A DNA stretch of 64,000 nt from NCBI RefSeq assembly GCF_020405225.1, contig NZ_CP084472.1, positions 3,534,001 to 3,598,000 of the forward strand, written 5' to 3'. Every line of letters starts with the position of its first letter. Position 1 is the first letter of the stretch. Source of the DNA: Natrinema sp. DC36 (GTDB lineage: Archaea; Halobacteriota; Halobacteria; Halobacteriales; Natrialbaceae). Both the position numbers and the translations under genes were made by a program. Positions 1-64,000 of this stretch are shown here, piece after piece. The notes below the pieces were generated by a model. The model made no database searches. It was not told the origin of the DNA and worked only from the letters and a program-made list of their open reading frames with translations.

Positions 1-76
1 CGAGCGAGGCGACGTCGGCGAGCGCGCCTTCGGGGTCGACGGCGCGCGCGCCGCCGATCTTGACTACGACAGTCAT
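1..76 (-). CDS. argB: Acetylglutamate kinase, N-terminal fragment (cut by window edge)
   Basis: Only the first 25 codons lie in the window. They read MTVVVKIGGARAVDPEGAL, the N-terminal beta-strand and glycine-rich phosphate loop of amino-acid kinases (acetylglutamate/LysW-glutamate kinase). The ATG at 76 directly abuts the argC stop codon (77-79), so the two genes are translated from one transcript. In the LysW-dependent pathway this kinase phosphorylates the gamma-carboxyl of the glutamate held on LysW, and ArgC reduces the product. The name rests on the N-terminal motif and the operon context; the rest of the protein is outside the window. Confidence 0.85.
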   Translation of the reverse strand, partial: MTVVVKIGGARAVDPEGALADVASL

Positions 77-1153
77 TTACGGAGCCCCCACGGGGTGCAG
101 CCCCGTAAACTCGAGTCCGGCCGTCTCCTCTAAGCCCAGCGCGACGTTGGCGGCGTGGACCGCCTGCCCCGCGGAGCCTTTCATCATGTTGTCGATCGCC
201 GAGAAGACGACGATGCGCTTGTTCGAGGGGTCGAGTTCGAAGCCGACTTCGGCCAGATTCGTCCCGGCAACCGCTTTGGGTTCAGGGTAGCGGTAAACGC
301 CGGAGCCGCCGGCGGCCATGCGGACGAACGGCTCGTCCTCGTAGCAGCCCCGATAGGCCTGCCAGAGGTCGCCCTTCGAGACCGGTCCCGAGGGGAAGAC
401 GTGATTCGTCGCGCTCGCGCCGCGGATCATATCTACGGCGTGGCAGGTGAAGGCGACCGAGGTGTCGAGGAACTGCTCGATCTCGGCCTCGTGGCGGTGG
501 CCGGTCGGCGCGTACGGACGGACGACGCCCGAGCGCTCGGGGTGGCTCGAGGCCTCGCCGCCGCCGGCGCCCCCTTCGGAGGAGCCGACTTTCACGTCGA
601 CGACGATCTGCTCGCCGCCCTCGAGAATGCCGTGTTCGAACAGCGGGTACAGCCCCAAAATGGTCGCGGTGGCGTTACAGCCGCCGCCCGCGATGAGGTC
701 CGCGCCCTCGAGGTTCTCGCGATTGATCTCGGGAAGCGCGTACTCGGCCCGCTCGAGGTATTCCGGAGCCTCGTGCCCGTCGTACCACTCCTCGTACTGG
801 GCTTCGCTCTCGAGGCGGAAGTCCGCCGAGAGGTCGACGACGGTATCGGCAATGTCGAAAAAGTCGTCGATCCGGCCCATGGAGACGCCGTGTGGCGTCG
901 CCGCGAACAGGACGTCGACGCTCTCGAGATCGTCGGGTTCGGTAAAGCGCAGGTCCGAGCCGCGAAGCGGCGGGTGGACGGAGCCCACGCTCTTGCCGGC
1001 CTTCGAGCGGCTCGTGACTTCCGTAATATCGAAATTTGGATGGCCGGCGAGCAGTCGCAGGAGCTCGCCGCCCGTGAAGCCGCTCCCGCCGATGACGCTC
1101 GCGGTAACGGTCTCGGCGTTTGCGTCCGCGCCGGTCTCGGTACCGACCGCCAT
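77..1153 (-). CDS. argC: N-acetyl-gamma-glutamyl-phosphate reductase / LysW-glutamyl-phosphate reductase
   Basis: 358 aa. It reduces the glutamyl-phosphate carried on LysW to the semialdehyde, the third step of arginine biosynthesis. The NADP-binding motif GGSGFTGGEL is at about residues 22-31, and the catalytic cysteine sits in AGGGCNAT (Cys159). The length is normal for the family, with about 15 extra acidic residues at the N-terminus. The start overlaps the argX stop by 1 nt (both at 1153) and the stop abuts argB, so the operon is very compact. The alternative lysine-pathway name LysY is less likely because argG and argH lie just upstream. Confidence 0.93.
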   Translation of the reverse strand: MAVGTETGADANAETVTASVIGGSGFTGGELLRLLAGHPNFDITEVTSRSKAGKSVGSVHPPLRGSDLRFTEPDDLESVDVLFAATPHGVSMGRIDDFFDIADTVVDLSADFRLESEAQYEEWYDGHEAPEYLERAEYALPEINRENLEGADLIAGGGCNATATILGLYPLFEHGILEGGEQIVVDVKVGSSEGGAGGGEASSHPERSGVVRPYAPTGHRHEAEIEQFLDTSVAFTCHAVDMIRGASATNHVFPSGPVSKGDLWQAYRGCYEDEPFVRMAAGGSGVYRYPEPKAVAGTNLAEVGFELDPSNKRIVVFSAIDNMMKGSAGQAVHAANVALGLEETAGLEFTGLHPVGAP

Positions 1154-2040
1154 CAGGCGCTCACCTCGAGTTCCTCGTCGGCCGCGGCGTCGGCTTTCGC
1201 CTCGAGCCAGTCGACGACGGTACCGGCGACATCGGTCTCGACGGCGCCGTCGAGGGCCTTGAACTCGACCGTGTGGTTGACCTCGTGAACCGTGTAGGAG
1301 TCACCGGTTTCCATGAGATCGACGCCGAGCAAGCCGCCACCGACGGCGTCGCTGGCCTTCTGGACGAGCTCTTTCGCTTCCTCGTCCGGTTCGAAGACGT
1401 CCGTTTCGGCGCCCTTGGCGGCGTTCGTGATCCAGTGGTCCGACGAGCGGACCATTCCGGCGATCGGCTCGCCGTCGACTGCGAGCACGCGAATGTCGCG
1501 GCCCGGCTTCTCGACGAACTCCTGGACGTAGAACACCTTGTGCTCGTAGTGGCCCAGCGTGGCCTTGTGCTCGAGGATGGCCTCGGCAGCCGACTCGGAG
1601 TCGATCTTGGCCATCAGACGACCCCACGAACCCACGACGGGTTTGAGGACGCAGGGGTAGCCGAAGTCCTCGATGGCTTCCATGGCCGTCTCCTTCGTGA
1701 AGGCGACTTTCGTCGCGGGCGTGGGCACGCCCGCCTTCTCGAGCGCGAGGCTGTTTTTCACCTTGTCGGCGCAGATGTCCGCGGTCTCGTGGCTGTTGAC
1801 CACGGGGATGCCGTAGGCCTCGAAGAATTGCGTGGCGTACAGGCTCCGACTCGTGGCGAGACAGCGGTCGACGACGATGTCGAGGCCGTCGAACGCCGCA
1901 GGGGCTTCCGAGATGTCGAAGGTCTGCTTGCGAACGTCGATCTTCGTGACCTCGTGGTCGCGCTCGCGAAGCTCGCTGAGCAGGAGTTTCTCGTCCTTGC
2001 GAATTCGCGAGTAGAGTACGCCGACGTTCACGCGAGACAC
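1153..2040 (-). CDS. argX: Glutamate--LysW ligase, ATP-grasp (RimK family)
   Basis: 295 aa. It attaches glutamate to the C-terminal glutamate of the carrier LysW, protecting the amino group during arginine synthesis. ATP-grasp signatures are visible: VLKPVVGSWGR near residue 135 and the Mg/ATP segment VHEVNHTVEFK near residue 253. The family also includes LysX, which uses aminoadipate; the arg context favours ArgX. The gene lies 79 bp downstream of lysW on the same strand and overlaps argC by 1 nt. Confidence 0.9.
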   Translation of the reverse strand: MSRVNVGVLYSRIRKDEKLLLSELRERDHEVTKIDVRKQTFDISEAPAAFDGLDIVVDRCLATSRSLYATQFFEAYGIPVVNSHETADICADKVKNSLALEKAGVPTPATKVAFTKETAMEAIEDFGYPCVLKPVVGSWGRLMAKIDSESAAEAILEHKATLGHYEHKVFYVQEFVEKPGRDIRVLAVDGEPIAGMVRSSDHWITNAAKGAETDVFEPDEEAKELVQKASDAVGGGLLGVDLMETGDSYTVHEVNHTVEFKALDGAVETDVAGTVVDWLEAKADAAADEELEVSA

Positions 2041-2119
2041 CTCTGCGTGGGGATCGCGGCGCTACGCGCTCCGCGAACCGGCTGCGCAGGGGACGGTGAA
2101 ATCGCGCCCGTCTGCAAGG

Positions 2120-2284
2120 TCACTCACCCCAGTCCTCTTCGAGCTCGGGGGCCCGCTCGAGGACTGGCGGCTCCGTATCGACGACTTCAAGCTCGGCTCC
2201 ACAGGTCGTACAGTCGACAATCTCTCCGACTTCCAGATCGTCGTGCAGGGACACCTCGGCCCCACACTCGACGCATTCGGTCAT
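2120..2284 (-). CDS. lysW: LysW-type amino-group carrier protein
   Basis: 54 aa, found by translating the minus strand by hand. It reads MTECVECGAEVSLHDDL, continues to a second Cys pair (DCTTCGAE) and ends in the hallmark EDWGE, whose terminal glutamate carries the substrate. The two CxxC pairs form the zinc knuckle of LysW. The protein is highly acidic and lies directly upstream of argX, as expected. The TATA-like CTTTAAGG at 2311-2318 is 27-34 nt upstream of the ATG and indicates a leaderless transcript, so this is probably the first gene of a lysW-argX-argC-argB operon. Confidence 0.95.
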   Translation of the reverse strand: MTECVECGAEVSLHDDLEVGEIVDCTTCGAELEVVDTEPPVLERAPELEEDWGE

Positions 2285-2310
2285 TGTACTCGCACGTGGG
2301 GGCCGGGATC

Positions 2311-2318
2311 CCTTAAAG
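2311..2318 (-). promoter_or_regulatory. TATA box of lysW operon
   Basis: CTTTAAGG on the minus strand, 27-34 nt before the lysW ATG. This fits the usual haloarchaeal leaderless promoter geometry. Confidence 0.6.
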
Positions 2319-2512
2319 CCTTCGAACTTAACAGCAAAATTATATTAACTGCACGCCACTCTACCGGTCCGTGGGGGCTACTTCACCGCAGGTCTACTTT
2401 GACATATCATCAAGCAGTTAATTCGTCCCCTCGCGGGGACCGTCGCCGAACCGGTCGAGCGACGGCCCGCGATTTCGCGGGTCGACCGGCCCGTCCCGCT
2501 CGAGTGAACGCC

Positions 2513-4018
2513 TCAGACATAGCCGTTCACCTCCGAACGGAGCGCCCCGCGGGCCGCCTCGAGCGCGTCGCTCGCGTCCGCGAGGGTCTCCTCGTCGGTC
2601 GCGAGCGCCTCGCGGGCCGACTCGAGCTGGGGAGCGACCGCTTCGGGCGCGGGACCGCCCTGCGAGTCGCGGCTCGCGACGCTTTCGGCCGGATCGAGCG
2701 CGTTCACGACCGCCTCGGGGTCGACGTGGGCCTCGAGCGACTCGCCGAGCACCTCCTGCGCGGCGGCCTCGAGGGCGTCGTAATCGGCCCCGCGTTCGGC
2801 GGCGATGGCGACCAGTTCGTGTGCGGTCCGGAACGGTAACCCGTTCGCCGCGAGCAGATCCGCGACGCCCGTCGCCGTCGAAAAGCCCTCGCCGGCCGCC
2901 GCCGCGAGGGTCTCCTCGTTCCAGTCGGCGGTGGCAACCGCACCAGCCGCAACCTCGCTGGCTTCCGTCACGGCGTCGACGGTCTCCCACGCGTGTGGCG
3001 TCGCCCGCTGCAGATCGCGATTGTACGCGCGGGGCAGCCCCTTCAGCGTCGTCGTCAGTCCCTGGACGCCGCCGGCCGCGTCGCCCGCAACCGCGCGGAC
3101 CAGTTCCAGCGTGTCCGGGTTCTTCTTCTGGGGCATGATCGACGACGTCGAGGAGTAGTCGTCCGCCAGATCGACGAAGCCGCGGTTTGCGAAGATGATC
3201 ACGTCCTCCGCGAGCCCCGACAGCGTCGTCGCGTGCGTCGACAGCGCCTGCACCGTCTCGAGCAGGAAGTCCCGGCTCGAGGCGGCGTCCATCGAGTTCT
3301 CGACGACGCGCTCGAAGCCGAGCAAGTCGGCGACGCGCTCGCGGTCGATATCGAACGTCGTCCCCGCGAACGCGGCTCCACCGAGGGGCGACTCGTTTAT
3401 TCGGCCGTAGGCCTCGAGCAAGCGTTCGGTGTCGCGGCGGATGGCTCCCTCGTAGGCCAGCGCCCAGTGGGCCATCGTGGTCGGCTGGGCGGGCTGAAGG
3501 TGGGTGTAGCCGGGCATGATCGTCTCAGTGTGCGCCTCGGCGACCTCGACCAGCGACTCGCGCAGCGCCAGCGTCGTCTCGATCGCCTCGAGGACGTCCT
3601 CGCGCAGGCGATAGCGGATGCAGGTCGCGACCTCGTCGTTGCGCGAGCGCGCGGTGTGCATCTTCCCGCCGTCCGCACCGATGCGTTCGATGACGGCGGT
3701 CTCGATGGCCTCGTGGACGTCCTCGCCGTCGGGCAATGAGTCGTGGCCGTCGACCTCGATCGCGTCGATCGCGGTCAGGATCTGACCGGCCACGTCGTCT
3801 CCGATAATTCCCTGCTCGGCGAGCATGACTGTATGCGCGCGGTCGACCTCGAGGTCGGCCGCGAAAATGCGTTCGTCCGCCGCGAGCGAGGAGAGGAAGC
3901 TCCGGGCGGGGCCGCCGCTGAAGCGGTCCCGGCGGACGACCCCCTCGTCGTCGGAACCGCCGTCGGTAGCGACGTCCGACTCGAATTCGGACCCGTCGTG
4001 AGCGCTCTCCTCGGTCAT
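2513..4018 (-). CDS. argH: Argininosuccinate lyase
   Basis: 501 aa. It cleaves argininosuccinate to arginine and fumarate, the last step of the pathway. The fumarase/aspartase-superfamily signature SSIMPQKKNPD is at about residues 292-302, MPGYTHLQPAQP at 168-179, and HTARSRNDEV near 121. About 26 acidic residues (rich in D, E, S and G) precede the conserved core. The ATG at 4018 was chosen because it lies 2 bp past the argG stop; the open frame extends much further upstream but only inside argG. Co-directional and presumably co-transcribed with argG. Confidence 0.95.
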   Translation of the reverse strand: MTEESAHDGSEFESDVATDGGSDDEGVVRRDRFSGGPARSFLSSLAADERIFAADLEVDRAHTVMLAEQGIIGDDVAGQILTAIDAIEVDGHDSLPDGEDVHEAIETAVIERIGADGGKMHTARSRNDEVATCIRYRLREDVLEAIETTLALRESLVEVAEAHTETIMPGYTHLQPAQPTTMAHWALAYEGAIRRDTERLLEAYGRINESPLGGAAFAGTTFDIDRERVADLLGFERVVENSMDAASSRDFLLETVQALSTHATTLSGLAEDVIIFANRGFVDLADDYSSTSSIMPQKKNPDTLELVRAVAGDAAGGVQGLTTTLKGLPRAYNRDLQRATPHAWETVDAVTEASEVAAGAVATADWNEETLAAAAGEGFSTATGVADLLAANGLPFRTAHELVAIAAERGADYDALEAAAQEVLGESLEAHVDPEAVVNALDPAESVASRDSQGGPAPEAVAPQLESAREALATDEETLADASDALEAARGALRSEVNGYV

Positions 4019-4020
4019 GA

Positions 4021-5253
4021 TTACTCGTCGTCTCCGCTCCCGTCGGTCGCGAGTTCGACTTCCTCGTCGGCCGCGTTCGCGGCGATCGCCTCGTTCGCGA
4101 GGCGGCGCTGGAAGCCGTGGTACTTCGCGACGCCGGTGGCGTCCTCCTGTTTGATCTTGCCGACCGTCTCCGTGTCGAAGGAGGCGTGCTCGGCCGAGTA
4201 GGCCGCGAACTTGCTGTCGCGGGCGACAGGCCGGGCCTGTCCACCCTCGAAGCGGATCGTGACGGTACCGGTGACGCGCTTTTGCGTCTCCGCGATGAAG
4301 CCCTCGAGCGCGCTCACGAGCGGTGCGTCGATCAGGCCCTCGTAGCCTTTCTGGGACCACTGCTGGTCGATCTGGTTCTTGAACTGACGCTCCTCCTGCG
4401 TGAGGACGAGCCCCTCGAGGGCCTCGTGGGCGTTGAGCAGCGTCGTCGCGGCCGGGTGCTCGTAGTTCTCGCGAACCTTTAACCCGAGCATGCGGTCTTC
4501 CATCGTGTCCGTGCGTCCGACGCCGTAGCTCCCGGCGAGTTCGTTCAGGGACTCGATGAGTGCGACCGGCTCGTGTTCCTCGCCATCGACGGCGACGGGG
4601 TAGCCTTCCTCGAAGGTGATCTCGATCTCCTCGGTCTCGCTACCGGGCTCGTCGGTCCACTCGTAGATGTCCCGCGGCGGGACGTAGTTGGGGTCCTCGA
4701 GGTCGTCGCCCTCGACGGAGCGGCTCCAGATGTTGGTGTCGATCGACCAGTCGCCGCCGCTGCCGCCCTCGACGGGCAGGTCTCGCTCCGCAGCGTACTC
4801 CTGCTCCCACTCGCGGGTGAGTCCGAGTTCGCGAACGGGGGCGATGACTTCGAGGTCCGAACTGCGCCAGACGGCCTCGAAGCGGAGTTGGTCGTTGCCC
4901 TTGCCCGTACAGCCGTGGGCGATGCCGGTACAGTTCTGTTCCTCCGCGACCTCGAGGATCGCCTCCGCGATCACCGGACGGGCGAGCGCCGTTCCCAGCG
5001 GGTAGCCCTGATAGGTCGCGTTCGCGCGAACGCTCTCGAGACAGAGTTGCGCGAATTCCTCTCGCGCGTCGACGACGTAATGGTCCAGGCCGAGCGCTTC
5101 GGCGGTTTCTTCGGCTTCGTCGAACTCTTCGGCCGGCTGGCCGACGTCGACCGTGACGCCGATCACGTCGTCGTATCCGTATTCTTCCTCGAGCAGCGGG
5201 ACACAGACAGTCGTGTCCAGGCCGCCCGAAAACGCAAGTGCCACGCGTGTCAT
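4021..5253 (-). CDS. argG: Argininosuccinate synthase
   Basis: 410 aa. It joins citrulline and aspartate using ATP. The N-type ATP-pyrophosphatase loop SGGLDT is at residues 9-14, and GCTGKGNDQLRFE and YEHPAATTLLNAH are typical of the family. An in-frame GTG lies 21 nt upstream, but the ATG at 5253 is preferred: it begins the conserved MTRVALAFSGG, and a TATA-like CTTAAG at 5283-5288 sits 30-35 nt upstream, as in a leaderless message. First gene of an argG-argH unit. Confidence 0.95.
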   Translation of the reverse strand: MTRVALAFSGGLDTTVCVPLLEEEYGYDDVIGVTVDVGQPAEEFDEAEETAEALGLDHYVVDAREEFAQLCLESVRANATYQGYPLGTALARPVIAEAILEVAEEQNCTGIAHGCTGKGNDQLRFEAVWRSSDLEVIAPVRELGLTREWEQEYAAERDLPVEGGSGGDWSIDTNIWSRSVEGDDLEDPNYVPPRDIYEWTDEPGSETEEIEITFEEGYPVAVDGEEHEPVALIESLNELAGSYGVGRTDTMEDRMLGLKVRENYEHPAATTLLNAHEALEGLVLTQEERQFKNQIDQQWSQKGYEGLIDAPLVSALEGFIAETQKRVTGTVTIRFEGGQARPVARDSKFAAYSAEHASFDTETVGKIKQEDATGVAKYHGFQRRLANEAIAANAADEEVELATDGSGDDE

Positions 5254-5282
5254 ATCGTACTCGAGTAAACCCACAGGACGGA

Positions 5283-5288
5283 CTTAAG
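5283..5288 (-). promoter_or_regulatory. Candidate TATA box of argG
   Basis: CTTAAG centred about 32 nt before the argG ATG, in an otherwise G+C-rich stretch. Confidence 0.45.
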
Positions 5289-5400
5289 CCCGTTGGTTTC
5301 AATTCCGAAAATAAATGAGAGAGGCGCTGCTAACCGAAAATTCTGCAGTTTCGGGAACGGTGGAACGATCCGGGGACGTGGGGTGAAATAAAGAGTGGGC

Positions 5401-5484
5401 TCAAAGGGCCCGTCGCGGTCGCCGCCGAGCGAGGGTCCCGTCGGTACCGAGAACGGCGAACGTCGTGCCGACGGAGTGGCTCAT
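5401..5484 (-). CDS. Possible 27-aa leaderless small protein
   Basis: The frame reads MSHSVGTTFAVLGTDGTLA and then an Arg-rich tail, RRRPRRAL. The only support is promoter geometry: a minus-strand GGATTTAAGG whose ATTTAA core (5511-5516) lies 27-32 nt before the ATG. No family is recognised. The transcript could equally be a small non-coding RNA. Confidence 0.25.
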   Translation of the reverse strand: MSHSVGTTFAVLGTDGTLARRRPRRAL

Positions 5485-5693
5485 CGGTCGAACACTGTAG
5501 ATCCACAGCCTTAAATCCTACTACATCGCGCTCCCACCGGTCAGTACCACGACACGCGGCCGATCTCGAAGCGGGAAATGACGTTAGATAAAATGGGAAA
5601 ACAGCTGTCACGCTCGCGAGACCAACGACTGGGATCAGTATCGTTGTGGACGGAACGACCGGTTTGTGGGGGTGTTAATTGCAGAGTAGAGTG

Positions 5694-5966
5694 TCCTGCT
5701 ACCGTGGCAGCAGGGAATCGCCACGCCCTCCCCAGCCGATTTCTGCTCACGGGCGCGAAGCGCCCGTTCGCATGGTTCGCGGAACCTCCGGTTCCGCGCT
5801 AACGCTCGCTCCCTTCGGTCGCTCACTCATCCCTCGCGCAGCGTCGTGCCGCGGTTTACGGTGGTTCGCGGCTCCCTCCGGACACCGCTCACACCATCGA
5901 GGCCGTCACTTCGTTCAGGCCTCGCAGTTCACCGCGGCACAGCGCGCGCCACCGCATGCCGGTTGA
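5694..5966 (+). repeat. Dispersed intergenic repeat, copy 1
   Basis: The conserved head has a short hairpin (GTGGC ... GCCAC around GGAATC) followed by CCTCCCCAGCCGATT; the tail is GGCACAGCGCGCGCCACCGC. This copy is the longest: its middle carries two extra perfect hairpins, CGGGCGC-GAA-GCGCCCG and GCGGAACC-TCC-GGTTCCGC. Copies 2 and 3 lie at 12576-12727 and 62142-62343 in the same orientation. Confidence 0.75.
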
Positions 5967-6026
5967 TCGGGTCCGGAGTGAGGCAGCGGTCTCCTCGAGA
6001 GAGCGAGAAGACGATAGATGCGGCGG

Positions 6027-7190
6027 CTACCGACCCGACTCGTCTTCGGGCAGCGCAAGCACGTTCTCCCGGCCGATCCGGAACACGTCGATCTCGTCGT
6101 CCTCGCGCAGGTCGCCGACGACCTGGCTCGTCTTGGCCTCGGTCCACTCCAGTTCCGAGACGACCTCCTGTTGTTTCACCCGGCCGCCGCGTCGCTCGAG
6201 CAGGAGCAGGACCCGCTCCTCGTTACTCAGTAGTTCCGGCGGGGGCCCGTCCGGCGAGCCATCGTCGGACGGACTCGAGTCGACATCGGTCGAGCCGTCG
6301 GTTCGCCACGCCTTGTCGGAGCCGGCGTCGGTCCCTTCACCGCCGGGGCTGTTTCGCCCGACCAGCCAGCCAACGACGCCGACGGTCGCCAGCAGCGCCA
6401 GCGCGAGGAGGACGATCACCCACGGCATCGCCGGTCCCTCGTCGGACGGGGGCTGCTCCGCGCTCGAGTTCGAGTCGCTGTTCTTGGCGAGTACGACCCG
6501 GGGTTGGTCGTCGGTGAACGAGTCACCCTGCCACGAGACGGATCCCTCCGCCGGCTCGCTCGGTGACGGGTCGATCTGGGGTTCGCCCTCGCTCTCGTAG
6601 ACGGTGTACTCGTCCGGCCAGTGGAACTGCAACGTCGTTCCGTCATCCAGCGTGAATCCGGACAGTGCGGTACCCGCCTTGATCCGGTTAATCTCGACGA
6701 GCGCGAAGTCCGACCACTCGAAGGAGACTTTCACGTGGCCGATCTCCCGCGGTTGAGCGTCCTCCTCAGTGGTAACGGACAGGCCCGAAATGTTCATCTC
6801 CCGGTTCGTCCGGTTCTGTCCCTTCTCGAGGGTGTCGTTCCAACTGTCTCGCTCCTCCTCGACGTACCGCTCCGTGTCGTTCGAGACACTCTCGTTCAGC
6901 GTCTCCCAATCCGCCGTCGAATTGTTCTCGCCGTAGAGATCGAACTGGTAGTCGGCGATCACCCGCGCGGAGCCGTTTTCGGCGATGAAAACGTCGATAT
7001 GGATCCGATCGGCGTCCTCGAGTTGCACGCTCTCGTTCGAGTCCGTCTCGGTGCCGTCCGGTCCGTCCTGTAGCGCCGCTCGTTGTGCCCCGGTGTCAGC
7101 CGCCACAGCGAACGGCACCGAGACGAGCGCGAGCGAACACGCGACCACCACGAGCACGCAAATCAGGGCTCGTAGCCCCCTCACGTCCAT
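6027..7190 (-). CDS. Membrane-anchored winged-helix regulator (DUF7345/DUF7343-type)
   Basis: 387 aa. The order is: N-terminal signal or anchor (about 1-30, LICVLVVVACSLALVSVPFAVAA); an acidic extracellular beta-rich domain that begins IHIDVFIAENGSA; one transmembrane helix (about 293-317, WVIVLLALALLATVGVVGWL); a disordered acidic linker; and a C-terminal winged helix, NEERVLLLLERRGGRVKQQE to NVLAL. This layout suggests a one-component sensor that reads the cell exterior and binds DNA inside. The ATG at 7190 was chosen because the signal sequence follows it; 21 upstream in-frame codons are basic and unlike a coding start. Target genes are unknown. Confidence 0.75.
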   Translation of the reverse strand: MDVRGLRALICVLVVVACSLALVSVPFAVAADTGAQRAALQDGPDGTETDSNESVQLEDADRIHIDVFIAENGSARVIADYQFDLYGENNSTADWETLNESVSNDTERYVEEERDSWNDTLEKGQNRTNREMNISGLSVTTEEDAQPREIGHVKVSFEWSDFALVEINRIKAGTALSGFTLDDGTTLQFHWPDEYTVYESEGEPQIDPSPSEPAEGSVSWQGDSFTDDQPRVVLAKNSDSNSSAEQPPSDEGPAMPWVIVLLALALLATVGVVGWLVGRNSPGGEGTDAGSDKAWRTDGSTDVDSSPSDDGSPDGPPPELLSNEERVLLLLERRGGRVKQQEVVSELEWTEAKTSQVVGDLREDDEIDVFRIGRENVLALPEDESGR

Positions 7191-7275
7191 TATGGGAACA
7201 TGCCGTGGCCGTCTAAATAGGTCTTTCCGACCGCGGGAGCGATGGTTTTTCACACAGTCAGCCGAACGTGAGTGT

Positions 7276-7470
7276 ATGATCGACTCACGCGGTGAACTCG
7301 AGGTCGAAACGCTCCTGAAGATCGTCCTCGGACTGATCGCCGTTTTGCTCGTCCTCGAGATTCTCGGGGCGGTGATCGGTAGTATCGCAGGGCTGCTCGG
7401 TCCGTTCTTTATACTCGTTCAGCTCGGGATCGCGGTCCTGATCGTCCTCTGGTTGCTCGATCGAATCTAA
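7276..7470 (+). CDS. Small two-helix membrane protein (DUF7554-like)
   Basis: 64 aa, almost entirely hydrophobic after a short acidic start (MIDSRGELEVETLLK). It has two membrane segments, about residues 15-36 and 41-61, and ends WLLDRI. It resembles a small conserved haloarchaeal family that I recall as DUF7554; no function is known. It is divergent from the membrane regulator upstream (start-to-start gap about 85 bp), so the two may share a control region. Confidence 0.7.
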   Translation: MIDSRGELEVETLLKIVLGLIAVLLVLEILGAVIGSIAGLLGPFFILVQLGIAVLIVLWLLDRI

Positions 7471-7538
7471 ACCGGCGACGCGACGGTCGCTTGCGAGACC
7501 ATCAGACTGATAGCCACACCGGCCTACTATCCACCGAA

Positions 7539-8039
7539 GTGTACAGCGTCAACGTTCCGGTTCCCGGTCGCGTCCGCCAGCTCGCGAACCGGCTCCACCC
7601 GGACCTCGTCGGATTCGAGACCATCCGCGAGGACCACTCGTGTCTCCTCAAGCGCCTCGGCGAGGCCGACCACGTCGCCCAGCTCCAGCACCGCGCCCAC
7701 CGCACGCTCGAGGGTGCCCCCGCAGTCGAAGCCGAAATCACGGCCATCGACTACTTCGCGGACCCGCCGCTGGGGTCGGCACCGGTCGTCTATCTGGCCG
7801 TCGAGAGTCCCGGCCTCGAGACCATTCACGCCGACCTCACCGAGGCTTTCGAGACGGTCGACGGACTCGAAGGGAGGGATTACGTCCCGCACGTGACGCT
7901 CGCCCGCGGCGGCGACCTCGAGACCGCACAGCGGTTGGCCGACCGCGAGATCGACCCGATCCGGTGGACAGTCAGCGGACTCGAGTTCTGGGACGGAACC
8001 TACAAGCTGCCGGTGAGTCGGATCTCGCTTCCCGCCTGA
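7539..8039 (+). CDS. 2'-5' RNA ligase family / 2H phosphoesterase
   Basis: 166 aa. The second 2H motif is clear (YVPHVTLARGG, about residues 112-122). The first appears as DHSCLLKR, with Cys where the family usually has Thr or Ser two residues after the His. Proteins of this fold act on cyclic phosphate or 2'-5' linkages in RNA; the substrate here is unknown. The start is taken as the GTG at 7539, giving VYSVNVPVPG; the upstream in-frame codons look non-coding. Tail to tail with the helicase (10 bp gap). Confidence 0.75.
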   Translation: MYSVNVPVPGRVRQLANRLHPDLVGFETIREDHSCLLKRLGEADHVAQLQHRAHRTLEGAPAVEAEITAIDYFADPPLGSAPVVYLAVESPGLETIHADLTEAFETVDGLEGRDYVPHVTLARGGDLETAQRLADREIDPIRWTVSGLEFWDGTYKLPVSRISLPA

Positions 8040-8049
8040 CTCGAGTCGG

Positions 8050-10218
8050 TCAGGGTGCCGGCGGCTCGCCGTCGTACGCCTCGTGGTCGCCGTAGAAGTT
8101 TCGCATCGCGAACTTGAGCTTGTCCGGGCCGATGTCGATCAGTTCCTCGCGTTCCTCGTGCGGGAAGGTTCCGTTGACGCTGTACTTGCCAAGATCCGAC
8201 TTCGCCGAGCGCGAGTAGCGCCGATCGAGCAGCGCGCGGACGCCGACCTCCTCGGGCGATCGAATGACCCGGCCGAGCGCCTGTCTGGTCTTGCGGACCG
8301 TCGGAATCTCGACGGCGTAGCGCCAGCCCGTATCGGTGCCGTCGAAGGCCACGTCGTAGGCCTCCTGAACCGCCTCGGCGCGATCGTCCAGATGCGGGTA
8401 GGGAACGCCGACGACCAGCACCGTGTTGGCGTCGTCGCCGTCGAAGCTCACCCCCTCCGCGAGGGTGCCCCACAGCGAGGTACAGAGCACCCCGTCGTCG
8501 TTCGCGACGAACTGCGTGCGGAGCGCCTCGACGGACTCGCCGGGCTCGTCCAGGTAGACCGTCCGATCGCTGCGGCGCTCGAGCCGGTCGGCGTATCGCC
8601 CTGCCTCGCCGTAGTTGGGGAAGAAGGCGAGCGTGTTGCCGGGCGTCATCCGGATGGCGTCGTGGATCGTCTCCGTCACCGTCTCCTGAACCGCGGGGTC
8701 GTCGCGATCCGAGGAGAACAGCGGCGGCGTCTCGACGGCGTACGTTCGACGGTTCTTCTCGGGGAACTGCAGCCCGTAGGCCATCGTCACCGCGTCCTCG
8801 AGGCCCAGCACGTTCTCGGTGACGTCGAACGGCTGGAGGGTCGCGCTCATCAGGACGGTCGCGTGGATCTCGTCGAACAGTTGGCCGGTCACCTGCCGCG
8901 GGAGACAGGAGTACAGTTCCGCCCGGCCGTAGACCTCGTCCGTGCCGGCGTCGCGGGTGACGGAAACGACCGGGTAGAGCCCCTGCGTCGAACTCTCCGA
9001 CATCCACGCGCTGACGAAGGCCGCGGCCCCCAGCGTCTGACACTCCGTCCGCGTGGCCGTCTCGCCCTCGCGGTAGGCCTCCTCGTACTGTTCGTCCAGT
9101 TCCTGGCCGAGTTTCATCGCGGCCTCGAGGTCGTCGTCGATTCCCCGCCCGGAGTAGCGCTGGAGGAACTCGAGCGTGAGATCGTCCTTCCGGTCCTCGT
9201 TGGCGATGGGGACGTCTTCCCAGTTCTCGCCGATCCCCTCGCGGTCGCCGAAGCCGAAGGAGTCCTCGTAGGTCTCGACGAGCGCGCGGTGAAACGCCGA
9301 GAGGACGTTGGCGGCGTCTTCCGAGCGTGGGTCGTCGGCGTCGGCCAACTCATCCAGCGCCGAGTCGAAGGTCCGCTCGGAGCAGGTCCGGGTCGCGTGC
9401 TCGCGGGCGGCGTCCTCGACGTTGTGCGCCTCGTCGAAGACGGCGATCACGTCCTCGGGGTCGCGGCCCAACCACCGGAAGAACTGCTCGCGAATGGTCG
9501 AATCCAGCAGGTGGTGGTAGTTACAGACGACCAGATCGACGCCCTCGATCCCCTCTTTCAGCAGCTCGTAGCCGCAGAACTGCTGCCCTTCGGCGTGTTC
9601 GTAAATCTCGTCGGGCGTGCGAACGTCCTCGAAGAGCCAGCCGAAGAAGTCGTCCGTATCCTCGGTCAGGTTGTTCCGGTAGTAGTCACAGACGTTCTGG
9701 TCCTCGAGATCCTCGAGTCGCTCCTCGATGTCCTCGAGTTCGTCCATGACGGCGCTGCGGGCGTCGGCCGCCGACCCGTCGCCGTCCTGGCTCTCGGCGA
9801 GCAGTTCGCGCTGCCGGCGCTCGAGTTGCTCGCGGTCGCGTTCGGCGTCGACGACGGCGCGGGTGTTGTCCCGCAGGGCCTGACACTCCTCGTAGCCGAC
9901 GTCGATGTGGCACATCGACGATTTTCCCTTGAAAACGACTGCTCGAATCTGCTCTTCGCGCGTGATCGCGCGGGCTTCGGCGACGAACTGGCGCATCTGC
10001 TGGTGGACGTTCGTCGTGATGACGACCGTCTTATCCTGCTCGCGGGCCACTTCGAGGGCCGGAACGAGCGACGAGAGGGTCTTGCCGGTCCCGCAGGCAC
10101 CCTCGAAGAGGACGTTTTGCCCCCGCCCCAGGGTGTTGTGGATGCGGTCCATCGCCTCGCGCTGATTCTCGTACGGCCGATCGTACGGGAAAAAGCGCAT
10201 GTACCCGGTCTCGGACAC
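8050..10218 (-). CDS. XPD/DinG-type superfamily 2 DNA helicase with Fe-S cluster
   Basis: 722 aa, an ATP-dependent 5'-3' DNA helicase for repair or replication. Walker A GACGTGKT is at 40-47 and DEAH at 262-265. The four Fe-S cysteines are in place (C103, C112, C177, C215), with an acidic coiled insertion between the second and third. The C-terminal half has the motif VI-like segment RQALGRVIRSPEEVG. The start is the GTG at 10218: a TATA box (10243-10250) sits 25-32 nt upstream. A Met six codons in (MRFFPYDRPYENQ) is the alternative. Confidence 0.9.
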   Translation of the reverse strand: MSETGYMRFFPYDRPYENQREAMDRIHNTLGRGQNVLFEGACGTGKTLSSLVPALEVAREQDKTVVITTNVHQQMRQFVAEARAITREEQIRAVVFKGKSSMCHIDVGYEECQALRDNTRAVVDAERDREQLERRQRELLAESQDGDGSAADARSAVMDELEDIEERLEDLEDQNVCDYYRNNLTEDTDDFFGWLFEDVRTPDEIYEHAEGQQFCGYELLKEGIEGVDLVVCNYHHLLDSTIREQFFRWLGRDPEDVIAVFDEAHNVEDAAREHATRTCSERTFDSALDELADADDPRSEDAANVLSAFHRALVETYEDSFGFGDREGIGENWEDVPIANEDRKDDLTLEFLQRYSGRGIDDDLEAAMKLGQELDEQYEEAYREGETATRTECQTLGAAAFVSAWMSESSTQGLYPVVSVTRDAGTDEVYGRAELYSCLPRQVTGQLFDEIHATVLMSATLQPFDVTENVLGLEDAVTMAYGLQFPEKNRRTYAVETPPLFSSDRDDPAVQETVTETIHDAIRMTPGNTLAFFPNYGEAGRYADRLERRSDRTVYLDEPGESVEALRTQFVANDDGVLCTSLWGTLAEGVSFDGDDANTVLVVGVPYPHLDDRAEAVQEAYDVAFDGTDTGWRYAVEIPTVRKTRQALGRVIRSPEEVGVRALLDRRYSRSAKSDLGKYSVNGTFPHEEREELIDIGPDKLKFAMRNFYGDHEAYDGEPPAP

Positions 10219-10242
10219 AGTACGTGATAGGTTCGCGCTGCG

Positions 10243-10250
10243 ATAAAAGG
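10243..10250 (-). promoter_or_regulatory. TATA box of the helicase gene
   Basis: CCTTTTAT on the minus strand, 25-32 nt before the GTG start. It supports a leaderless GTG-initiated message. Confidence 0.55.
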
Positions 10251-10369
10251 ATTCGTCTCGATTCGGTCGGCCCCTTTAAACTATTCTTGGCGACCGCGTG
10301 CAGCTCGCGCGACCACCGGCCGGCGAACGCGCGGTACAGGGACATGTGTCTCGAGTGCCTGCCTCCGGT

Positions 10370-10789
10370 ATGGCGATTCCCGGATACGATGCCAGCAGCG
10401 TCAACGACTACACGCTCGACAGTGCGGGTGCCCGCGTCGCCGTCGTCGCGGGCGTCGTTCCCGACGAGTTCGACCTCGCGAAGAGCGGCCGCGAGCCGCC
10501 GGTGGACGCGCTTGCCGATCCCGTCGATCTCGTGGCGCTCGACGAACTGAAGGCGGTCGAAGCCGTCCGAATCGCGCTCGTCTACGACCCCTCGAGACTG
10601 CCACCCGGCGCGAGTCCGACCGACGTCGCGGTCGCCGTCGAAACGGCGGACGGGTGGGAGCCACTCGAGGCGACGGTGGACTTGGAGGAGACGACGGTGA
10701 CGGCGGTGTTGAACGACCGGCCGCCGGGTTCGACGGTGGTGGCGGGCTACGACGATAGAGACGAGGCGAACGCTGAACCGACTGGATAG
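10370..10789 (+). CDS. Hypothetical protein with a surface-type beta-sandwich-like region
   Basis: 139 aa, acidic, with no signal peptide or membrane helix. Residues about 65-125 (beginning RIALVYDPSRLPPGASPTDV) resemble a repeated beta domain seen in haloarchaeal cell-surface proteins, but this protein looks cytoplasmic. A TATA-like CTTTAAAC at about 10272-10279 lies far upstream, which would leave a leader near 65 nt. Divergent from the helicase gene. No function can be assigned. Confidence 0.6.
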   Translation: MAIPGYDASSVNDYTLDSAGARVAVVAGVVPDEFDLAKSGREPPVDALADPVDLVALDELKAVEAVRIALVYDPSRLPPGASPTDVAVAVETADGWEPLEATVDLEETTVTAVLNDRPPGSTVVAGYDDRDEANAEPTG

Positions 10790-10824
10790 CGCGACCGGAA
10801 AAACGACGAGCGCTCGGGTTCCGG

Positions 10825-11769
10825 TCAGGTTTCGGGTTCGATGTAGACTTTCTGCACCTGACCGTCGTGATCCATCAGTGCGAGTTCGATCTCCGTGATG
10901 CGCTCGTTGATCGTCTCGGCGTCCAGATCGGGCTCGAACGCGACGTCGGCGGTGACGAGCAGTTCCTCGGCACCGAAGTAGACCGTCCGGAGGTCGACCA
11001 GTTCGGTCACGCCCTCCCAATCGGCGATGATCCGCCGGAGGTCATCCTCGGCGTCTTCCGAGAGGCTCTCGCCGATGATGAGTCGCTTGTTCTCCCAGGC
11101 CAGCGCGACGGCAAAGCCCATGAGCATGATCCCGATGACGAGCGCCGCGCCGGCGTCGTACATCGGATTGCCGGTGGCTCGAGCGAGGTAGATCCCGAAG
11201 AGGGCGATCCCCGCGCCGGCGAGCGCGATGGAGTCCTCGGTGAGCGCGGTCAGCGTCGTCACGTCGCTGGTCTTGCTGAACGCCTCGCGGAAGCTCGACC
11301 AGCCGTACTCGTCCATCTGGCGGCTCATTCCCTGATAAGCCTTCCAGAGCGCGTAGGACTCGAAGGCGATTGCCCCGATCAACACGGCGTAGTTGACGAA
11401 GATCGGGTCGATCTGCGTTCCGAGCAGCGTAACGTCCTCGCTGGCCCGGTGGACGCCGCCCTCCTGCAGCGCGCTGTAGCCGTGTCTGGCGCTCTCCCAG
11501 CCGGCGATACCGAAGAGCATGACGCTGACGAGCAGGCTGTAGAAGAACTGCGCTTTGCCGTGGCCGAACGGATGGGACCGATTGGCTTCCTGCGCGCCGT
11601 ACTTGATTCCGACCAGCAGGAAGATCTGGTTGCCCGTGTCCGAGATCGAGTGATACGTCTCCGATAGCATCGCGGGACTCCCGGTCAACAGATATCCGCC
11701 GAACTTCAGAATCGCGATCGCGCCGTTCGCGAACAGTGCGGCGAGCACGACGGAGGTGCTACTGGCCAT
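10825..11769 (-). CDS. Cation diffusion facilitator family transporter
   Basis: 314 aa. It exports divalent metals (Zn2+, Mn2+, Fe2+ or Co2+) by proton antiport. Metal-site motifs are visible: HSISD at 40-44 in the second helix and HPFGHGK at 66-72. About six membrane segments are followed by a cytoplasmic ferredoxin-like C-terminal domain (about 215-314). It resembles the SLC30A9/ZnT9-like branch more than the second CDF protein at 50.3 kb. A CTTTTGGG element near 11796-11803 may be its TATA region. Confidence 0.88.
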   Translation of the reverse strand: MASSTSVVLAALFANGAIAILKFGGYLLTGSPAMLSETYHSISDTGNQIFLLVGIKYGAQEANRSHPFGHGKAQFFYSLLVSVMLFGIAGWESARHGYSALQEGGVHRASEDVTLLGTQIDPIFVNYAVLIGAIAFESYALWKAYQGMSRQMDEYGWSSFREAFSKTSDVTTLTALTEDSIALAGAGIALFGIYLARATGNPMYDAGAALVIGIMLMGFAVALAWENKRLIIGESLSEDAEDDLRRIIADWEGVTELVDLRTVYFGAEELLVTADVAFEPDLDAETINERITEIELALMDHDGQVQKVYIEPET

Positions 11770-11926
11770 CGGCGACGACTACGGGAGGGTCCCCCAAAAG
11801 TGTAAGCCGTTCTAGAGCCGGTTGTTCCTCGCTACCACGTCCGGTGGCACCGTCTCTGCGCGCGATCGGGACGGTCCGATCGGTCGCATCCGAAAGGGAC
11901 CTGTCAGCGGTGACCGAAGCACGGCC

Positions 11927-12442
11927 ATGATCGCGATCCTCTCGGACACGCACAGCCGCCGCGGCCACGAACTCGAGGGCGAGGCCCTAATTGCGGCCCG
12001 CGAGGCCGATACCGTCATCCACGCCGGTGATTTTACGACCGAAACAGCCCTCGAGGCGTTCCAGAACGAGTGCGACCGGCTGTTCGCGGTTCACGGAAAC
12101 GCCGACGAGCCGGCGGTGTGTGACCGACTGCCGACGGCCCGCGTCGTCGAGGCGGGCGGCGTTCGATTCGCCGTCACGCACCGACGGGACGGCGGCGAGA
12201 CGGGGCTCGCCATGTTTGGTCGATCGAGGGGGGCCGACGTCGTCGTCTTCGGGCACAGCCACCGGCCGACGGTCGTCGAAACCGACGATCTCACCCTGTT
12301 GAACCCCGGTAGTCACGCCGATCCGCGCGGGAATCAGCCGGGGTTCGCTACCCTCGAGGAGCGCGATGACGGCGGCCTCGAGGGCTCGATTCGGGACCCG
12401 GACGGGACGGTGCTCGAGTCGCTCGAGATCCGACCGGCGTGA
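11927..12442 (+). CDS. Calcineurin-like metallophosphoesterase (YfcE/MJ0936 type)
   Basis: 171 aa. All dinuclear metal-site motifs are present in order: SDTH (6-9), HAGDF (about 31-35), HGNAD, VTHR and FGHSHRP. This branch includes small phosphodiesterases of unsettled physiological role. The ATG at 11927 begins directly with the first beta-strand (MIAILSDTH). An upstream in-frame extension of 35 codons is not conserved-looking and is discarded. Confidence 0.88.
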   Translation: MIAILSDTHSRRGHELEGEALIAAREADTVIHAGDFTTETALEAFQNECDRLFAVHGNADEPAVCDRLPTARVVEAGGVRFAVTHRRDGGETGLAMFGRSRGADVVVFGHSHRPTVVETDDLTLLNPGSHADPRGNQPGFATLEERDDGGLEGSIRDPDGTVLESLEIRPA

Positions 12443-12759
12443 CTTCTCGTGGCGATATTTAAGGCAGTAGAGGCTCTCTCACCGGCATCGATTCGTCGGA
12501 GTCGTTTCGGGTTCGGTGACAGTAGACGTGTGAATGGAACAGCGGACTCTGCTAATGACTGAGTGAAACAAAGCGTCCTGCTATCGTGGCAACACGGAAT
12601 CGCCACACCCTCCCCAGCCGATTCGCTCGTTCACTTCGTTCTCTCGCTCATCCCTCGCGTGCGTTTGAGCCGCAGTTCGCTGGCGCGAACCGCGGCACAG
12701 CACGCGCCACCGCACGTCGTTTGGTCAAGTCGAACTCGAGGGCCGCCGATCGGCCGCTC
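12443..12759. other. 317-bp intergenic region carrying repeat copy 2
   Basis: It lies between the ends of two convergent genes (phosphoesterase and ABC permease). About half is the dispersed repeat at 12576-12727; no gene is seen in the rest. Confidence 0.7.
12576..12727 (+). repeat. Dispersed intergenic repeat, copy 2
   Basis: It shares the head (TCCTGCTATCGTGGC, GGAATCGCCAC, CCCTCCCCAGCCGATTCGCT) and the tail (GGCACAGCACGCGCCACCGC) with copies at 5694-5966 and 62142-62343. It has the shortest middle section. Confidence 0.75.
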
Positions 12760-13563
12760 TCAGTCGGTCAGCCCGTAGCCGATTGTGAACAGGTAGACGT
12801 CGAGCGCCAAGACGAGGACGGTGACCGCAGTGAGCACCGCGAGCGAGACCAGCGGCGCGAAGCCGGTGTAGGGCGCGGGCAGGATGCCGACGCCGATCAG
12901 GTCCGAGTGGCCCAGCAGTCCGTACCGGACGCTGTCGACCATGTAGACCATCGGGTTCACCAGCGAGAGGCCCACCTGCCAGGCGTGGTCGAACGTCTCG
13001 AGCGAGTAGAAGACGGCGCCGAAGAACACCAGCGGCCGGAGGATGAACTGGTTCATCACGGTCAGATCGTCGAAGTCTCGAGCGACGAGGCCGCCGATGA
13101 TACCGAAGCCGGCGAACAGCGCCGTGATGACGACCATCGTGGCGACGAGATAGAGCCCGTGTTCGAAACTGATCGGGACGAACAGTCGCCCGACGGCGGC
13201 GATGATGACGCCGACGATGAGGCCGCGCACCGCGCTGGCACCGACGTAGGCGACGACCATCTCGACGTACGACAGCGGCGAGGTCAGCGTTTCGTGAATG
13301 TACTCGTTCCATCTGCCGTGAAAGATCGAGAACGAGGCGTTCTCGAAGGCGTTCGAGATCGCACCGAGGACGATGAGCCCGGGCACGATGAAGAGGATGT
13401 AGTCGAAGCCCGCGATCTTGTCGATCCGATTGCCCAGGATGACGCCGAAAACGGCGAAGTAGAGCACGTTCGTGATCGCCGGCGGCATGAACGTGTTCTT
13501 GGGCCGGCGGACGAATCGCAGAATCTCGCGCCGGAAGAGCGCGCGGAAGCCGACCGACAGCAT
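12760..13563 (-). CDS. ABC-2 type transporter permease
   Basis: 267 aa with six predicted membrane segments and the N-terminal amphipathic segment typical of ABC-2 exporters (FRALFRREILRFVRRPKN). It pairs with the ATPase encoded immediately upstream: its ATG overlaps the ATPase stop codon by 1 nt (TGATG). Systems of this type export drugs, lipids or polysaccharides; the substrate is not predictable from the sequence. Confidence 0.88.
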   Translation of the reverse strand: MLSVGFRALFRREILRFVRRPKNTFMPPAITNVLYFAVFGVILGNRIDKIAGFDYILFIVPGLIVLGAISNAFENASFSIFHGRWNEYIHETLTSPLSYVEMVVAYVGASAVRGLIVGVIIAAVGRLFVPISFEHGLYLVATMVVITALFAGFGIIGGLVARDFDDLTVMNQFILRPLVFFGAVFYSLETFDHAWQVGLSLVNPMVYMVDSVRYGLLGHSDLIGVGILPAPYTGFAPLVSLAVLTAVTVLVLALDVYLFTIGYGLTD

Positions 13564-14591
13564 CAGGCGACCCCCTCCTGTTCTCGTTCCCGATCTCGTT
13601 CGGTCTTCGACGGGTTCGCCTCGCCATCGCCGGTATCGTCGCCCCCCTCACTGGCTCCGGATCGGGTCACCGTCCGATCCTCGCTCCGGGTCAGGTCGAC
13701 GAAAATCTCCTCGAGCGAGGTTCGGGTGATCTCGAGATCGGCGATCTCGTGGCCCATCGCCTCGAGATCGTTGAGCAACTGCGGCGCGGTCGAGCCCCCG
13801 TCGTCGACGCGGACCTCGAGCAGGTCGCCGGAGACCGTCGTTTCGTGTGCGTACGCGCCGAGGTCGGGTGCGCTCGCGGGCGGTGACTCGAGGCGGACGG
13901 CGATGGTATCGGTGCCGCGCGCCTTGAGTTCGTCCGGGGTCGCGACCGTCACCTTCCGGCCCTCGTTCATGATCGCGACGCGGTCGCAGAGGCGTTCGGC
14001 CTCCTCGATGTAGTGGGTCGTCAGCAGGATCGTCGTCCCCTCCTCGTTGAGTTCGGTGACGAGTTCCCAGAGGTCGTGGCGGAGCTGGACGTCGACGCCG
14101 GCGGTCGGCTCGTCCAGGATGAGCAGGTCTGGCTCGGTGACAAGGGCTCGAGCGAGCAGGAGTCGGCGTTTCATCCCGCCGGAGAGCCAGTCGAAGCGCT
14201 CGTCGCGCTTGTCGTAAATCCCGACGCGTTTGAGAACCTCGTCGGCCCGGTCGGCGGCTTCGGCGTCCGGAACGCCGTGGTATCCCGCCTTGTGTTTCAA
14301 CACTTCTCTGATCGAGAAGAATCGGTCGACGTTGAACTCCTGCGGTGCGAGGCCGATCGCGTCGCGGGCCTCTCGGTAGTCCTCCTCGACGTCGTGGCCG
14401 AAGACGCGCGCCTCGCCGCCGGTCTTGCGGACCAGGCCGACCAGCGTGTTGATGAACGTCGTCTTGCCCGCCCCGTTGGGGCCGAGCAAGCCGAAGAACT
14501 CGCCCTCCTCGACGGTCAGCGATAGCTCCTGCAGGGCGCGCAGATCGCCGTACTCCTTCACGAGATCGACGGTCTCGATGGCCGGTGGCAT
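13563..14591 (-). CDS. ABC transporter ATP-binding protein
   Basis: 342 aa. Walker A GPNGAGKT is at about 37-44, signature LSGGMKRR near 136-143, and Walker B LLILDEPTAGVD near 155-166. A C-terminal domain of about 100 residues, with an acidic Asp/Glu/Ser-rich tail, follows the ATPase core, as in CcmA/DrrA-type exporters. The ATG at 14591 gives the usual N-terminus (MPPAIETVDLVKEYG); the long upstream open frame is only the antisense of the M50 gene. Confidence 0.92.
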   Translation of the reverse strand: MPPAIETVDLVKEYGDLRALQELSLTVEEGEFFGLLGPNGAGKTTFINTLVGLVRKTGGEARVFGHDVEEDYREARDAIGLAPQEFNVDRFFSIREVLKHKAGYHGVPDAEAADRADEVLKRVGIYDKRDERFDWLSGGMKRRLLLARALVTEPDLLILDEPTAGVDVQLRHDLWELVTELNEEGTTILLTTHYIEEAERLCDRVAIMNEGRKVTVATPDELKARGTDTIAVRLESPPASAPDLGAYAHETTVSGDLLEVRVDDGGSTAPQLLNDLEAMGHEIADLEITRTSLEEIFVDLTRSEDRTVTRSGASEGGDDTGDGEANPSKTERDREREQEGVA

Positions 14592-14671
14592 CGGTACAGC
14601 GTCAGCCCCGGCTACGGTTAAACCGTTTGTTCGGGGAACACGTCGCTCCAAAACCGGCCTGTGAACGTCCC

Positions 14672-15847
14672 TCAGTCCGCCGTCCGCGGTCGACTCGAGG
14701 GAGCGACCGCGCCGCTTTGCTGGACGATGTCGAACGCAGTCATCACGTCGGTTCGAGAGATCAGTCCGACGAGGTCGTCGTCGTCCACCACGAGCAGCCG
14801 TCCGATATCGTGCTCCCGCATTCGATCGATGGCGGTCATCGCGTCGGAATCGGGGCCGATCGTCTTCAGCTCCGTCGTCATCACGTCTTCGACGGTGTAG
14901 GCGTCGCGCTCGACCGGTTCGATCTCGCGGGCGTCGGTCAGCGTCACGAGACCGATGAGTCGCTCCCCCTCGAATGCGTTCGTATCGACGACCGGATAGC
15001 CGGTGTGGCGCTCGGTGAACATCCGCCGGATCAACTCCGCGACCGTCGTCTCGGGCTCGACGGTGTGGAGGTCGTCCGCGGGTGTCATAATGTCGCCGAC
15101 GGTGACGTCCTGGAAGGCCGCCTTCATCGTCACCTGCTGGGCCTCGCTCGAGGCGGCGATGTAGATGAAGAAGGCGACGCCGATGAGGAGGATGTTCCCC
15201 GAAAAGAGGCCGAACAGTCCCATCAGGACCGCGAACAGCTTCCCGATGCTGGCGGCCTGCTGGGTCGCCTGCGCGTACGGTTGACTGCGAGCGAGCAGCG
15301 CTCGCAGCACCCGCCCGCCGTCCATCGGGAACGCGGGGAGCATGTTGAAAAAGGCGAGCGCGACGTTCAGGACGGCGAGATAGCCCAGGACGAACCGCGC
15401 GCCGTCGAGACTTTCGGGGGTGACGACGAAGAGCGCGTAGGAGCCGACGCCGACCAGAATGCTGACGATTGGTCCGGCGACGGCGATGTTGAGTTCCTGT
15501 CGCCAGTCTTCGGGCATCTCGGAGAAGGCGGCGATGCCGCCGAACAGCCAGAGGGTGATCGACTCGATCGGAAACCCATATCGTCGAGCGGTCAGCGAGT
15601 GGCCGAGTTCGTGGAGCACGACGCCGACGAACAGGCCGATCGCTGCGGCCAGCCCGAGCAGCCACGGAAGCGGGCCGCCGGTGATGGCTCCGACGTCGAT
15701 TCCCGCCGCTAACCCGTTGTTCAGTATTCTGGCGACGGCCTCGATCTGTGCCCCGATGAGATACGCGAACAGCGGGAGCACCAACAGGAACGTCAGATCC
15801 AGTTTGATCGGGATACCGAACAGGGATCCGATCCGGAAGCTCCTCAT
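14672..15847 (-). CDS. Site-2 protease (M50 family) with C-terminal CBS pair
   Basis: 391 aa intramembrane zinc metalloprotease. HELGH is at 79-83, and the third zinc ligand is Asp176 in MLPAFPMDGGR. About six membrane helices are followed by two CBS domains (about 250-380), which may bind an adenine nucleotide and regulate cleavage. The start at 15847 is supported by a TATA box (15872-15879) 25-32 nt upstream. The substrate is unknown; such proteases typically release membrane-bound regulators. Confidence 0.9.
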   Translation of the reverse strand: MRSFRIGSLFGIPIKLDLTFLLVLPLFAYLIGAQIEAVARILNNGLAAGIDVGAITGGPLPWLLGLAAAIGLFVGVVLHELGHSLTARRYGFPIESITLWLFGGIAAFSEMPEDWRQELNIAVAGPIVSILVGVGSYALFVVTPESLDGARFVLGYLAVLNVALAFFNMLPAFPMDGGRVLRALLARSQPYAQATQQAASIGKLFAVLMGLFGLFSGNILLIGVAFFIYIAASSEAQQVTMKAAFQDVTVGDIMTPADDLHTVEPETTVAELIRRMFTERHTGYPVVDTNAFEGERLIGLVTLTDAREIEPVERDAYTVEDVMTTELKTIGPDSDAMTAIDRMREHDIGRLLVVDDDDLVGLISRTDVMTAFDIVQQSGAVAPSSRPRTAD

Positions 15848-15871
15848 GTAGAGTGGTTTTGGCGGTGGGAA

Positions 15872-15879
15872 CTTAAATA
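15872..15879 (-). promoter_or_regulatory. TATA box of the M50 protease gene
   Basis: TATTTAAG on the minus strand, 25-32 nt before the ATG; leaderless geometry. Confidence 0.6.
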
Positions 15880-16049
15880 CGCTGCCGGGGTCCGAGGTCG
15901 GACTAGCTGACGGGTCGCGCAATCGTGGTGGGAGCCCGTTACAGCAATCCGTCTTAGCTCGTTTTCCGATCGCGCTGGTTTCTCGACTTCTCTATGTGAT
16001 ATAGTCGCAATAATACCCACTAGGTAATCTATATCCTCTGCACCATAGA

Positions 16050-16056
16050 CTTATAC
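16050..16056 (+). promoter_or_regulatory. TATA box of the small winged-helix gene
   Basis: CTTATAC, 24-30 nt before the ATG at 16080. The region upstream (15950-16050) is noticeably richer in A+T. Confidence 0.55.
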
Positions 16057-16079
16057 AGGAGTTCGTGGATACTGTTAGT

Positions 16080-16313
16080 ATGCTGATGCAAGACGCGAAA
16101 TCGACCGACCGACTCAGCCCGCTCCCGACCGAACTCGACTCCGCACAGAGCAAACTCGTGTACGTCACCCTCGAGGCCACCGACGGAGCGACGACCGAAG
16201 ATCTGAGCCGACTCCTGAACATGCAGAAGCTCACCATCCTGAGCGTGCTCTCGTCGCTCTCGAGTCAGGGCCTGATCGAGGAGACCGGGTCGGCGTACGT
16301 CGTCGCGAACTGA
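16080..16313 (+). CDS. Small winged-helix (TrmB/MarR-like) protein
   Basis: 77 aa. After a short N-terminus comes one winged-helix unit: SAQSKLVYVTLEAT, TTEDLSRLLNMQKLTILSVL (helix-turn-helix) and LSSQGLIEETGSAYVV (wing). It is too short to carry a ligand domain and is probably a DNA-binding regulator. The ATG at 16080 was chosen over a GTG at 16065 because it lies at leaderless spacing from the TATA box. Divergent from the M50 protease gene, which could be a target. Confidence 0.75.
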   Translation: MLMQDAKSTDRLSPLPTELDSAQSKLVYVTLEATDGATTEDLSRLLNMQKLTILSVLSSLSSQGLIEETGSAYVVAN

Positions 16314-16475
16314 GTTCGGAAACCGCCGTTTCGACCGATCGACCGCGCCGGGGACGCCGCTCCGGTCTCGAGTCGACACCGCTGTCACCAGCCGGGACAC
16401 CGGCCGTCGGTATCGACGACCCCCGGTTCGCTCGCGGTGATCGACCGCGGCGCTGTCCGACGCGGCGCTTCGAAG

Positions 16476-16483
16476 CCTTTATC
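16476..16483 (+). promoter_or_regulatory. TATA box of rpl10e
   Basis: CCTTTATC; transcription would start near 16507 and leave a leader of about 15 nt before the ATG at 16522. Confidence 0.5.
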
Positions 16484-16521
16484 CGCCCGGTGGGCCTCCG
16501 TTTTTCTAAGTAATCACAACC

Positions 16522-17052
16522 ATGTCAGACAAGCCTGCCTCCATGTACCGGGAGATCAGTAAGCCGGCCTACACGCGCCGCGAATACATTACTGGTATCC
16601 CTGGCTCGAAGATCGCACAGCACAAGATGGGCGACGTCAAAGCGGATCCCGACGACTACCCCGTCCAGATGAGCCTCATCACGGAAGAAGAGGTCCAGCT
16701 CCGTCACGGCAGCCTCGAGGCCTCGCGCCTCTCGGCGAACCGTCACATGCTGAAAAACGCCGGCGAGAACAACTACAAGATGATCCTGCGAAAGTTCCCC
16801 CACCAGGTCATTCGGGAGAACAAGCAGGCGACGGGTGCCGGGGCGGACCGTGTCTCCGACGGGATGCGCCAGGCGTTCGGGAAGATCGTCGGCACCGCCG
16901 CCCGAATGGGCGCCGGCGAGCGTATCTTCACCATCTGGTGTGACGTCGACGACGCCGAGTTCGCCAAGGACGCGCTCCGTCGCTCCTACAACAAGATCTC
17001 GCCGCCGTGTCGCATCGTCATCGAGCGCGGCGAGGAAGAGCTTATCGCATAA
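16522..17052 (+). CDS. rpl10e: 50S ribosomal protein L10e (L16 family)
   Basis: 176 aa, the archaeal/eukaryal counterpart of bacterial uL16, at the tRNA-binding region of the large subunit. The sequence runs [40 protein letters not shown] and [19 protein letters not shown], all typical of the family. It is a monocistronic-looking gene with its own promoter; a nested palindrome starts right after its stop codon. Confidence 0.96.
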
Positions 17053-17122
17053 CGAAATTTTACTCTGCGGTCTATCGCGGTCGCAAACCGCTGCGACCGC
17101 GATGTCCCTCGGTAAAATTTCG
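17053..17122. repeat. 70-bp nested inverted repeat after rpl10e
   Basis: Outer arms of 11 bp, CGAAATTTTAC (17053-17063) and GTAAAATTTCG (17112-17122), match perfectly. Inner arms of 12 bp, ATCGCGGTCGCA (17074-17085) and TGCGACCGCGAT (17092-17103), also match perfectly around a 6-nt loop. It begins at the base after the rpl10e stop codon. It could be a terminator/processing structure or a small insertion. Confidence 0.85.
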
Positions 17123-17350
17123 ATCAAAAGCACTCCTCCCTCCGTCCACTTCCTCCTGAGCGGCGCTTCGCGCCGCGCAGTCGATCGTTCACATCGGTCG
17201 TCGGCCCGCTCGTTCGTGCCTTCGGCACTCACTCGCGGTGAGTATCGGTGAACTGCCTGCCCTTCCCCGGGTCGTGCGTCTCTCGCATTCGCTCGAGACG
17301 CACTCCCGGCCACCGCGCGTCTTGCTCTCGAGAATCCCGTCTCGAGCACC
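17123..17350. other. Structured gene-free stretch between rpl10e and the RimK-like gene
   Basis: Contains a perfect 7-bp hairpin, GCGGCGC-TTC-GCGCCGC (17160-17176), and a C-rich stretch, CTGCCTGCCCTTCCCCGGG. It ends CCGGCCACCGCGCGTC, similar to the tail of the dispersed repeat elsewhere in the window, but the head of that repeat is missing. No gene is seen. Confidence 0.5.
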
Positions 17351-17358
17351 TTTTTACC
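17351..17358 (+). promoter_or_regulatory. TATA box of the RimK-like ligase gene
   Basis: TTTTTACC, 23-30 nt before the ATG at 17381; leaderless geometry. Confidence 0.5.
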
Positions 17359-17380
17359 TCTCTACTCCCGACTTCCGACT

Positions 17381-18247
17381 ATGATCGATCTCGCGGTCGC
17401 CAACGAGAAACAGACGTTCCGGCGGATGCAGGAACCGCTGGCCGAGCGCGGTATACAGGTACATCACGTGCCCGTACGCGAGCGCACGGTCGCCCTCGGC
17501 GACCCGCCGTGGGACCCCGACGATTACGATGTCGGCTTCGTCTACCCCGGCCGGCTGATGGAGGGCGGCGTCGCGGACGCCCTGCTCGAGATCCCGTGGC
17601 TCAACGATCACGAGACGGTGTTGACCTCGCGGAACAAGGCCGAGGTACTGGCGCGACTCGAGCGGGCCGCCCTTCCGGTACCGGACTCCGTCTACGTCTC
17701 CAACGATGTCGGCGAGGCCGAACTGGTCGACGTCTTCGAGCGGTTCGAGCCGCCGGTCGTGGTCAAACCGAACTCGACGACGCGGGGCGTCGGCGTCGCG
17801 AAAGCCCACGATCTCGACTCCTTTCTCGGGATCTGCGATTACCTCTCGCTGGTCCACGACTACAAGGCGACCGGCGACCAGTCGTTTCTGGTCCAAGAGT
17901 ACCTCCCGAACGCGACCGATTACCGGGTGATGGTGCTCGAGGGGGAGTACGTCGGCGCGGTCGAGCGCCGACTCCCCGACGACGCGGTGCGCGAGGGCCA
18001 GTGGAAACACAACGTCCACCGCGGCGCGGAAGCGACCGGGATCGACCTCCCCGAACCGTGGCGCGACCTCGCCGAATCGGTCGCGGCCGAACTCGAGATT
18101 CCCTTCCTGGGCGTCGATCTGCTCGAGACCGGCGAGAAACTGGTAGTCAACGAGACGAACGCGCGACCGACGATCGACGAGGAGACGAAGTACGAACCGG
18201 AGTTCTACGATCGGCTTGCCGACGCGATACGCGCCGCTGCGAACTGA
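17381..18247 (+). CDS. RimK-family ATP-grasp ligase
   Basis: 288 aa. It shows the ATP-grasp fold: PPVVVKPNSTTRGVGVAK (about 126-143), QSFLVQEYLPNATDYRVMVL, WKHNVHRGAEA and the Mg/ATP motif LVVNETNARPTI (about 253-264). RimK relatives add glutamate or another amino acid to a protein or small-molecule carboxylate. It is a distant paralogue of argX in this window. There is no operon partner, so the acceptor is unknown. Confidence 0.82.
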   Translation: MIDLAVANEKQTFRRMQEPLAERGIQVHHVPVRERTVALGDPPWDPDDYDVGFVYPGRLMEGGVADALLEIPWLNDHETVLTSRNKAEVLARLERAALPVPDSVYVSNDVGEAELVDVFERFEPPVVVKPNSTTRGVGVAKAHDLDSFLGICDYLSLVHDYKATGDQSFLVQEYLPNATDYRVMVLEGEYVGAVERRLPDDAVREGQWKHNVHRGAEATGIDLPEPWRDLAESVAAELEIPFLGVDLLETGEKLVVNETNARPTIDEETKYEPEFYDRLADAIRAAAN

Positions 18248-18302
18248 AGACGCTGCGACTGAAGAGACCGAAAACGAGTCGATTCGACCGCGAGCAGCCC
18301 GA

Positions 18303-18704
18303 TTACTCGAGGCTGATGTCCGACGACTGTTCGGCGCGATCGAAGACGACCTCGAGAATGCCGTTGTTGTAGGTCGCGGACGCGGTGTGCTCGTTGACGC
18401 GGGTCGGCAGCGAGACGCGTTCGTCGTACTGGCGGTGTTCGCTCTCGGCGGAGATGGTCAGCGTTTTGCCGTCGCACTCGAGTTCGATGTTGTCCTTCTC
18501 GACGCCGGGGAGATCCGCGACGACGCGGACCTCCTCGTCGGTCTCGTGGATATCGACGTGGGTGTCCATACCGAAGCCGCTGTCGACGGTGTTCGAGGAG
18601 TTGAAATCCACGTTGGCGTCCGCGCCGTTCATCATCTCGTTCATCATTCGCTCGATCTCGCGGAACAGGTCGTCGAAGGGTTCGTCGCGGTCGTCTCGGC
18701 GCAT
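18303..18704 (-). CDS. Hsp20/alpha-crystallin family small heat-shock protein
   Basis: 133 aa. The alpha-crystallin domain runs from about residue 47 (MDTHVDIHETDEEVRVVADLPG) to the conserved end ASATYNNGILEVVFDR (about 108-123). The N-terminus is Met-rich and acidic (FDDLFREIERMMNEMM), and the C-terminal SDISLE includes an IxL-like contact. It holds unfolding proteins in large oligomers. The ATG at 18704 follows an AAGTTTTTG element (18729-18737) at leaderless spacing; the longer frame starting further upstream is less likely. Confidence 0.88.
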   Translation of the reverse strand: MRRDDRDEPFDDLFREIERMMNEMMNGADANVDFNSSNTVDSGFGMDTHVDIHETDEEVRVVADLPGVEKDNIELECDGKTLTISAESEHRQYDERVSLPTRVNEHTASATYNNGILEVVFDRAEQSSDISLE

Positions 18705-18778
18705 GACAGACAGTAAGCCACCGGGCGGCAAAAACTTTCTGTCGTCGCTATACGATTGCGGATCGGATCGGCGGTCCC

Positions 18779-19792
18779 TTACAGTCCGATTCCCAGCGTC
18801 TCGTTTGTCGTCTCGATGCTCTCCGCAGCGTCGGCGCTGCCGGTCACGGCCCGGATCGCGTCGACGTTCTCCGGCACGACGTCGCTCTCCTGGTGAATGC
18901 CCTGGAAGAGGTAGAGATCGCGTCCGACGGTCGAGACCGACTCCTCCCAGATGCAGTTCTCCCAGATGTCGCCGCGCGGTCGGCCCGCGTCCAGCGCGTA
19001 CTCCTTGAGCGTCCCGCTGCCGTCGATGTCCATCCGCTCGGGGATCAGGAACAGACGCGACTCGTCGGCGAACAGCTCGCGGACCTCGGTCGCGTCGACC
19101 TCTTCCTCGAGGGTGACGTTGAGGCTGTGCATGTGCATCAGCGTCGCGGGCACCTTCATCCCGAGCGTGTCGATGTCGAGGTCGGGGAAGATGGTCTCGA
19201 CGTCGGGACCGTGGTGAGAGGGGATCGTCACCGGGTTCGGGAGGATGTCGTTGATCGGGCCGCGGTCGGACTGGCCGGGGTCGCCGCCGCGACGAACGAG
19301 CGTCGCACGGACCTTCTCGACGCCGTAGGCCTCTCGGAGCGGTGCGATGACTCGAGAGAGGCCGGTCGTGTTACAGGAGACGACGCGTACGTGATCGGCG
19401 TCGACGGCGTTCTCGAAGTTCGAGCGCGCGTTGAAGCTCACGTCGGTGAGTTCGGCGTCCTCGCCACCCTGGTAGAGCGCGGGCGTGCCGTACTCCTCGT
19501 AGAGTTCCTTGTTCTGGGCCCCGATTCCCGACGGCGTGGCGTCGACGACGATGTCGGCCTCGGCCACGAGGTCCTCGACCGGACCCGCGATCTCGAGGCC
19601 GGCCTCGGCGAACAGTTCCTCGCGCTCTTCGATCGCCGCGTAGAGCGGGAACCCCTTCTGGATCGCTGTCTCGGCCTCGAAGTTCGGACGCGTCTTCGCG
19701 ACGCCCAGCACCTCCATGTCGGGCTGTTGCCGGACGGCGTCCGCGACGCGCTTGCCGATCGTTCCGTAGCCGTTGATTGCGACCTGTTGCAT
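18779..19792 (-). CDS. gap: Type II glyceraldehyde-3-phosphate dehydrogenase (archaeal)
   Basis: 337 aa phosphorylating GAPDH of the archaeal type. The N-terminal nucleotide motif is [10 protein letters not shown] (7-16), and the catalytic cysteine is C140 in SCNTTGLSR. Archaeal signatures [13 protein letters not shown] and MHMHSLNVT follow. It interconverts glyceraldehyde-3-phosphate and 1,3-bisphosphoglycerate in central carbon metabolism. A GATTATCC element near 19820-19827 is a plausible promoter. Confidence 0.95.
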
Positions 19793-20010
19793 GTACCCGG
19801 GAGTGAACCACCGAGCGGGATAATCGTTTCGAGGACTCGCAGCCGATTCTTACTCGAATCGGAGTTCTCGATCGCTCTCGAGGCCGATCTCGGTATCGAT
19901 TCGCACGGTACTCGAGCCGGTCTACCCCGTCCGTCCGACCCGATCTAGCGGTCCGGGCTCGCCTCCGAGCCCGTTCGAGAACCTGCGCACGCAGCGCGAT
20001 CGAGGACAAG

Positions 20011-20018
20011 ACATATCG
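20011..20018 (+). promoter_or_regulatory. TATA box of the aminopeptidase gene
   Basis: ACATATCG, 24-31 nt before the ATG at 20042. Confidence 0.45.
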
Positions 20019-20041
20019 GCCCGCTCGCCGCACACTCGCGT

Positions 20042-20998
20042 ATGACAGCACTTCGAGCCGCGGCGGAGACGGCGGTCCGCCAGTGTCTGGGTCTCGAGGC
20101 GGGAGAGTCGTGTGCGGTCGTCACCGACGACGCCCGGGTTCCGATCGGGGAGGCGATCTACGAGGTCGCCAGCGAGATCACCGACGACGCCGTGATCGTC
20201 CGCTATCCGCCGGGCGAGACCCACGGCGGCGAGCCCCCCGCTCCGGTGGCGGCGGCGATGGCCGGGGCCGACGTCGTCCTCGCGCCGACGACCAAGAGCC
20301 TGAGTCACACTCGCGCCCGCACGGACGCGAACGAGGCCGGGGCGCGGGTCGCGACGCTTCCGGGGATCACCGAGGACGTCTTCACGACGGGGCTGGCGGC
20401 CGACTACGAGTCGATCGCGGCTCACTGTGAGGCGGTCCGCGAGCAGGTCGCGGGGGCCGACGAGGTCCGCGTCACGACCGAGGCCGGCACCGACATCACG
20501 TTCGGCGTTGGCGACCGCGAGTGGCTCGCCGACACCGGCATCGTCCACGATCCCGGCGAAATGTCGAACCTCCCGGCCGGCGAAGTGTTCATCAGCCCCG
20601 AAACCGCCGACGGGACCTTCGTCGTCGACGGGACGATGATGCCCCACGGCCTCCTCGAGGACGGCCGGACTCTCTCGTTCGCGGTCGAAGACGGGTTCGT
20701 CACCCGCATCTCGGACGACGATATTCGCGAGGCGGTCGAGGACGCCGCGGAGACGGTCGGTGACGCCGCGTACAACCTCGCGGAGCTGGGAATCGGCACC
20801 AACGTCGCCGTCTCCGACCTCGTCGGCTCGGTCCTCCTGGACGAGAAGGCCGGCGGTACCGTCCACATCGCGATCGGTGACGACGCGGGGATCGGCGGCG
20901 ACACTGAAGCGCCGATTCACCTCGACGGCATCATCCGGGAGCCGAGCGTCTTCGCTGACGGCTCGCCCGTCGAGCTTCCGATGGCCGACGGTGACTGA
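20042..20998 (+). CDS. M29-like (thermophilic aminopeptidase family) leucyl aminopeptidase
   Basis: 318 aa. It resembles the C-terminal metal-binding part of M29 aminopeptidases: MSNLPAGEVFISPE (glutamate ligand, about residues 175-188), NLAELGIGTN and VHIAIGDD with a downstream acidic ligand region. The N-terminal half is a Rossmann-like domain found in the haloarchaeal branch. It probably removes N-terminal amino acids from peptides with the aid of metal ions. It is shorter than classical M29 enzymes (about 400 aa), so the specificity is uncertain. Confidence 0.78.
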   Translation: MTALRAAAETAVRQCLGLEAGESCAVVTDDARVPIGEAIYEVASEITDDAVIVRYPPGETHGGEPPAPVAAAMAGADVVLAPTTKSLSHTRARTDANEAGARVATLPGITEDVFTTGLAADYESIAAHCEAVREQVAGADEVRVTTEAGTDITFGVGDREWLADTGIVHDPGEMSNLPAGEVFISPETADGTFVVDGTMMPHGLLEDGRTLSFAVEDGFVTRISDDDIREAVEDAAETVGDAAYNLAELGIGTNVAVSDLVGSVLLDEKAGGTVHIAIGDDAGIGGDTEAPIHLDGIIREPSVFADGSPVELPMADGD

Positions 20999-21175
20999 CC
21001 GGGTGACCGACGCTCGAGGCCCCGCGCTCGGTCTCGGCGGTCACCGTTCGCGATCCCGCGCTCGGGCGCGACTGCCACACGCTCGAGTCGGATCCGTCCG
21101 CAGGGACGGCTCGAACTCCGGTCGATATGTGAGTATCTAGTGGTTTCAAGTTCGGCTAGTGTGAGGTGGGGACCG

Positions 21176-21757
21176 ATGAGCGACACTCGAGCGTACGATA
21201 TCGAGGGAATCGAGCTCACTGACGACCGCTATACGGTCGAGCAGGGGCTCGTCCGAAACAAGTACAGGGCGCTCGACGCGGACGGGAACGTCGTCCTCCG
21301 GAGCAAGCAGAAGATGCTGAAGATGAAAGAGGAGTTTCCCTTCGTCGACGCCGACGGGAACGAGGTGTTCACGGTGAAAGCCGGCGGCATCATCGACGTC
21401 GCGGGGAACTACGTGCTCTCGGACGCCCGGACCGGCGAGAACGTCGTCGTTCTGGACAACGACTACTCGCTGCTGCAGGACACGTGGCGGATCCGCGACG
21501 CGACCACCGAGGAGAAGTTGGCCGAGATCAACTCCCGCGGCGCGATGGTGACGCTGGCCCGGGATATCGTCCCGTTCGGCGGGTGGATTCCACACAAGTA
21601 CGAGATCTCCGATCAGGAGGGCGCACACGTCGGCTCCATCAGCGGCCAGTTCTCGTTGCGCGACCGCTACGACATCGTCATCGACGACGCCAGCAGCGTC
21701 CCGAAGGAACCCATCATCGCCGCGGCGATGGTCATCGACGCGATCCAGGGGAACTAG
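21176..21757 (+). CDS. LURP-one-related / scramblase-like family protein
   Basis: 193 aa beta-barrel protein of the tubby/LURP-one type. Repeating strands are visible: NKYRALDADGNVVLRSKQKML, FTVKAGGIIDVAGNYVLSD, LLQDTWRIRDATTEEKLAEI and VGSISGQFSLRDRYDIVID. The function in archaea is unknown. A GAGGTG stretch 7-8 nt upstream of the ATG at 21176 is a good Shine-Dalgarno sequence and decides the start; the 12 in-frame codons before it are discarded. Confidence 0.8.
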   Translation: MSDTRAYDIEGIELTDDRYTVEQGLVRNKYRALDADGNVVLRSKQKMLKMKEEFPFVDADGNEVFTVKAGGIIDVAGNYVLSDARTGENVVVLDNDYSLLQDTWRIRDATTEEKLAEINSRGAMVTLARDIVPFGGWIPHKYEISDQEGAHVGSISGQFSLRDRYDIVIDDASSVPKEPIIAAAMVIDAIQGN

Positions 21758-21920
21758 AGTCGTCTCGAGCCGGATTACTCGTCTCGAGCCGGACCGTCCT
21801 CTGCAGGCCTGACCACTCGACTGAGCCGGTGCGGGCGACCGGTTCGACGGCTCGTCGATGCGTAAGAGGTGACGAAGACCGGTTCAATCGCCTTTTAGGT
21901 GCGTAGCCGTTAGGTTGTCT

Positions 21921-22574
21921 ATGAGCGAAATACCGGACCGGGTTCCGACGCCCTGTCCTTCGTGCTCGCCGGACCTCGAGACGGTCCACGAAGTACTCAC
22001 GGAGGGCGGCGGTACCCTGACCGTTCGATGCAGCGAGTGTAGTCACGTCCACAAGATTCAGCCCGACACCGAGACGGAGGTCACCCTCGATGTCGTCATC
22101 TCCCAGGGCGGCGAATCGTTCACGGCGAACGTCACGACGCCCGAAGACGAGCGCATCGAAGTCGGCGACGAGTTCATCCTCGAGACCGACGAAGTGCTCT
22201 CGACCGTTCGCGTGACGAGCGTCGAACTCGACGGCCAGAAACGAGTCGAGGCGGCCCCCGCCGAGGAGATCGAGACCGTCTGGACCCGCGAGGTCGACAA
22301 CGTGGCGGTCAACGTTACGGTCCACCCGCAGGACGGCTCGAGGGACGACAGCCACAGTATCACGGTCCACGTCCCTGGCGACTACGAGTTCGAGGTCGGT
22401 GCAGTCGAGTCCTTCGGCGACGACGAGTTCGAGATCGACGCCTTCGTCATCCGCGGCGACGCCGACGGCTACCGACGGGACCGCTTCGAGGAGGGCGGCG
22501 ATACGGGCTTCGCAAAGGATATCAAACGTGTCTACGCCTACGACGAGCAGAGCAGCGCCTGGTCGGCCTGGTAG
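21921..22574 (+). CDS. HVO_0476-type zinc-finger protein
   Basis: 217 aa. Two Cys pairs, CPSC (C12, C15) and CSEC (C37, C40), make an N-terminal zinc ribbon; the rest is an acidic beta-rich domain ending FAKDIKRVYAYDEQSSAWSAW. The family is conserved in haloarchaea under the Haloferax locus name; its role is unknown, perhaps in nucleic-acid or protein binding. The ATG at 21921 is preferred over a TTG six bases upstream; a CTTTTAGG element (21892-21899) lies at leaderless spacing. Confidence 0.82.
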   Translation: MSEIPDRVPTPCPSCSPDLETVHEVLTEGGGTLTVRCSECSHVHKIQPDTETEVTLDVVISQGGESFTANVTTPEDERIEVGDEFILETDEVLSTVRVTSVELDGQKRVEAAPAEEIETVWTREVDNVAVNVTVHPQDGSRDDSHSITVHVPGDYEFEVGAVESFGDDEFEIDAFVIRGDADGYRRDRFEEGGDTGFAKDIKRVYAYDEQSSAWSAW

Positions 22575-22718
22575 GCAGGCGACATCCCGATCACTGCCCA
22601 CGCCCGCTGCCTCTCTCCTGCTGTCTACACCCCAGCGCCACGCTGATCCACCGCGACCTCCCCCGGTATTCGCCACCCGACTTCCTACCGTTCTCGAGCG
22701 CGTATCCGACGCCGACCC

Positions 22719-23354
22719 ATGTCCGACACCGACAGTTACGAGGCTCCACGTCAGCGGATGGTCGAGACCGTCGCGCCGCGCGTGGACGACGACCGCGTCC
22801 TCGCGGCCCTCGAAGCGGTCCCGCGCCACGAGTTCGTCCCGCCCGGCCGTCGGGACCGCGCCTACGCCGACCGACCCCTGCCGATCGGTGACGGCCAGAC
22901 CATTAGCGCGCCACACATGGTAGCGATCATGGCCGACCTCCTCGAGGCCGACCCCGGCGACGCCGTCCTCGAGATCGGCACCGGCTGTGGCTACCACGCG
23001 GCGGTGACGGCCGAGCTCGTCGGCGACGAGAACGTCTACACCGTCGAGTACAGCGGGGAGCTGGCCGAGCGGGCCCGCGATCGACTCGCAAATCTAGGCT
23101 ACGACGATGTCTCGATCAGGGTCGGCGACGGACGCGAGGGCTGGTCCCGGCACGCACCCTACGACGCCGTCTACTTCACCTGCGCAGCGGCCGACGTTCC
23201 TGATTCCGTCGTCGAACAAGTTCAACCGGGCGGCCAACTGCTCGCGCCGATCGGGACCGGTCGCCAGACGCTCGTCGACGCGACGAAACGCCCCGACGGC
23301 TCGCTCGACCGGACCAAGAACGGCGGCGTTCGATTCGTCCGGATGCGAGGGTAA
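22719..23354 (+). CDS. pcm: Protein-L-isoaspartate O-methyltransferase
   Basis: 211 aa. It repairs isoaspartyl residues in damaged proteins using S-adenosylmethionine. The SAM motif I VLEIGTGCGYHAAV is near 84-97. The substrate-side motif QTISAPHMVA (about 62-71) and the post-II motif HAPYDAVYFTCAAADVP are intact. It is followed 56 bp later by a divergent paralogue in the same direction. Confidence 0.93.
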   Translation: MSDTDSYEAPRQRMVETVAPRVDDDRVLAALEAVPRHEFVPPGRRDRAYADRPLPIGDGQTISAPHMVAIMADLLEADPGDAVLEIGTGCGYHAAVTAELVGDENVYTVEYSGELAERARDRLANLGYDDVSIRVGDGREGWSRHAPYDAVYFTCAAADVPDSVVEQVQPGGQLLAPIGTGRQTLVDATKRPDGSLDRTKNGGVRFVRMRG

Positions 23355-23410
23355 TCGACGAGCGGACGAGCAAGCGCGCCATTCATAACGGCCGGTGCGA
23401 TAGCTGGCGC

Positions 23411-24181
23411 ATGGACCTCGCGGTACTGCGAGAGGACATGGTCGACGGCCTCGAGGCCGCGCCCAAGAACGTCCTCTCGGACGAGACCGTCGCCGTCGCG
23501 ATGCGCGACGTGCCCAGGCACGCGTTTCTCGACGACGAACGGACGGCCTACGCCGATCGCGAACACGTCGCCCTCGGTACCCGCGTCCTCGCCCCGAGCA
23601 CGGCCGCCAGACTGCTCCAGGTGCTCGCACTCGAGGACGACGAGACGGTGTTGATCGTCGGCGTCGGCGTCGGTTACACCGCCGCCGTCGCGGCCGAGGT
23701 CGTCGGCGAGACGAACGTTCACGCCGTCGATATCTCCCGGCCGCTGGTCGTCGAAGCGCGGGAGAACCTCGCCGACGCGGGCTACGACGGCGTCCTCGTC
23801 GACCGTCGCGACGGCGCGAAGGGCTTCCCCGAGTACGCCCCCTTCGATCGGATTCTGCTCGAGGCTGCCGCCGTCGAACCACCCCGCGCCCTGCTCGAGC
23901 AACTCGCCGAGGGCGGACGACTGGTCTTCCCGCGTGGCACGCAGCGACAGCGACTCGAGGCGGTCTCGACCGACGGCGTGGTCGACCGGTTCGATCCCGT
24001 CTCGTTCGATCCGCTGCTGATCGAGGGCGAGCAATCGGGGGCAGTCGAGCGAAACCGGATGACTCGCGAGGACCGCGAACGGGCACAGCGACGCGCCGAG
24101 TCCCGTCGCGGCTGGGAACAGGACTGGATCGAGTGGGACGAGGCCGCAGACCGGCAGTCACAGCGTCGCCGATCCCGGTAG
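23411..24181 (+). CDS. Divergent protein-L-isoaspartate O-methyltransferase paralogue
   Basis: 256 aa. It has the same fold as the preceding gene: motif I VLIVGVGVGYTAAV (about 79-92) and YAPFDRILLEAAAVEPPRALL. The substrate-binding stretch is changed: TISAPHMVA of the canonical enzyme is replaced by TRVLAPSTAA. The C-terminus carries a 45-residue extension rich in Arg, Glu and Trp. It probably still binds SAM, but its acceptor may differ from isoaspartate. Likely an old tandem duplication. Confidence 0.8.
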   Translation: MDLAVLREDMVDGLEAAPKNVLSDETVAVAMRDVPRHAFLDDERTAYADREHVALGTRVLAPSTAARLLQVLALEDDETVLIVGVGVGYTAAVAAEVVGETNVHAVDISRPLVVEARENLADAGYDGVLVDRRDGAKGFPEYAPFDRILLEAAAVEPPRALLEQLAEGGRLVFPRGTQRQRLEAVSTDGVVDRFDPVSFDPLLIEGEQSGAVERNRMTREDRERAQRRAESRRGWEQDWIEWDEAADRQSQRRRSR

Positions 24182-24295
24182 CACGGAACTCTCGTCTCTC
24201 AACGGACGGTATCACTCCGGTGTTGCTGGCACAATCAGTACCGCTTTCGAACGACTTCAGTCGTCCGACCGCGAGATGCCTCTCGAGGGTAGGTA

Positions 24296-24390
24296 GAAAG
24301 GGTGGGGGGAATGGGGGTGGCGACAGTCTGTCTCAGATCGCCAACTACTCGTACGAACTGGCGGGGGTTAACTATACTCTCTAACTGTTT
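24296..24390 (+). repeat. G-rich direct repeat, copy A
   Basis: Opens GAAAGGGTGGGGGG and continues GGGGGTGGCGA, then GATCGCCAACTAC, and ends CTAACTGTTT. It aligns with copy B at 24660-24755; the spacing (about 364 bp) and orientation are direct. Confidence 0.75.
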
Positions 24391-24644
24391 ACCATCTCGA
24401 TGTAGTGAGATTTAATTAGTTAGTGTCTCACTGTGGCATTACGATCGGCGACCGCTGGTTGCCATAACTGATGGGTTTGGCGGAGGTGACATTCCTCTCT
24501 CTGACTGCCTCGACTGATCGGACTCGTTCACGCGTTGCGCTGCGGGGACCTCTCTCGTCGGAATGCGCTGCGATGGAGTACTCTCATCGAAACCAGTTGC
24601 CGGTGTCCGTTCGAAGAACGGCGTCGCTATCGAACGAGTGATTC

Positions 24645-24685
24645 GGGAAAGGGGGTGGGGAAAGGGGTGGGGGGATTGGGGGTGG
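24645..24685 (+). other. Predicted G-quadruplex-forming sequence
   Basis: Six G-tracts of 3-6 guanines separated by one to three bases (GGG, GGGGG, GGGG, GGGG, GGGGGG, GGGGG). It satisfies the usual four-tract G4 rule several times over. It overlaps the head of copy B of the direct repeat. Confidence 0.6.
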
Positions 24686-24755
24686 CGATAATGTGCCTCG
24701 GATCGCCAATTACCGATACGAACCGATACTGGGTAAGAATACTTCCTAACTGTTT
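24660..24755 (+). repeat. G-rich direct repeat, copy B
   Basis: Head GAAAGGGGTGGGGGG and GGGGGTGGCGA, then GGATCGCCAATTACC, and end CCTAACTGTTT, matching copy A. It ends about 25 bp from the 3' end of the Bat-type regulator gene. Confidence 0.75.
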
Positions 24756-24779
24756 GCGTGTCTTCTCAGGATATACTAA

Positions 24780-26903
24780 TCAATTAGAATATCCGTCGAA
24801 CGCCATGGTGACGAGTTTTCGTTCGGCCGCCCGCAGGTGGTAGTGATACGTCGGCGGCGAGACGTCGAGCGCGTCGGCGAGGTCTTCACCGGTGCTCTCC
24901 CGCGGCCACTCGAAGAAGCCGCTGTAGTGAGCCGCCTGCAACGCTTCGAACTGCTTGTCGGTGAGTTGCTCCGCGAGGTGGGTATCGAGCTGTCGCGCCG
25001 ACTGCGTGGTTGTCGTCTCCCGTTTGGCGACCAGTTCCGTCTCGGGATACTCCTCTCTGATCGCCTCGACCAGCGCCCGCGTCTCGACCCGCTGTGGAAC
25101 GTCGAGAACGAGCGTCGACGTCCCGTCCTCGGCCGTCGCCATCCGGATCTGTACGTCGTACGTTCGAAGCACGTCGAGGAACGGCGTCGCCATCACCGTC
25201 AACTCGAACAGCGTCTTGTCCTCGCCTTCCGAGACGACCGAGAGCGTCTCGATCGACGCCCACGATGCTTCCAGCGGCGTGAGATCCGCCGCCGCCGGCG
25301 CGCTGACGAACAAGACGATCCCGTCCTCGCCGCGGTCAACGACGCCCTCGAGCGTGATCGGTTCCGTCCCGTCGACGTGGGTCGACAGCCGGTTGAGCAG
25401 CAATCGCGAGCCCCCCACGGCCAGTTCGAGCTCGAGGCGACTGTCGGTCAGCATCGCCCGCGTCCGTTCGACCGACTGAATCGCGTGTCCGATCGTCTCC
25501 CCGAGCTCGGCGAGCACCTCGCGCTCGCGCTCGCCGACCGCGTCGGCTCCCGCGACGTGGACCATCAGGACGCCGTAGCGCCGTTCGTCCGCAGCGAGCG
25601 GGACGCCCAGAACCGTCTGAAACCCGTACGTCAGCGCCTCCTTCCGTCGCATCGTCCACCGGTCGTTCTCGAGCACGTCGCGCACCGTCCGCACCTGCCC
25701 CGACTCGAGAATGTCTCGGACGAGTTCGATTTCCGGTGCGCAGTCGTCGCAGTTGCGGATTCCGTCGATGTATGCCGCGTCGATCCCGGCCCAGGCGGTC
25801 GGTGCGGGCGGTTCGTCGTCGCTCGCGGCGATCCAGGCGAACCGATACCGGTCCGTTCCGGCGAGACGATCGCATACCGTCTCCTCGATCTCCGCGCGCG
25901 TCGACGCCTGCGCGACGCCGTGGTTGATCTCGCGGACGATCTCGTTCGTATGATTGAGCCGCGTCAGCTCCTCGTTTTGCTGCGTGAGCGTCCGATCGTG
26001 ATCGCGAAGCAGCTGCTCGCGTTCGGCCCGATCCAACGCCGCCTCGGTGTTGGCCGCCAGAATGTGCAACAGCTCCGTCATCGTCTCGTCGAATCCGTCG
26101 ACGTCCTCCGTCCCCGCGACCAGGACGCCGTGCGTCCCCAGCGGCACGATCAGTTCGCTTCGACCTACCGTTTCCGCGGTATCGGCCCCGTCTTCGCGCC
26201 TGACGTCCTCATAATAGGCGCTCTCTCCCTCGGAGAACGCCTCCCAGATCAGCCCCTCGCCCCGTTCGAACGTCTCCGCGAGATCGCCCAACTCGGGCGA
26301 GCGCCGCGTCGACGCCGCGTGCTCGAGGGCTCCCGCCGTCGGATCGAACGCGTAGGCCGCCGCGACCGCCACGTCCAGAATCTCGCGAGCCGTCTCGACC
26401 GCCGCCCGGTAGATCTCCGCTTTGGTCTCGGCTCGCATCAGATCCCGCGTCGTCTCGTGTAACGTTGTCAGCGTCCGCTCGTAGCGGCGCTCGCTCTCGC
26501 GAAGCTCCGTTTCGGTACGGTACTGAGCGACCGCGTTCGTGATCTGGTTCGCCAGCAGCGCGTACTGCTCCTCGCCGGACTCCTTCTGGAGATACTGGGT
26601 CACGCCCGCCGCGATCGCCTCGCTGGCGATCTCCTCCGACCCCCGCCCCGTAAAGAGGATAAACGGGAGGTCGGGGTCCGTCTCTCGGACCCGCTCTAAC
26701 AGCTCCAGGCCCGTCATCTCCGGCATCTCGTAATCGCTGACGATACAGTCGACCCCGCGGCGCTCGAGAATCTCCAGCGCTTCCGCGCCGTCCGTCGCTG
26801 CCTCTGTGGTGATCGATTCGCGCTCGCGCTCGAGCATCTCTCCGGCGAGCGCCGCGAAGCCGGGTTCGTTGTCGACGACGAGTACGGTGATCGATTTCGT
26901 CAT
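24780..26903 (-). CDS. Bat-like response regulator: REC-GAF-GAF-Bac_rhodopsin-HTH_10
   Basis: 707 aa. The domains in order are: receiver (1-120; acidic pocket D11 and phospho-acceptor D57 in VSDYEMPEMTG), a GAF-like sensor (about 150-300), a second GAF (about 330-490), the bacterio-opsin activator domain (about 495-640) and a C-terminal HTH_10 (LTDKQFEALQAAHYSGFFEWPR and SPPTYHYHLRAAERKL). It is a haloarchaeal transcription activator, probably driven by a histidine kinase not encoded beside it. The ATG at 26903 opens with the receiver's first strand (MTKSITVLVVDNE); an 18-codon upstream extension is rejected. Confidence 0.88.
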   Translation of the reverse strand: MTKSITVLVVDNEPGFAALAGEMLERERESITTEAATDGAEALEILERRGVDCIVSDYEMPEMTGLELLERVRETDPDLPFILFTGRGSEEIASEAIAAGVTQYLQKESGEEQYALLANQITNAVAQYRTETELRESERRYERTLTTLHETTRDLMRAETKAEIYRAAVETAREILDVAVAAAYAFDPTAGALEHAASTRRSPELGDLAETFERGEGLIWEAFSEGESAYYEDVRREDGADTAETVGRSELIVPLGTHGVLVAGTEDVDGFDETMTELLHILAANTEAALDRAEREQLLRDHDRTLTQQNEELTRLNHTNEIVREINHGVAQASTRAEIEETVCDRLAGTDRYRFAWIAASDDEPPAPTAWAGIDAAYIDGIRNCDDCAPEIELVRDILESGQVRTVRDVLENDRWTMRRKEALTYGFQTVLGVPLAADERRYGVLMVHVAGADAVGEREREVLAELGETIGHAIQSVERTRAMLTDSRLELELAVGGSRLLLNRLSTHVDGTEPITLEGVVDRGEDGIVLFVSAPAAADLTPLEASWASIETLSVVSEGEDKTLFELTVMATPFLDVLRTYDVQIRMATAEDGTSTLVLDVPQRVETRALVEAIREEYPETELVAKRETTTTQSARQLDTHLAEQLTDKQFEALQAAHYSGFFEWPRESTGEDLADALDVSPPTYHYHLRAAERKLVTMAFDGYSN

Positions 26904-27104
26904 TGATCTGGAGATTGATGCCCTCGGTTGCTGACGCCTTGTCGAGGAAAGACTAAACAATTAGCATTTAGATATCGTTCGTTCGAACTATCTCTAGTAG
27001 CCGCTGAACGTCAGTGGACACTCACTTGTACGATGGCAGTGCGATTGGGGTACAAATAGATCCAGTTATCGCCCAAGTATCGTCGTTCGGCTTGATGGGT
27101 GAGA

Positions 27105-27518
27105 TCACGGAATAGTACCGTCGAATTCGTACTCTCTCGCCCAGTTTATCGAGGGATGATCGATCTCGGACTCGAACCGAAGCTCCATCTTTTGTTCAGT
27201 TGCATCGGCTGCATCGATCCAGTAAAACTGCCCATTGTCGGGGTAGTAGACGAGAAACGCGTCGATCAAGTCCTGATAGGTGTCCTCGTGATAATCACCA
27301 TCTTTCGTGGTTTGCGAGTGGGTATTGAATCGCATCGTTTCCGCCTTGTTCGACCAGCCGGTCTTGCACTGGATCTGATGGAGGTCGGTCCCGTCGTCCA
27401 CGATGAGATCGTACTTGTCGTTGTCTCCGAAGGGAACCGAGACGCTGTAATCACTGGCTATAAGCTTGGACAGTGCTCTCGCTTCGGTCTCGTCGCCGAC
27501 CGCTTTCGAATTTCGCAC
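27105..27518 (-). CDS. Small PD-(D/E)XK-type nuclease-like protein
   Basis: 137 aa. The motif layout fits the PD-(D/E)XK fold, of the group I intron endonuclease-like type: a helix with E12 (GDETEARAL), D37 in KYDLIVDDG, and Q50-C-K52 (HQIQCKTG). The central Glu is replaced by Gln, a known variant in the superfamily. The start is a GTG at 27518, with a TATA-like CGTTTTTATC at 27541-27550. A 16-bp perfect palindrome spans the start region. It sits next to a tRNA gene, which suggests mobility. Substrate unknown. Confidence 0.68.
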   Translation of the reverse strand: MRNSKAVGDETEARALSKLIASDYSVSVPFGDNDKYDLIVDDGTDLHQIQCKTGWSNKAETMRFNTHSQTTKDGDYHEDTYQDLIDAFLVYYPDNGQFYWIDAADATEQKMELRFESEIDHPSINWAREYEFDGTIP

Positions 27519-27530
27519 AGCATGCTGTGC
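27515..27530. promoter_or_regulatory. 16-bp perfect palindrome over the nuclease-gene start
   Basis: GCACAGCATGCTGTGC. It covers the GTG start codon and the expected transcription start of the leaderless nuclease gene, a position suited to an operator that blocks initiation. Confidence 0.55.
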
Positions 27531-27679
27531 CGCCTTCTTTGATAAAAACGATGGGTGAGTCTATCGATCTGCGTCGAAGTTCATCGCTCACTGGTTCAAA
27601 TCCCACATTCCGTCTTTTCCGTTCGTGAGTGACGAGTACACGCTATGTGGCACTCGTCGAAATTGGCTGCGAAAGAAGA

Positions 27680-27752
27680 CGCCCGAGGCGGGATTTGAAC
27701 CCGCGTCACAACCGTGACAGGGTTGTATGATGGGCCACTACACCACCCGGGC
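27680..27752 (-). tRNA. tRNA-Asp (GTC), copy 1
   Basis: 73 nt including discriminator G73. The acceptor stem GCCCGGG/CCTCGGGC closes with one G-U-type irregularity, the anticodon loop CCTGTCACG shows GTC, and the T-arm GCGGGTTCAAATCCCGC is standard. CCA is not encoded. It is identical to copy 2 at 28018-28090. Confidence 0.95.
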
Positions 27753-27777
27753 TCGCAACTCTTCGTTTCCGGCTAAC

Positions 27778-27787
27778 AGTATTAAGG
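27778..27787 (-). promoter_or_regulatory. TATA box of tRNA-Asp copy 1
   Basis: CCTTAATACT on the minus strand, 26-35 nt before the mature 5' end. Confidence 0.6.
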
Positions 27788-28017
27788 GTTTTGCTCCGGA
27801 TCTGTTTGGACGGTGCGGTGACATGATATCAACTCAAGGAAACTCGAGACGCACCGAAGTCCGGCAATTAGCCCATAGAGGTGGATAATATTTGCAATTT
27901 TATTTGAATCGAAAGATCACAACCGCATTGCTCGATCGTTCCGTAGACACATCCCATATTGGTTTCCGACGGCTACTATCGCGACTCGCTTCGCTCGTCG
28001 GTTCGTTCCTCAAAAAG

Positions 28018-28090
28018 CGCCCGAGGCGGGATTTGAACCCGCGTCACAACCGTGACAGGGTTGTATGATGGGCCACTACACCACCCGGGC
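28018..28090 (-). tRNA. tRNA-Asp (GTC), copy 2
   Basis: Sequence-identical to copy 1 over the whole mature length, including discriminator G; anticodon GTC. The two genes are separated by 265 bp of unrelated, A+T-richer sequence. Confidence 0.95.
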
Positions 28091-28417
28091 TTCAACACAT
28101 AATTACCCGCTGCTGGTATTAAGGCTTTTCAATCGAACACCGTGTGGTACGGTCAATCGCGCCACGATAGCCGCCTCGAGCCCGTTTCCACACTACATCA
28201 TGCTACAACACCGCACGACCCACAAGGAATATAACTGAGAACCGGATACTCTCGAGTGTGATCGACGGTTCCGGTCAGCTTTGCCCGGCCGGGTAGCCCC
28301 GCTTGTGCCTCGAGTTAGTAACCGTTAAATGCCTCCCGCCGCTACCTGCCTGTAGTATCTCGTGACAGCCGCTTCTCTCCCAATAGCCGACACGCACACC
28401 CACACTCACACCAACAC
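28091..28417. other. 327-bp control region between tRNA-Asp and rpoH
   Basis: Holds the divergent promoters of tRNA-Asp copy 2 (minus) and the RNA polymerase operon (plus). A GTTAAAT element at 28324-28330 would give a leader of about 65 nt for rpoH. No gene seen. Confidence 0.5.
28115..28124 (-). promoter_or_regulatory. TATA box of tRNA-Asp copy 2
   Basis: CCTTAATACC, 25-34 nt before the mature 5' end. Element and spacing match copy 1, so both genes look independently transcribed. Confidence 0.6.
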
Positions 28418-28645
28418 ATGGTAGACGTAAGCCAACACGAACTGGTTCCGGAGCACACCGTCCTCGAGGAAGACACGCTCGAGGAGGTGCTCGAGGAATA
28501 CAACATCGATCGTACAGATTTACCGAAAATAAAGCGCAGCGATCCCGCATTGCCGGACGACGCGGAGATCGGCGACGTTATCAAGATCGTCCGTGACTCG
28601 CGGACGACCGAGCAGGCAGTCATCTATCGACTCGTGGTGGAATAA
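28418..28645 (+). CDS. rpoH: DNA-directed RNA polymerase subunit H
   Basis: 75 aa, the archaeal Rpb5 C-terminal-domain homologue, a lobe in the polymerase jaw. Sequence features: [38 protein letters not shown] and the end VIYRLVVE. First gene of the polymerase operon; its stop codon is directly followed by the rpoB'' ATG. Confidence 0.96.
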
Positions 28646-30226
28646 ATGGCAATTGAACTGAACCGCGACGACCGACGAGAAATCTCGCGTGAATATTTCG
28701 CGAAGGAACGGATCGCCGAACACCACTACCGCTCGTTCAACGCCTTCCTCAACCGGGGAATGCAGCGGGTCGTCGACGAGAAGGAGACGATCGACACGGA
28801 CATCGGCGACAAGGAAGGCGAGGAGCCGGTCCACGTCGAACTGGGTGACGTCCGCGTCGTCACGCCGCGCGTCCGAGAGGCGGACGGCTCGGAAGAGCTC
28901 CTCTATCCGCAGGAGGCCCGCCTCCGAAACATCACCTACTCCGCGCCGGTGTTCATGGAGATGTCCATCGTCAAGGGCGAGGAAGGCGACGAGCGGGTCG
29001 TCGACTCGACCGAAACGAAGATCGGCCGGATGCCGATCATGGTCGGCTCCGACAAGTGTAACATCGCCGGCTTCTCCGACGAGGAACTGATCGAGATCGG
29101 CGAGGACCCCGCCGACCCCGGCGGCTACTTCATCGTCAACGGCTCCGAGCGGGTGCTGATGACCAGCGAGGACCTCGCACCGAACAAGATCCTCGCGGAG
29201 TACGACAGCAAGTACGGCGACGAGATTCAGGTCGCCAAGACCTTCTCCCAGCGCCGCGGCTACCGCGCGCTGGTGCTGTGCGAACGCAACCGCGAGGGGC
29301 TGCTCGAGGTCTCCTTCCCCTCGGTGTCTGGCTCGATCAACTTCGTGACGCTCGTACGAGCGCTCGGCCTCGAATCGGACGAGGAGATCGTCCACAAGGT
29401 CTCGAACGACCCCGAGGTCGTCAAGTACATGCTCGAGAACCTCGAGGAAGCGGAGGTCCAGACCGAGGAGGGGGCCATTGAGGAACTCGGGAAGCGCGTC
29501 GCCTCCGGCCAGGGGAAGAACTACCAGCTCAAGCGGGCCAACTACGTCATCGATCGCTACCTCCTGCCCCACCTTCACGAGGAGGGCGTCGAGGAGGAAG
29601 ACGTCCGGATCAACAAGGCCCACTACCTCTGTCGGATGGCCGAGGCCTGTTTCGAACTCGCGCTCGGACGGCGCGAGTCCGACGACAAGGACCACTACGC
29701 GAACAAGCGGCTGAAGGTCAGCGGCGACCTGATGAAGGACCTGTTCCGGACCGCGCTGAACAAGCTGGCACGGGACGTCAAATACCAGCTCGAGCGCGCG
29801 AACATGCGAAACCGGCAGCTCTCGGTGAACACGGTCGTCCGATCCGACGTGCTCACTGAACGGCTCGAGCACCCGATCGCGACGGGCAACTGGGTGGGCG
29901 GCCGATCCGGCGTGAGTCAGCTGGTTGATCGGACCGACTTTATGGGCGTACTCTCGCACCTGCGCCGCCTTCGCAGCCCGCTCTCGCGCTCGCAACCTCA
30001 CTTCGAAGCGCGGGACCTGCACGCGACCCAGTGGGGTCGCATCGGGCCATCGGAGACGCCGGAGGGACCGAACTGTGGGCTGGTGAAGAACTTCGCCCAA
30101 TCGATGGAGCTCTCCCAGAACGTCGACGACGAACAGGAACTCAAACGCGAACTCGCATCCATGGGGGTCGAGGGCATTCCCGGCCTCGAAGGCATCGAAC
30201 GGACGACAGCGTCAGGGGACGATTAA
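28646..30226 (+). CDS. rpoB2: DNA-directed RNA polymerase subunit B''
   Basis: 526 aa, the N-terminal half of the beta/Rpb2 subunit, split from B' as in most euryarchaea. It carries the lobe and fork region, including GGYFIVNGSERVLMTSEDLAPN and the end HATQWGRIGPSETPEGPNCGLVKNFA. It starts immediately after rpoH and stops 3 nt before rpoB'. Confidence 0.97.
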   Translation: MAIELNRDDRREISREYFAKERIAEHHYRSFNAFLNRGMQRVVDEKETIDTDIGDKEGEEPVHVELGDVRVVTPRVREADGSEELLYPQEARLRNITYSAPVFMEMSIVKGEEGDERVVDSTETKIGRMPIMVGSDKCNIAGFSDEELIEIGEDPADPGGYFIVNGSERVLMTSEDLAPNKILAEYDSKYGDEIQVAKTFSQRRGYRALVLCERNREGLLEVSFPSVSGSINFVTLVRALGLESDEEIVHKVSNDPEVVKYMLENLEEAEVQTEEGAIEELGKRVASGQGKNYQLKRANYVIDRYLLPHLHEEGVEEEDVRINKAHYLCRMAEACFELALGRRESDDKDHYANKRLKVSGDLMKDLFRTALNKLARDVKYQLERANMRNRQLSVNTVVRSDVLTERLEHPIATGNWVGGRSGVSQLVDRTDFMGVLSHLRRLRSPLSRSQPHFEARDLHATQWGRIGPSETPEGPNCGLVKNFAQSMELSQNVDDEQELKRELASMGVEGIPGLEGIERTTASGDD

Positions 30227-30229
30227 ATT

Positions 30230-32059
30230 ATGAGCAGCCAACAACGAGAGGCGAAAGTCTACGTCAACGGGTCGCTGGTGGGGACGCATCCCGATCCGCA
30301 CGAACTCGCAGAACAGATCCGCGAAGCGCGACGCATCGGCGACGTCAGCGAGATGGTCAACGTCTCGGTCAAAGATCGCACCCGCGAAGTGATCGTCAAC
30401 GCCGACGCCGGCCGCGCGCGGCGGCCGCTGCTGGTCGTCGAAGACGGCGAGCCCCGCATCTCCCAGCAGGAGATCGAGGCGCTCCAGGACGGCGACCTCG
30501 AATTCGAGGATCTCGTCGATCACGGCTACATCGAATTCATCGACGCCGAGGAGGAAGAGGACATCCTCGTCGGCGTCGACGAAGACGATCTGACCGAGAA
30601 GCACACGCACCTCGAGATCGACCCGTCGCTGATCTTCTCGATCGGTGCGGGGATGATTCCCTACCCCGAGCACAACGCCTCGCCCCGCATTACGATGGGG
30701 GCAGGGATGATTAAGCAGTCGCTGGGGCTGCCGAGCGCGAACTACCGGATTCGGCCGGACACGCGCCAGCACCTGCTTCACTATCCGCAGCTCTCGATGG
30801 TGAAGACCCAGACGACCGAACAGATCGGCTACGACGAGCGGCCGGCAGCCCAGAACTTCGTCGTCGCCGTGATGAGCTACGAGGGGTTCAACATCGAGGA
30901 CGCACTGGTCATGAACAAGGCCAGCGTCGAACGCGCGCTCGCTCGCTCGCACTTCTTCCGCACCTACGAGGGCGAGGAGCGCCGCTACCCCGGTGGCCAG
31001 GAGGACCGCTTCGAGATTCCGAGCCAGGACGTCCGCGGTGCTCGCGGCGAGGAGGCGTACACTCACCTTGACGAGGACGGCCTCGTCAACCCCGAGACGA
31101 CGGTCGACGAGAACTCCGTCCTGCTCGGGAAGACGAGCCCGCCGCGATTCCTCGAGGAACCCGACGACATGGGCGGCCTCTCGCCACAGAAGCGCCGGGA
31201 GACCTCCGTCACCATGCGTTCGGGCGAGTCGGGGATCGTCGACACCGTCACCCTCATGGAGGGGGAAGACGGCTCGAAGCTCTCGAAGGTCTCGGTGCGC
31301 GACGAGCGGATCCCCGAACTCGGGGACAAGTTCGCCAGCCGCCACGGCCAGAAGGGGGTCGTCGGCCACCTCGCGCCCCAGGAGGACATGCCGTTCACCG
31401 AGGAGGGCGTGGTGCCGGACCTCGTGCTCAATCCGCACGCGCTGCCCTCTCGGATGACCGTCGGCCACATTCTCGAGATGATCGGCGGCAAACTCGGCGC
31501 GATGGAGGGGCGGCGCGTCGACGGGACGCCGTTCCTCGGCGAGGACAAGGACGCGCTCCGAGAGGGGCTCGAGGAGGCCGGCTTCGATTCGGCCGGCAAG
31601 GAGACCATGTACTCCGGGATCTCCGGCGAGAAGATCGACGCCGAGATCTTCGTCGGGGTCATCTTCTATCAGAAGCTCTACCACATGGTCTCGAACAAGC
31701 TGCACGCCCGCTCTCGCGGGCCGGTGCAGGTGCTGACTCGCCAGCCGACGGAGGGCCGCGCCCGCGAAGGTGGCCTCCGTATCGGGGAGATGGAACGCGA
31801 CGTGTTCATCGGTCACGGGGCGGCTATGACGCTAAAGGAACGACTGCTCGACGAGTCTGACCGCGAGTTCATCCACATCTGTGCGAACTGCGGGATGAGC
31901 GCGGTCGAAAACGTCGAACAACGGCGTGTCTACTGTCCGAACTGCGACGAGGAGACCGATATCCACGAGATCGAGATGAGCTACGCGTTCAAGCTTCTGC
32001 TCGACGAGATGAAGGCGCTGGGTATCGCACCGCGACTCGAACTGGAGGACGCCGTCTAA
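30230..32059 (+). CDS. rpoB1: DNA-directed RNA polymerase subunit B'
   Basis: 609 aa, the C-terminal half of Rpb2. The conserved segments are [16 protein letters not shown], the basic active-site region [16 protein letters not shown], and the C-terminal zinc ribbon CANCGM...CPNCDEE. It contributes to the catalytic centre and the hybrid-binding wall. Spaced 3 nt from its neighbours on both sides. Confidence 0.97.
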
Positions 32060-32062
32060 CCC

Positions 32063-34990
32063 ATGCAAGATACGACACCAAAAGACATCGGAGCGATCTC
32101 CTTCGGGCTCATGGAGCCCGAGGAGTATCGAGAGATGAGCGCGACGAAGATCATCACCGCCGACACGTACGACGACGACGGGTTCCCCATCGACATGGGG
32201 TTGATGGACCCTCGACTCGGCGTGATCGACCCCGGCCTCGAGTGCAAGACCTGCGGGAAGCACTCGGGCTCGTGTAACGGCCACTTCGGTCACATCGAAC
32301 TGGCTGCGCCGGTCATCCACGTCGGCTTTACGAAACTCATCCGACGGCTCCTGCGGGGGACCTGCCGGGAGTGTTCGAAACTCCTCCTTACCGAGGACGA
32401 ACGCGACGAGTTCCGCGGCCAACTCGACGAGTCCCGGAAACTGAGTCGGGATCTCAACGACGTGACGAAGGCCGCGATTCGGCAGGCCCGCAAGAAAGAC
32501 CGCTGTCCGTTCTGTGGCGAAATCCAGTACGATATCGACCACGAGAAGCCGACCACTTACTACGAGGTCCAGCAGGTCCTCACCAGTGAGTACTCCCAGC
32601 GCATCGCCGGTGCGATGCAGGGCGACGAGGAAGAGGGCGTCGAGCGGACGACGCCGGACGAACTCGCCGAAAAAACCGAAATCGAGCTCACCCGGATCAA
32701 CGAGATCCTCTCCGGCTCCTTCCGGCCGCGCGAAAGCCAGCGCAAGGCGATCGAGAAGGCGCTGGATATCGACCTGACCGAGGAGGACACGAACAAGCTG
32801 ATGCCCAGCGACATCCGGGACTGGTTCGAGAACATTCCGGACGAGGATATCGAGGTGCTGGGAATCAACCCCGAGAAGTCCCGGCCCGAATGGATGATCC
32901 TCACCGTCCTCCCCGTCCCGCCGGTCACCGCACGGCCGTCGATCACGCTGGACAACGGCCAGCGCTCCGAGGACGATCTCACACACAAGCTCGTCGACAT
33001 CATCCGGATCAACCAGCGGTTCATGGAGAACCGCGAGGCCGGCGCACCCCAACTGATCATCGAGGACCTCTGGGAACTGCTCCAGTACCACGTCACGACG
33101 TTCATGGACAACGAGATCTCGGGCACGCCGCCGGCTCGACACCGCTCCGGCCGCCCCCTGAAGACCCTTTCCCAGCGACTCAAGGGCAAGGAGGGTCGCT
33201 TCCGCGGCTCGCTGTCCGGGAAGCGCGTGAACTTCTCCGCCCGGACCGTCATCTCGCCGGACCCGACCCTCTCGCTGAACGAAGTCGGTGTCCCGGACCG
33301 CGTCGCCAAGGAGATGACTCAGACGATGAACGTCACCGAGCGCAACCTCGAGGACGCCCGTCGATTCGTCTCGAACGGCCCCGAGGGCCACCCCGGCGCG
33401 AACTACGTCCGTCGACCGGACGGCCGCCGGCTCAAGGTGACCGAGAAGAACTGCGAACAGCTCGCCGAGAAGGTCGAGGCCGGGTGGGAAGTGAATCGGC
33501 ACCTCATCGACGGCGACATCGTCATCTTCAATCGCCAGCCGTCGCTCCACCGGATGTCGATCATGGCCCACGAGGTCGTGGTCATGCCGTACAAGACGTT
33601 CCGGCTGAACACCGTCGTCTGTCCGCCGTACAACGCCGACTTCGACGGCGACGAGATGAACATGCACGCCCTCCAGAACGAGGAGGCCCGCGCGGAGGCC
33701 CGCGTCCTCATGCGCGTCCAGGAACAGATCCTCTCGCCTCGCTTCGGCGAGAACATCATCGGGGCCATTCAGGACCACATCTCCGGGATGTACCTCCTGA
33801 CCCACGACAACCCCCGATTCAACGAGACGCAGGCGCTGGACCTGCTTCGTGCCACTCGGATCGACGAACTGCCCGAACCGAGCGGGATCGACGACGAGGG
33901 AACGCCGTTCTGGACCGGCTACGACGTCTTCTCCGAACTGCTGCCCGACGACCTGAACCTCGAATTCACCGGCACCGTCGGCGACGAGGTCGTCATCGAA
34001 GACGGCCAGTTGCTCCAGGGCACCATCGCCGAGGACGAGGTCGGCGAGTTCGGCGGCGAGATCGTCGACACGATCACGAAAGTCTACGGCAACACCCGCG
34101 CGCGGATCTTCATCAACGAAGTTTCGACGCTGGCGATGCGCGCGATCATGCACTTCGGGTTCTCGATCGGGATCGACGACGAGACCATCCCCGGGGAAGC
34201 CCAGTCTCGCATCGACGAGACGATCGACGACGCCAACGACCGCGTCGAAGAGCTGATCGAGGCCTACGAGAACAACGAACTCGAGAGTCTCCCCGGCCGG
34301 ACGATCGACGAGACCCTCGAGATGAAGATCATGCAGACGCTCTCGCGTGCGCGTGACAACGCCGGGAACATCGCCGACGAGCACTTCCAAGACGACAACC
34401 CCGCCGTTGTCATGGCCAACTCCGGTGCCCGCGGATCGATGCTCAACCTGACCCAGATGGCCGGCGCGGTCGGCCAGCAGGCGGTTCGGGGCGAGCGGAT
34501 CAACCGTGGGTACGAGGATCGGACCCTCAGCCACTACGAGCCAAACGACCTCTCCGCCGAAGCACACGGCTTCGTCGAGAACTCCTACACGAGCGGGCTC
34601 ACTCCGCGGGAGTTCTTCTTCCACGCGATGGGTGGTCGCGAGGGCCTGGTCGACACCGCAGTCCGTACCTCCAAGTCCGGTTACCTGCAGCGCCGGCTGA
34701 TCAACGCCCTCTCCGAACTCGAATCCCAGTACGACGGTACCGTTCGAGACACCTCGGACACGATCGTCCAGTTCGAGTTCGGCGAGGACGGCACGTCGCC
34801 GGTCAAAGTCTCCTCCGGCGACGATAACGACATCGACGTCGAACACATCGCCAGTCAGGTACTCGACTCCGAGTTCGCCTCCGAGGAGGAACGAGACGAG
34901 TTCCTCGGCTCCAGACCACAGCCGACGAACCTCTCCGAACACGCCGACGATCGCCTCGCCGAGGACGTGGGGGTGAGCTCGGATGACTAG
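32063..34990 (+). CDS. rpoA1: DNA-directed RNA polymerase subunit A'
   Basis: 975 aa, the N-terminal two-thirds of the Rpb1 subunit. The Mg2+-binding catalytic loop [10 protein letters not shown] is intact, and zinc-binding clusters are present near the N-terminus ([23 protein letters not shown]). The bridge helix and trigger region begin in the C-terminal part ([22 protein letters not shown]). It overlaps rpoA'' by 8 nt, so translation is likely coupled. Confidence 0.97.
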
Positions 34991-36176
34991 CGCCGACTAC
35001 AACGTCGACGACGACACGATCGCGGTCGTCGAGGACACCGACCTCCCACGGCGACTCAAAGACGAGGTTTACGACACGCTCGAAAGCCGCGAGGGCGCGA
35101 CCGTCGAGGAAGCCGACGAACTCTCGAAGGCCGTCGAGACCCGTTATCTGAACACGCGAGTTCCCCCGCTCGACCCCGTCGGGACGGTCTCGGCCCAGTC
35201 GATCGGCGAACCCGGCACCCAGCTGACGATGAACACGTTCCACTACGCGGGTGTCGCAGAGATCGACGTAACCCAGGGGCTGCCTCGGCTGATCGAGCTG
35301 GTCGACGCCCGGAAGACCCCGGACACGCCGATGATGACCGTCTACCTCGAGGACGAGTACGCGACCGAACGCGAGAAGGCCCACGAGGTCGTCTGGAGCA
35401 TCGAGGCGACCAAGATTCTCGCACTGGGCGATGTCTCGACGAACGTCGCGGACATGCGCGTTCAGATCTCGCTCAACGAGGACACGCTGCAAGAGCGGCT
35501 GATCACGGCCGAGGAAGTCGCCGAGATCATCGAGGACTCCCTTGGTGTCAAGACGGTCCAGCAGGGTGCCAGCATCGAGTTCGGCCCCGAAGAACCGTCC
35601 TACCGCGATCTCCTCCAGCTGGTCGAAGAGCTCCGCGAAATCACGTTCAAGGGGATCGAAGAGGTCTCCCGCGTCGTCATCCGGCGCGAGGAACTCGAGG
35701 ACGGCGAGGAGTTCGTCCTCTACACCGAGGGATCGGCCTTCGGCGACGCCCTCGATATCGAGGGCGTCGATGCCTCGCGGACGACGTGTAACAACATCCA
35801 CGAGATCCACCGCAACCTCGGCATCGAGGCTGCTCGCGAGGCGATCATCGAGGAGACGAACAACACGCTCGCCGAGCAGGGACTGGACGACGTGAACGTC
35901 CGGCACCTGATGCTCGTCGCGGACATGATGACCAATCGCGGCGAGGTCGAGTCGATCGGCCGCCACGGCATCTCGGGCTCGAAGGATTCGGTGCTGGCAC
36001 GCGCGGCGTTCGAGGTGACGGTCAACCACCTGCTCAACGCCGCGATCCACGGCGAGATCGACGATCTCGACGGCGTCACGGAGAACGTTATCGTCGGCAA
36101 GCCGATCAAGCTCGGGACCGGCGACGTCGATCTCCGGATGGGATCGACCACCTCCGGGAGCGGTCAGGCCGACTGA
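34983..36176 (+). CDS. rpoA2: DNA-directed RNA polymerase subunit A''
   Basis: 397 aa, the C-terminal part of Rpb1. Typical segments: [46 protein letters not shown]-like [13 protein letters not shown] and [21 protein letters not shown]. Completes the clamp and cleft. It begins 8 nt inside rpoA' and is followed after 3 nt by nusA. Confidence 0.97.
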
Positions 36177-36179
36177 TCG

Positions 36180-36605
36180 ATGGGTGTTACCCTCGACGAC
36201 GACGCCCGCCAGTACCTCGGTGCATTCGAGGACGTGACCGGCGTCGACGGTCGGGACTGTCTCGTCACCGAGAGCGGTAACAGGCTCTTGATCGTCGTCG
36301 AACGCGGCGGAATGAGCGAGGCAATCGGCCCCGGTGGTCGAACGGTCCAGCGATTCGAGGACCGGGTCGATGCACAGGTTCGTCTCGTCGAAGGCGCGGA
36401 CGACCCCGAGGCGTTCGTCGCAAACGTCCTTGCGCCAGCGGCCGTCTACAACGTCACCATCAGCGAAAACGACGATACCGTCGCCTACGTCGAGGTCGCC
36501 GAAGACGACCACGGCGTCGCGATCGGAACGAACGGTCGGACGATCGACGCCGCCCGGACGCTCGCGGATCGCCACTTCGGGATCGACGACGTCCAGCTCA
36601 TCTGA
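36180..36605 (+). CDS. nusA: NusA-like transcription termination/antitermination factor
   Basis: 141 aa with two KH RNA-binding domains and no S1 domain, as is normal for the archaeal protein. KH signatures: SEAIGPGGRTVQRFEDRV and HGVAIGTNGRTIDAARTLA. It probably associates with RNA polymerase and transcripts; its position as the last gene of the polymerase operon is conserved in haloarchaea. A short T-run at about 36628-36635 may end the transcript. Confidence 0.92.
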   Translation: MGVTLDDDARQYLGAFEDVTGVDGRDCLVTESGNRLLIVVERGGMSEAIGPGGRTVQRFEDRVDAQVRLVEGADDPEAFVANVLAPAAVYNVTISENDDTVAYVEVAEDDHGVAIGTNGRTIDAARTLADRHFGIDDVQLI

Positions 36606-36827
36606 TTTGGGCCTCGCTGCGATTTTTGGCCGATACGTAACTCTCGAGGCGACAGTCTCCGAAATCGATCGACCGCTCGCAGTCGATCTTCCGTTCGGGA
36701 ACCTCTTGCCCGCCGAACGTCGCTAACCCGCGCTCCGGGCGTAACTCGAGTCGGCGAAACGCCCGCAGATTCGGCGAGCGATGTTCCTAAAGCGATCTCG
36801 AGCCGTCACGCGGAGCCGAAACGGGTC

Positions 36828-36835
36828 GCTTAAGT
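36828..36835 (+). promoter_or_regulatory. TATA box of rps12
   Basis: GCTTAAGT, 24-31 nt before the rps12 ATG; suggests a promoter separate from that of the polymerase operon. Confidence 0.5.
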
Positions 36836-36858
36836 GCCTTCGTCGGATAGCGACCTCC

Positions 36859-37287
36859 ATGGCAAACGGCAAATATGCCGCGCGGAAGCTCAAGAAGGAC
36901 CGCCAGAATCAGCGGTGGTCCGACTCTGACTACGCGCGCCGCGCCCGTGGACTTCGCGAGAAGTCCGACCCCCTCGAGGGCGCACCGCAGGCTCGCGGTA
37001 TCGTACTCGAAAAGGTTGGCATCGAGGCCAAACAGCCCAACTCGGCGATCCGGAAGTGCGTCCGAGTGCAGCTGATCAAGAACGGCAAGCAGGTCACCGC
37101 GTTCTGTCCCGGTGACGGTGCCATCTCGTTCATCGACGAACACGACGAAGTCACCATCGCCGGGATCGGTGGGGCGAAGGGTCGTGCGATGGGTGACCTC
37201 TCCGGTGTCAACTACAAGGTCGACAAGGTCAACGGCGTCGCACTGAAAGAACTCGTTCGCGGGAACGCGGAAAAACCGGTGCGATAA
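36859..37287 (+). CDS. rps12: 30S ribosomal protein S12
   Basis: 142 aa (uS12), part of the decoding centre. The invariant stretch [20 protein letters not shown] and the C-terminal [21 protein letters not shown] are present. The ATG at 36859 ([20 protein letters not shown]) was preferred over an upstream in-frame start because family members begin here. Two nt before rps7. Confidence 0.96.
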
Positions 37288-37289
37288 TC

Positions 37290-37898
37290 ATGGCCGCAGA
37301 AGATCAACCGGATCCGGACGCGCCGGCCGGTGGTGCAGACGTTTCGGCGAAGCTCTTCGGCACGTGGGACCTCGTCGAGATCGAGTACGCCGATCCCTCG
37401 ACCGAGCGCTACATCACGGTGACTCCCGTCGCTCACACCGCGGGTCGGCACGCCGGCAAGCAGTTCAAGAAGTCCCAGATCTCGATCGTCGAGCGCTTCA
37501 TCAACCGCTTGATGCAGACCGAGGAGAACACGGGCAAGAAACAGCAGTCACTCAACCACGTCCGTGACGCGTTCGAGCTCATTCACGAGCGCACCGAGGA
37601 GAATCCCATTCAGGTGCTCGTAACGGCCGTCGAGAACGCGGCCCCGCGGGAGGAGACCGTCCGCCTGAAGTACGGCGGCATTTCGGTCCCGAAGGCCGTC
37701 GACGTCGCGCCGCAGCGTCGAGTCGACCAGGCCCTGAAGTTCCTCGCAGAGGGTGTCTACAACGCATCGTTCAAGACGACGACGGATGTCGAAGAGGCCA
37801 TCGCCGACCAACTCATCGGCGCGGCCAACTACGATGTCCAGACCTACGCCGTCAGTCAGAAAGAGGAGAAAGAGCGCGTCGCGGCAGCCGCCCGCTAA
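37290..37898 (+). CDS. rps7: 30S ribosomal protein S7
   Basis: 202 aa (uS7), the head-assembly protein of the small subunit. Segments FINRLMQTEENTGKKQQSLNHVR, PIQVLVTAVENAAPREE and PQRRVDQALKFLAEGVYNASFK are conserved. The N-terminus has a short acidic extension (AAEDQPDPDAPAGGAD). In many archaea the next gene is fusA; here fusA is displaced by about 4.5 kb. Confidence 0.96.
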   Translation: MAAEDQPDPDAPAGGADVSAKLFGTWDLVEIEYADPSTERYITVTPVAHTAGRHAGKQFKKSQISIVERFINRLMQTEENTGKKQQSLNHVRDAFELIHERTEENPIQVLVTAVENAAPREETVRLKYGGISVPKAVDVAPQRRVDQALKFLAEGVYNASFKTTTDVEEAIADQLIGAANYDVQTYAVSQKEEKERVAAAAR

Positions 37899-38200
37899 CG
37901 CGATTCGTCGTTTCGACTTTCGGTCTTCTTCCACTCGGAATAGTCCCATCTCGAGTCGGTCTCGGACCGCTTTCTCGTCGGTCTTTTACGCTGGAATAGT
38001 GTGGTGATCAGTGCTCGAGTTCTGTTATAGCGACTCGAGGTTGGACTTCGAATACCACTAGTAGGGTAAGTCGTGTTCAATGTTATACTAATCCGTTCAA
38101 AACGTTTCAACCAGTAATCTATTATATTGGTATTATCTATCCTTTGAAAGAGATATTAAAATAAATTCATTACTTCATGGTACTATACTCCGAGTGTACC
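37899..38200. other. A+T-rich 302-bp region downstream of rps7
   Basis: The composition shifts sharply to A+T around 38040, marking the left edge of the inserted island. No gene was found up to 38201. Holds the candidate promoter of the 41-aa gene. Confidence 0.6.
38156..38165 (+). promoter_or_regulatory. Candidate TATA box of the 41-aa membrane peptide gene
   Basis: TTAAAATAAA; transcription would begin near 38187, leaving a leader of about 14 nt. Confidence 0.4.
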
Positions 38201-38203
38201 ATG
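38176..38203. promoter_or_regulatory. Inverted repeat ending on the start codon of the 41-aa gene
   Basis: CATGGTAC (38176-38183), a 12-nt spacer, then GTACCATG (38196-38203). The final ATG is the start codon. It may be a DNA operator at the transcription start, or a stem that hides the start codon if the transcript begins far enough upstream. Confidence 0.6.
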
Positions 38204-38326
38204 ACGGACATTACACAGTACTTGAAGAACCACCCGCGAATGATCGGCGCCCTGTTCACGATTCTGCTGTTGCTGGCACAGGCTGGGACAGTCGCAGCAA
38301 ACAGTTCGATCTTCTTGGGACCGTAA
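38201..38326 (+). CDS. 41-aa single-helix membrane peptide (DUF7503-like)
   Basis: Translated by hand: MTDITQYLKNHPRMIGA, then a hydrophobic helix (FTILLLLAQAGTVAA, about residues 19-33) and a short tail ending in GP. It fits the haloarchaeal small-protein family I recall as DUF7503: a polar start with NHPRM, one membrane helix, and a GP end. It is convergent with the CHAT protease gene, with only 3 bp between the two stop codons. Its function is unknown. In this setting it could be a membrane effector or a substrate of the protease, but that is inference. Confidence 0.75.
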   Translation: MTDITQYLKNHPRMIGALFTILLLLAQAGTVAANSSIFLGP

Positions 38327-38329
38327 GAA

Positions 38330-40435
38330 TTAGACGTTATCAGAAAGAAGTTCGTCGCTCCATTGAACTCCCCCATTAAGTAGTACCGGAAATTCTCCCT
38401 CGTTATAAAAATCTTCCAGTTGTGAATTAGTAACTATGATATCCTCTATCCTATGGGGAATCACACTATACAGATCAACTGGTTCTAAGTAGGGAAAGAA
38501 AACACCACCCCTTCTAATTTCAGCCGATATATAAGGTACTACATCCGCTCTAATTTCTTCTTTTCCATCATTTACTAAGCATACGTTTGGTATCCGTGTT
38601 TCTGATTGTGCTATCGTCGTTCGTGCATCGCCAACCATTCGGTACTGTTGTCCAACGATATTTTCTTGCCGGGTAATATCAAGTGCTCCGTATAGCGGAA
38701 ATCCGAGGTTCAACAACCGGGCAATGAGGCTACCTATACTCACTGCACCACTATTAACAACGTTACCAAGAGTTACTATTCCACCGATACTGCCGGCTTT
38801 GACCAGGTGTAACCCTTGTTCTTGAGACTGGCACGCATTGAGAAGAAACGCCTTTGCACCGACCGTATCAACCGTCGCAGCATTTAGCTTTCCATCTGAG
38901 CACTGGAATCCCTCTGCATCGATATGACCGATATAATGGAAGAAATCACTCTCCTTCGCCAGTACCTCTGTAAGAGCAGATGTAGTAAGTTCGTAGTGAA
39001 TCGTTGTTTCAAACGGTAGCTCTTTGCGGGTTCCGTACGTTCCATTAACGCTCTTGAGTTCCTCTCTCATATCGGGGTCGTTGCAGACCACCTTGATCTC
39101 GATAGGGCCATCTTTCGGTGTCCGTCCGATACTGTTTTCGTATGCTACCAACGGTGCTGTACTCGTAATTTCCGCATTCTCGATTCCGGTCCACGATTGT
39201 TGAATTGTCGGCAGGTGTGGTGGATTGCTTGGCGTAGATATGGTCTTGTTTCCGCGGATGTTGTGTGAACTCGCACTCCGAACGAAATCGCTACTATCAC
39301 GTGTAAATTCGTTGATTGCTTTTTCAGCTACTGGATCCGCTAACGATGGATCGTTGGATTCTTCTTGAATTTTGACGACAGCGAGATCATTAGTGACGAA
39401 CGGGAGAAATTTGATGTACTTTGCAGTCGGTTCAAATTTCGTCTCGAGTTGCCAGTTCGGAAGATACGGTTGTAGCGTCGAATATGGTACCTTGAGAAAC
39501 GTCTTCACTCGTTCAGCGAGTGATTGATGATATGCAATCTTAGGATCAAAATCGAGGACTGGTTCGACTATCTCGCGTTCGTGCAGTGGAAGGGGAGTTG
39601 TTCCCTCTGTGCGAACGACGCAGCCGAGAAAGAATACTTGTCGCAGTACCCGTTTAACCGCTGTATCGAGACCGTTTTCGCAATCAAGTGAGTATCTATA
39701 GCCCGATTCAGTAATTAGTTCTGGGTTGGTACCCGGAACTACATCTGCACGAAGATAGTATGCCAGTGGTGCAACTACGAATGTGTTTTGTAGCGTTGCA
39801 GGGATTTCTATACGGATTCCTGTTTCTTTTCGATTGAATTTATTGGGAATATGAAGTTCGTCACCAAGTTTGAGACGGGGCGGGTGCCCACGAAGTGTCG
39901 GGTAAGTCCGTTCTGGGGTCGTCGTTTTTAGTGCTGAACCAAAGGCAGACACCGCTGCCATAACGTCTGCCGGGTCAGTTGTCGTTGTAATCGTCCCTGC
40001 TGGTCGCTCGTGGAATGATCGAGCACCGAGGATCACCTGAGTCGAATCGCCGAGATTGATGTATGTTTGCTTACTATCTGAGTAAATGTAGGCCGAACTC
40101 TCGACCTTGGCATAGACCTTTATGGGTCCCGACAAATCTAGGGTATATTCTCCGTGCGGGAGGTCCGCCTGCTCGCTTGGAGGGACTTTTGCAACCATGG
40201 TCTTGTCCGAATCACGAATGAGGACATGGTCGGTAGTTGGCAGCGTAATCGAACTAGTTGTAACCGCTACCGCTGCATCAATAGGAAATTTGATTTGATT
40301 CGTAGCAGCCGACTCGAGCGAAACCGGCTCGTTCGTCGTCAGCCGATACCGGTGTCGTTCGATCGGATCGATTATCTCGAGCCCGTCAGCTGTCGGCTCG
40401 AACTTCGGCGTTATTGAGTCGGGTGTGTGAGTCAT
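38330..40435 (-). CDS. CHAT-domain (caspase-like) protease
   Basis: 701 aa. The C-terminal CHAT domain has the His-Cys dyad: H504 in FFHYIGHIDAEGF and C535 in AFLLNACQSQEQG; GAGSIGGIVTLGNV-like and GFPLYGALDITRQ segments follow. The N-terminal 350 residues are beta-rich, with no recognised domain and no TPR repeats. The gene is much richer in A+T than its neighbours (23 G+C of 60 at 38461-38520), which suggests transfer. CTATAAAC at 40490-40497 gives it its own promoter. It lies 70 bp downstream of the DUF7504 gene. CHAT proteases elsewhere cut partner proteins in defence or cell-death systems. Confidence 0.85.
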   Translation of the reverse strand: MTHTPDSITPKFEPTADGLEIIDPIERHRYRLTTNEPVSLESAATNQIKFPIDAAVAVTTSSITLPTTDHVLIRDSDKTMVAKVPPSEQADLPHGEYTLDLSGPIKVYAKVESSAYIYSDSKQTYINLGDSTQVILGARSFHERPAGTITTTTDPADVMAAVSAFGSALKTTTPERTYPTLRGHPPRLKLGDELHIPNKFNRKETGIRIEIPATLQNTFVVAPLAYYLRADVVPGTNPELITESGYRYSLDCENGLDTAVKRVLRQVFFLGCVVRTEGTTPLPLHEREIVEPVLDFDPKIAYHQSLAERVKTFLKVPYSTLQPYLPNWQLETKFEPTAKYIKFLPFVTNDLAVVKIQEESNDPSLADPVAEKAINEFTRDSSDFVRSASSHNIRGNKTISTPSNPPHLPTIQQSWTGIENAEITSTAPLVAYENSIGRTPKDGPIEIKVVCNDPDMREELKSVNGTYGTRKELPFETTIHYELTTSALTEVLAKESDFFHYIGHIDAEGFQCSDGKLNAATVDTVGAKAFLLNACQSQEQGLHLVKAGSIGGIVTLGNVVNSGAVSIGSLIARLLNLGFPLYGALDITRQENIVGQQYRMVGDARTTIAQSETRIPNVCLVNDGKEEIRADVVPYISAEIRRGGVFFPYLEPVDLYSVIPHRIEDIIVTNSQLEDFYNEGEFPVLLNGGVQWSDELLSDNV

Positions 40436-40487
40436 ACGGCTTCTGTGCGATCGATCGTGGCAGTTCTCGAGACCGGATGCGTAGACC

Positions 40488-40497
40488 GTTTATAGCG
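40488..40497 (-). promoter_or_regulatory. TATA box of the CHAT protease gene
   Basis: CGCTATAAAC on the minus strand; transcription would start near 40466, with a leader of about 30 nt before the ATG at 40435. Confidence 0.5.
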
Positions 40498-40505
40498 ATC
40501 AACCG

Positions 40506-41204
40506 TTACTCCGAATCGACCGGCAGCCAGCCGGAGCTGTAGGATCCGTCGTCGATATCCCACCGCTCCTGGTAGTCGCCGTTTTGCTCCCGAAGCTCGA
40601 CGACCACGTCGAAAAGCGGCGAGAAGACTGGAACGACCTGTGCGTCCCGTTCGACCGGGAGGTGATAGTGCACCATTCCGTCGATGTCCCTCGTTCGGCC
40701 GTTGATCAAGTGCAGAAACTTGAACATTCGCTGTCTGCCGTACTCCTCGAGGAGGGGAAGCAACGAATCGATTCCGACCCTGATCTCGGACGGCTCGAGC
40801 ACGTCGGCGGTGGCTTCGAAGGATTCGATCGCACTCGAGATGGCGATGCCGAGGTCGGCGAGGGTATCGACATCGGTCGTCGACGGTTCGATCGACGGCG
40901 ACACACTCGGAGCGGTCGCCGCGGCACTGCGCGCCTGCGCGTTGTAGGTGATGACCGACAGCGTCTCCGAACTACTGTCGTCGACGAAGTGTGAGACGGG
41001 GTGTGGTTCGCCAGTCGTCGAGACCAGGACGCGTCGCCGAACACGGCTGGCCCCACAACCTAGCAGCCGTTGGCAGGTATCTCGACGCTGGTCGGGCTGA
41101 ACGGTGCCCACGACGAGAACGCTCGCCCCCTCGCGTTTCAATCGCGTTAGCTCGTCGGAGAAGCCGTCCCCGTTCGTCCCCCCACAGTCCGTTTCCGAGA
41201 GCAT
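40506..41204 (-). CDS. RecA/KaiC-like DUF7504 family protein
   Basis: 232 aa. It looks like a RecA-type core lacking a normal Walker A: strand ASVLVVGTV (27-35), a long low-complexity Ser/Thr/Pro loop (about 95-112), the Walker B-like strand EIRVGIDSLLPLLEEYG (140-156), and GMVHYHLPVERD. It ends in a beta-rich ELREQNGDYQERWDID segment. It matches the haloarchaeal family I recall as DUF7504, often near DUF7503 and CHAT genes. The ATG at 41204 was chosen; GTG 41207 or starts further upstream are possible. G+C content is normal for the genome. Confidence 0.7.
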   Translation of the reverse strand: MLSETDCGGTNGDGFSDELTRLKREGASVLVVGTVQPDQRRDTCQRLLGCGASRVRRRVLVSTTGEPHPVSHFVDDSSSETLSVITYNAQARSAAATAPSVSPSIEPSTTDVDTLADLGIAISSAIESFEATADVLEPSEIRVGIDSLLPLLEEYGRQRMFKFLHLINGRTRDIDGMVHYHLPVERDAQVVPVFSPLFDVVVELREQNGDYQERWDIDDGSYSSGWLPVDSE

Positions 41205-41352
41205 CACTAGTATGTTCCACAGTTTTATCTCCTCAAACAATAAATGTTCGGGTTGAAGTGTACCGGACACTGCTTCGATGAACCGCCGTCTCAGGTATCC
41301 GCTCGAGTCGGCCGATCACGCCGGTTACCGTCGCGATTCGGGTCGTGAAGAC

Positions 41353-42108
41353 TCAGTCCGCTGCGGGTCCCTCGCCGCCGACGTACGCCCGGGTCGCGTC
41401 GACGAGCACCTGTCGGTAGGAGCTCGTGTCGGGTTCCCGCGCGAGCTCTCGGAACCGCTGTTTGAACGCCTCGAAGTCGACCTTCGGTGCATCCATCGCG
41501 GCCGCGTGCGCGAGGTCGTAGAGCCGGTGGTCCCTGTCGACGAGATCGTGCCGTTCCGCGAGCGCCAGTGCGAAGGCGGCGTTTACGGCCGTGATCTCCG
41601 GGTCGGCGCTCGCGGAGAGGCGCTCGAGGCCGGGCCGGGGCGGCGTCTCGGGTCGGTCGGCGACCGCCGCGGCGAGGCTCGACTCGAGAAAGGAGAGCAG
41701 TTTCTCGCCGGGGCCGACCGAGAGCGTGATGTCGTCGGCGTAGATGTCTTTCATGTGATTCGCGATCTGATAGCAGTGAGAGAGTTTGCGCCGTTCGACG
41801 CTCTTGCCGGCCAGCGCGAGATAGAGCACTTCCTCGGTCGACTGCGTGTGGGAGGGGTGTCGTTGCTCGTGGCGAGCCATGTGTGCGAATTCGTGAAGGG
41901 CGAGTTCGCGGGCCATCGCCGACGAGGCGGCCTGCCTCGAGATGTTGAGCACGTGGCGATCGTCGTAGTGGGCGGCCCAGGTTCGTTCGTCCGGATCGTC
42001 GCGGAGGTGGACGTAGACCGGCAGCGAGAGGTCGTGTTCGGTTTCGAAGAGGTCGCGAGCGCTGAGGAATGGAGAAGTCGGGCCCGGCCCCTGAACGCGG
42101 ATATCCAT
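41353..42108 (-). CDS. DUF5781 family protein with HExxH motif
   Basis: 251 aa. The central LALHEFAHMARHE (H72, E73, H76) is a zinc-metalloprotease-like motif; the flanking sequence is helical and acidic. It resembles the haloarchaeal family DUF5781. No signal peptide, so probably cytoplasmic. The ATG at 42108 gives MDIRVQGPGPTS; the longer frame to 42186 is rejected for lack of a plausible start region. It lies between the DUF7504 gene and fusA, divergent from fusA. Confidence 0.72.
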   Translation of the reverse strand: MDIRVQGPGPTSPFLSARDLFETEHDLSLPVYVHLRDDPDERTWAAHYDDRHVLNISRQAASSAMARELALHEFAHMARHEQRHPSHTQSTEEVLYLALAGKSVERRKLSHCYQIANHMKDIYADDITLSVGPGEKLLSFLESSLAAAVADRPETPPRPGLERLSASADPEITAVNAAFALALAERHDLVDRDHRLYDLAHAAAMDAPKVDFEAFKQRFRELAREPDTSSYRQVLVDATRAYVGGEGPAAD

Positions 42109-42353
42109 GTGTAATACTAGCAAGAGCCGACGGGATTTGACTCTTGTGTGCGATTGCACGCGGGTGAATTGGGCCGTGTCCTCCACACGGCCACGGTGTC
42201 GATGTGAGTTCGGAGCACGGTGTTCCGGGAGTGTGCGGTCGCGTCATCGTGGATCGGGGGCCACACATTATGAGAGGGATTCACTCACCTAAATTGGATA
42301 TTCAAACGTTCGAACCGGGAAAGACGACGGATTTCGGCGGCGACGAAACACTA

Positions 42354-42360
42354 CCCTTTT
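42354..42360 (+). promoter_or_regulatory. TATA region of fusA
   Basis: CCCTTTT, 28-34 nt before the ATG at 42388. fusA therefore has its own promoter despite being cut off from rps12-rps7. Confidence 0.4.
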
Positions 42361-42387
42361 GACCCCGCTGGCGGTAATGGGATATAT

Positions 42388-44574
42388 ATGGGCCGACGCA
42401 AGAAGATCGTCCAAGAGTGTGAACGGCTGATGGACGACCCGGAGAACATCCGGAACATCGCCATCGCCGCTCACGTCGACCACGGGAAAACAACCCTTAC
42501 GGACAATCTGCTGGCTGGTGCCGGCATGATCTCCGACGAGACCGCGGGTGAACAACTCGCGATGGACACCGAGGAAGACGAGCAAGAACGCGGGATCACC
42601 ATCGACGCGGCAAACGTCTCGATGACCCACGAGTACGAGGATCAGAACCACCTGATCAACCTCATCGACACGCCCGGCCACGTCGACTTCGGTGGCGACG
42701 TGACCCGAGCGATGCGTGCCGTCGACGGTGCGCTCGTCGTCGTCGACGCCGTTGAGGGTGCGATGCCTCAGACCGAGACGGTGCTGCGACAGGCGCTCCG
42801 AGAGGGCGTCAAGCCGACCCTGTTCATCAACAAGGTCGACCGTCTGATCTCCGAACTGCAGGAAGGACCCGAAGAGATGCAGAACCGGCTTCTGTCGGTC
42901 ATCCACGACGTCAACGAACTTATCCGTGGGATGACCGAGGAGATGGACGACATCGACGACTGGACCGTCTCCGTCGAAGAGGGGACCGTCGGCTTCGGCT
43001 CCGCACTGTACAAGTGGGGCGTCTCCATGCCCTCGATGCAGCGCACCGGGATGGACTTCGGCGAAATCATGGAGCTCGAGCGCAACGACAAGCGCCAGGA
43101 ACTCCACGAGCGGACGCCGCTGTCGGACGTCGTGCTCGACATGGTCTGTGAGCACTTCCCGAACCCGGTTAACGCCCAACCCCGTCGTATCCCGCGTATC
43201 TGGCGCGGCGACGCCGACTCCGACCTCGCAGACTCGATGCGCCTCGTCGACGAGGACGGCGAGGTCGTCCTGATGGTTACCGACATCGCGATGGACCCCC
43301 ACGCCGGTGAGGTCGCATCCGGCCGCGTCTTCTCCGGAACGCTCGAGAAGGGCCAGGAACTCTACGTCTCCGGGACGGCGGGGAAGAACCGCGTCCAGTC
43401 CGTCGGCGTCTACATGGGCGGCGAACGCGAGGAAGTCGATCACGTTCCGGCGGGGAACATCGCCGCCGTCACCGGCCTCAAAGACGCCATCGCCGGGTCG
43501 ACCGTCTCCGGCGTCGAGATGACGCCGTTCGAGACGATCGAACACATCTCGGAACCGGTCATCACCAAGAGCGTGGAGGCCCAGACGATGGACGACCTGC
43601 CGAAGCTCATCGAGACCCTTCGACAAGTGTCCAAGGAGGACCCCACGATCCAGATTACGATCAACGAGGATACCGGCGAACACCTGATCTCCGGACAGGG
43701 TGAACTCCACCTCGAGGTCATCACCCAGCGTATCGAGAAGAATCAGGGGATCCCGGTCAACACCGGCGAACCGATCGTCGTCTACCGCGAGGCGATCCAG
43801 CGCGCGAGCGACCAGGTCGAAGGCATCTCCCCGAACCGTCACAACCGCTTTTACATCTCCGTCGAGCCGCTGCCGGACGACGTCGTCGATGCGGTCAAGA
43901 AAGGCGAGGCGTCGATGGACATGCCCGAGCAGGAACGCCGCGAGGCCCTGCAGGACGCCGGCATGGACAAGGACGACTCGCAGGAAGTCGAGCACATCCA
44001 CGGCTCGAACATCCTGCTGGACCAGACGAAGGGTATCCAGCACCTGAATGAGACGATGGAGCTGTTCATCGAGGGACTCGAGGACGCCCTCGACAACGGC
44101 CCACTGGCGAACGAGCCGGTGCAGGGGACGCTCATCCGTCTGCACGACGCTCGACTCCACGAGGACACCATCCACCGCGGCCCGGCTCAGGTCATTCCCG
44201 CGACCCGGAACGCCGTCCACAAGGCGCTGATCGACGGTCGCATCAAGATGCTCGAGCCGATGCAGGACGCTCGTATCGACGTTCCCAACGACCACATGGG
44301 CGCTGCGTCCGGCGAGATTCAGGGCCGTCGTGGCCGCGTCGACGACATGTACCAGGAAGGAGACCTCATGGTCGTCGAGGGTATCGCGCCCGTCGGCGAG
44401 ATGATCGGGTTCGCGAGCGACATCCGCTCCGCGACCGAGGGTCGTGCCTCCTGGAACACCGAGAACGCCGGCTTCGAGGTCATGGCCGACTCCCTCCAGC
44501 GCGAGAAGATCATGGAGATCCGCGAGCGCAAGGGCATGAAGCTCGAGCTGCCGCCAGCGATCGACTACCTCTAA
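42388..44574 (+). CDS. fusA: Translation elongation factor aEF-2
   Basis: 728 aa GTPase that drives ribosomal translocation. The G1 loop [15 protein letters not shown] is near 29-43, then DTPGHVDF and NKVDRL. Domain IV contains [17 protein letters not shown], where the diphthamide-modified His is expected. The C-terminus [19 protein letters not shown] is normal. The start [15 protein letters not shown] is the family's usual one. A T-run (44580-44584) follows the stop. Confidence 0.97.
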
Positions 44575-44919
44575 CGACCTTTTTCCTCTCGGGTTCACTC
44601 ACTCCGTTCGTTCACCACTCGAGCAAAAAATCTCGACCAAAAAAGGCCGCGAGCGTCCTCGACGCTCGCGGTACAATCACTGGACCGCCAGCCGTGCCTG
44701 CCGTTGACTATTCAATTTAAAACCGAATTCGTAACGTAGCTCTGGCTCGAGAGCCGGTGCCAGATGATTGGCGGACATCCTCTCGTCAGACGAAATCGAA
44801 GACGGACGAAACGCGGCCGAGCGGTTCGACGCTCGAGTAGTTCGGCTGGTCGTGACGAAGAGCGATGACTGCAGGCACAAACCCCTTGCAGAAGGACGTC
44901 GCTGCAGTGTGGCGGATCG
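44575..44919. other. 345-bp intergenic region after fusA
   Basis: Between two convergent genes (fusA and serS). It has a T-run directly after the fusA stop (44580-44584) and a strong hairpin at 44647-44671. No gene is seen. Confidence 0.6.
44647..44671. terminator. Perfect 11-bp hairpin between fusA and serS
   Basis: CCGCGAGCGTC, loop CTC, GACGCTCGCGG. It lies 73 bp past the fusA stop and is not followed by a T-run, so it may act as an RNA-stability element or block read-through in both directions rather than as a classical terminator. Confidence 0.45.
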
Positions 44920-46299
44920 CTACTCTCGCTCGCCCGCACCGAGCGCCGCCTCGCCGACCTTCTCGTGGCCCTCGATGACCTCTTTTCCGCCCATGTACGG
45001 CTGCAGGGGCTCGGGGATCGTCACCGTGCCGTCCTCGTTCTGGTAGTACTCGAGGAGCGCCACCATAACCCGGGGGATCGCGAGCCCGGAGGCGTTCAGG
45101 GTGTGGAGATATTCGGCCGATTCGTGGCGCTCGGGCCGGTAGCGCAGGCCGGCGCGGCGGGCCTGGAAATCCTCGAAGTTCGACGCGCTCGAGACCTCGA
45201 GCCAGCGGCCGCCTTCCTCGGGGCCGTCGTCCATGTCGTCGCCGGGGGCCCAGACCTCGATGTCGTAGGTCTTGGCGCTGGCGAAGGTCAGATCGCCGGT
45301 ACAGAGTTCGAGGACGCGGTAGGGGAGGCCGAGTTGTTTGAGGACTTCCTCGGCTTCCTCGAGGAGGTTCTCGAGGCGGTCGTAGCTCTCCTCGGGTTCG
45401 ACGAAGTTGACGAGTTCGACCTTGTTGAACTGGTGGACGCGGACGATGCCTCGCGTTTCGGTACCGTGCTCGCCGGCCTCGCGTCGGAAGTTGGGCGTGT
45501 AGGCCTGGTGTTTGAGCGGGAGGTCGTCGTCGAGGAGGATCTCGTTTGCGTACATGTTGGTGACCGGTACCTCCGCGGTGGGGCAGAGCCAGAGGTCCTC
45601 CTCGTCGTACGCCTCCTCGTTGCTCCCGCCCAGGCGGTAGGCATCGTCGGCGAACTTCGGGAGCTGGCCGGTGCCGCGCATGGAGGCGCTCTTGACCGGG
45701 ATCGGCGGAAACACGTCGACGTAGTCCTGCTCGCGGTGGATGTCCAGCATGAACTGGATCAGGGCGTGCTCGAGCTGTGCGCCCTCGCCCTTGAGGAAGT
45801 AGAAGCCAGCGCCGGTCGTCTTGGCGGCGCGTTCCTCGTCGATGATGTCGAGCTCCTCGCCGAGGTCGTAGTGGGGGATAACCTCGTCGGGCAGCTCGTG
45901 CGAGTCGTCGAACCCCCAGCGCCGATCCTCGACGTTGTGTCGCTCGTCGATCCCCAGCGGAACGCTCTCGTGGGGGAGCTGTGGGATCTCGAGGATTCGT
46001 TCTTTGAGTTCGTCCTCGAGTTCGACGCCCTCTTCCTCGACCTCCTCGATCTCGTCTTTGAGTTCTCGGGACCGCTCGATAGCGTCCTCCCGTTCCTCGT
46101 CTTTGCCCTCGGCGACGAGTTCACCGATCTTCTTGGTGATCTGGTTGCGCTGATGGCGCAGGTCGTCGCCGCGAGCCTTCAGTTCTCGCCACCGCTCGTC
46201 GAGCTCGAGTAACTCGTCGAGGTCGACGTCCGCCCCGCGGTTCTCGAGGGCGTCGCGTACCTCGTCGGGGTTCTCGCGCAGATAGGTCCGGTCGAGCAT
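44920..46299 (-). CDS. serS: Seryl-tRNA synthetase (class II)
   Basis: 459 aa, charging tRNA-Ser. An N-terminal antiparallel coiled coil (about 30-105, rich in E, K and R) binds the long variable arm of tRNA. Catalytic motifs: TAEVPVTNMYANEIL, motif 2 FRREAGEHGTETRGIVRVHQF, and motif 3 LNASGLAIPRVMVALLE. It is the standard bacterial-type enzyme, also normal in haloarchaea. The ATG at 46299 (MLDRTYLRENPDEVR) is the conserved start; the much longer open frame upstream is antisense to the next gene. Confidence 0.96.
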   Translation of the reverse strand: MLDRTYLRENPDEVRDALENRGADVDLDELLELDERWRELKARGDDLRHQRNQITKKIGELVAEGKDEEREDAIERSRELKDEIEEVEEEGVELEDELKERILEIPQLPHESVPLGIDERHNVEDRRWGFDDSHELPDEVIPHYDLGEELDIIDEERAAKTTGAGFYFLKGEGAQLEHALIQFMLDIHREQDYVDVFPPIPVKSASMRGTGQLPKFADDAYRLGGSNEEAYDEEDLWLCPTAEVPVTNMYANEILLDDDLPLKHQAYTPNFRREAGEHGTETRGIVRVHQFNKVELVNFVEPEESYDRLENLLEEAEEVLKQLGLPYRVLELCTGDLTFASAKTYDIEVWAPGDDMDDGPEEGGRWLEVSSASNFEDFQARRAGLRYRPERHESAEYLHTLNASGLAIPRVMVALLEYYQNEDGTVTIPEPLQPYMGGKEVIEGHEKVGEAALGAGERE

Positions 46300-46419
46300 T
46301 GGTCTTGCCCATGCGTTCTTTGTGCCCGGGCAAAACCGTGTCGGAAGGCCGCCTCTCCCTCGCTCGTTCGAGCCGTCGGCGGGAAACGCTTTTTTCGCCG
46401 GCGGGCCGACTCTCACGGT

Positions 46420-47628
46420 ATGGACCCGCTCGAGGGCGAGCTGTCGTCGACGTCGATCGAGTACGAGCCCGTCAGCGTCAAGGACGTGCTCGTGGAGATG
46501 AAGGACACCGCGGAGCTGTTGATCGACCTTTCGTACTCGGCGGTGCTCCACCAGAGCGAGCCGCTCGCCACGGAGGTGCTTCGACTGGAAGAGCGGATGG
46601 ACGTCCTCGAGTTGCGCGCGCGGATGAGCCTCCTGATGGCCGCACGGAAGCCCGCGGACGCGGAACAGCTCGCGCCCGTCCTCGGGATCGTCGGCGCGGC
46701 CGACGGGATCAGCGACGCCGCCGGCGACATCGCGAAGATCGTCCTCGACGACGTGGGGCTGCCCGAAGCGATGCGGGCCGCGTTGCCGGACGCGGCGGGC
46801 ACTCTCGTTCGGGGCGTCGTCGCTCCCGACTCCGCTTACGCCGGGCGGGCGCTGAAAGACATCGATCTCGAGTCGGAGACGGGCGTGCGCGTGATCGCGC
46901 TCCGGCGGGGAAACGAGTGGCTCCTCAACCCCGGCCCGAACACGCGCGTCGAGGCCGACGACGTGGCGTTTCTGCGGGGCCCCGATTCGTCGATCGGCGG
47001 CGTTTACGAGACGCTGACCGGCGAGGTCTACGAGGCACCCTCCGCCGAGACGGCCGACATCGACGATCTGGAGCGGGCGGTGGATACCATCATACACATG
47101 AAGGATTTCTCCGAACTCGCGGTCGATCTGGCCTACAGCAGCGTGCTGTTCGACAGCGAGGAACTCGCCGAGGAGGTCCGCAACCTCGAGGTCGAAGTCG
47201 ACGCGATGCAATCGCGATTCGAGGCGTGGACGCTACGGGCGGCCGCCGACGCGCGGGACCCGGTCGCCCTGCGGGGCCTGATCCAGCTGGGCAGCAGCAC
47301 GGAGCGGATCAGCGACACCGCGATCGAGATCAGCGAGGGCGTTCTGCGGGATATCGACGTTCACCCGGTCGTGCAGCTGGCCGTCCAGGAGAGCGACGAG
47401 ATCATCACTCGCGTCGTGGTCGAGACGGGAAGCGAACTCGACGGCACTGCGGTCACCGCCGGCGTTCCCGACGCCGAGTCGACGATGTCGGTGATCGCCA
47501 TCCGCAGACCCAGCGAGGGGTGGCTGCTGGTCGCGGACGCAGACGCCGAGTTACGCGGCGGCGACGTGCTCATTTCGAAAGGGACCCGAACCGCTGCTGC
47601 GGCTTTTCGGGAACTCGCGTCCGCGTAG
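46420..47628 (+). CDS. Duplicated PhoU + RCK_C (TrkA-C) regulatory protein
   Basis: 402 aa with two similar halves. Each has a PhoU-like helical unit (SVKDVLVEMKDTAELLIDLS at about 18-37; IIHMKDFSELAVDLAYSS at about 224-241) followed by a TrkA-C/RCK_C beta domain (ALKDIDLESETGVRVIALRRG; DGTAVTAGVPDAESTMSVIAIRR). No membrane segments, so probably the cytoplasmic ligand-sensing partner of an ion transporter. It is convergent with the SLC41-type pair that follows, its likely functional neighbour. Confidence 0.8.
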   Translation: MDPLEGELSSTSIEYEPVSVKDVLVEMKDTAELLIDLSYSAVLHQSEPLATEVLRLEERMDVLELRARMSLLMAARKPADAEQLAPVLGIVGAADGISDAAGDIAKIVLDDVGLPEAMRAALPDAAGTLVRGVVAPDSAYAGRALKDIDLESETGVRVIALRRGNEWLLNPGPNTRVEADDVAFLRGPDSSIGGVYETLTGEVYEAPSAETADIDDLERAVDTIIHMKDFSELAVDLAYSSVLFDSEELAEEVRNLEVEVDAMQSRFEAWTLRAAADARDPVALRGLIQLGSSTERISDTAIEISEGVLRDIDVHPVVQLAVQESDEIITRVVVETGSELDGTAVTAGVPDAESTMSVIAIRRPSEGWLLVADADAELRGGDVLISKGTRTAAAAFRELASA

Positions 47629-47804
47629 CCCCGATTTGTTTCCGTCGCGACGGACCGCTGCTTCCGTCCGTTCTTTAAGTGCCTCTGGTCATAAGATATA
47701 GATACGACGGGAGAACGGTCCTTCTCGAGCGAACTCACTGACCACCGAGACGCGAGTCTCCGGAACATCCGAGTTCGTTTCACCTCGCGCGGGTCCATTC
47801 GATC

Positions 47805-48386
47805 TCAGTTTAGGACCACGATCGCGACAGCCGAGAGGACGATAACGCCGAGAATGTCACAGAGGTTCGTGACGACCGGGATCGTCGTATCGTCGGGATC
47901 CAGCCCCTGTGTGTAGGAGACGTAGGTCGCACCGAGACTGAGCGCGACCGCGATGACGGCCAGCAGCATGCCGCTGACCATCGAGATGACCATGAGGTCG
48001 ACGAGCGCCATCGGTTCGGCGATGACCTGGCCGACGATCCAGGCGGCGATCCCCAGCGCAGAGAAGATCGTCACTGCGAGCCCCAGAATCGCCAGGATGT
48101 TCGTCCACAGCACCTCGTCTCGAGGGTCGAACTCGAGCAGCCCGAGATGCAGCCGGGTCGAGAGCCGCGAGGAGAGGATCGCTCCGAGGTTGCCGCCCAT
48201 CCCGATCATCACGGGGACGAGCACGAGCAGCGTCGGGTTCGCGAGGTAGGTCTCCTCGAGTGCCTCGAGGACGTAGCCCGATCCCATCTCGAGCATCGAG
48301 AGGACGAGCAGGATGGGAAACATCGTCCTGACGATGTGCCGGATCGTCCAGGTGTCGAGCGGGTCGTCGGGGTCCGCGGCCGCCAT
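47805..48386 (-). CDS. MgtE/SLC41-type divalent cation transporter, second half-subunit
   Basis: 193 aa, one SLC41/MgtE-type integral domain: about five membrane helices, with MGGNLGAILSSRLSTRLHLG as the cation-site segment and LDPDDTTIPVVTNLCDILGV near the end. It lacks the cytoplasmic N and CBS domains of bacterial MgtE. Its ATG overlaps the stop of the paralogous upstream gene; the two probably form a heterodimer that transports Mg2+ or another divalent cation. Confidence 0.82.
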   Translation of the reverse strand: MAAADPDDPLDTWTIRHIVRTMFPILLVLSMLEMGSGYVLEALEETYLANPTLLVLVPVMIGMGGNLGAILSSRLSTRLHLGLLEFDPRDEVLWTNILAILGLAVTIFSALGIAAWIVGQVIAEPMALVDLMVISMVSGMLLAVIAVALSLGATYVSYTQGLDPDDTTIPVVTNLCDILGVIVLSAVAIVVLN

Positions 48387-48961
48387 CAGAACACCACCCC
48401 GATGACGGTGAGCGCGACGAAGAGGAAGACGACGCCGAAGACGTCGCCGAGCGTGGTGACGATCGGCCCGATCAGGTTGTCGGGATCGAGACCGTACTTG
48501 TAGCTCGCGAACACCAGTCCCAGCAGCCCGAATATCAGGGTGAACGAGGTCAGGACGCCGGAGACGAGCATAATTCCGACGAGTTCGACGAGCCGCGCGG
48601 ACTCGCGCCCCAGCACCTGCAGAATGCCCCACGAGAGGAACGCGATGAATACCGAGATGCCGATTCCGTTGATGAAGGAGGCGGCGACCGCGTTGACGAG
48701 TCGCCGGTTCCACGAGAACTCCGGGTCGATCATCCCCTGGTGGAGGCCGCTCGAGATGCGCGCGCCCAGCGCGCCGTAGACGTTCCCGCGGGTCGCGAGA
48801 AAGGCGGGAAGCAACAACAGCATACCGGGGAACCGTTCGAACCCGGCCGTCATCCCCTCGGAGCCGAGGACCGACCCCGCGAAGATCCCGCCGGCGAGAC
48901 TCACCACGAGAATCGGCAGCGACTCGCGGTAGATGCGCCACGCGGTTTGGCGACCCTCCAT
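48386..48961 (-). CDS. MgtE/SLC41-type divalent cation transporter, first half-subunit
   Basis: 191 aa with the same fold as the next gene: about five membrane helices, LPAFLATRGNVYGALGARISSGLHQG (cation-site segment) and LDPDNLIGPIVTTLGDVFGVV. In SLC41 proteins of eukaryotes two such domains are fused; here they are separate overlapping genes. The start MEGRQTAWRIYRESLPIL was chosen as the first Met of the conserved region. Confidence 0.82.
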   Translation of the reverse strand: MEGRQTAWRIYRESLPILVVSLAGGIFAGSVLGSEGMTAGFERFPGMLLLLPAFLATRGNVYGALGARISSGLHQGMIDPEFSWNRRLVNAVAASFINGIGISVFIAFLSWGILQVLGRESARLVELVGIMLVSGVLTSFTLIFGLLGLVFASYKYGLDPDNLIGPIVTTLGDVFGVVFLFVALTVIGVVF

Positions 48962-49106
48962 AGCGGCGAATGACGTAGTCCGGACATAAACCTACCGCGG
49001 GTCGAACGCGAACACATCGCTCGACGGCGTGTGGGCTGGTACCATTTCTGGCCAATCGCTAACGTGTTTCGCCGGCGCTCGCTCGAGGAGGGCCGTCCCG
49101 GCTCAC

Positions 49107-49586
49107 TCAGATCGGACTCGCCGTGACGAGGACCCACGCGAGACCGATCGCCGCGAGCGAACAGGCGAGGGTAGCCGCGGCGTTGCCGACCGCGAGAGCT
49201 CGATCCCCACGCTCGTACAGCCGGACCGTCTCGACCGAAAACGTCGAGAAGGTCGTGAACGAACCGCAGATTCCGGTGCCGATCAGTCGAAGCGTCGACT
49301 CGGTAGCGCCCGCGAAGACCGCGAGTCCGAAGACGAAACTGCCGACGACGTTGACCGCGAACGTCGCCAGCGGGAATCGATCGCTCGAGGCCTGAGCTGA
49401 GACGCGCTGACCGACCCAGTAGCGGAGGACCGCACCGATCGCGCCGCCGGTGCCGACGACGTGGGCCGGCTCGAGGTCGACGGTGACGGCTGCGTGGGTG
49501 ACGGTGACGGCCGTTTGGGCGAGAATGACGGCCGCATGGGCGAGCAACCGGACAGTGACGGCTCCCTCGAGAACCATCGCACTCAC
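49107..49586 (-). CDS. crcB: Fluoride channel/exporter CrcB (Fluc), second subunit
   Basis: 159 aa. It passes F- out of the cell. Signatures GGAIGAVLRYWVGQRV and GICGSFTTFSTFSVETV are present, with four membrane helices. There is an unusual N-terminal hydrophobic extension of about 45 residues (AVTVRLLAHAAVILAQTAVTV). The GTG at 49586 overlaps the previous stop (GTGA), implying translational coupling; an ATG at 49577 is the alternative. It pairs with the adjacent crcB to make a heterodimer. Confidence 0.87.
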   Translation of the reverse strand: MSAMVLEGAVTVRLLAHAAVILAQTAVTVTHAAVTVDLEPAHVVGTGGAIGAVLRYWVGQRVSAQASSDRFPLATFAVNVVGSFVFGLAVFAGATESTLRLIGTGICGSFTTFSTFSVETVRLYERGDRALAVGNAAATLACSLAAIGLAWVLVTASPI

Positions 49587-49990
49587 GCCGTCTCACCGCC
49601 GGCGTGGTGCGGCGTCCCGATTCGGCGCGCGAGCGCCCGTCCCGCGAGCACGCCGAGCAGCCCGAGTCCGTAGTTCGCGGCGACGATGCCGCCCAGCGCG
49701 AGCGGATTCGACGCGAGCGCAGTCTGGAGCGCGAACGTGCTGTAGGTCGTCAGCGAGGAGAGAAACCCCGTCGTGAAGACGAGGCGGGCCCGCGTTCCGA
49801 TGTGACCCGCGTACTCGGCCTCGTAGACCAGAAAGCCGAGGAGGGCGCTCCCGACGGCGTTGACGAGGACGATCGAGGGCACGTCCGGGAGCGCTTCCAT
49901 CGCGAGAAACCGGAGGTTCGAGCCGGCGAAGCCGCCGACGGCGATCAGCGCGAGCGTCTCGAGTCGAACGAGCGGATGTGCGTCTGCCAT
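49583..49990 (-). CDS. crcB: Fluoride channel/exporter CrcB (Fluc), first subunit
   Basis: 135 aa with four membrane helices. Motifs: GGFAGSNLRFLAMEAL and the pore segment GFLSSLTTYSTFALQTAL, in which the Phe-box residues and the Na+-site region are retained. First gene of a two-gene fluoride export operon. The leader upstream carries a fluoride riboswitch whose last stem ends 18 nt before the ATG. Confidence 0.88.
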   Translation of the reverse strand: MADAHPLVRLETLALIAVGGFAGSNLRFLAMEALPDVPSIVLVNAVGSALLGFLVYEAEYAGHIGTRARLVFTTGFLSSLTTYSTFALQTALASNPLALGGIVAANYGLGLLGVLAGRALARRIGTPHHAGGETA

Positions 49991-50347
49991 GGCTGAGTGG
50001 TCACAGAGGGGGCGTCAGACGAACTCCTGCCAGTCAGCTCCAGGGCACCCGCGACCCGCCATGCGGGTGCGCCGGGACGCAGTGACAGCAGCCCGTCTCA
50101 GCCGACCGACGCTCGCCGGTGCCAGCGCTGGGATCAACGCCAGCAATGGACCGGCACGTCTCGCCCGGCGGTTAGGTCAGGCGGCCCCCATCGCCTAATC
50201 GTGTGCCCCCTCTCGCGGGCATACAATGAGGGTTCCGGATGTCGTCCCTGGTTCTTCTCGGAGTAACCCCGCGGCCCCGCATCGTGCTCGAGCACCTCGA
50301 GTCGCGGAAGGAAAAGATCCAAGGTTAGACTGCCTCTAAACCGAGCT
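49991..50347. other. 357-bp control region between crcB and a CDF gene
   Basis: Mostly the crcB leader with the fluoride riboswitch (50004-50196). A minus-strand TTGTATG element near 50221-50228 may be its TATA box. The right end (50290-50347) must hold the promoter of the divergent CDF gene. No other gene. Confidence 0.5.
50004..50196 (-). promoter_or_regulatory. Fluoride riboswitch (crcB motif) with a long insertion
   Basis: The 5' half reads AGGCG-AT-GGGGGC-CGCCT on the minus strand: the AGGCG/CGCCT pseudoknot, and stem 1 GGGGGC (50184-50189). TAACCGCC follows at 50167-50174. The 3' half, CTGAC-GCCCCC-TCTG, supplies the matching stem-1 strand (50008-50013). About 150 nt with several hairpins replace the usual short stem 3. 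The aptamer ends about 14 nt before the crcB ATG, so ligand binding could control translation start. Confidence 0.7.
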
Positions 50348-51271
50348 ATGACCGGAGACGCTGCCGGGGACGGCGGGCGGGGCGGGTTCGCGCGGGCGTC
50401 GTGGGCGAACGTCCTCGGTAACGTCGTGAAGATCGTCGCCGAGGGGGCGGCGGGACTCGCCTTCGGGAGCGTCGCCCTGCTCGCGGACGCGGCCCACTCG
50501 CTCGCGGACCTCGTGGCCAGCGTGGTCGTTCTCGTCTGGGGCCGAAGCGCGTTCGACGAACCCGACACGACCCATCCGCACGGCCACGATCGGATCGAAC
50601 CCCTGACGGCGCTGTTCGTCGGTGCCGTCATCGCGCTCCTCGGCCTGAATCTGCTCTACCGGTCCGTCGAGGGACTCCTCACCGGCACCGATATCGAGTT
50701 CAGCGTCCTGCTCCTCGTGGCCCTTGGCTTCGCAATCGTCGACATGTACCTCGTCTACCGCTACACCGTTCGGATCAACGAACGCCTGCAGTCGACGGCG
50801 CTCGCGGCGCTTGCGAAGGACTGCCTGAACGACATCTACACCTCGGTCGCCGCCATCGTCGGCGTTCTCGGCGTCCTGGTCGGCTATCCGATACTCGACC
50901 CCGCCGCCGGCGGCCTCGTCAGCCTGCTGGTCGTCTATCAGGGCGTGGAGATCGGCAGGGAGAACGTCGATTACCTCATCGGTGCCGCGCCCGGTCCCGA
51001 AAAGCGCGGGGAGATCACCGACCGCCTGCGGAGCCACCCGGCCGTCGAGGGCGTTCACGACCTGACCGTCTTCTACGACGGCACCGTCCTCGAGGTCGAA
51101 GTCCACGTCGAGGTCGACGGCGACATGCCGTTTCGCGATGCCCACGACATCGAATCGGAACTGGTCGATCAGTTGCGAGGCCTCGAGAACGTCGGCGACG
51201 CACACGTCCACCTCGATCCGTCCGGAATCGGCGAGTGGAAGGAGTCGGCCGACGAGTTCGGATCGCCTTAG
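50348..51271 (+). CDS. Cation diffusion facilitator transporter
   Basis: 307 aa. The metal motifs are ADAAHSLADLVAS (HxxxD, about 46-58) and THPHGHDRIEPL (about 75-86), followed by six membrane helices overall and a C-terminal ferredoxin-like domain (about 220-300). It differs clearly from the CDF protein at 10.8 kb. Divergent from the fluoride operon; a shared regulator is possible but not shown. Confidence 0.88.
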   Translation: MTGDAAGDGGRGGFARASWANVLGNVVKIVAEGAAGLAFGSVALLADAAHSLADLVASVVVLVWGRSAFDEPDTTHPHGHDRIEPLTALFVGAVIALLGLNLLYRSVEGLLTGTDIEFSVLLLVALGFAIVDMYLVYRYTVRINERLQSTALAALAKDCLNDIYTSVAAIVGVLGVLVGYPILDPAAGGLVSLLVVYQGVEIGRENVDYLIGAAPGPEKRGEITDRLRSHPAVEGVHDLTVFYDGTVLEVEVHVEVDGDMPFRDAHDIESELVDQLRGLENVGDAHVHLDPSGIGEWKESADEFGSP

Positions 51272-52422
51272 TTGTTTTCGACGGTTTCGACGGCGTTCGC
51301 GGGAGACGACGCGCGCGGCAACGTGACGACGAAGGTGCTCCCGTCCGGGCCGGTATCGGCGAGGCCGACGGTGCCGCCGTACCTGCCTGCGAGGATCTTG
51401 GAGAGGTAGAGGCCGAGTCCGTGGTTAGTCGACTTGCGTTCGAACAGCGTCTCCCGAGTCGTCTCGGGAATCCCCGGGCCGTTATCGGCGACCGTGACCG
51501 TCACGGTCTCGGGCGCCGCGTCGACGGTCACGCGAACGCGCGGCGTGTCGCCGTCGTTGTGTTCGATCGCGTTCTCGAGGAGGTTCGAGAAGACCCACTG
51601 CAGTCCCTGATTTCCCCTGACGGCGACCCCGTCGGGCAGCGTCGCCTCGAGTACGGCGTCGTCGAACCGGGCGCGACACTCGTCCAGCTGCGCCTCGAGT
51701 AACGCGGTGAGGTCGACGGTGCCGGTTTCGGCTCCGCGGTTCGCGTCCAACATTGCCCGCACGTCCTCGATGACGCCGACGAGGTCGCCGCTTTCGCCTT
51801 CGATCGTCTCGAGACGATCGTGGAGCCGTTCGTCCTCGTATTGCTCGCGTAACAGCGATGCGTGACCGCCGATAATCTGGGCGGAGTTCAGCACCTCGTG
51901 TCGGAGGAGGTCGTTCAGGTACATGAGGAGCGCCCGCTCGTCCTCGAGCTGTTCGGCGCGGACGGTGGCCGCCGTCGCTTCGACCTCCCGCTGGATCGCT
52001 CGCGCTTCGACGTAGCCGACCGCGAATCCGGCGACGCCGCCCGCGTTGACGGAGAACTGCGCCCAGCTGAGGTTCCCGGCGAGCGTCGAGGGGACGACGA
52101 GCATGGTCAGGAGATTGATCCCCAGAAAGCCGACTGCACCGCCGAGACACCACTTGCAAACGCGAGCGTACCGGTTCTCGTCGATGTCGCTTCGGGTGAG
52201 CAGATAGCCGCCCCAGACGAGACCGAGGGCTGGACCACCCACGACGGTAATACTGAGCAGGATATTGGCGATCTCGAGTAGCCCCGCGAACGCGATCAAC
52301 CAGCCGACGAGGAACACGACCGAGAGCCCGCCGAGTCCGCTGATGATCCAGGGGACCGAGTTCTGCGTGAGCCAGGGGACGACCGGGCAAACGCGAACTC
52401 GATCCGACGCATCGTGGCTCAT
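51268..52422 (-). CDS. Membrane histidine kinase
   Basis: 384 aa. About five N-terminal membrane helices (residues about 15-155) precede a HisKA domain with the H-box LRHEVLNSAQII, then an HATPase domain: N-box NLLENAIEHND, G1 DNGPGIPE and G2 HGLGLYLSKILAGRYGG. It has no receiver or output domain. It overlaps the end of the convergent CDF gene by 4 nt. The ATG at 52422 was preferred over a TTG 57 nt upstream. Stimulus and partner response regulator unknown. Confidence 0.85.
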   Translation of the reverse strand: MSHDASDRVRVCPVVPWLTQNSVPWIISGLGGLSVVFLVGWLIAFAGLLEIANILLSITVVGGPALGLVWGGYLLTRSDIDENRYARVCKWCLGGAVGFLGINLLTMLVVPSTLAGNLSWAQFSVNAGGVAGFAVGYVEARAIQREVEATAATVRAEQLEDERALLMYLNDLLRHEVLNSAQIIGGHASLLREQYEDERLHDRLETIEGESGDLVGVIEDVRAMLDANRGAETGTVDLTALLEAQLDECRARFDDAVLEATLPDGVAVRGNQGLQWVFSNLLENAIEHNDGDTPRVRVTVDAAPETVTVTVADNGPGIPETTRETLFERKSTNHGLGLYLSKILAGRYGGTVGLADTGPDGSTFVVTLPRASSPANAVETVENN

Positions 52423-52548
52423 CTCGTCGTCGAGGACCACGACAGTTCGTGACCGATTCGGTTCATCTACCGTGTGCAAGAGGACGGGGTGTAATGTCTG
52501 TAACGGCTCTCGAGTCGTCGCGTTCGCGTCGGCTGGCCGCGACGCGAG

Positions 52549-52557
52549 CTTTTATCC
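52549..52557 (+). promoter_or_regulatory. TATA box of the MBL hydrolase gene
   Basis: CTTTTATCC, 23-31 nt before the ATG at 52580. Confidence 0.55.
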
Positions 52558-52579
52558 TGCGCGATGACGGGCTATCGAT

Positions 52580-53500
52580 ATGGAAGTCGGAGACGTCCGC
52601 AAAGTCACGACCGGAGACTGTTCGGATCTCTACTATCTCGACACGGGGATGTACGGTACGGACGAGTACGGGGCCGTCTACATCATCGACGACGACCGCC
52701 CCGCCGTCGTCGACACCGGTATCGGCACCAACTACGACCTGCTCCGCGAGGCCCTCGAGGACGTCGGCATCGCTCGGGACGAACTCGCGGTCATCGCGTT
52801 GACCCACATTCACCTCGATCACGCCGGCGGCGCGGGCTTTCTCGCGGCGGACTACCCGAACGCCGACGTCTACGTCCATCCGATCGGGACCGATCACCTG
52901 ATCGATCCCTCCCGTCTGGTCGCCGGGACGAAAAATGCCGTCGGCGAGCAGTGGGCCCACTACGTCGAACCGGAGCCGATCCCCGGCGACCGGCTCATCG
53001 AGATCGAGGACGGCGACGGTATCGATCTCGGAACGCACGAACTGCGCGTTCACGCGGCACCCGGCCACGCGCCCCATCAGGTGGTCTTCGAGGATCCCGC
53101 GAACGATGCAGTGTTCGTCGCCGACGCCGCCGGCATCTGGGTCCCGAAGATCGAGGAAATCAGGGAGACCTCACCGCCCTCGAACTTCGACCTCGAGCAG
53201 TGTCTCGACGACATCGAGACGCTGAAAGCGCTCGATCCGGACGTCTTCTGCTACCCCCACTTCGGGCCGCGATACGTCGGCGACGACGTCGATCGGGCCC
53301 TCGAGGAGTACGCGACCGTCCTCGAGGAGTGGGTCGACGCGGTCGCGGACAAACGTCGGGAACTCGCGGACGACGAGGCCGTCCTCGAGCACTTCGCCGA
53401 CGCGACCGAGATGACCGACGTCTGGGGAGCAGAGAAATCGAGCGAGGAGGCGAAACTGAACGCGCGCGGCGTGCTGGGCTATCTCGAGCACCGGGAGTGA
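52580..53500 (+). CDS. MBL-fold metallo-hydrolase
   Basis: 306 aa. The dinuclear metal motif THIHLDHAGG is at 75-84, then VHPIGTDHLI, APGHAPH (third ligand set) and VFVADAAG. The C-terminal 90 residues are helical and acidic. This resembles a group of glyoxalase II-like or lactonase-like hydrolases; the substrate is unknown. It is the gene before a fatty-acid CoA ligase but has its own promoter. Confidence 0.85.
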   Translation: MEVGDVRKVTTGDCSDLYYLDTGMYGTDEYGAVYIIDDDRPAVVDTGIGTNYDLLREALEDVGIARDELAVIALTHIHLDHAGGAGFLAADYPNADVYVHPIGTDHLIDPSRLVAGTKNAVGEQWAHYVEPEPIPGDRLIEIEDGDGIDLGTHELRVHAAPGHAPHQVVFEDPANDAVFVADAAGIWVPKIEEIRETSPPSNFDLEQCLDDIETLKALDPDVFCYPHFGPRYVGDDVDRALEEYATVLEEWVDAVADKRRELADDEAVLEHFADATEMTDVWGAEKSSEEAKLNARGVLGYLEHRE

Positions 53501-53648
53501 GCGCGGGCCGACCGACGCGCCGTCGCGAGGATCCCGATCAGTCGTCCCGACGACAATCAACGTTCGGTTCTTTTCCGTTGAGATGCAGTTTTCGGGCGTC
53601 ATCGTGGTGTTTTCGGCGGATCGGACGGAAGCGATAAACCCGCCGACA

Positions 53649-53666
53649 GATGAAACCCGTTTCATC
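53649..53666. promoter_or_regulatory. 18-bp operator-like palindrome at the acyl-CoA ligase promoter
   Basis: GATGAAAC-CC-GTTTCATC, perfect 8-bp arms. It ends 3 bp before the TATA element, over the expected BRE, where a bound regulator would affect TFB/TBP access. Confidence 0.6.
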
Positions 53667-53668
53667 AC

Positions 53669-53677
53669 GTTTTATCG
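53669..53677 (+). promoter_or_regulatory. TATA box of the acyl-CoA ligase gene
   Basis: GTTTTATCG, 25-33 nt before the ATG at 53702. Confidence 0.55.
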
Positions 53678-53701
53678 CACGGGAGCTACTCTCACGCGTA
53701 T

Positions 53702-55648
53702 ATGAACTGGCGGGATGCCGAACGAGAGTACGAGGACGAGGTCATCGGGGAGACGACGCTCGCCCGGATGTTCGAGGAATCGGCCGAACGGAATTCGAAT
53801 CGGCCGGCCCAGAAGTACAAGGGTGGAATCTACGAGCGGTCGCTGACCGACTCGGTCCTGCCCGCCGCCACGCCCGGCGAGTTCCGGACCATCTCCTACG
53901 CGGAGATGCGCGATATCGTCCGGACGCTTTCGGCCGGCTTTCGCGAGTTAGGGGTCGAGACGGGGGATCGGGTCGGTCTCTTCGCGAACACCCGGATGGA
54001 GTGGGCCCAGTGCGATTTCGCACTGCTCTCCGCCGGCGCGGTCATCACCACCGTCTACACGAGCTCCTCGCCCGATCAGGTCGAGTACCTGCTCGACGAT
54101 CCCGACGCCGACGGCGTCGTCGTCGAGAACGAGGAGTTGCTCGAGAACGTTCTCGCGGTCGAGGACGAACTCGATCTCGAGTTCATCGTCTCGATTGACG
54201 AAATCGACGGCTACGACGACCGCGACGATATCCTCACTCTCGGCGACGTCTACGCCAGCGGAGAGGAGACCTTCGACCTCGAGGCCTACGAGGCGCGAAT
54301 CGAGGAGACGGAGCTGGACGACCTCGCGAGCCTGATCTACACCAGCGGGACGACGGGCCAGCCCAAGGGAGTGCAGCTGACTCACAAGAACTTCCGGTCG
54401 AACGTCAACGGTATCCGGAAACGCTTCGCGCCGCGCCCGGACAAGGGAGACGACGTCCCGACGTTGGACGAGGAGTCGCTGGCGATGTCGTACCTGCCGC
54501 TGGCGCACGTCTTCGAGCGGACGGCCGGTCACTTCGTCCTGTTCGCGAGCGGTGCCTGCGTCGCCTACGCCGAGAGTCCGGACACGCTGCAGGAGGACTT
54601 CAGTACCGTCAGCCCGACGACGGCGACGAGCGTGCCTCGCGTCTACGAGAAGATCTACGACGGCATCCGCGAGCAGGCCAGCGAGTCGGGCGCGAAAGAG
54701 CGGATCTTCGAGTGGGCCACGGACGTCGGCGTCAAGTATCAGCAGGCCGACTCCCCGGGGCCGATCCTGACGGCCAAACAGGCGCTGGCGGACAAACTCG
54801 TCTTCTCGACGGTCCGCGAGGCGCTGGGCGGCGAGATCGAACTGCTCATCAGCGGCGGCGGGAGCCTCTCGCCGGAACTCTGTCGGCTCTACCACGCGAT
54901 GGGACTCCCCATCTACGAGGGGTACGGCCTGACCGAGACCTCGCCGGTCGTCTCGACGAATCCGACGGACGCCGTGAAGATCGGCACGATCGGCGCGCCG
55001 CTGGTCAACGTCGACGTGACAGTCGACGAGACCGTCGCCGATCAGGAGGCCTTCGCCGACGACCCCGGCGAGGTCGGCGAACTCCTCGTGAAGGGACCGA
55101 ACGTTACGCAGGGCTACTGGGACAAGCCCGGCGCGACGCAGGGCGCGTTCACGGAGGAGGGGTGGTTCCGCACCGGCGACATCATCCACCTGCGGCCCGA
55201 CGGTTACCTCGAGTTCCGCGACCGAATCAAACAGATCATCGTTCTCTCGACGGGGAAGAACGTCGCGCCCGGTCCGCTTGAGGACGCCTTCGCCGCGAGC
55301 GAGGTCGTCGAGCAGGCGATGGTCGTCGGTGACGGCGAGAAGTTCATCGGCGCGTTGCTGGTCCCCAACACGGCGCACGTCCGTGAGTGGGCCGAGAAAG
55401 AGGGGATCGACCTGCCCGACGATCCCGACGCGATGTGTGACGACGAGCGCGTCCGCGACCACATCCAGCAGGAGGTCGACCGGGTCAACCAGAACTTCGA
55501 GAAACACGAGACGATCAAGCGATTCGAACTCGTGCCCCAGGAGTTCACCGAGGAAAACGACATGCTCACCCCGACGATGAAGAAGAAGCGCCGGGTCATC
55601 CTCGAGCGGTTCGAGGACCGCGCGAATCGGATCTACGAGGACGACTGA
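53702..55648 (+). CDS. fadD: Long-chain fatty acid--CoA ligase (AMP-forming)
   Basis: 648 aa. It activates fatty acids to acyl-CoA through an acyl-adenylate. The P-loop LIYTSGTTGQPKG is at about 211-223, then YEGYGLTETSPV, the hinge GWFRTGDI...DRIKQIIVLSTGKNVAPGPLE, and the C-terminal domain. The length suits the long-chain subgroup. Cytoplasmic or membrane-associated; together with the thiolase at 62.4 kb it points to beta-oxidation or acyl turnover. Confidence 0.9.
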   Translation: MNWRDAEREYEDEVIGETTLARMFEESAERNSNRPAQKYKGGIYERSLTDSVLPAATPGEFRTISYAEMRDIVRTLSAGFRELGVETGDRVGLFANTRMEWAQCDFALLSAGAVITTVYTSSSPDQVEYLLDDPDADGVVVENEELLENVLAVEDELDLEFIVSIDEIDGYDDRDDILTLGDVYASGEETFDLEAYEARIEETELDDLASLIYTSGTTGQPKGVQLTHKNFRSNVNGIRKRFAPRPDKGDDVPTLDEESLAMSYLPLAHVFERTAGHFVLFASGACVAYAESPDTLQEDFSTVSPTTATSVPRVYEKIYDGIREQASESGAKERIFEWATDVGVKYQQADSPGPILTAKQALADKLVFSTVREALGGEIELLISGGGSLSPELCRLYHAMGLPIYEGYGLTETSPVVSTNPTDAVKIGTIGAPLVNVDVTVDETVADQEAFADDPGEVGELLVKGPNVTQGYWDKPGATQGAFTEEGWFRTGDIIHLRPDGYLEFRDRIKQIIVLSTGKNVAPGPLEDAFAASEVVEQAMVVGDGEKFIGALLVPNTAHVREWAEKEGIDLPDDPDAMCDDERVRDHIQQEVDRVNQNFEKHETIKRFELVPQEFTEENDMLTPTMKKKRRVILERFEDRANRIYEDD

Positions 55649-55837
55649 TTTCCGGTGCGATGACGGCCGGCCGTCGCTCCCTCGCGGACCCGATCGGGAG
55701 TGACGGCTGGGGACTCGTATCGACCACGTTGTGGCCGTTTCTCAGAGGAGTTAACCCACTGGAGTGATTCTGTCGAGACGAATGGACATGGCAGTAGCGT
55801 CGTGGCATCGATCGCCCCCGGGTCGCCAGAGACGACT

Positions 55838-57718
55838 ATGACGGCGGGTGGCGGCGGCGATCTACTCATACTGGTCGCTGCGATTGTCGGACTCGGCGTC
55901 ATCTCGCAGCTGCTGTCGGCCCGATTCCGCGTTCCGAGCGTCCTCTTTCTCATCGCGTCCGGGGTCGCGATCGGGCCGGAAGGACTCGGCGTGTTGACCA
56001 TCGGCTCCTTCGGCGAGAGCGGCCTCTCGACGATCGTCGGGCTCTCGGTCGCCATCATCGTCTTCGAGGGGGCGTTCCACCTCAAGATCAGCAAAATAAA
56101 GGAAGCGCCAACGGCCGTGTTTCGGTTGACGACGATCGGGGCAGCGATCGCGTTTCTGGGTACCGCCGGTGCGGTCCGCTTCTTTCTCGAGGCCGACTGG
56201 GACATCGCGCTGTTGATCGGCGCGCTGCTGATCGCGACCGGCCCGACGGTCGTCACGCCGATCCTGAAGGTCGTTCCCGTCCGAGACCGGGTCGCGGCGA
56301 CCCTCGAGACGGAGGGGATCGTCAACGACGTGACGGCGGCGATCCTCGCGGTCGTACTGTTCAAGTCGATGACGATCCAGGAGATCAACGCGGACGTTTA
56401 TCTGCAACTGTTCGCCGAGCGACTCGGGACGGGGCTGCTCGTCGGCGTCGTCGTCGCGGCTGCCGTCTGGGCCCTCCTCCAGTACGTCGATCTCTCGCCC
56501 GACAACGCGCCGCAGAACGCGCGATTGCTCACCCTGGCGGGGGCGATCATCGCCTTCGGCGCGGCCGATTACGTCTTCGCCGAGGCGGGCGTCGCGGCCG
56601 CGGCGACGGCCGGGCTGATCCTCGGAAACGCCAATCTCCCCTACGAGGACGAGATCGAGGCGTTCAAGGGCGACATTACGCTGCTCGTCCTCTCGTTCGT
56701 CTTCATCACGCTCGCGGCCTTGCTCGAGTTCGATCAGCTGCTCGCACTCGGGCTCGGCGGCGTGGCCGTCGTCGCGATCGTCATGCTCGTCCTGCGGCCG
56801 CTCCTGGTCTTCCTCTCGGCACGCGGCGGCCGATTTACGTTCAGCGAGACGCTCTTCATGAGCGCCGTCGGCCCGCGGGGGATCATTCCGGCGTCGGTCG
56901 CGACCCTGTTCGCCATCCGGCTGCAGACCGAGGCGGCACCGACGAACCCTGCCGGTGCGGACCTGCTCGTCGGAACCGTCTTCCTCGTTATCCTCGTGAC
57001 GGTCGTCCTCGAGGGCGGCCTGGCCCGGCAGATCGCGGAGAAACTCGACGTGATACCTATGCGTGTACTCATCATCGGCGGCGGCCGCGTCGGCCGCTCG
57101 CTGGCAGAACGACTGGAAGCGCGCGGCGAAAACGTGGTCCTGATCGAGGAGGACCTTGCGGCCCTCGAGGACCTTCGCAACGACGGGTTCACCGCCCGTC
57201 AGGGCGACGGGACCGATGTCGAGGTGTTGCGCGAGGCCGGCGCGGAGAACGCTCGGATCGTCGTCGCGGCAACCGGCGACGACGACGTGAACCTCCTCGT
57301 GGCACAGCTCGCGCAGTCGAACTTCGACGTTCAGACGGTGATCGCCCGCGCGAACAACCCGTCGAACGCGTCGGCGTTCGAGGATCTCGGCGTCGAGACG
57401 ATCTCGGCCGCCGAATCGACCGCGTGGGCGATCGACAACGTGATCGAACGGCCCGCGCTCTCGAACTGGATGTCGGAACTCGGTCGCTCCGGGGACGTCC
57501 AGGAGGTCGAGATCACCGACGAGTCCCTCGTCGGAAAGACGGTCGTCGATGTCGGCAGCGAACTCCCGGGTGGCGTCCTCATCGCGCTCGTGAGTCGGAA
57601 CGGGACCAACGAAGTTCCGTCCGCCGATGTCGTACTGCAAGAGGGCGATCACATCACGCTCATCGGCCGGACCGAGGCGGTTCGCGAGGCCATCGAACAG
57701 TGCGGAACGCCGGTGTAG
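55838..57718 (+). CDS. CPA-type Na+/H+ (or K+/H+) antiporter fused to TrkA-N/TrkA-C
   Basis: 626 aa. An NhaP/KefB-like membrane part with about 12 helices comes first (about 1-405; LIATGPTVVTPIL and EGIVNDVTAAILAVVLF are typical ion-site segments). A TrkA-N nucleotide-binding domain follows (about 408-530, MRVLIIGGGRVGRSLAERL), then a TrkA-C domain to the end. NAD(H) or another nucleotide probably gates transport. The ATG at 55838 was chosen because the first helix follows at once; the longer frame upstream is not hydrophobic. Confidence 0.88.
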   Translation: MTAGGGGDLLILVAAIVGLGVISQLLSARFRVPSVLFLIASGVAIGPEGLGVLTIGSFGESGLSTIVGLSVAIIVFEGAFHLKISKIKEAPTAVFRLTTIGAAIAFLGTAGAVRFFLEADWDIALLIGALLIATGPTVVTPILKVVPVRDRVAATLETEGIVNDVTAAILAVVLFKSMTIQEINADVYLQLFAERLGTGLLVGVVVAAAVWALLQYVDLSPDNAPQNARLLTLAGAIIAFGAADYVFAEAGVAAAATAGLILGNANLPYEDEIEAFKGDITLLVLSFVFITLAALLEFDQLLALGLGGVAVVAIVMLVLRPLLVFLSARGGRFTFSETLFMSAVGPRGIIPASVATLFAIRLQTEAAPTNPAGADLLVGTVFLVILVTVVLEGGLARQIAEKLDVIPMRVLIIGGGRVGRSLAERLEARGENVVLIEEDLAALEDLRNDGFTARQGDGTDVEVLREAGAENARIVVAATGDDDVNLLVAQLAQSNFDVQTVIARANNPSNASAFEDLGVETISAAESTAWAIDNVIERPALSNWMSELGRSGDVQEVEITDESLVGKTVVDVGSELPGGVLIALVSRNGTNEVPSADVVLQEGDHITLIGRTEAVREAIEQCGTPV

Positions 57719-57852
57719 TCGCCGTCGAATTCTCCGTTACGCAGTCGACACTGGCGCGACGTTCGGTCCGTAGGGCTCGGCAACCCCACAGTTTTCGTCC
57801 AGTAACGCACGCTCGAGCCCGTTTCCGACGACTCGAGCGGGCGGCGTCGAGC

Positions 57853-58266
57853 TCAGGTCGCGACGAGTCCGACAGCGACCACCGCGAGCGCCAGCCCGGC
57901 CACGTTCGTCGCGGTGAGCTGTGCGTCGAAGTAGAAGACGCCGACGATCGCCGGGACCACGAAGTAGAGCGCGGCGACCGCCGAGACGATGGCCATGTTT
58001 CCGCGGGCGAGCCCGGTGTAGAAGCAGATGGAGCCGGCCGCGAGGAACGTGCCGGAGACGAGCGCGAAGCCGACGTCGACCCGGGTTCCGGTGATCGGCC
58101 GGCGAAGCGAGAGCACGTAGCCGCCGGCGATGACGAGACTCGCGACGTACGAGAGGAAGACGGCGTTGACGGGCGAGAGCGATCGGGTCGCGACGCCACC
58201 GGCCACTGCCCAGCCCCCGTAGAGGAGCAACGCGGCGAGTGCGAACAGAATTGCCGTGCTGACCAT
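57853..58266 (-). CDS. One-repeat EamA/DMT family transporter
   Basis: 137 aa with four to five membrane helices (ILFALAALLLYGGWAVAGG, AVFLSYVASLVIAGGYVL, FALVSGTFLAAGSICFYTGL, IVSAVAALYFVVPAIVGVFYF, ATNVAGLALAVVAVGLVAT). Full-length EamA proteins have two such repeats, so this subunit probably works as a dimer, like EmrE-type transporters. Substrate unknown. It lies in the convergent gap after the antiporter. Confidence 0.75.
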   Translation of the reverse strand: MVSTAILFALAALLLYGGWAVAGGVATRSLSPVNAVFLSYVASLVIAGGYVLSLRRPITGTRVDVGFALVSGTFLAAGSICFYTGLARGNMAIVSAVAALYFVVPAIVGVFYFDAQLTATNVAGLALAVVAVGLVAT

Positions 58267-58341
58267 GGGTGCGGCTTCTTCGTGATCCCGAAAAACGTTC
58301 CGTTCGCGAGGAGCGTCTCCCGTCGCCGCCGCGACCGCAGC

Positions 58342-58935
58342 TCAGGCTTCGTTCGACGGCCGGTGCTCGGCTTCGCCGGGGAGGATGTCGCCCAGCGAGC
58401 CGCCGATTGCCATCGCGGTGAAGACGACCGACACCTGACAGAGGTTGACCCACGGCTCGTCCCACGACACCCGGCCCCACAGCGTCATCAACCCCGACGC
58501 GGTCGCGAACGCGATCAGCAACACCCAGACGGGCCGGCGCGGGATCAGACCGAAGTAGGGATTGTGGATCTGGACCTCCCGGAAGTCGGCGACGTAGAGG
58601 ATGCCGACGACGAGCGCGGCCGTAAACACGAGGTTAACCAGCAACAGCGCCGGGTGGGTCGCGAGGAACGCGCCGATGCTCGCGACGCCGTCCTCGACCA
58701 GCATCGGTAACCCGATGATGACGCTGCCCACGAACGCCTCGGCCTTGTCCTTCCGGGTGAATCCGGTGATGACTTTCTCCACCGTCGGACTGTGCGAGAG
58801 CCGGCTGACCAGCCGCATCGTCCGGTGGACCTCCGTCCGTTCGTCGGCCGTATCGACCGTCTCCTCGAGGGTCTCGAGTTGCTCGTACACGTCGTCGATG
58901 GTCGTCTCCTCGAGTGGCTGATCCGGCCGCGACAT
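58342..58935 (-). CDS. DUF2391 family membrane protein
   Basis: 197 aa. After a polar helical N-terminus (YEQLETLEETVDTADERTEVH) come four membrane segments between about 75 and 185 (AFVGSVIIGLPMLVEDG, ALLLVNLVFTAALVVGILYV, PVWVLLIAFATASGLMTLWG, LCQVSVVFTAMAIGGSLGDIL). Matches the family known as DUF2391/TIGR02587; function unknown. TATA GGCTTTATC at 58960-58968 lies 25-33 nt before the chosen ATG. Confidence 0.8.
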   Translation of the reverse strand: MSRPDQPLEETTIDDVYEQLETLEETVDTADERTEVHRTMRLVSRLSHSPTVEKVITGFTRKDKAEAFVGSVIIGLPMLVEDGVASIGAFLATHPALLLVNLVFTAALVVGILYVADFREVQIHNPYFGLIPRRPVWVLLIAFATASGLMTLWGRVSWDEPWVNLCQVSVVFTAMAIGGSLGDILPGEAEHRPSNEA

Positions 58936-59090
58936 GCACGGGACCAGACGCCACGAATAGATAAAGCCAGTCCACCGCTGTCGATGCCGCCGACAGCCGG
59001 TCTTCGAACCTCGTTCGAATCCGCTCGTACCGGTCGGACACGCCCGAAAAACCGACACCGTTTTGCGGCCGTACCTACCAGTATGGTACT

Positions 59091-60776
59091 ATGAAACACG
59101 TACGAGGACCGCTGTGTTCGATCGACGTCGGCGAGCGAACGGCCGAGACCGAGGAGATCGACGACGTCCTCGAATCAGCTATCGGCGGGCGTGCGCTCGG
59201 GACGAAACTCGCCCACGATCGGATCCCGTTCGACGCCGATCCGCTGGGGGCCGACAACCGGCTGTACTTCGCGACGGGGCCGCTCCAGCACTCGACGATG
59301 AGCTTCACCGGACGGATGTCGGCGACCGGCGTCTCGCCGCTTACTGACGGATTGCTCTCTTCGAACGCTGGCGGCTTCCTCTCGCGGAACTTCACCGGGA
59401 CCGGCTACAGCGCCGTCGAGATCATCGGCTCGAGCGACGAACTGGTCATCGTCCACGTTACGGACGAGGGCGTGGAGTTCGAGGCAGTTCCGGAACTCGA
59501 GGAGGCCACCGTCCCCGAGACCTGCGAGTACATCGAGGACGAACACGGCCTCGGCTCGGAGCACACGACGGTCATCGGCCCCGCGGGCGAGAATCGGGTC
59601 CGCTACGCTTCGATCATGACTTCCGAGGAACGGGCCTTCGGCCGCGGCGGCCTCGGTGCCGTCCTCGGGTCGAAGAACGTCAAGGCGATCACCTTCGACG
59701 GCGACTCGACCCGCGAGGTCGAGATCCCGCCGCTCCAGATGGAGATCCACGGCGAGGCCGCCCAGGCCGAGCATCCGATGAAAGCGCAGGGGACCACCTC
59801 GGTCGCGGAGTACGCGAACATGGTCGAGGCCCTGCCGAGCTACTACTTCTCCGAACTCTCCTTCGAGGGGATCGACGGGATCAGCGGCGACCGCGTCGAG
59901 GAGAAGAAGTACAAGAAGGGGACCTGCTCGTCGTGTGCGTTCGCGTGCAAACTGCCGACGCGAGACGAGGAGTCCGGCCTCGAGACCGAGGGCCCGGAGT
60001 ACGAGACGCTGATGGCCTTCGGCTCGAACTCGGGCATCGACGATATCGTCGACCTGATGAAGTCGAACAAGCTGTGCGACGTGTACGGGCTGGACACCAT
60101 TTCGGCGGGCGACACCGTCGCAGCCTACCTCGCCAGCGAGGACGAGTTCGGCAACGCCGACCTCATCCACGACCTCGTCGAGAAGATCGCCCACCGCGAG
60201 GGCGTCGGCGACACGCTCGCGGAGGGCGTCGATCGCATCCACGACGAACTGGGCGTCGAGAACTGGTCGGTCAAGGGCATGGAGTTCGCCGCCCACGACG
60301 GCCGCACCCTCAACGGGCAGGGACTGGCCTTCGCCACGTCGAACCGCGGTGCCGACCACATGTACGCCGAGTTCTACCCCTACGAGTACCCGCTCGTCGA
60401 CGCCGACGACGCCTTCGACAAGGAGGGCCTCGAGGACAAACCGCCGAAGGTCGTCGAACTCGAGAACATCAACGCGATCAAGGACAGCGCCGTCCTCTGT
60501 AAGTTCTCGCGTGACTTCGTGACCGACGAGCGCCTCGAGACGCTGCTCGACGCCGACTACGAGGAACTGCTCGCACTCGGCGGCGAGGTCGTCACGCTCG
60601 AGCGTCACTTCAACAACCAGCGCGGCTTCGACCGGGGCGACGATACTCTGCCCTACGAGATCCCGGACTTCGAGCGGGGGCTGGCCGAGTACTACGACGA
60701 ACGGGGCTGGAACGACGACGGGACGGTCCCCGACGCGGCGTTCGAGGGCGGCCACGGCGCGCCGGCCGACGACTGA
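59091..60776 (+). CDS. Aldehyde ferredoxin oxidoreductase family protein
   Basis: 561 aa. It oxidises aldehydes (or related substrates) using a tungsten or molybdenum pterin and a [4Fe-4S] cluster. Cluster ligands: C279, C282 and C286 in CSSCAFACK, and C470 in DSAVLCKFSRD. N-terminal segments STMSFTGRMSATGVSPLTDG and AFGRGGLGAVLGSKNVKAI are typical pterin-binding regions. The substrate cannot be told from sequence. No dedicated ferredoxin gene lies beside it. Confidence 0.88.
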   Translation: MKHVRGPLCSIDVGERTAETEEIDDVLESAIGGRALGTKLAHDRIPFDADPLGADNRLYFATGPLQHSTMSFTGRMSATGVSPLTDGLLSSNAGGFLSRNFTGTGYSAVEIIGSSDELVIVHVTDEGVEFEAVPELEEATVPETCEYIEDEHGLGSEHTTVIGPAGENRVRYASIMTSEERAFGRGGLGAVLGSKNVKAITFDGDSTREVEIPPLQMEIHGEAAQAEHPMKAQGTTSVAEYANMVEALPSYYFSELSFEGIDGISGDRVEEKKYKKGTCSSCAFACKLPTRDEESGLETEGPEYETLMAFGSNSGIDDIVDLMKSNKLCDVYGLDTISAGDTVAAYLASEDEFGNADLIHDLVEKIAHREGVGDTLAEGVDRIHDELGVENWSVKGMEFAAHDGRTLNGQGLAFATSNRGADHMYAEFYPYEYPLVDADDAFDKEGLEDKPPKVVELENINAIKDSAVLCKFSRDFVTDERLETLLDADYEELLALGGEVVTLERHFNNQRGFDRGDDTLPYEIPDFERGLAEYYDERGWNDDGTVPDAAFEGGHGAPADD

Positions 60777-60797
60777 CCGGACCGTCCGATCGCGTTC

Positions 60798-61556
60798 TCA
60801 CTGAATCGGAATTCGCGTCACCGACCGAGCCGGCGTTCTGATCGGAACCGTCGCGGCCGACGCGCCGTCCGCGTTCGCCGACTCGAGTTCCTCGAGCCGT
60901 CGTTCGATACCGTTGTGGTGGCCGGCACCGATAACCGCGACGACGTCGGTTCCCTCCCTGCGGAGCGCGTGGAGTCGCTCCGCCATGGCGCGGTCGCGCC
61001 GGTCGATCAGCACGGCCGCGACTTCGGGGAGGAGCCGCCGCAGGTGGTCGATCGCCGGCTGGACGTCGTCGCCGCTCGTGATCTCCTCGAACGGCAGCGA
61101 TAGCAGTTGCATCTGATCGGCGTACTCCTCGGGTCCCATCGACTGCATCCGGAGCATCGTTTTCGGGATCGTCAGCGGCCCGAGCCGACGGGAGAGGGCC
61201 TGCATGATTTCGTCGATCGGTTCGTCGATGAGCGCGATATCGGTCTCGAGCTCGGCGGCCGTCTCGATCGCCGCCTCCATGTCGGTGTATTCGGGATCGA
61301 GGCCGTACAACCGCACGACCGACCGCTGGAGCGCCCGCAGCGCGCTATAGGCGGCCGCGGTCGGCGGCGGCAGTTCGCGGGTCAGTTCGGCGAGATCCGG
61401 GCCGGTGTCGCCCTCGAGACGTTCGAAACGCGACTCGTCGAGTTCGACGGCGACGAGATCCGGGGCCGTCTCGCGGATCGCCGCTCGGACGCGCCGCCGG
61501 TGCGTCGGTGAGAAGTGAACGCTGGGGACGAGGGTGATGGTTCCGTGGTCCGACAT
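60798..61556 (-). CDS. TraB/GumN family protein
   Basis: 252 aa. Signatures: ITLVPSVHFSPTH near the start, DLVAVELDESRFERL, and the C-terminal VVAVIGAGHHNGIERRL. A long helical middle carries no membrane segment, so this is a soluble version. Family members are putative metal-dependent peptidases related to the EreA/ChaN and pheromone-shutdown proteins. The ATG at 61556 gives MSDHGTITLVPSVH; 12 upstream codons are discarded. Confidence 0.78.
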   Translation of the reverse strand: MSDHGTITLVPSVHFSPTHRRRVRAAIRETAPDLVAVELDESRFERLEGDTGPDLAELTRELPPPTAAAYSALRALQRSVVRLYGLDPEYTDMEAAIETAAELETDIALIDEPIDEIMQALSRRLGPLTIPKTMLRMQSMGPEEYADQMQLLSLPFEEITSGDDVQPAIDHLRRLLPEVAAVLIDRRDRAMAERLHALRREGTDVVAVIGAGHHNGIERRLEELESANADGASAATVPIRTPARSVTRIPIQ

Positions 61557-61664
61557 CCCGTATTCGTTCGTCCGCCAGCGGCTTGAATCCACGACCGCTC
61601 GCGGACCGACCCCGTCGAACCCGTGGGTACGTCGACCCGTGGGTGCTCGAACGCCCGTCGGCGG

Positions 61665-61982
61665 TTACTCGTCGCGCTTTTCCTCGTCGTTCTCCGGCGA
61701 GAGTCGGTCGTCACCGCGCGAGGGCAGCGGCGTGTCGTCGGCTCTCGAGGGATGGACGTTGAAGTTGTGCTCCCGATAGGGGTCGCTCTCCGGATCGTAG
61801 GAGAGTTCACTGCGCTCGAACAGGTAGATAAAGAACCCGATCAGCGGCAGACAAAAGGTGATCGCCGCCCACTTCTTCGGCGGCTCGAGGCCGACCCGTC
61901 CGGCGTCGTAGTAGGCGACGGCGGTGAGCCCGAGGTGCCACAGGAGCGGAATCCCCACGAGTACCGCCAACAGCGGGTCCAT
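61665..61982 (-). CDS. Small conserved membrane protein, hypothetical
   Basis: 105 aa. Two membrane helices (DPLLAVLVGIPLLWHLGLTAVAYY and WAAITFCLPLIGFFIYLFER) are followed by an acidic cytoplasmic tail (EHNFNVHPSRADDT...NDEEKRDE). The arrangement resembles the PLDc_N-type two-helix membrane segment. A GATTTAGG element near 62010-62017 lies 28-35 nt before the ATG at 61982. No function is known. Confidence 0.68.
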   Translation of the reverse strand: MDPLLAVLVGIPLLWHLGLTAVAYYDAGRVGLEPPKKWAAITFCLPLIGFFIYLFERSELSYDPESDPYREHNFNVHPSRADDTPLPSRGDDRLSPENDEEKRDE

Positions 61983-62401
61983 ACGCCTATGCACGCGCTC
62001 GAGGCACCTAAATCGCTGGTTGCTCGCTCGAGGTGATCGGTTCGTTCTCGGCGGCTCGAGTGCTAACAGGAGGTGGAACGCACTGCCGTACTCGGATGAG
62101 GAGGCGAGTGTTCTACCGGATTCAGATGAGGAAAGCGGCGTGTTCTGCTATCGTGGCGACAGGGAATCGCCACGCCCTCCCCAACCGATTCGCTCACTGC
62201 TCACGGTTCCCGTCGGTCACCGTTCGCTAGCGAGGGATTCACTCCGTTCATCCCTCGCATCGCTCGCTCATCCCTCGCACGGCTTTGAGCCGCGTTCGCT
62301 TTCGCTCACTGCGGCTCAGCGCGCGCCACCGCGCGTGGATTGATCCCGTTGTATCGTCTATTCCGCCCGAAAGAATCGCAAAACCGGATCGGTCGGCTGC
62401 C
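61983..62401. other. 419-bp intergenic region with repeat copy 3
   Basis: It separates the start of the small membrane-protein gene from the end of the thiolase gene. 62142-62343 is the third copy of the dispersed repeat; just before it, GATGAGGA and GTGTTCT recur twice about 30 bp apart. No gene seen. Confidence 0.7.
62142..62343 (+). repeat. Dispersed intergenic repeat, copy 3
   Basis: Head TTCTGCTATCGTGGC, GGAATCGCCACGCCCTCCCC; tail GCTCAGCGCGCGCCACCGC. Same orientation as the copies near 5.7 and 12.6 kb. The middle holds an internal duplication of a CATCCCTCGCA-type stretch. Confidence 0.75.
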
Positions 62402-63538
62402 TTAGTTGACGTCGAACTCGATCGCCGCGCCCTGACCGAAGCCGACGCAGAGCGTCGCCAGCCCGAGGCCGCCGCCGCGCTTCTGGAGTTCGTTGATCAG
62501 CGTAACCGGCAGCCGTGCGCCGGAGGCTCCGAGCGGGTGCCCGATCGCGATCGCACCGCCGTTGACGTTGAAGATGTCGGGGTCGATACCGAGTTCGTCG
62601 CGGGAGTACAGCGACTGGCTCGCGAACGCCTCGTTGAGTTCGACCAGATCGTACTCGTCGATGTCGCGGCCGTTGCGCTCGAGTAGCCCCTTCGTCGCCG
62701 GGACCGGACCGATGCCCATGACGGTGGGGTCGACGCCGGCGACGTTGTTCATGCCGACCTCGGCCATGATCTCGAGATCGTGTTCCTCGGCGAAGGCCTC
62801 GCTCGTGATGAGCAGGGCGGACGCGCCGTCGGAGATCTGGGAGGCGTTCCCGGGCGTGACGGAGCCGTCCTCCTTGAAGACGGTCGGCAGCTCGGCGAGC
62901 TTTTCGGCGGTGGTGCCGGGGCGGAGGCCCTCGTCTTCCTCGACGGTGCCGTCCTCGGTCTCGATCGGAACGATCTCGTCGTCGAAGCGGCCCTCTTCGG
63001 TGGCTTCGACCGCGCGCTGCTGGCTGCGGGCGGCGTACTCGTCCTGTTCCTCGCGGCTGACGCCGTACTCCTCGGCGACCTTCTCGGCGGTCATTCCCAT
63101 CTGAAGATCGCCGAGATCGTACAGTTCGGCCAGCTTGGGATTGATGCCGTCGAAGCCGCCGCCCATCGGGACGCGGCTCATGTTCTCGACGCCGCCGGCG
63201 ATGATCGCGTCGCGGTTGCCGGCCGCGACGGCGTCGGAGGCGGAGATGACGGCCTGCATCGAGGAGGCACACCAGCGGTTGATCGTCGTCGCCGGCACGC
63301 TCTCGCCGAGCTCCGAGAGCAGGGCGATGACGCGGGCAAGGTTGTTGTCCTGTTCGCCGCGCTGCTGGGCACAGCCCCACATCAGGTCGTCGACCTCCTC
63401 GCCGGAGAGGCCTGTTTCGGCCAGGATTTCGTCGATTAGCGGCACCGAGAGCGATTCACTTCGAACGTCGGCGAACACGCCGTCTTCTTTCCCCTGTGGC
63501 GTTCGTACTGCTTTCACGACGACTGGCGTCTGTGACAT
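62402..63538 (-). CDS. Thiolase (acetyl-CoA C-acyltransferase)
   Basis: 378 aa. The nucleophilic Cys90 is in NRWCASSMQA. The C-terminal His motif GGAIAIGHPLGASGAR and the second active cysteine LCVGFGQGAAIEF are present. It cleaves 3-ketoacyl-CoA or condenses acetyl-CoA. There is no OB-fold partner gene here, so it is a classical thiolase rather than the archaeal HMG-CoA-pathway type. TATA GATTTAAG at 63563-63570 lies 25-32 nt before the ATG. Confidence 0.93.
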   Translation of the reverse strand: MSQTPVVVKAVRTPQGKEDGVFADVRSESLSVPLIDEILAETGLSGEEVDDLMWGCAQQRGEQDNNLARVIALLSELGESVPATTINRWCASSMQAVISASDAVAAGNRDAIIAGGVENMSRVPMGGGFDGINPKLAELYDLGDLQMGMTAEKVAEEYGVSREEQDEYAARSQQRAVEATEEGRFDDEIVPIETEDGTVEEDEGLRPGTTAEKLAELPTVFKEDGSVTPGNASQISDGASALLITSEAFAEEHDLEIMAEVGMNNVAGVDPTVMGIGPVPATKGLLERNGRDIDEYDLVELNEAFASQSLYSRDELGIDPDIFNVNGGAIAIGHPLGASGARLPVTLINELQKRGGGLGLATLCVGFGQGAAIEFDVN

Positions 63539-63677
63539 ATACTACCGAACATCCCTCACGAACTTAAATCCGGTCGAACTCTCATTCATACGCGAGCCGT
63601 TTACGGTCGGTAGCGACCGCGAGCCTCGAGTGACACGGTACTGCCGCCGTCCGACGGTCGAACTCGCTCGAGAACAA

Positions 63678-63685
63678 CCCTTATC
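63678..63685 (+). promoter_or_regulatory. TATA box of the gene at the right edge
   Basis: CCCTTATC, 25-32 nt before the ATG at 63710; it supports that short-looking frame as a real gene start. Confidence 0.5.
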
Positions 63686-63709
63686 TCGGATTGCTGGTAA
63701 TACGCGGGC

Positions 63710-64000
63710 ATGGACGAGGACGGACCGAACGCAACTCGACTCGAGGCCGAGACGGAATCGGCGGCCGACGCGGAGGACGACGGCGATGTCGCCGATGCGG
63801 ATGCCGCTTCCGATGCCTCCGACGCCTCCGATGTTTCTAATGCGGACGCCGCTCTCGACTCGGACGCGTCCGAGTCGGCGGCCGCTTCCGATTCGGATAC
63901 TGCCCCCGATTCGACAGCTCCAGCGGAACCGACCGACACCGATCCGGCGGGTGACGGCGACGCTGCAGACGTCGATGCCACCGACGACCCAGCTGGCGAC
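63710..64000 (+). CDS. Acidic Ala/Asp-rich protein, N-terminal fragment (runs off window)
   Basis: The first 97 codons are open to the window edge. The sequence is almost entirely Asp, Ala, Ser, Glu, Thr and Pro (for example ADADAASDASDASD and TAPAEPTDTDPAGDGD), so it is disordered and strongly negative. Such a segment often precedes a folded domain in haloarchaeal proteins; which domain follows cannot be seen. The start is supported by a TATA box at leaderless spacing. Confidence 0.6.
   Translation, partial: MDEDGPNATRLEAETESAADAEDDGDVADADAASDASDASDVSNADAALDSDASESAAASDSDTAPDSTAPAEPTDTDPAGDGDAADVDATDDPAGD

Follow-up and report, generated by a model that had tools for sequence, protein, structure and literature searches.

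The window, a stretch of 64,000 nucleotides from the genome of Natrinema sp. DC36, carries two consecutive crcB genes on its minus strand, and a divergently oriented gene for a cation-efflux transporter begins at 50348. The product of the second crcB gene is likely the heterodimer partner of the first. Nucleotides 50196..50007 of the minus strand, directly 5' of the first crcB gene, constitute an aptamer of the fluoride riboswitch type (RF01734). In the reading direction of that strand, AGGCG-AU-GGGGGC-CGCCU is followed by a linker of 9 nt, a stem 3 of 69 nt, UGA, a palindrome of 80 nt, a second UGA, C, GCCCCC and U (Table 1). The pseudoknot and the six-pair P1 helix, both proposed earlier when the DNA was read without database searches (the sequence-only reading), were found as described.

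Table 1. Positions of the aptamer elements, the inserted palindrome and the downstream genes in the window
Feature	Position	Strand	Evidence or remark
Pseudoknot 5' strand AGGCG (aptamer positions 1-5)	50192..50196	-	Pairs with CGCCU
AUG (A6-U7-G8); G8 doubles as first P1 base	50189..50191	-	AUG in 38/40 haloarchaeal sequences
P1 5' strand GGGGGC; GGGGCC or GGAGUC in relatives	50184..50189	-	Covaries with distal 3' strand
Pseudoknot 3' strand CGCCU	50179..50183	-	Pairs with AGGCG
Linker GACCUAACC, 9 nt, 3 nt longer than Rfam consensus	50170..50178	-	Extra 3 nt shared by nearly all haloarchaeal versions examined
Stem 3 (P3), 69 nt, GCCGG...UCGGC	50101..50169	-	Ordinary long P3 of the Natrialbaceae family
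First UGA copy, target-site duplication	50098..50100	-	GGC-TGA-CGG unbroken in 18 intact genus relatives
Palindromic MITE-like element, 80 nt, GACGGGCU...AGUUCGUC	50018..50097	-	Dispersed repeat; same insertion in sister genome G021
Second UGA copy and C, equivalent of junction strand U38-G39-A40-C41	50014..50017	-	Core alignment
P1 3' strand GCCCCC; GGUCCC or GACUCC in relatives	50008..50013	-	Changes compensate those in 5' strand
U48 equivalent, partner of A40 in reverse Hoogsteen linchpin pair	50007	-	U in 37/40; PMC8752731
crcB, fluoride exporter subunit, ATG 16 nt past aptamer	49583..49990	-	PF02537, 56.3 bits
Second crcB, 4-nt overlap with first	49107..49586	-	PF02537, 89.4 bits

In the known aptamer A40 and U48 form a reverse Hoogsteen pair, and the fluoride-locked state depends on U48 (PMC8752731). 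Another important residue, in the fluoride riboswitch of B. cereus, is U41 (PMC11077080); the window has C at this position, as does the whole family.

Control is probably exerted at translation initiation, since the aptamer lies only 16 nt from the start codon, which leaves no room for a terminator, and a U-tract is absent. The sequence-only reading had put the distance at about 14 nt and had suggested translational control from the short leader; the figure needs correction, as 16 nt separate the U48 equivalent from the crcB ATG at 49990, but the leader is short and such control is plausible. The crcB leader of the window shows no clear Shine-Dalgarno motif. A translational fluoride riboswitch is on record for archaea (Speed et al. 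2018, as cited in PMC11077080). About 35 nt 5' of the aptamer (about 50222-50232, minus strand) there is a CTCATT box which recurs in nearly all Natrialbaceae crcB leaders, and which may be a promoter element that sets the transcript start just 5' of the aptamer.

Relation to the fluoride riboswitch class

The RF01734 model gave a partial match to the window, covering the 5' half only, with 13.9 bits (E 0.26-2.4) against a gathering cutoff of 34 bits, because the two halves of the aptamer stand 170 nt apart. A scan of the whole Natrinema sp. DC36 genome with this model likewise returned sub-threshold matches only. Since the score is too low, membership has to be argued from descent. For this purpose, searches with the crcB protein retrieved 22 loci from named Natrialbaceae genomes as well as loci from 29 genomes of the same genus. 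Nearly all fetched crcB leaders carry the sequence GGGCGAUGGGGCCCGCCYGACCCAACYGCYGG ... CGGCUGACGGUCCCU, which in most of them ends 11-20 nt before the ATG. A covariance model built from 24 of these Natrialbaceae and genus leaders (R1) found matches in 100 of 391 genomes of the haloarchaeal class, distributed over 37 of 86 genera. Compact versions of the aptamer occur in other haloarchaeal families: 20 stretches contain 22 matches, 21 of which exceed the RF01734 cutoff (43.7-56.2 bits; the remaining one scores 29.5), and CrcB is encoded directly downstream in 19 of the 20 stretches. The Rfam crcB model, proposed at the outset as a check, recognises nearly all of these compact matches, whereas the window itself stays below threshold.

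Alignment of haloarchaeal crcB leaders, also proposed at the outset, revealed covariation in P1 and pseudoknot. Among 40 distinct haloarchaeal cores, 98% of the helix cells are paired, and double changes occur in the pseudoknot, P1 and P3 alike; the counts are inflated by relatedness among the rows, and the sequences of the window and of G021 were aligned after excision of the insert. In the pseudoknot the outer pair is G-U, G-C or A-U and a C-G pair has been replaced by U-A, while in P1 the exchanges are between G-C and A-U and between C-G, U-A and G-C. The residues A6-U7-G8 and U38-G39-A40 are each conserved in 38 of the 40 cores across the haloarchaea and U48 in 37, and all of them are present in the window. 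An unbroken series of intermediates links recognised RF01734 members to the window aptamer, which by descent is a member of the haloarchaeal branch of RF01734. The crcB position, too, is that of a fluoride-related gene (PF02537) downstream of the aptamer. The earlier view of a haloarchaeal fluoride riboswitch 5' of crcB, interrupted by extra sequence, is borne out by the conservation of the core throughout the family. That core, its occurrence in 100 of 391 genomes and the 21 relatives above the cutoff place the aptamer well beyond chance. A fortuitous resemblance with no riboswitch behind it would fit the low score of the window, but is so improbable as to be negligible in view of the homologous leaders in family and class, their recognition by RF01734 when compact, the downstream crcB genes and the covariation. 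It follows that the Rfam crcB model overlooks a haloarchaeal branch of fluoride riboswitches with a long stem 3.

Two further observations concern this branch. The linker between pseudoknot and P3 is about 3 nt longer than the Rfam consensus in most haloarchaeal fluoride aptamers. In two genomes (G368 and G309) a pair of fluoride riboswitches, approximately 415 nt apart, occurs in one stretch with crcB; each of two tandem crcB genes may have a switch of its own.

A dispersed palindrome in the junction strand

The sequence-only reading described an insertion of some 150 nt in the hairpin arm, which would have replaced a normally short stem 3. Extra sequence is indeed present, including the hairpin GCACCCGC/GCGGGTGC that was then pointed out, but about half of the supposed insertion is the usual long stem 3 of the family. 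Measured between the conserved P3 arms, the intervening stretch ranges from 16 to 173 nt among Natrialbaceae relatives, so the stem 3 of the window is ordinary. The abnormal part is the 80 nt at 50018..50097, which lie 3' of stem 3, between it and the conserved UGAC junction strand, and which split and duplicate the conserved UGA (UGA-80 nt-UGA). In 18 other genus members with an intact aptamer the site reads ..GGCTGACGG.. without interruption, as compared to ..GGC-TGA-(80 nt)-TGA-CGG.. in the window. In the sister genome G021 the site is occupied by the same element.

The inserted sequence belongs to a dispersed family. The Natrinema sp. DC36 genome yields 24 matches to the palindrome at E<1e-6; tens of copies are found in G021 and in other genomes, and the family is carried by 80 of 121 Natrialbaceae genomes in 21 of 29 genera. 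The element is short, non-coding and bounded by terminal inverted repeats ([TG]ACGG..CTGTCA / TGACAG..CCGT[AC]), and the 80 nt fold by themselves at a predicted -46.9 kcal/mol. Identical 3-bp flanks, TGA/TGA or TCA/TCA, border 48 of 68 distinct copies, in agreement with the duplicated TGA of the window and the unbroken site in genus relatives. On these sequence features we classify the element as MITE-like, with a target duplication of 3 bp. With respect to an autonomous partner, a scan of the Natrinema sp. DC36 genome for the terminal repeats gave no pair at transposon-like spacing; a terminal-repeat-like match at position 15938 of the window was rejected since it does not amount to a complete element.

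Sampled copies from Natrinema sp. DC36, G021, G028 and other genomes lie mostly on TGA stop codons. Where the TGA is on the left (47 copies), it closes a frame open for at least 60 codons in 39 cases, as compared to 30% for control TGAs, and in 57 of 59 such frames the GC content by codon position resembles that of coding sequence; these frame counts take in a few duplicates and shared sites. Because the TGA is duplicated at insertion, the stop codon is restored. Such a stop-codon-targeting mobile repeat across the Natrialbaceae merits a study of its own.

The identity of the insert bears on its possible role. It had been suggested that the insertion holds a second sensor or a protein-binding site; the former is contradicted by the dispersed nature of the palindrome and was rejected, and nothing was found in support of the latter. 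More generally, the insert could be a newly recruited functional domain, such as a second sensor, a protein site or an element for mRNA stability, as it has been kept in two species and can fold into a hairpin in both (terminal pair G-C in one, T-A in the other). However, the same sequence occurs genome-wide in unrelated places, mostly at stop codons, and nothing about it is specific to crcB, which makes recruitment quite improbable.

Fate of the sensor and comparison with known systems

In a tree of the flanking genes Natrinema sp. DC36 and G021 are sisters (support 0.986), with G028 outside. This grouping and the shared insertion are most simply explained if the element entered before the two lineages split, and if the changes particular to the Natrinema sp. 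DC36 lineage came later. Four such substitutions are located in P1 and pseudoknot: G1 became A (G-U to A-U), a C became G together with a G to C change (C-G to G-C), and a U became C (G-U to G-C). All 11 pairs remain intact. The probability that four random substitutions would do so is 0.007, or 0.037 under a fourfold transition bias, and the compensating C-G to G-C change bridges the insert. The core of G021 is exactly the consensus core.

Structure prediction was done with a program for nested structures, which cannot represent pseudoknots. With the insert in place, P1 of the Natrinema sp. DC36 RNA is predicted with a probability of about 1.0 and P3 with 0.65, and only 2.7% of shuffled inserts allow P1 and P3 equally well; in the G021 RNA the predicted fold omits P1 with or without the insert, and the rest of the fold is unaffected by it. 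For both sequences R1 proposed a nearer 3' half (at 50127 in the window), because the model cannot span the insert; this candidate was rejected as it has neither the UGAC-P1 match nor U48. From these models and the sequence comparison it seems rather probable that the RNA continues to fold and accommodates the mobile hairpin as an additional arm. For the further step, a functional riboswitch with the hairpin in its ligand-binding junction and compensated in P1, i.e. a naturally occurring fluoride aptamer with three arms, interrupted by a mobile element, we see the chances as evenly balanced. The additional helix next to U38 could perturb the site.

The main rival is a dead or dying riboswitch, in which the insertion broke the aptamer, the remaining pairing is a leftover or due to chance, and crcB is constitutive or otherwise controlled. 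Decay is a real possibility, since at least 7 of 29 genus members have a lost or damaged crcB riboswitch (G028, G013, G020, G019, G006, G010 and G011); in G028 the CUGA strand has been lost through a deletion between CGGTC repeats. Moreover, a comparison of Natrinema sp. DC36 with G021 shows similar rates of change in the core and in the remainder of the leader, which means that the core is not under strong constraint. Against a dead switch stand the pairing retained through all four substitutions, including the exchange across the insert, the intact AUG, UGA and U48, and the consensus core of G021. We regard loss of function as unlikely, though well above the recruitment of a new domain. Independent of this question, crcB itself has been retained despite repeated loss or decay of the riboswitch within one genus.

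Our preferred explanation, to which we assign a probability of roughly 0.6, is an insertion in the common ancestor of the two species, with a sensor that still folds around the hairpin and a fluoride-controlled crcB-crcB mRNA. The 80-bp TGA-targeting palindrome entered the TGA of the CUGAC junction strand and duplicated it. Being self-complementary, the element would fold into an additional hairpin arm separating stem 3 from the junction strand, and this arm, lying between P3 and U38, would also take in the first UGA. The downstream UGA copy would supply U38-G39-A40 directly beside P1, and the pseudoknot, P1 and the A40-U48 pair would therefore still be possible. Mg2+ and fluoride would lock the pseudoknotted aptamer at the 5' end of the mRNA through A40-U48, as in other members, and the locked fold would raise crcB expression. 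If the sensor still works, an aptamer can survive when a transposon lands in a conserved strand of its ligand site: the palindrome folds out of the way, and the strand is restored by the target duplication. This would provide a concrete route by which RNAs acquire new arms, and would identify a place in the fluoride aptamer where insertions are tolerated.

The riboswitch and the mobile repeat are each of known kinds. The literature searched, on haloarchaeal fluoride riboswitches, transposons within riboswitches and stop-codon-targeting archaeal repeats, contained no direct precedent and no description of a mobile element inside an aptamer. With the crcB motif of RF01734 the window element shares the pseudoknot, P1, P3, the AUG and UGA junctions, U48 and the location before crcB; it differs in the linker, longer by 3 nt as is typical of haloarchaea, in C41 instead of U41, in the long P3 and in the mobile hairpin of 80 nt that separates P3 from U38. 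The fluoride riboswitch employed for inducible expression in hyperthermophiles (Speed et al. 2018), as cited in PMC11077080, is also archaeal and is described there as translational, whereas the riboswitch described here comes from a haloarchaeon and is interrupted by a mobile element. Small repeats of Haloquadratum (SMRs/MITEs, PMC3119063) are similar in size (about 80-110 bp for SMRs), terminal inverted repeats, lack of a transposase and tens of haloarchaeal copies. Unlike the TGA-duplicating family on stop codons, SMRs insert into other mobile elements and do so without duplicating the target. The nearest counterpart found for the insertion is the BOX element between two T-box riboswitches of pneumococcus (PMC3049150), likewise a mobile palindrome in a leader RNA that apparently still works. 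BOX lies between two aptamers, whereas the palindrome described here lies inside one, in the strand of the ligand site.
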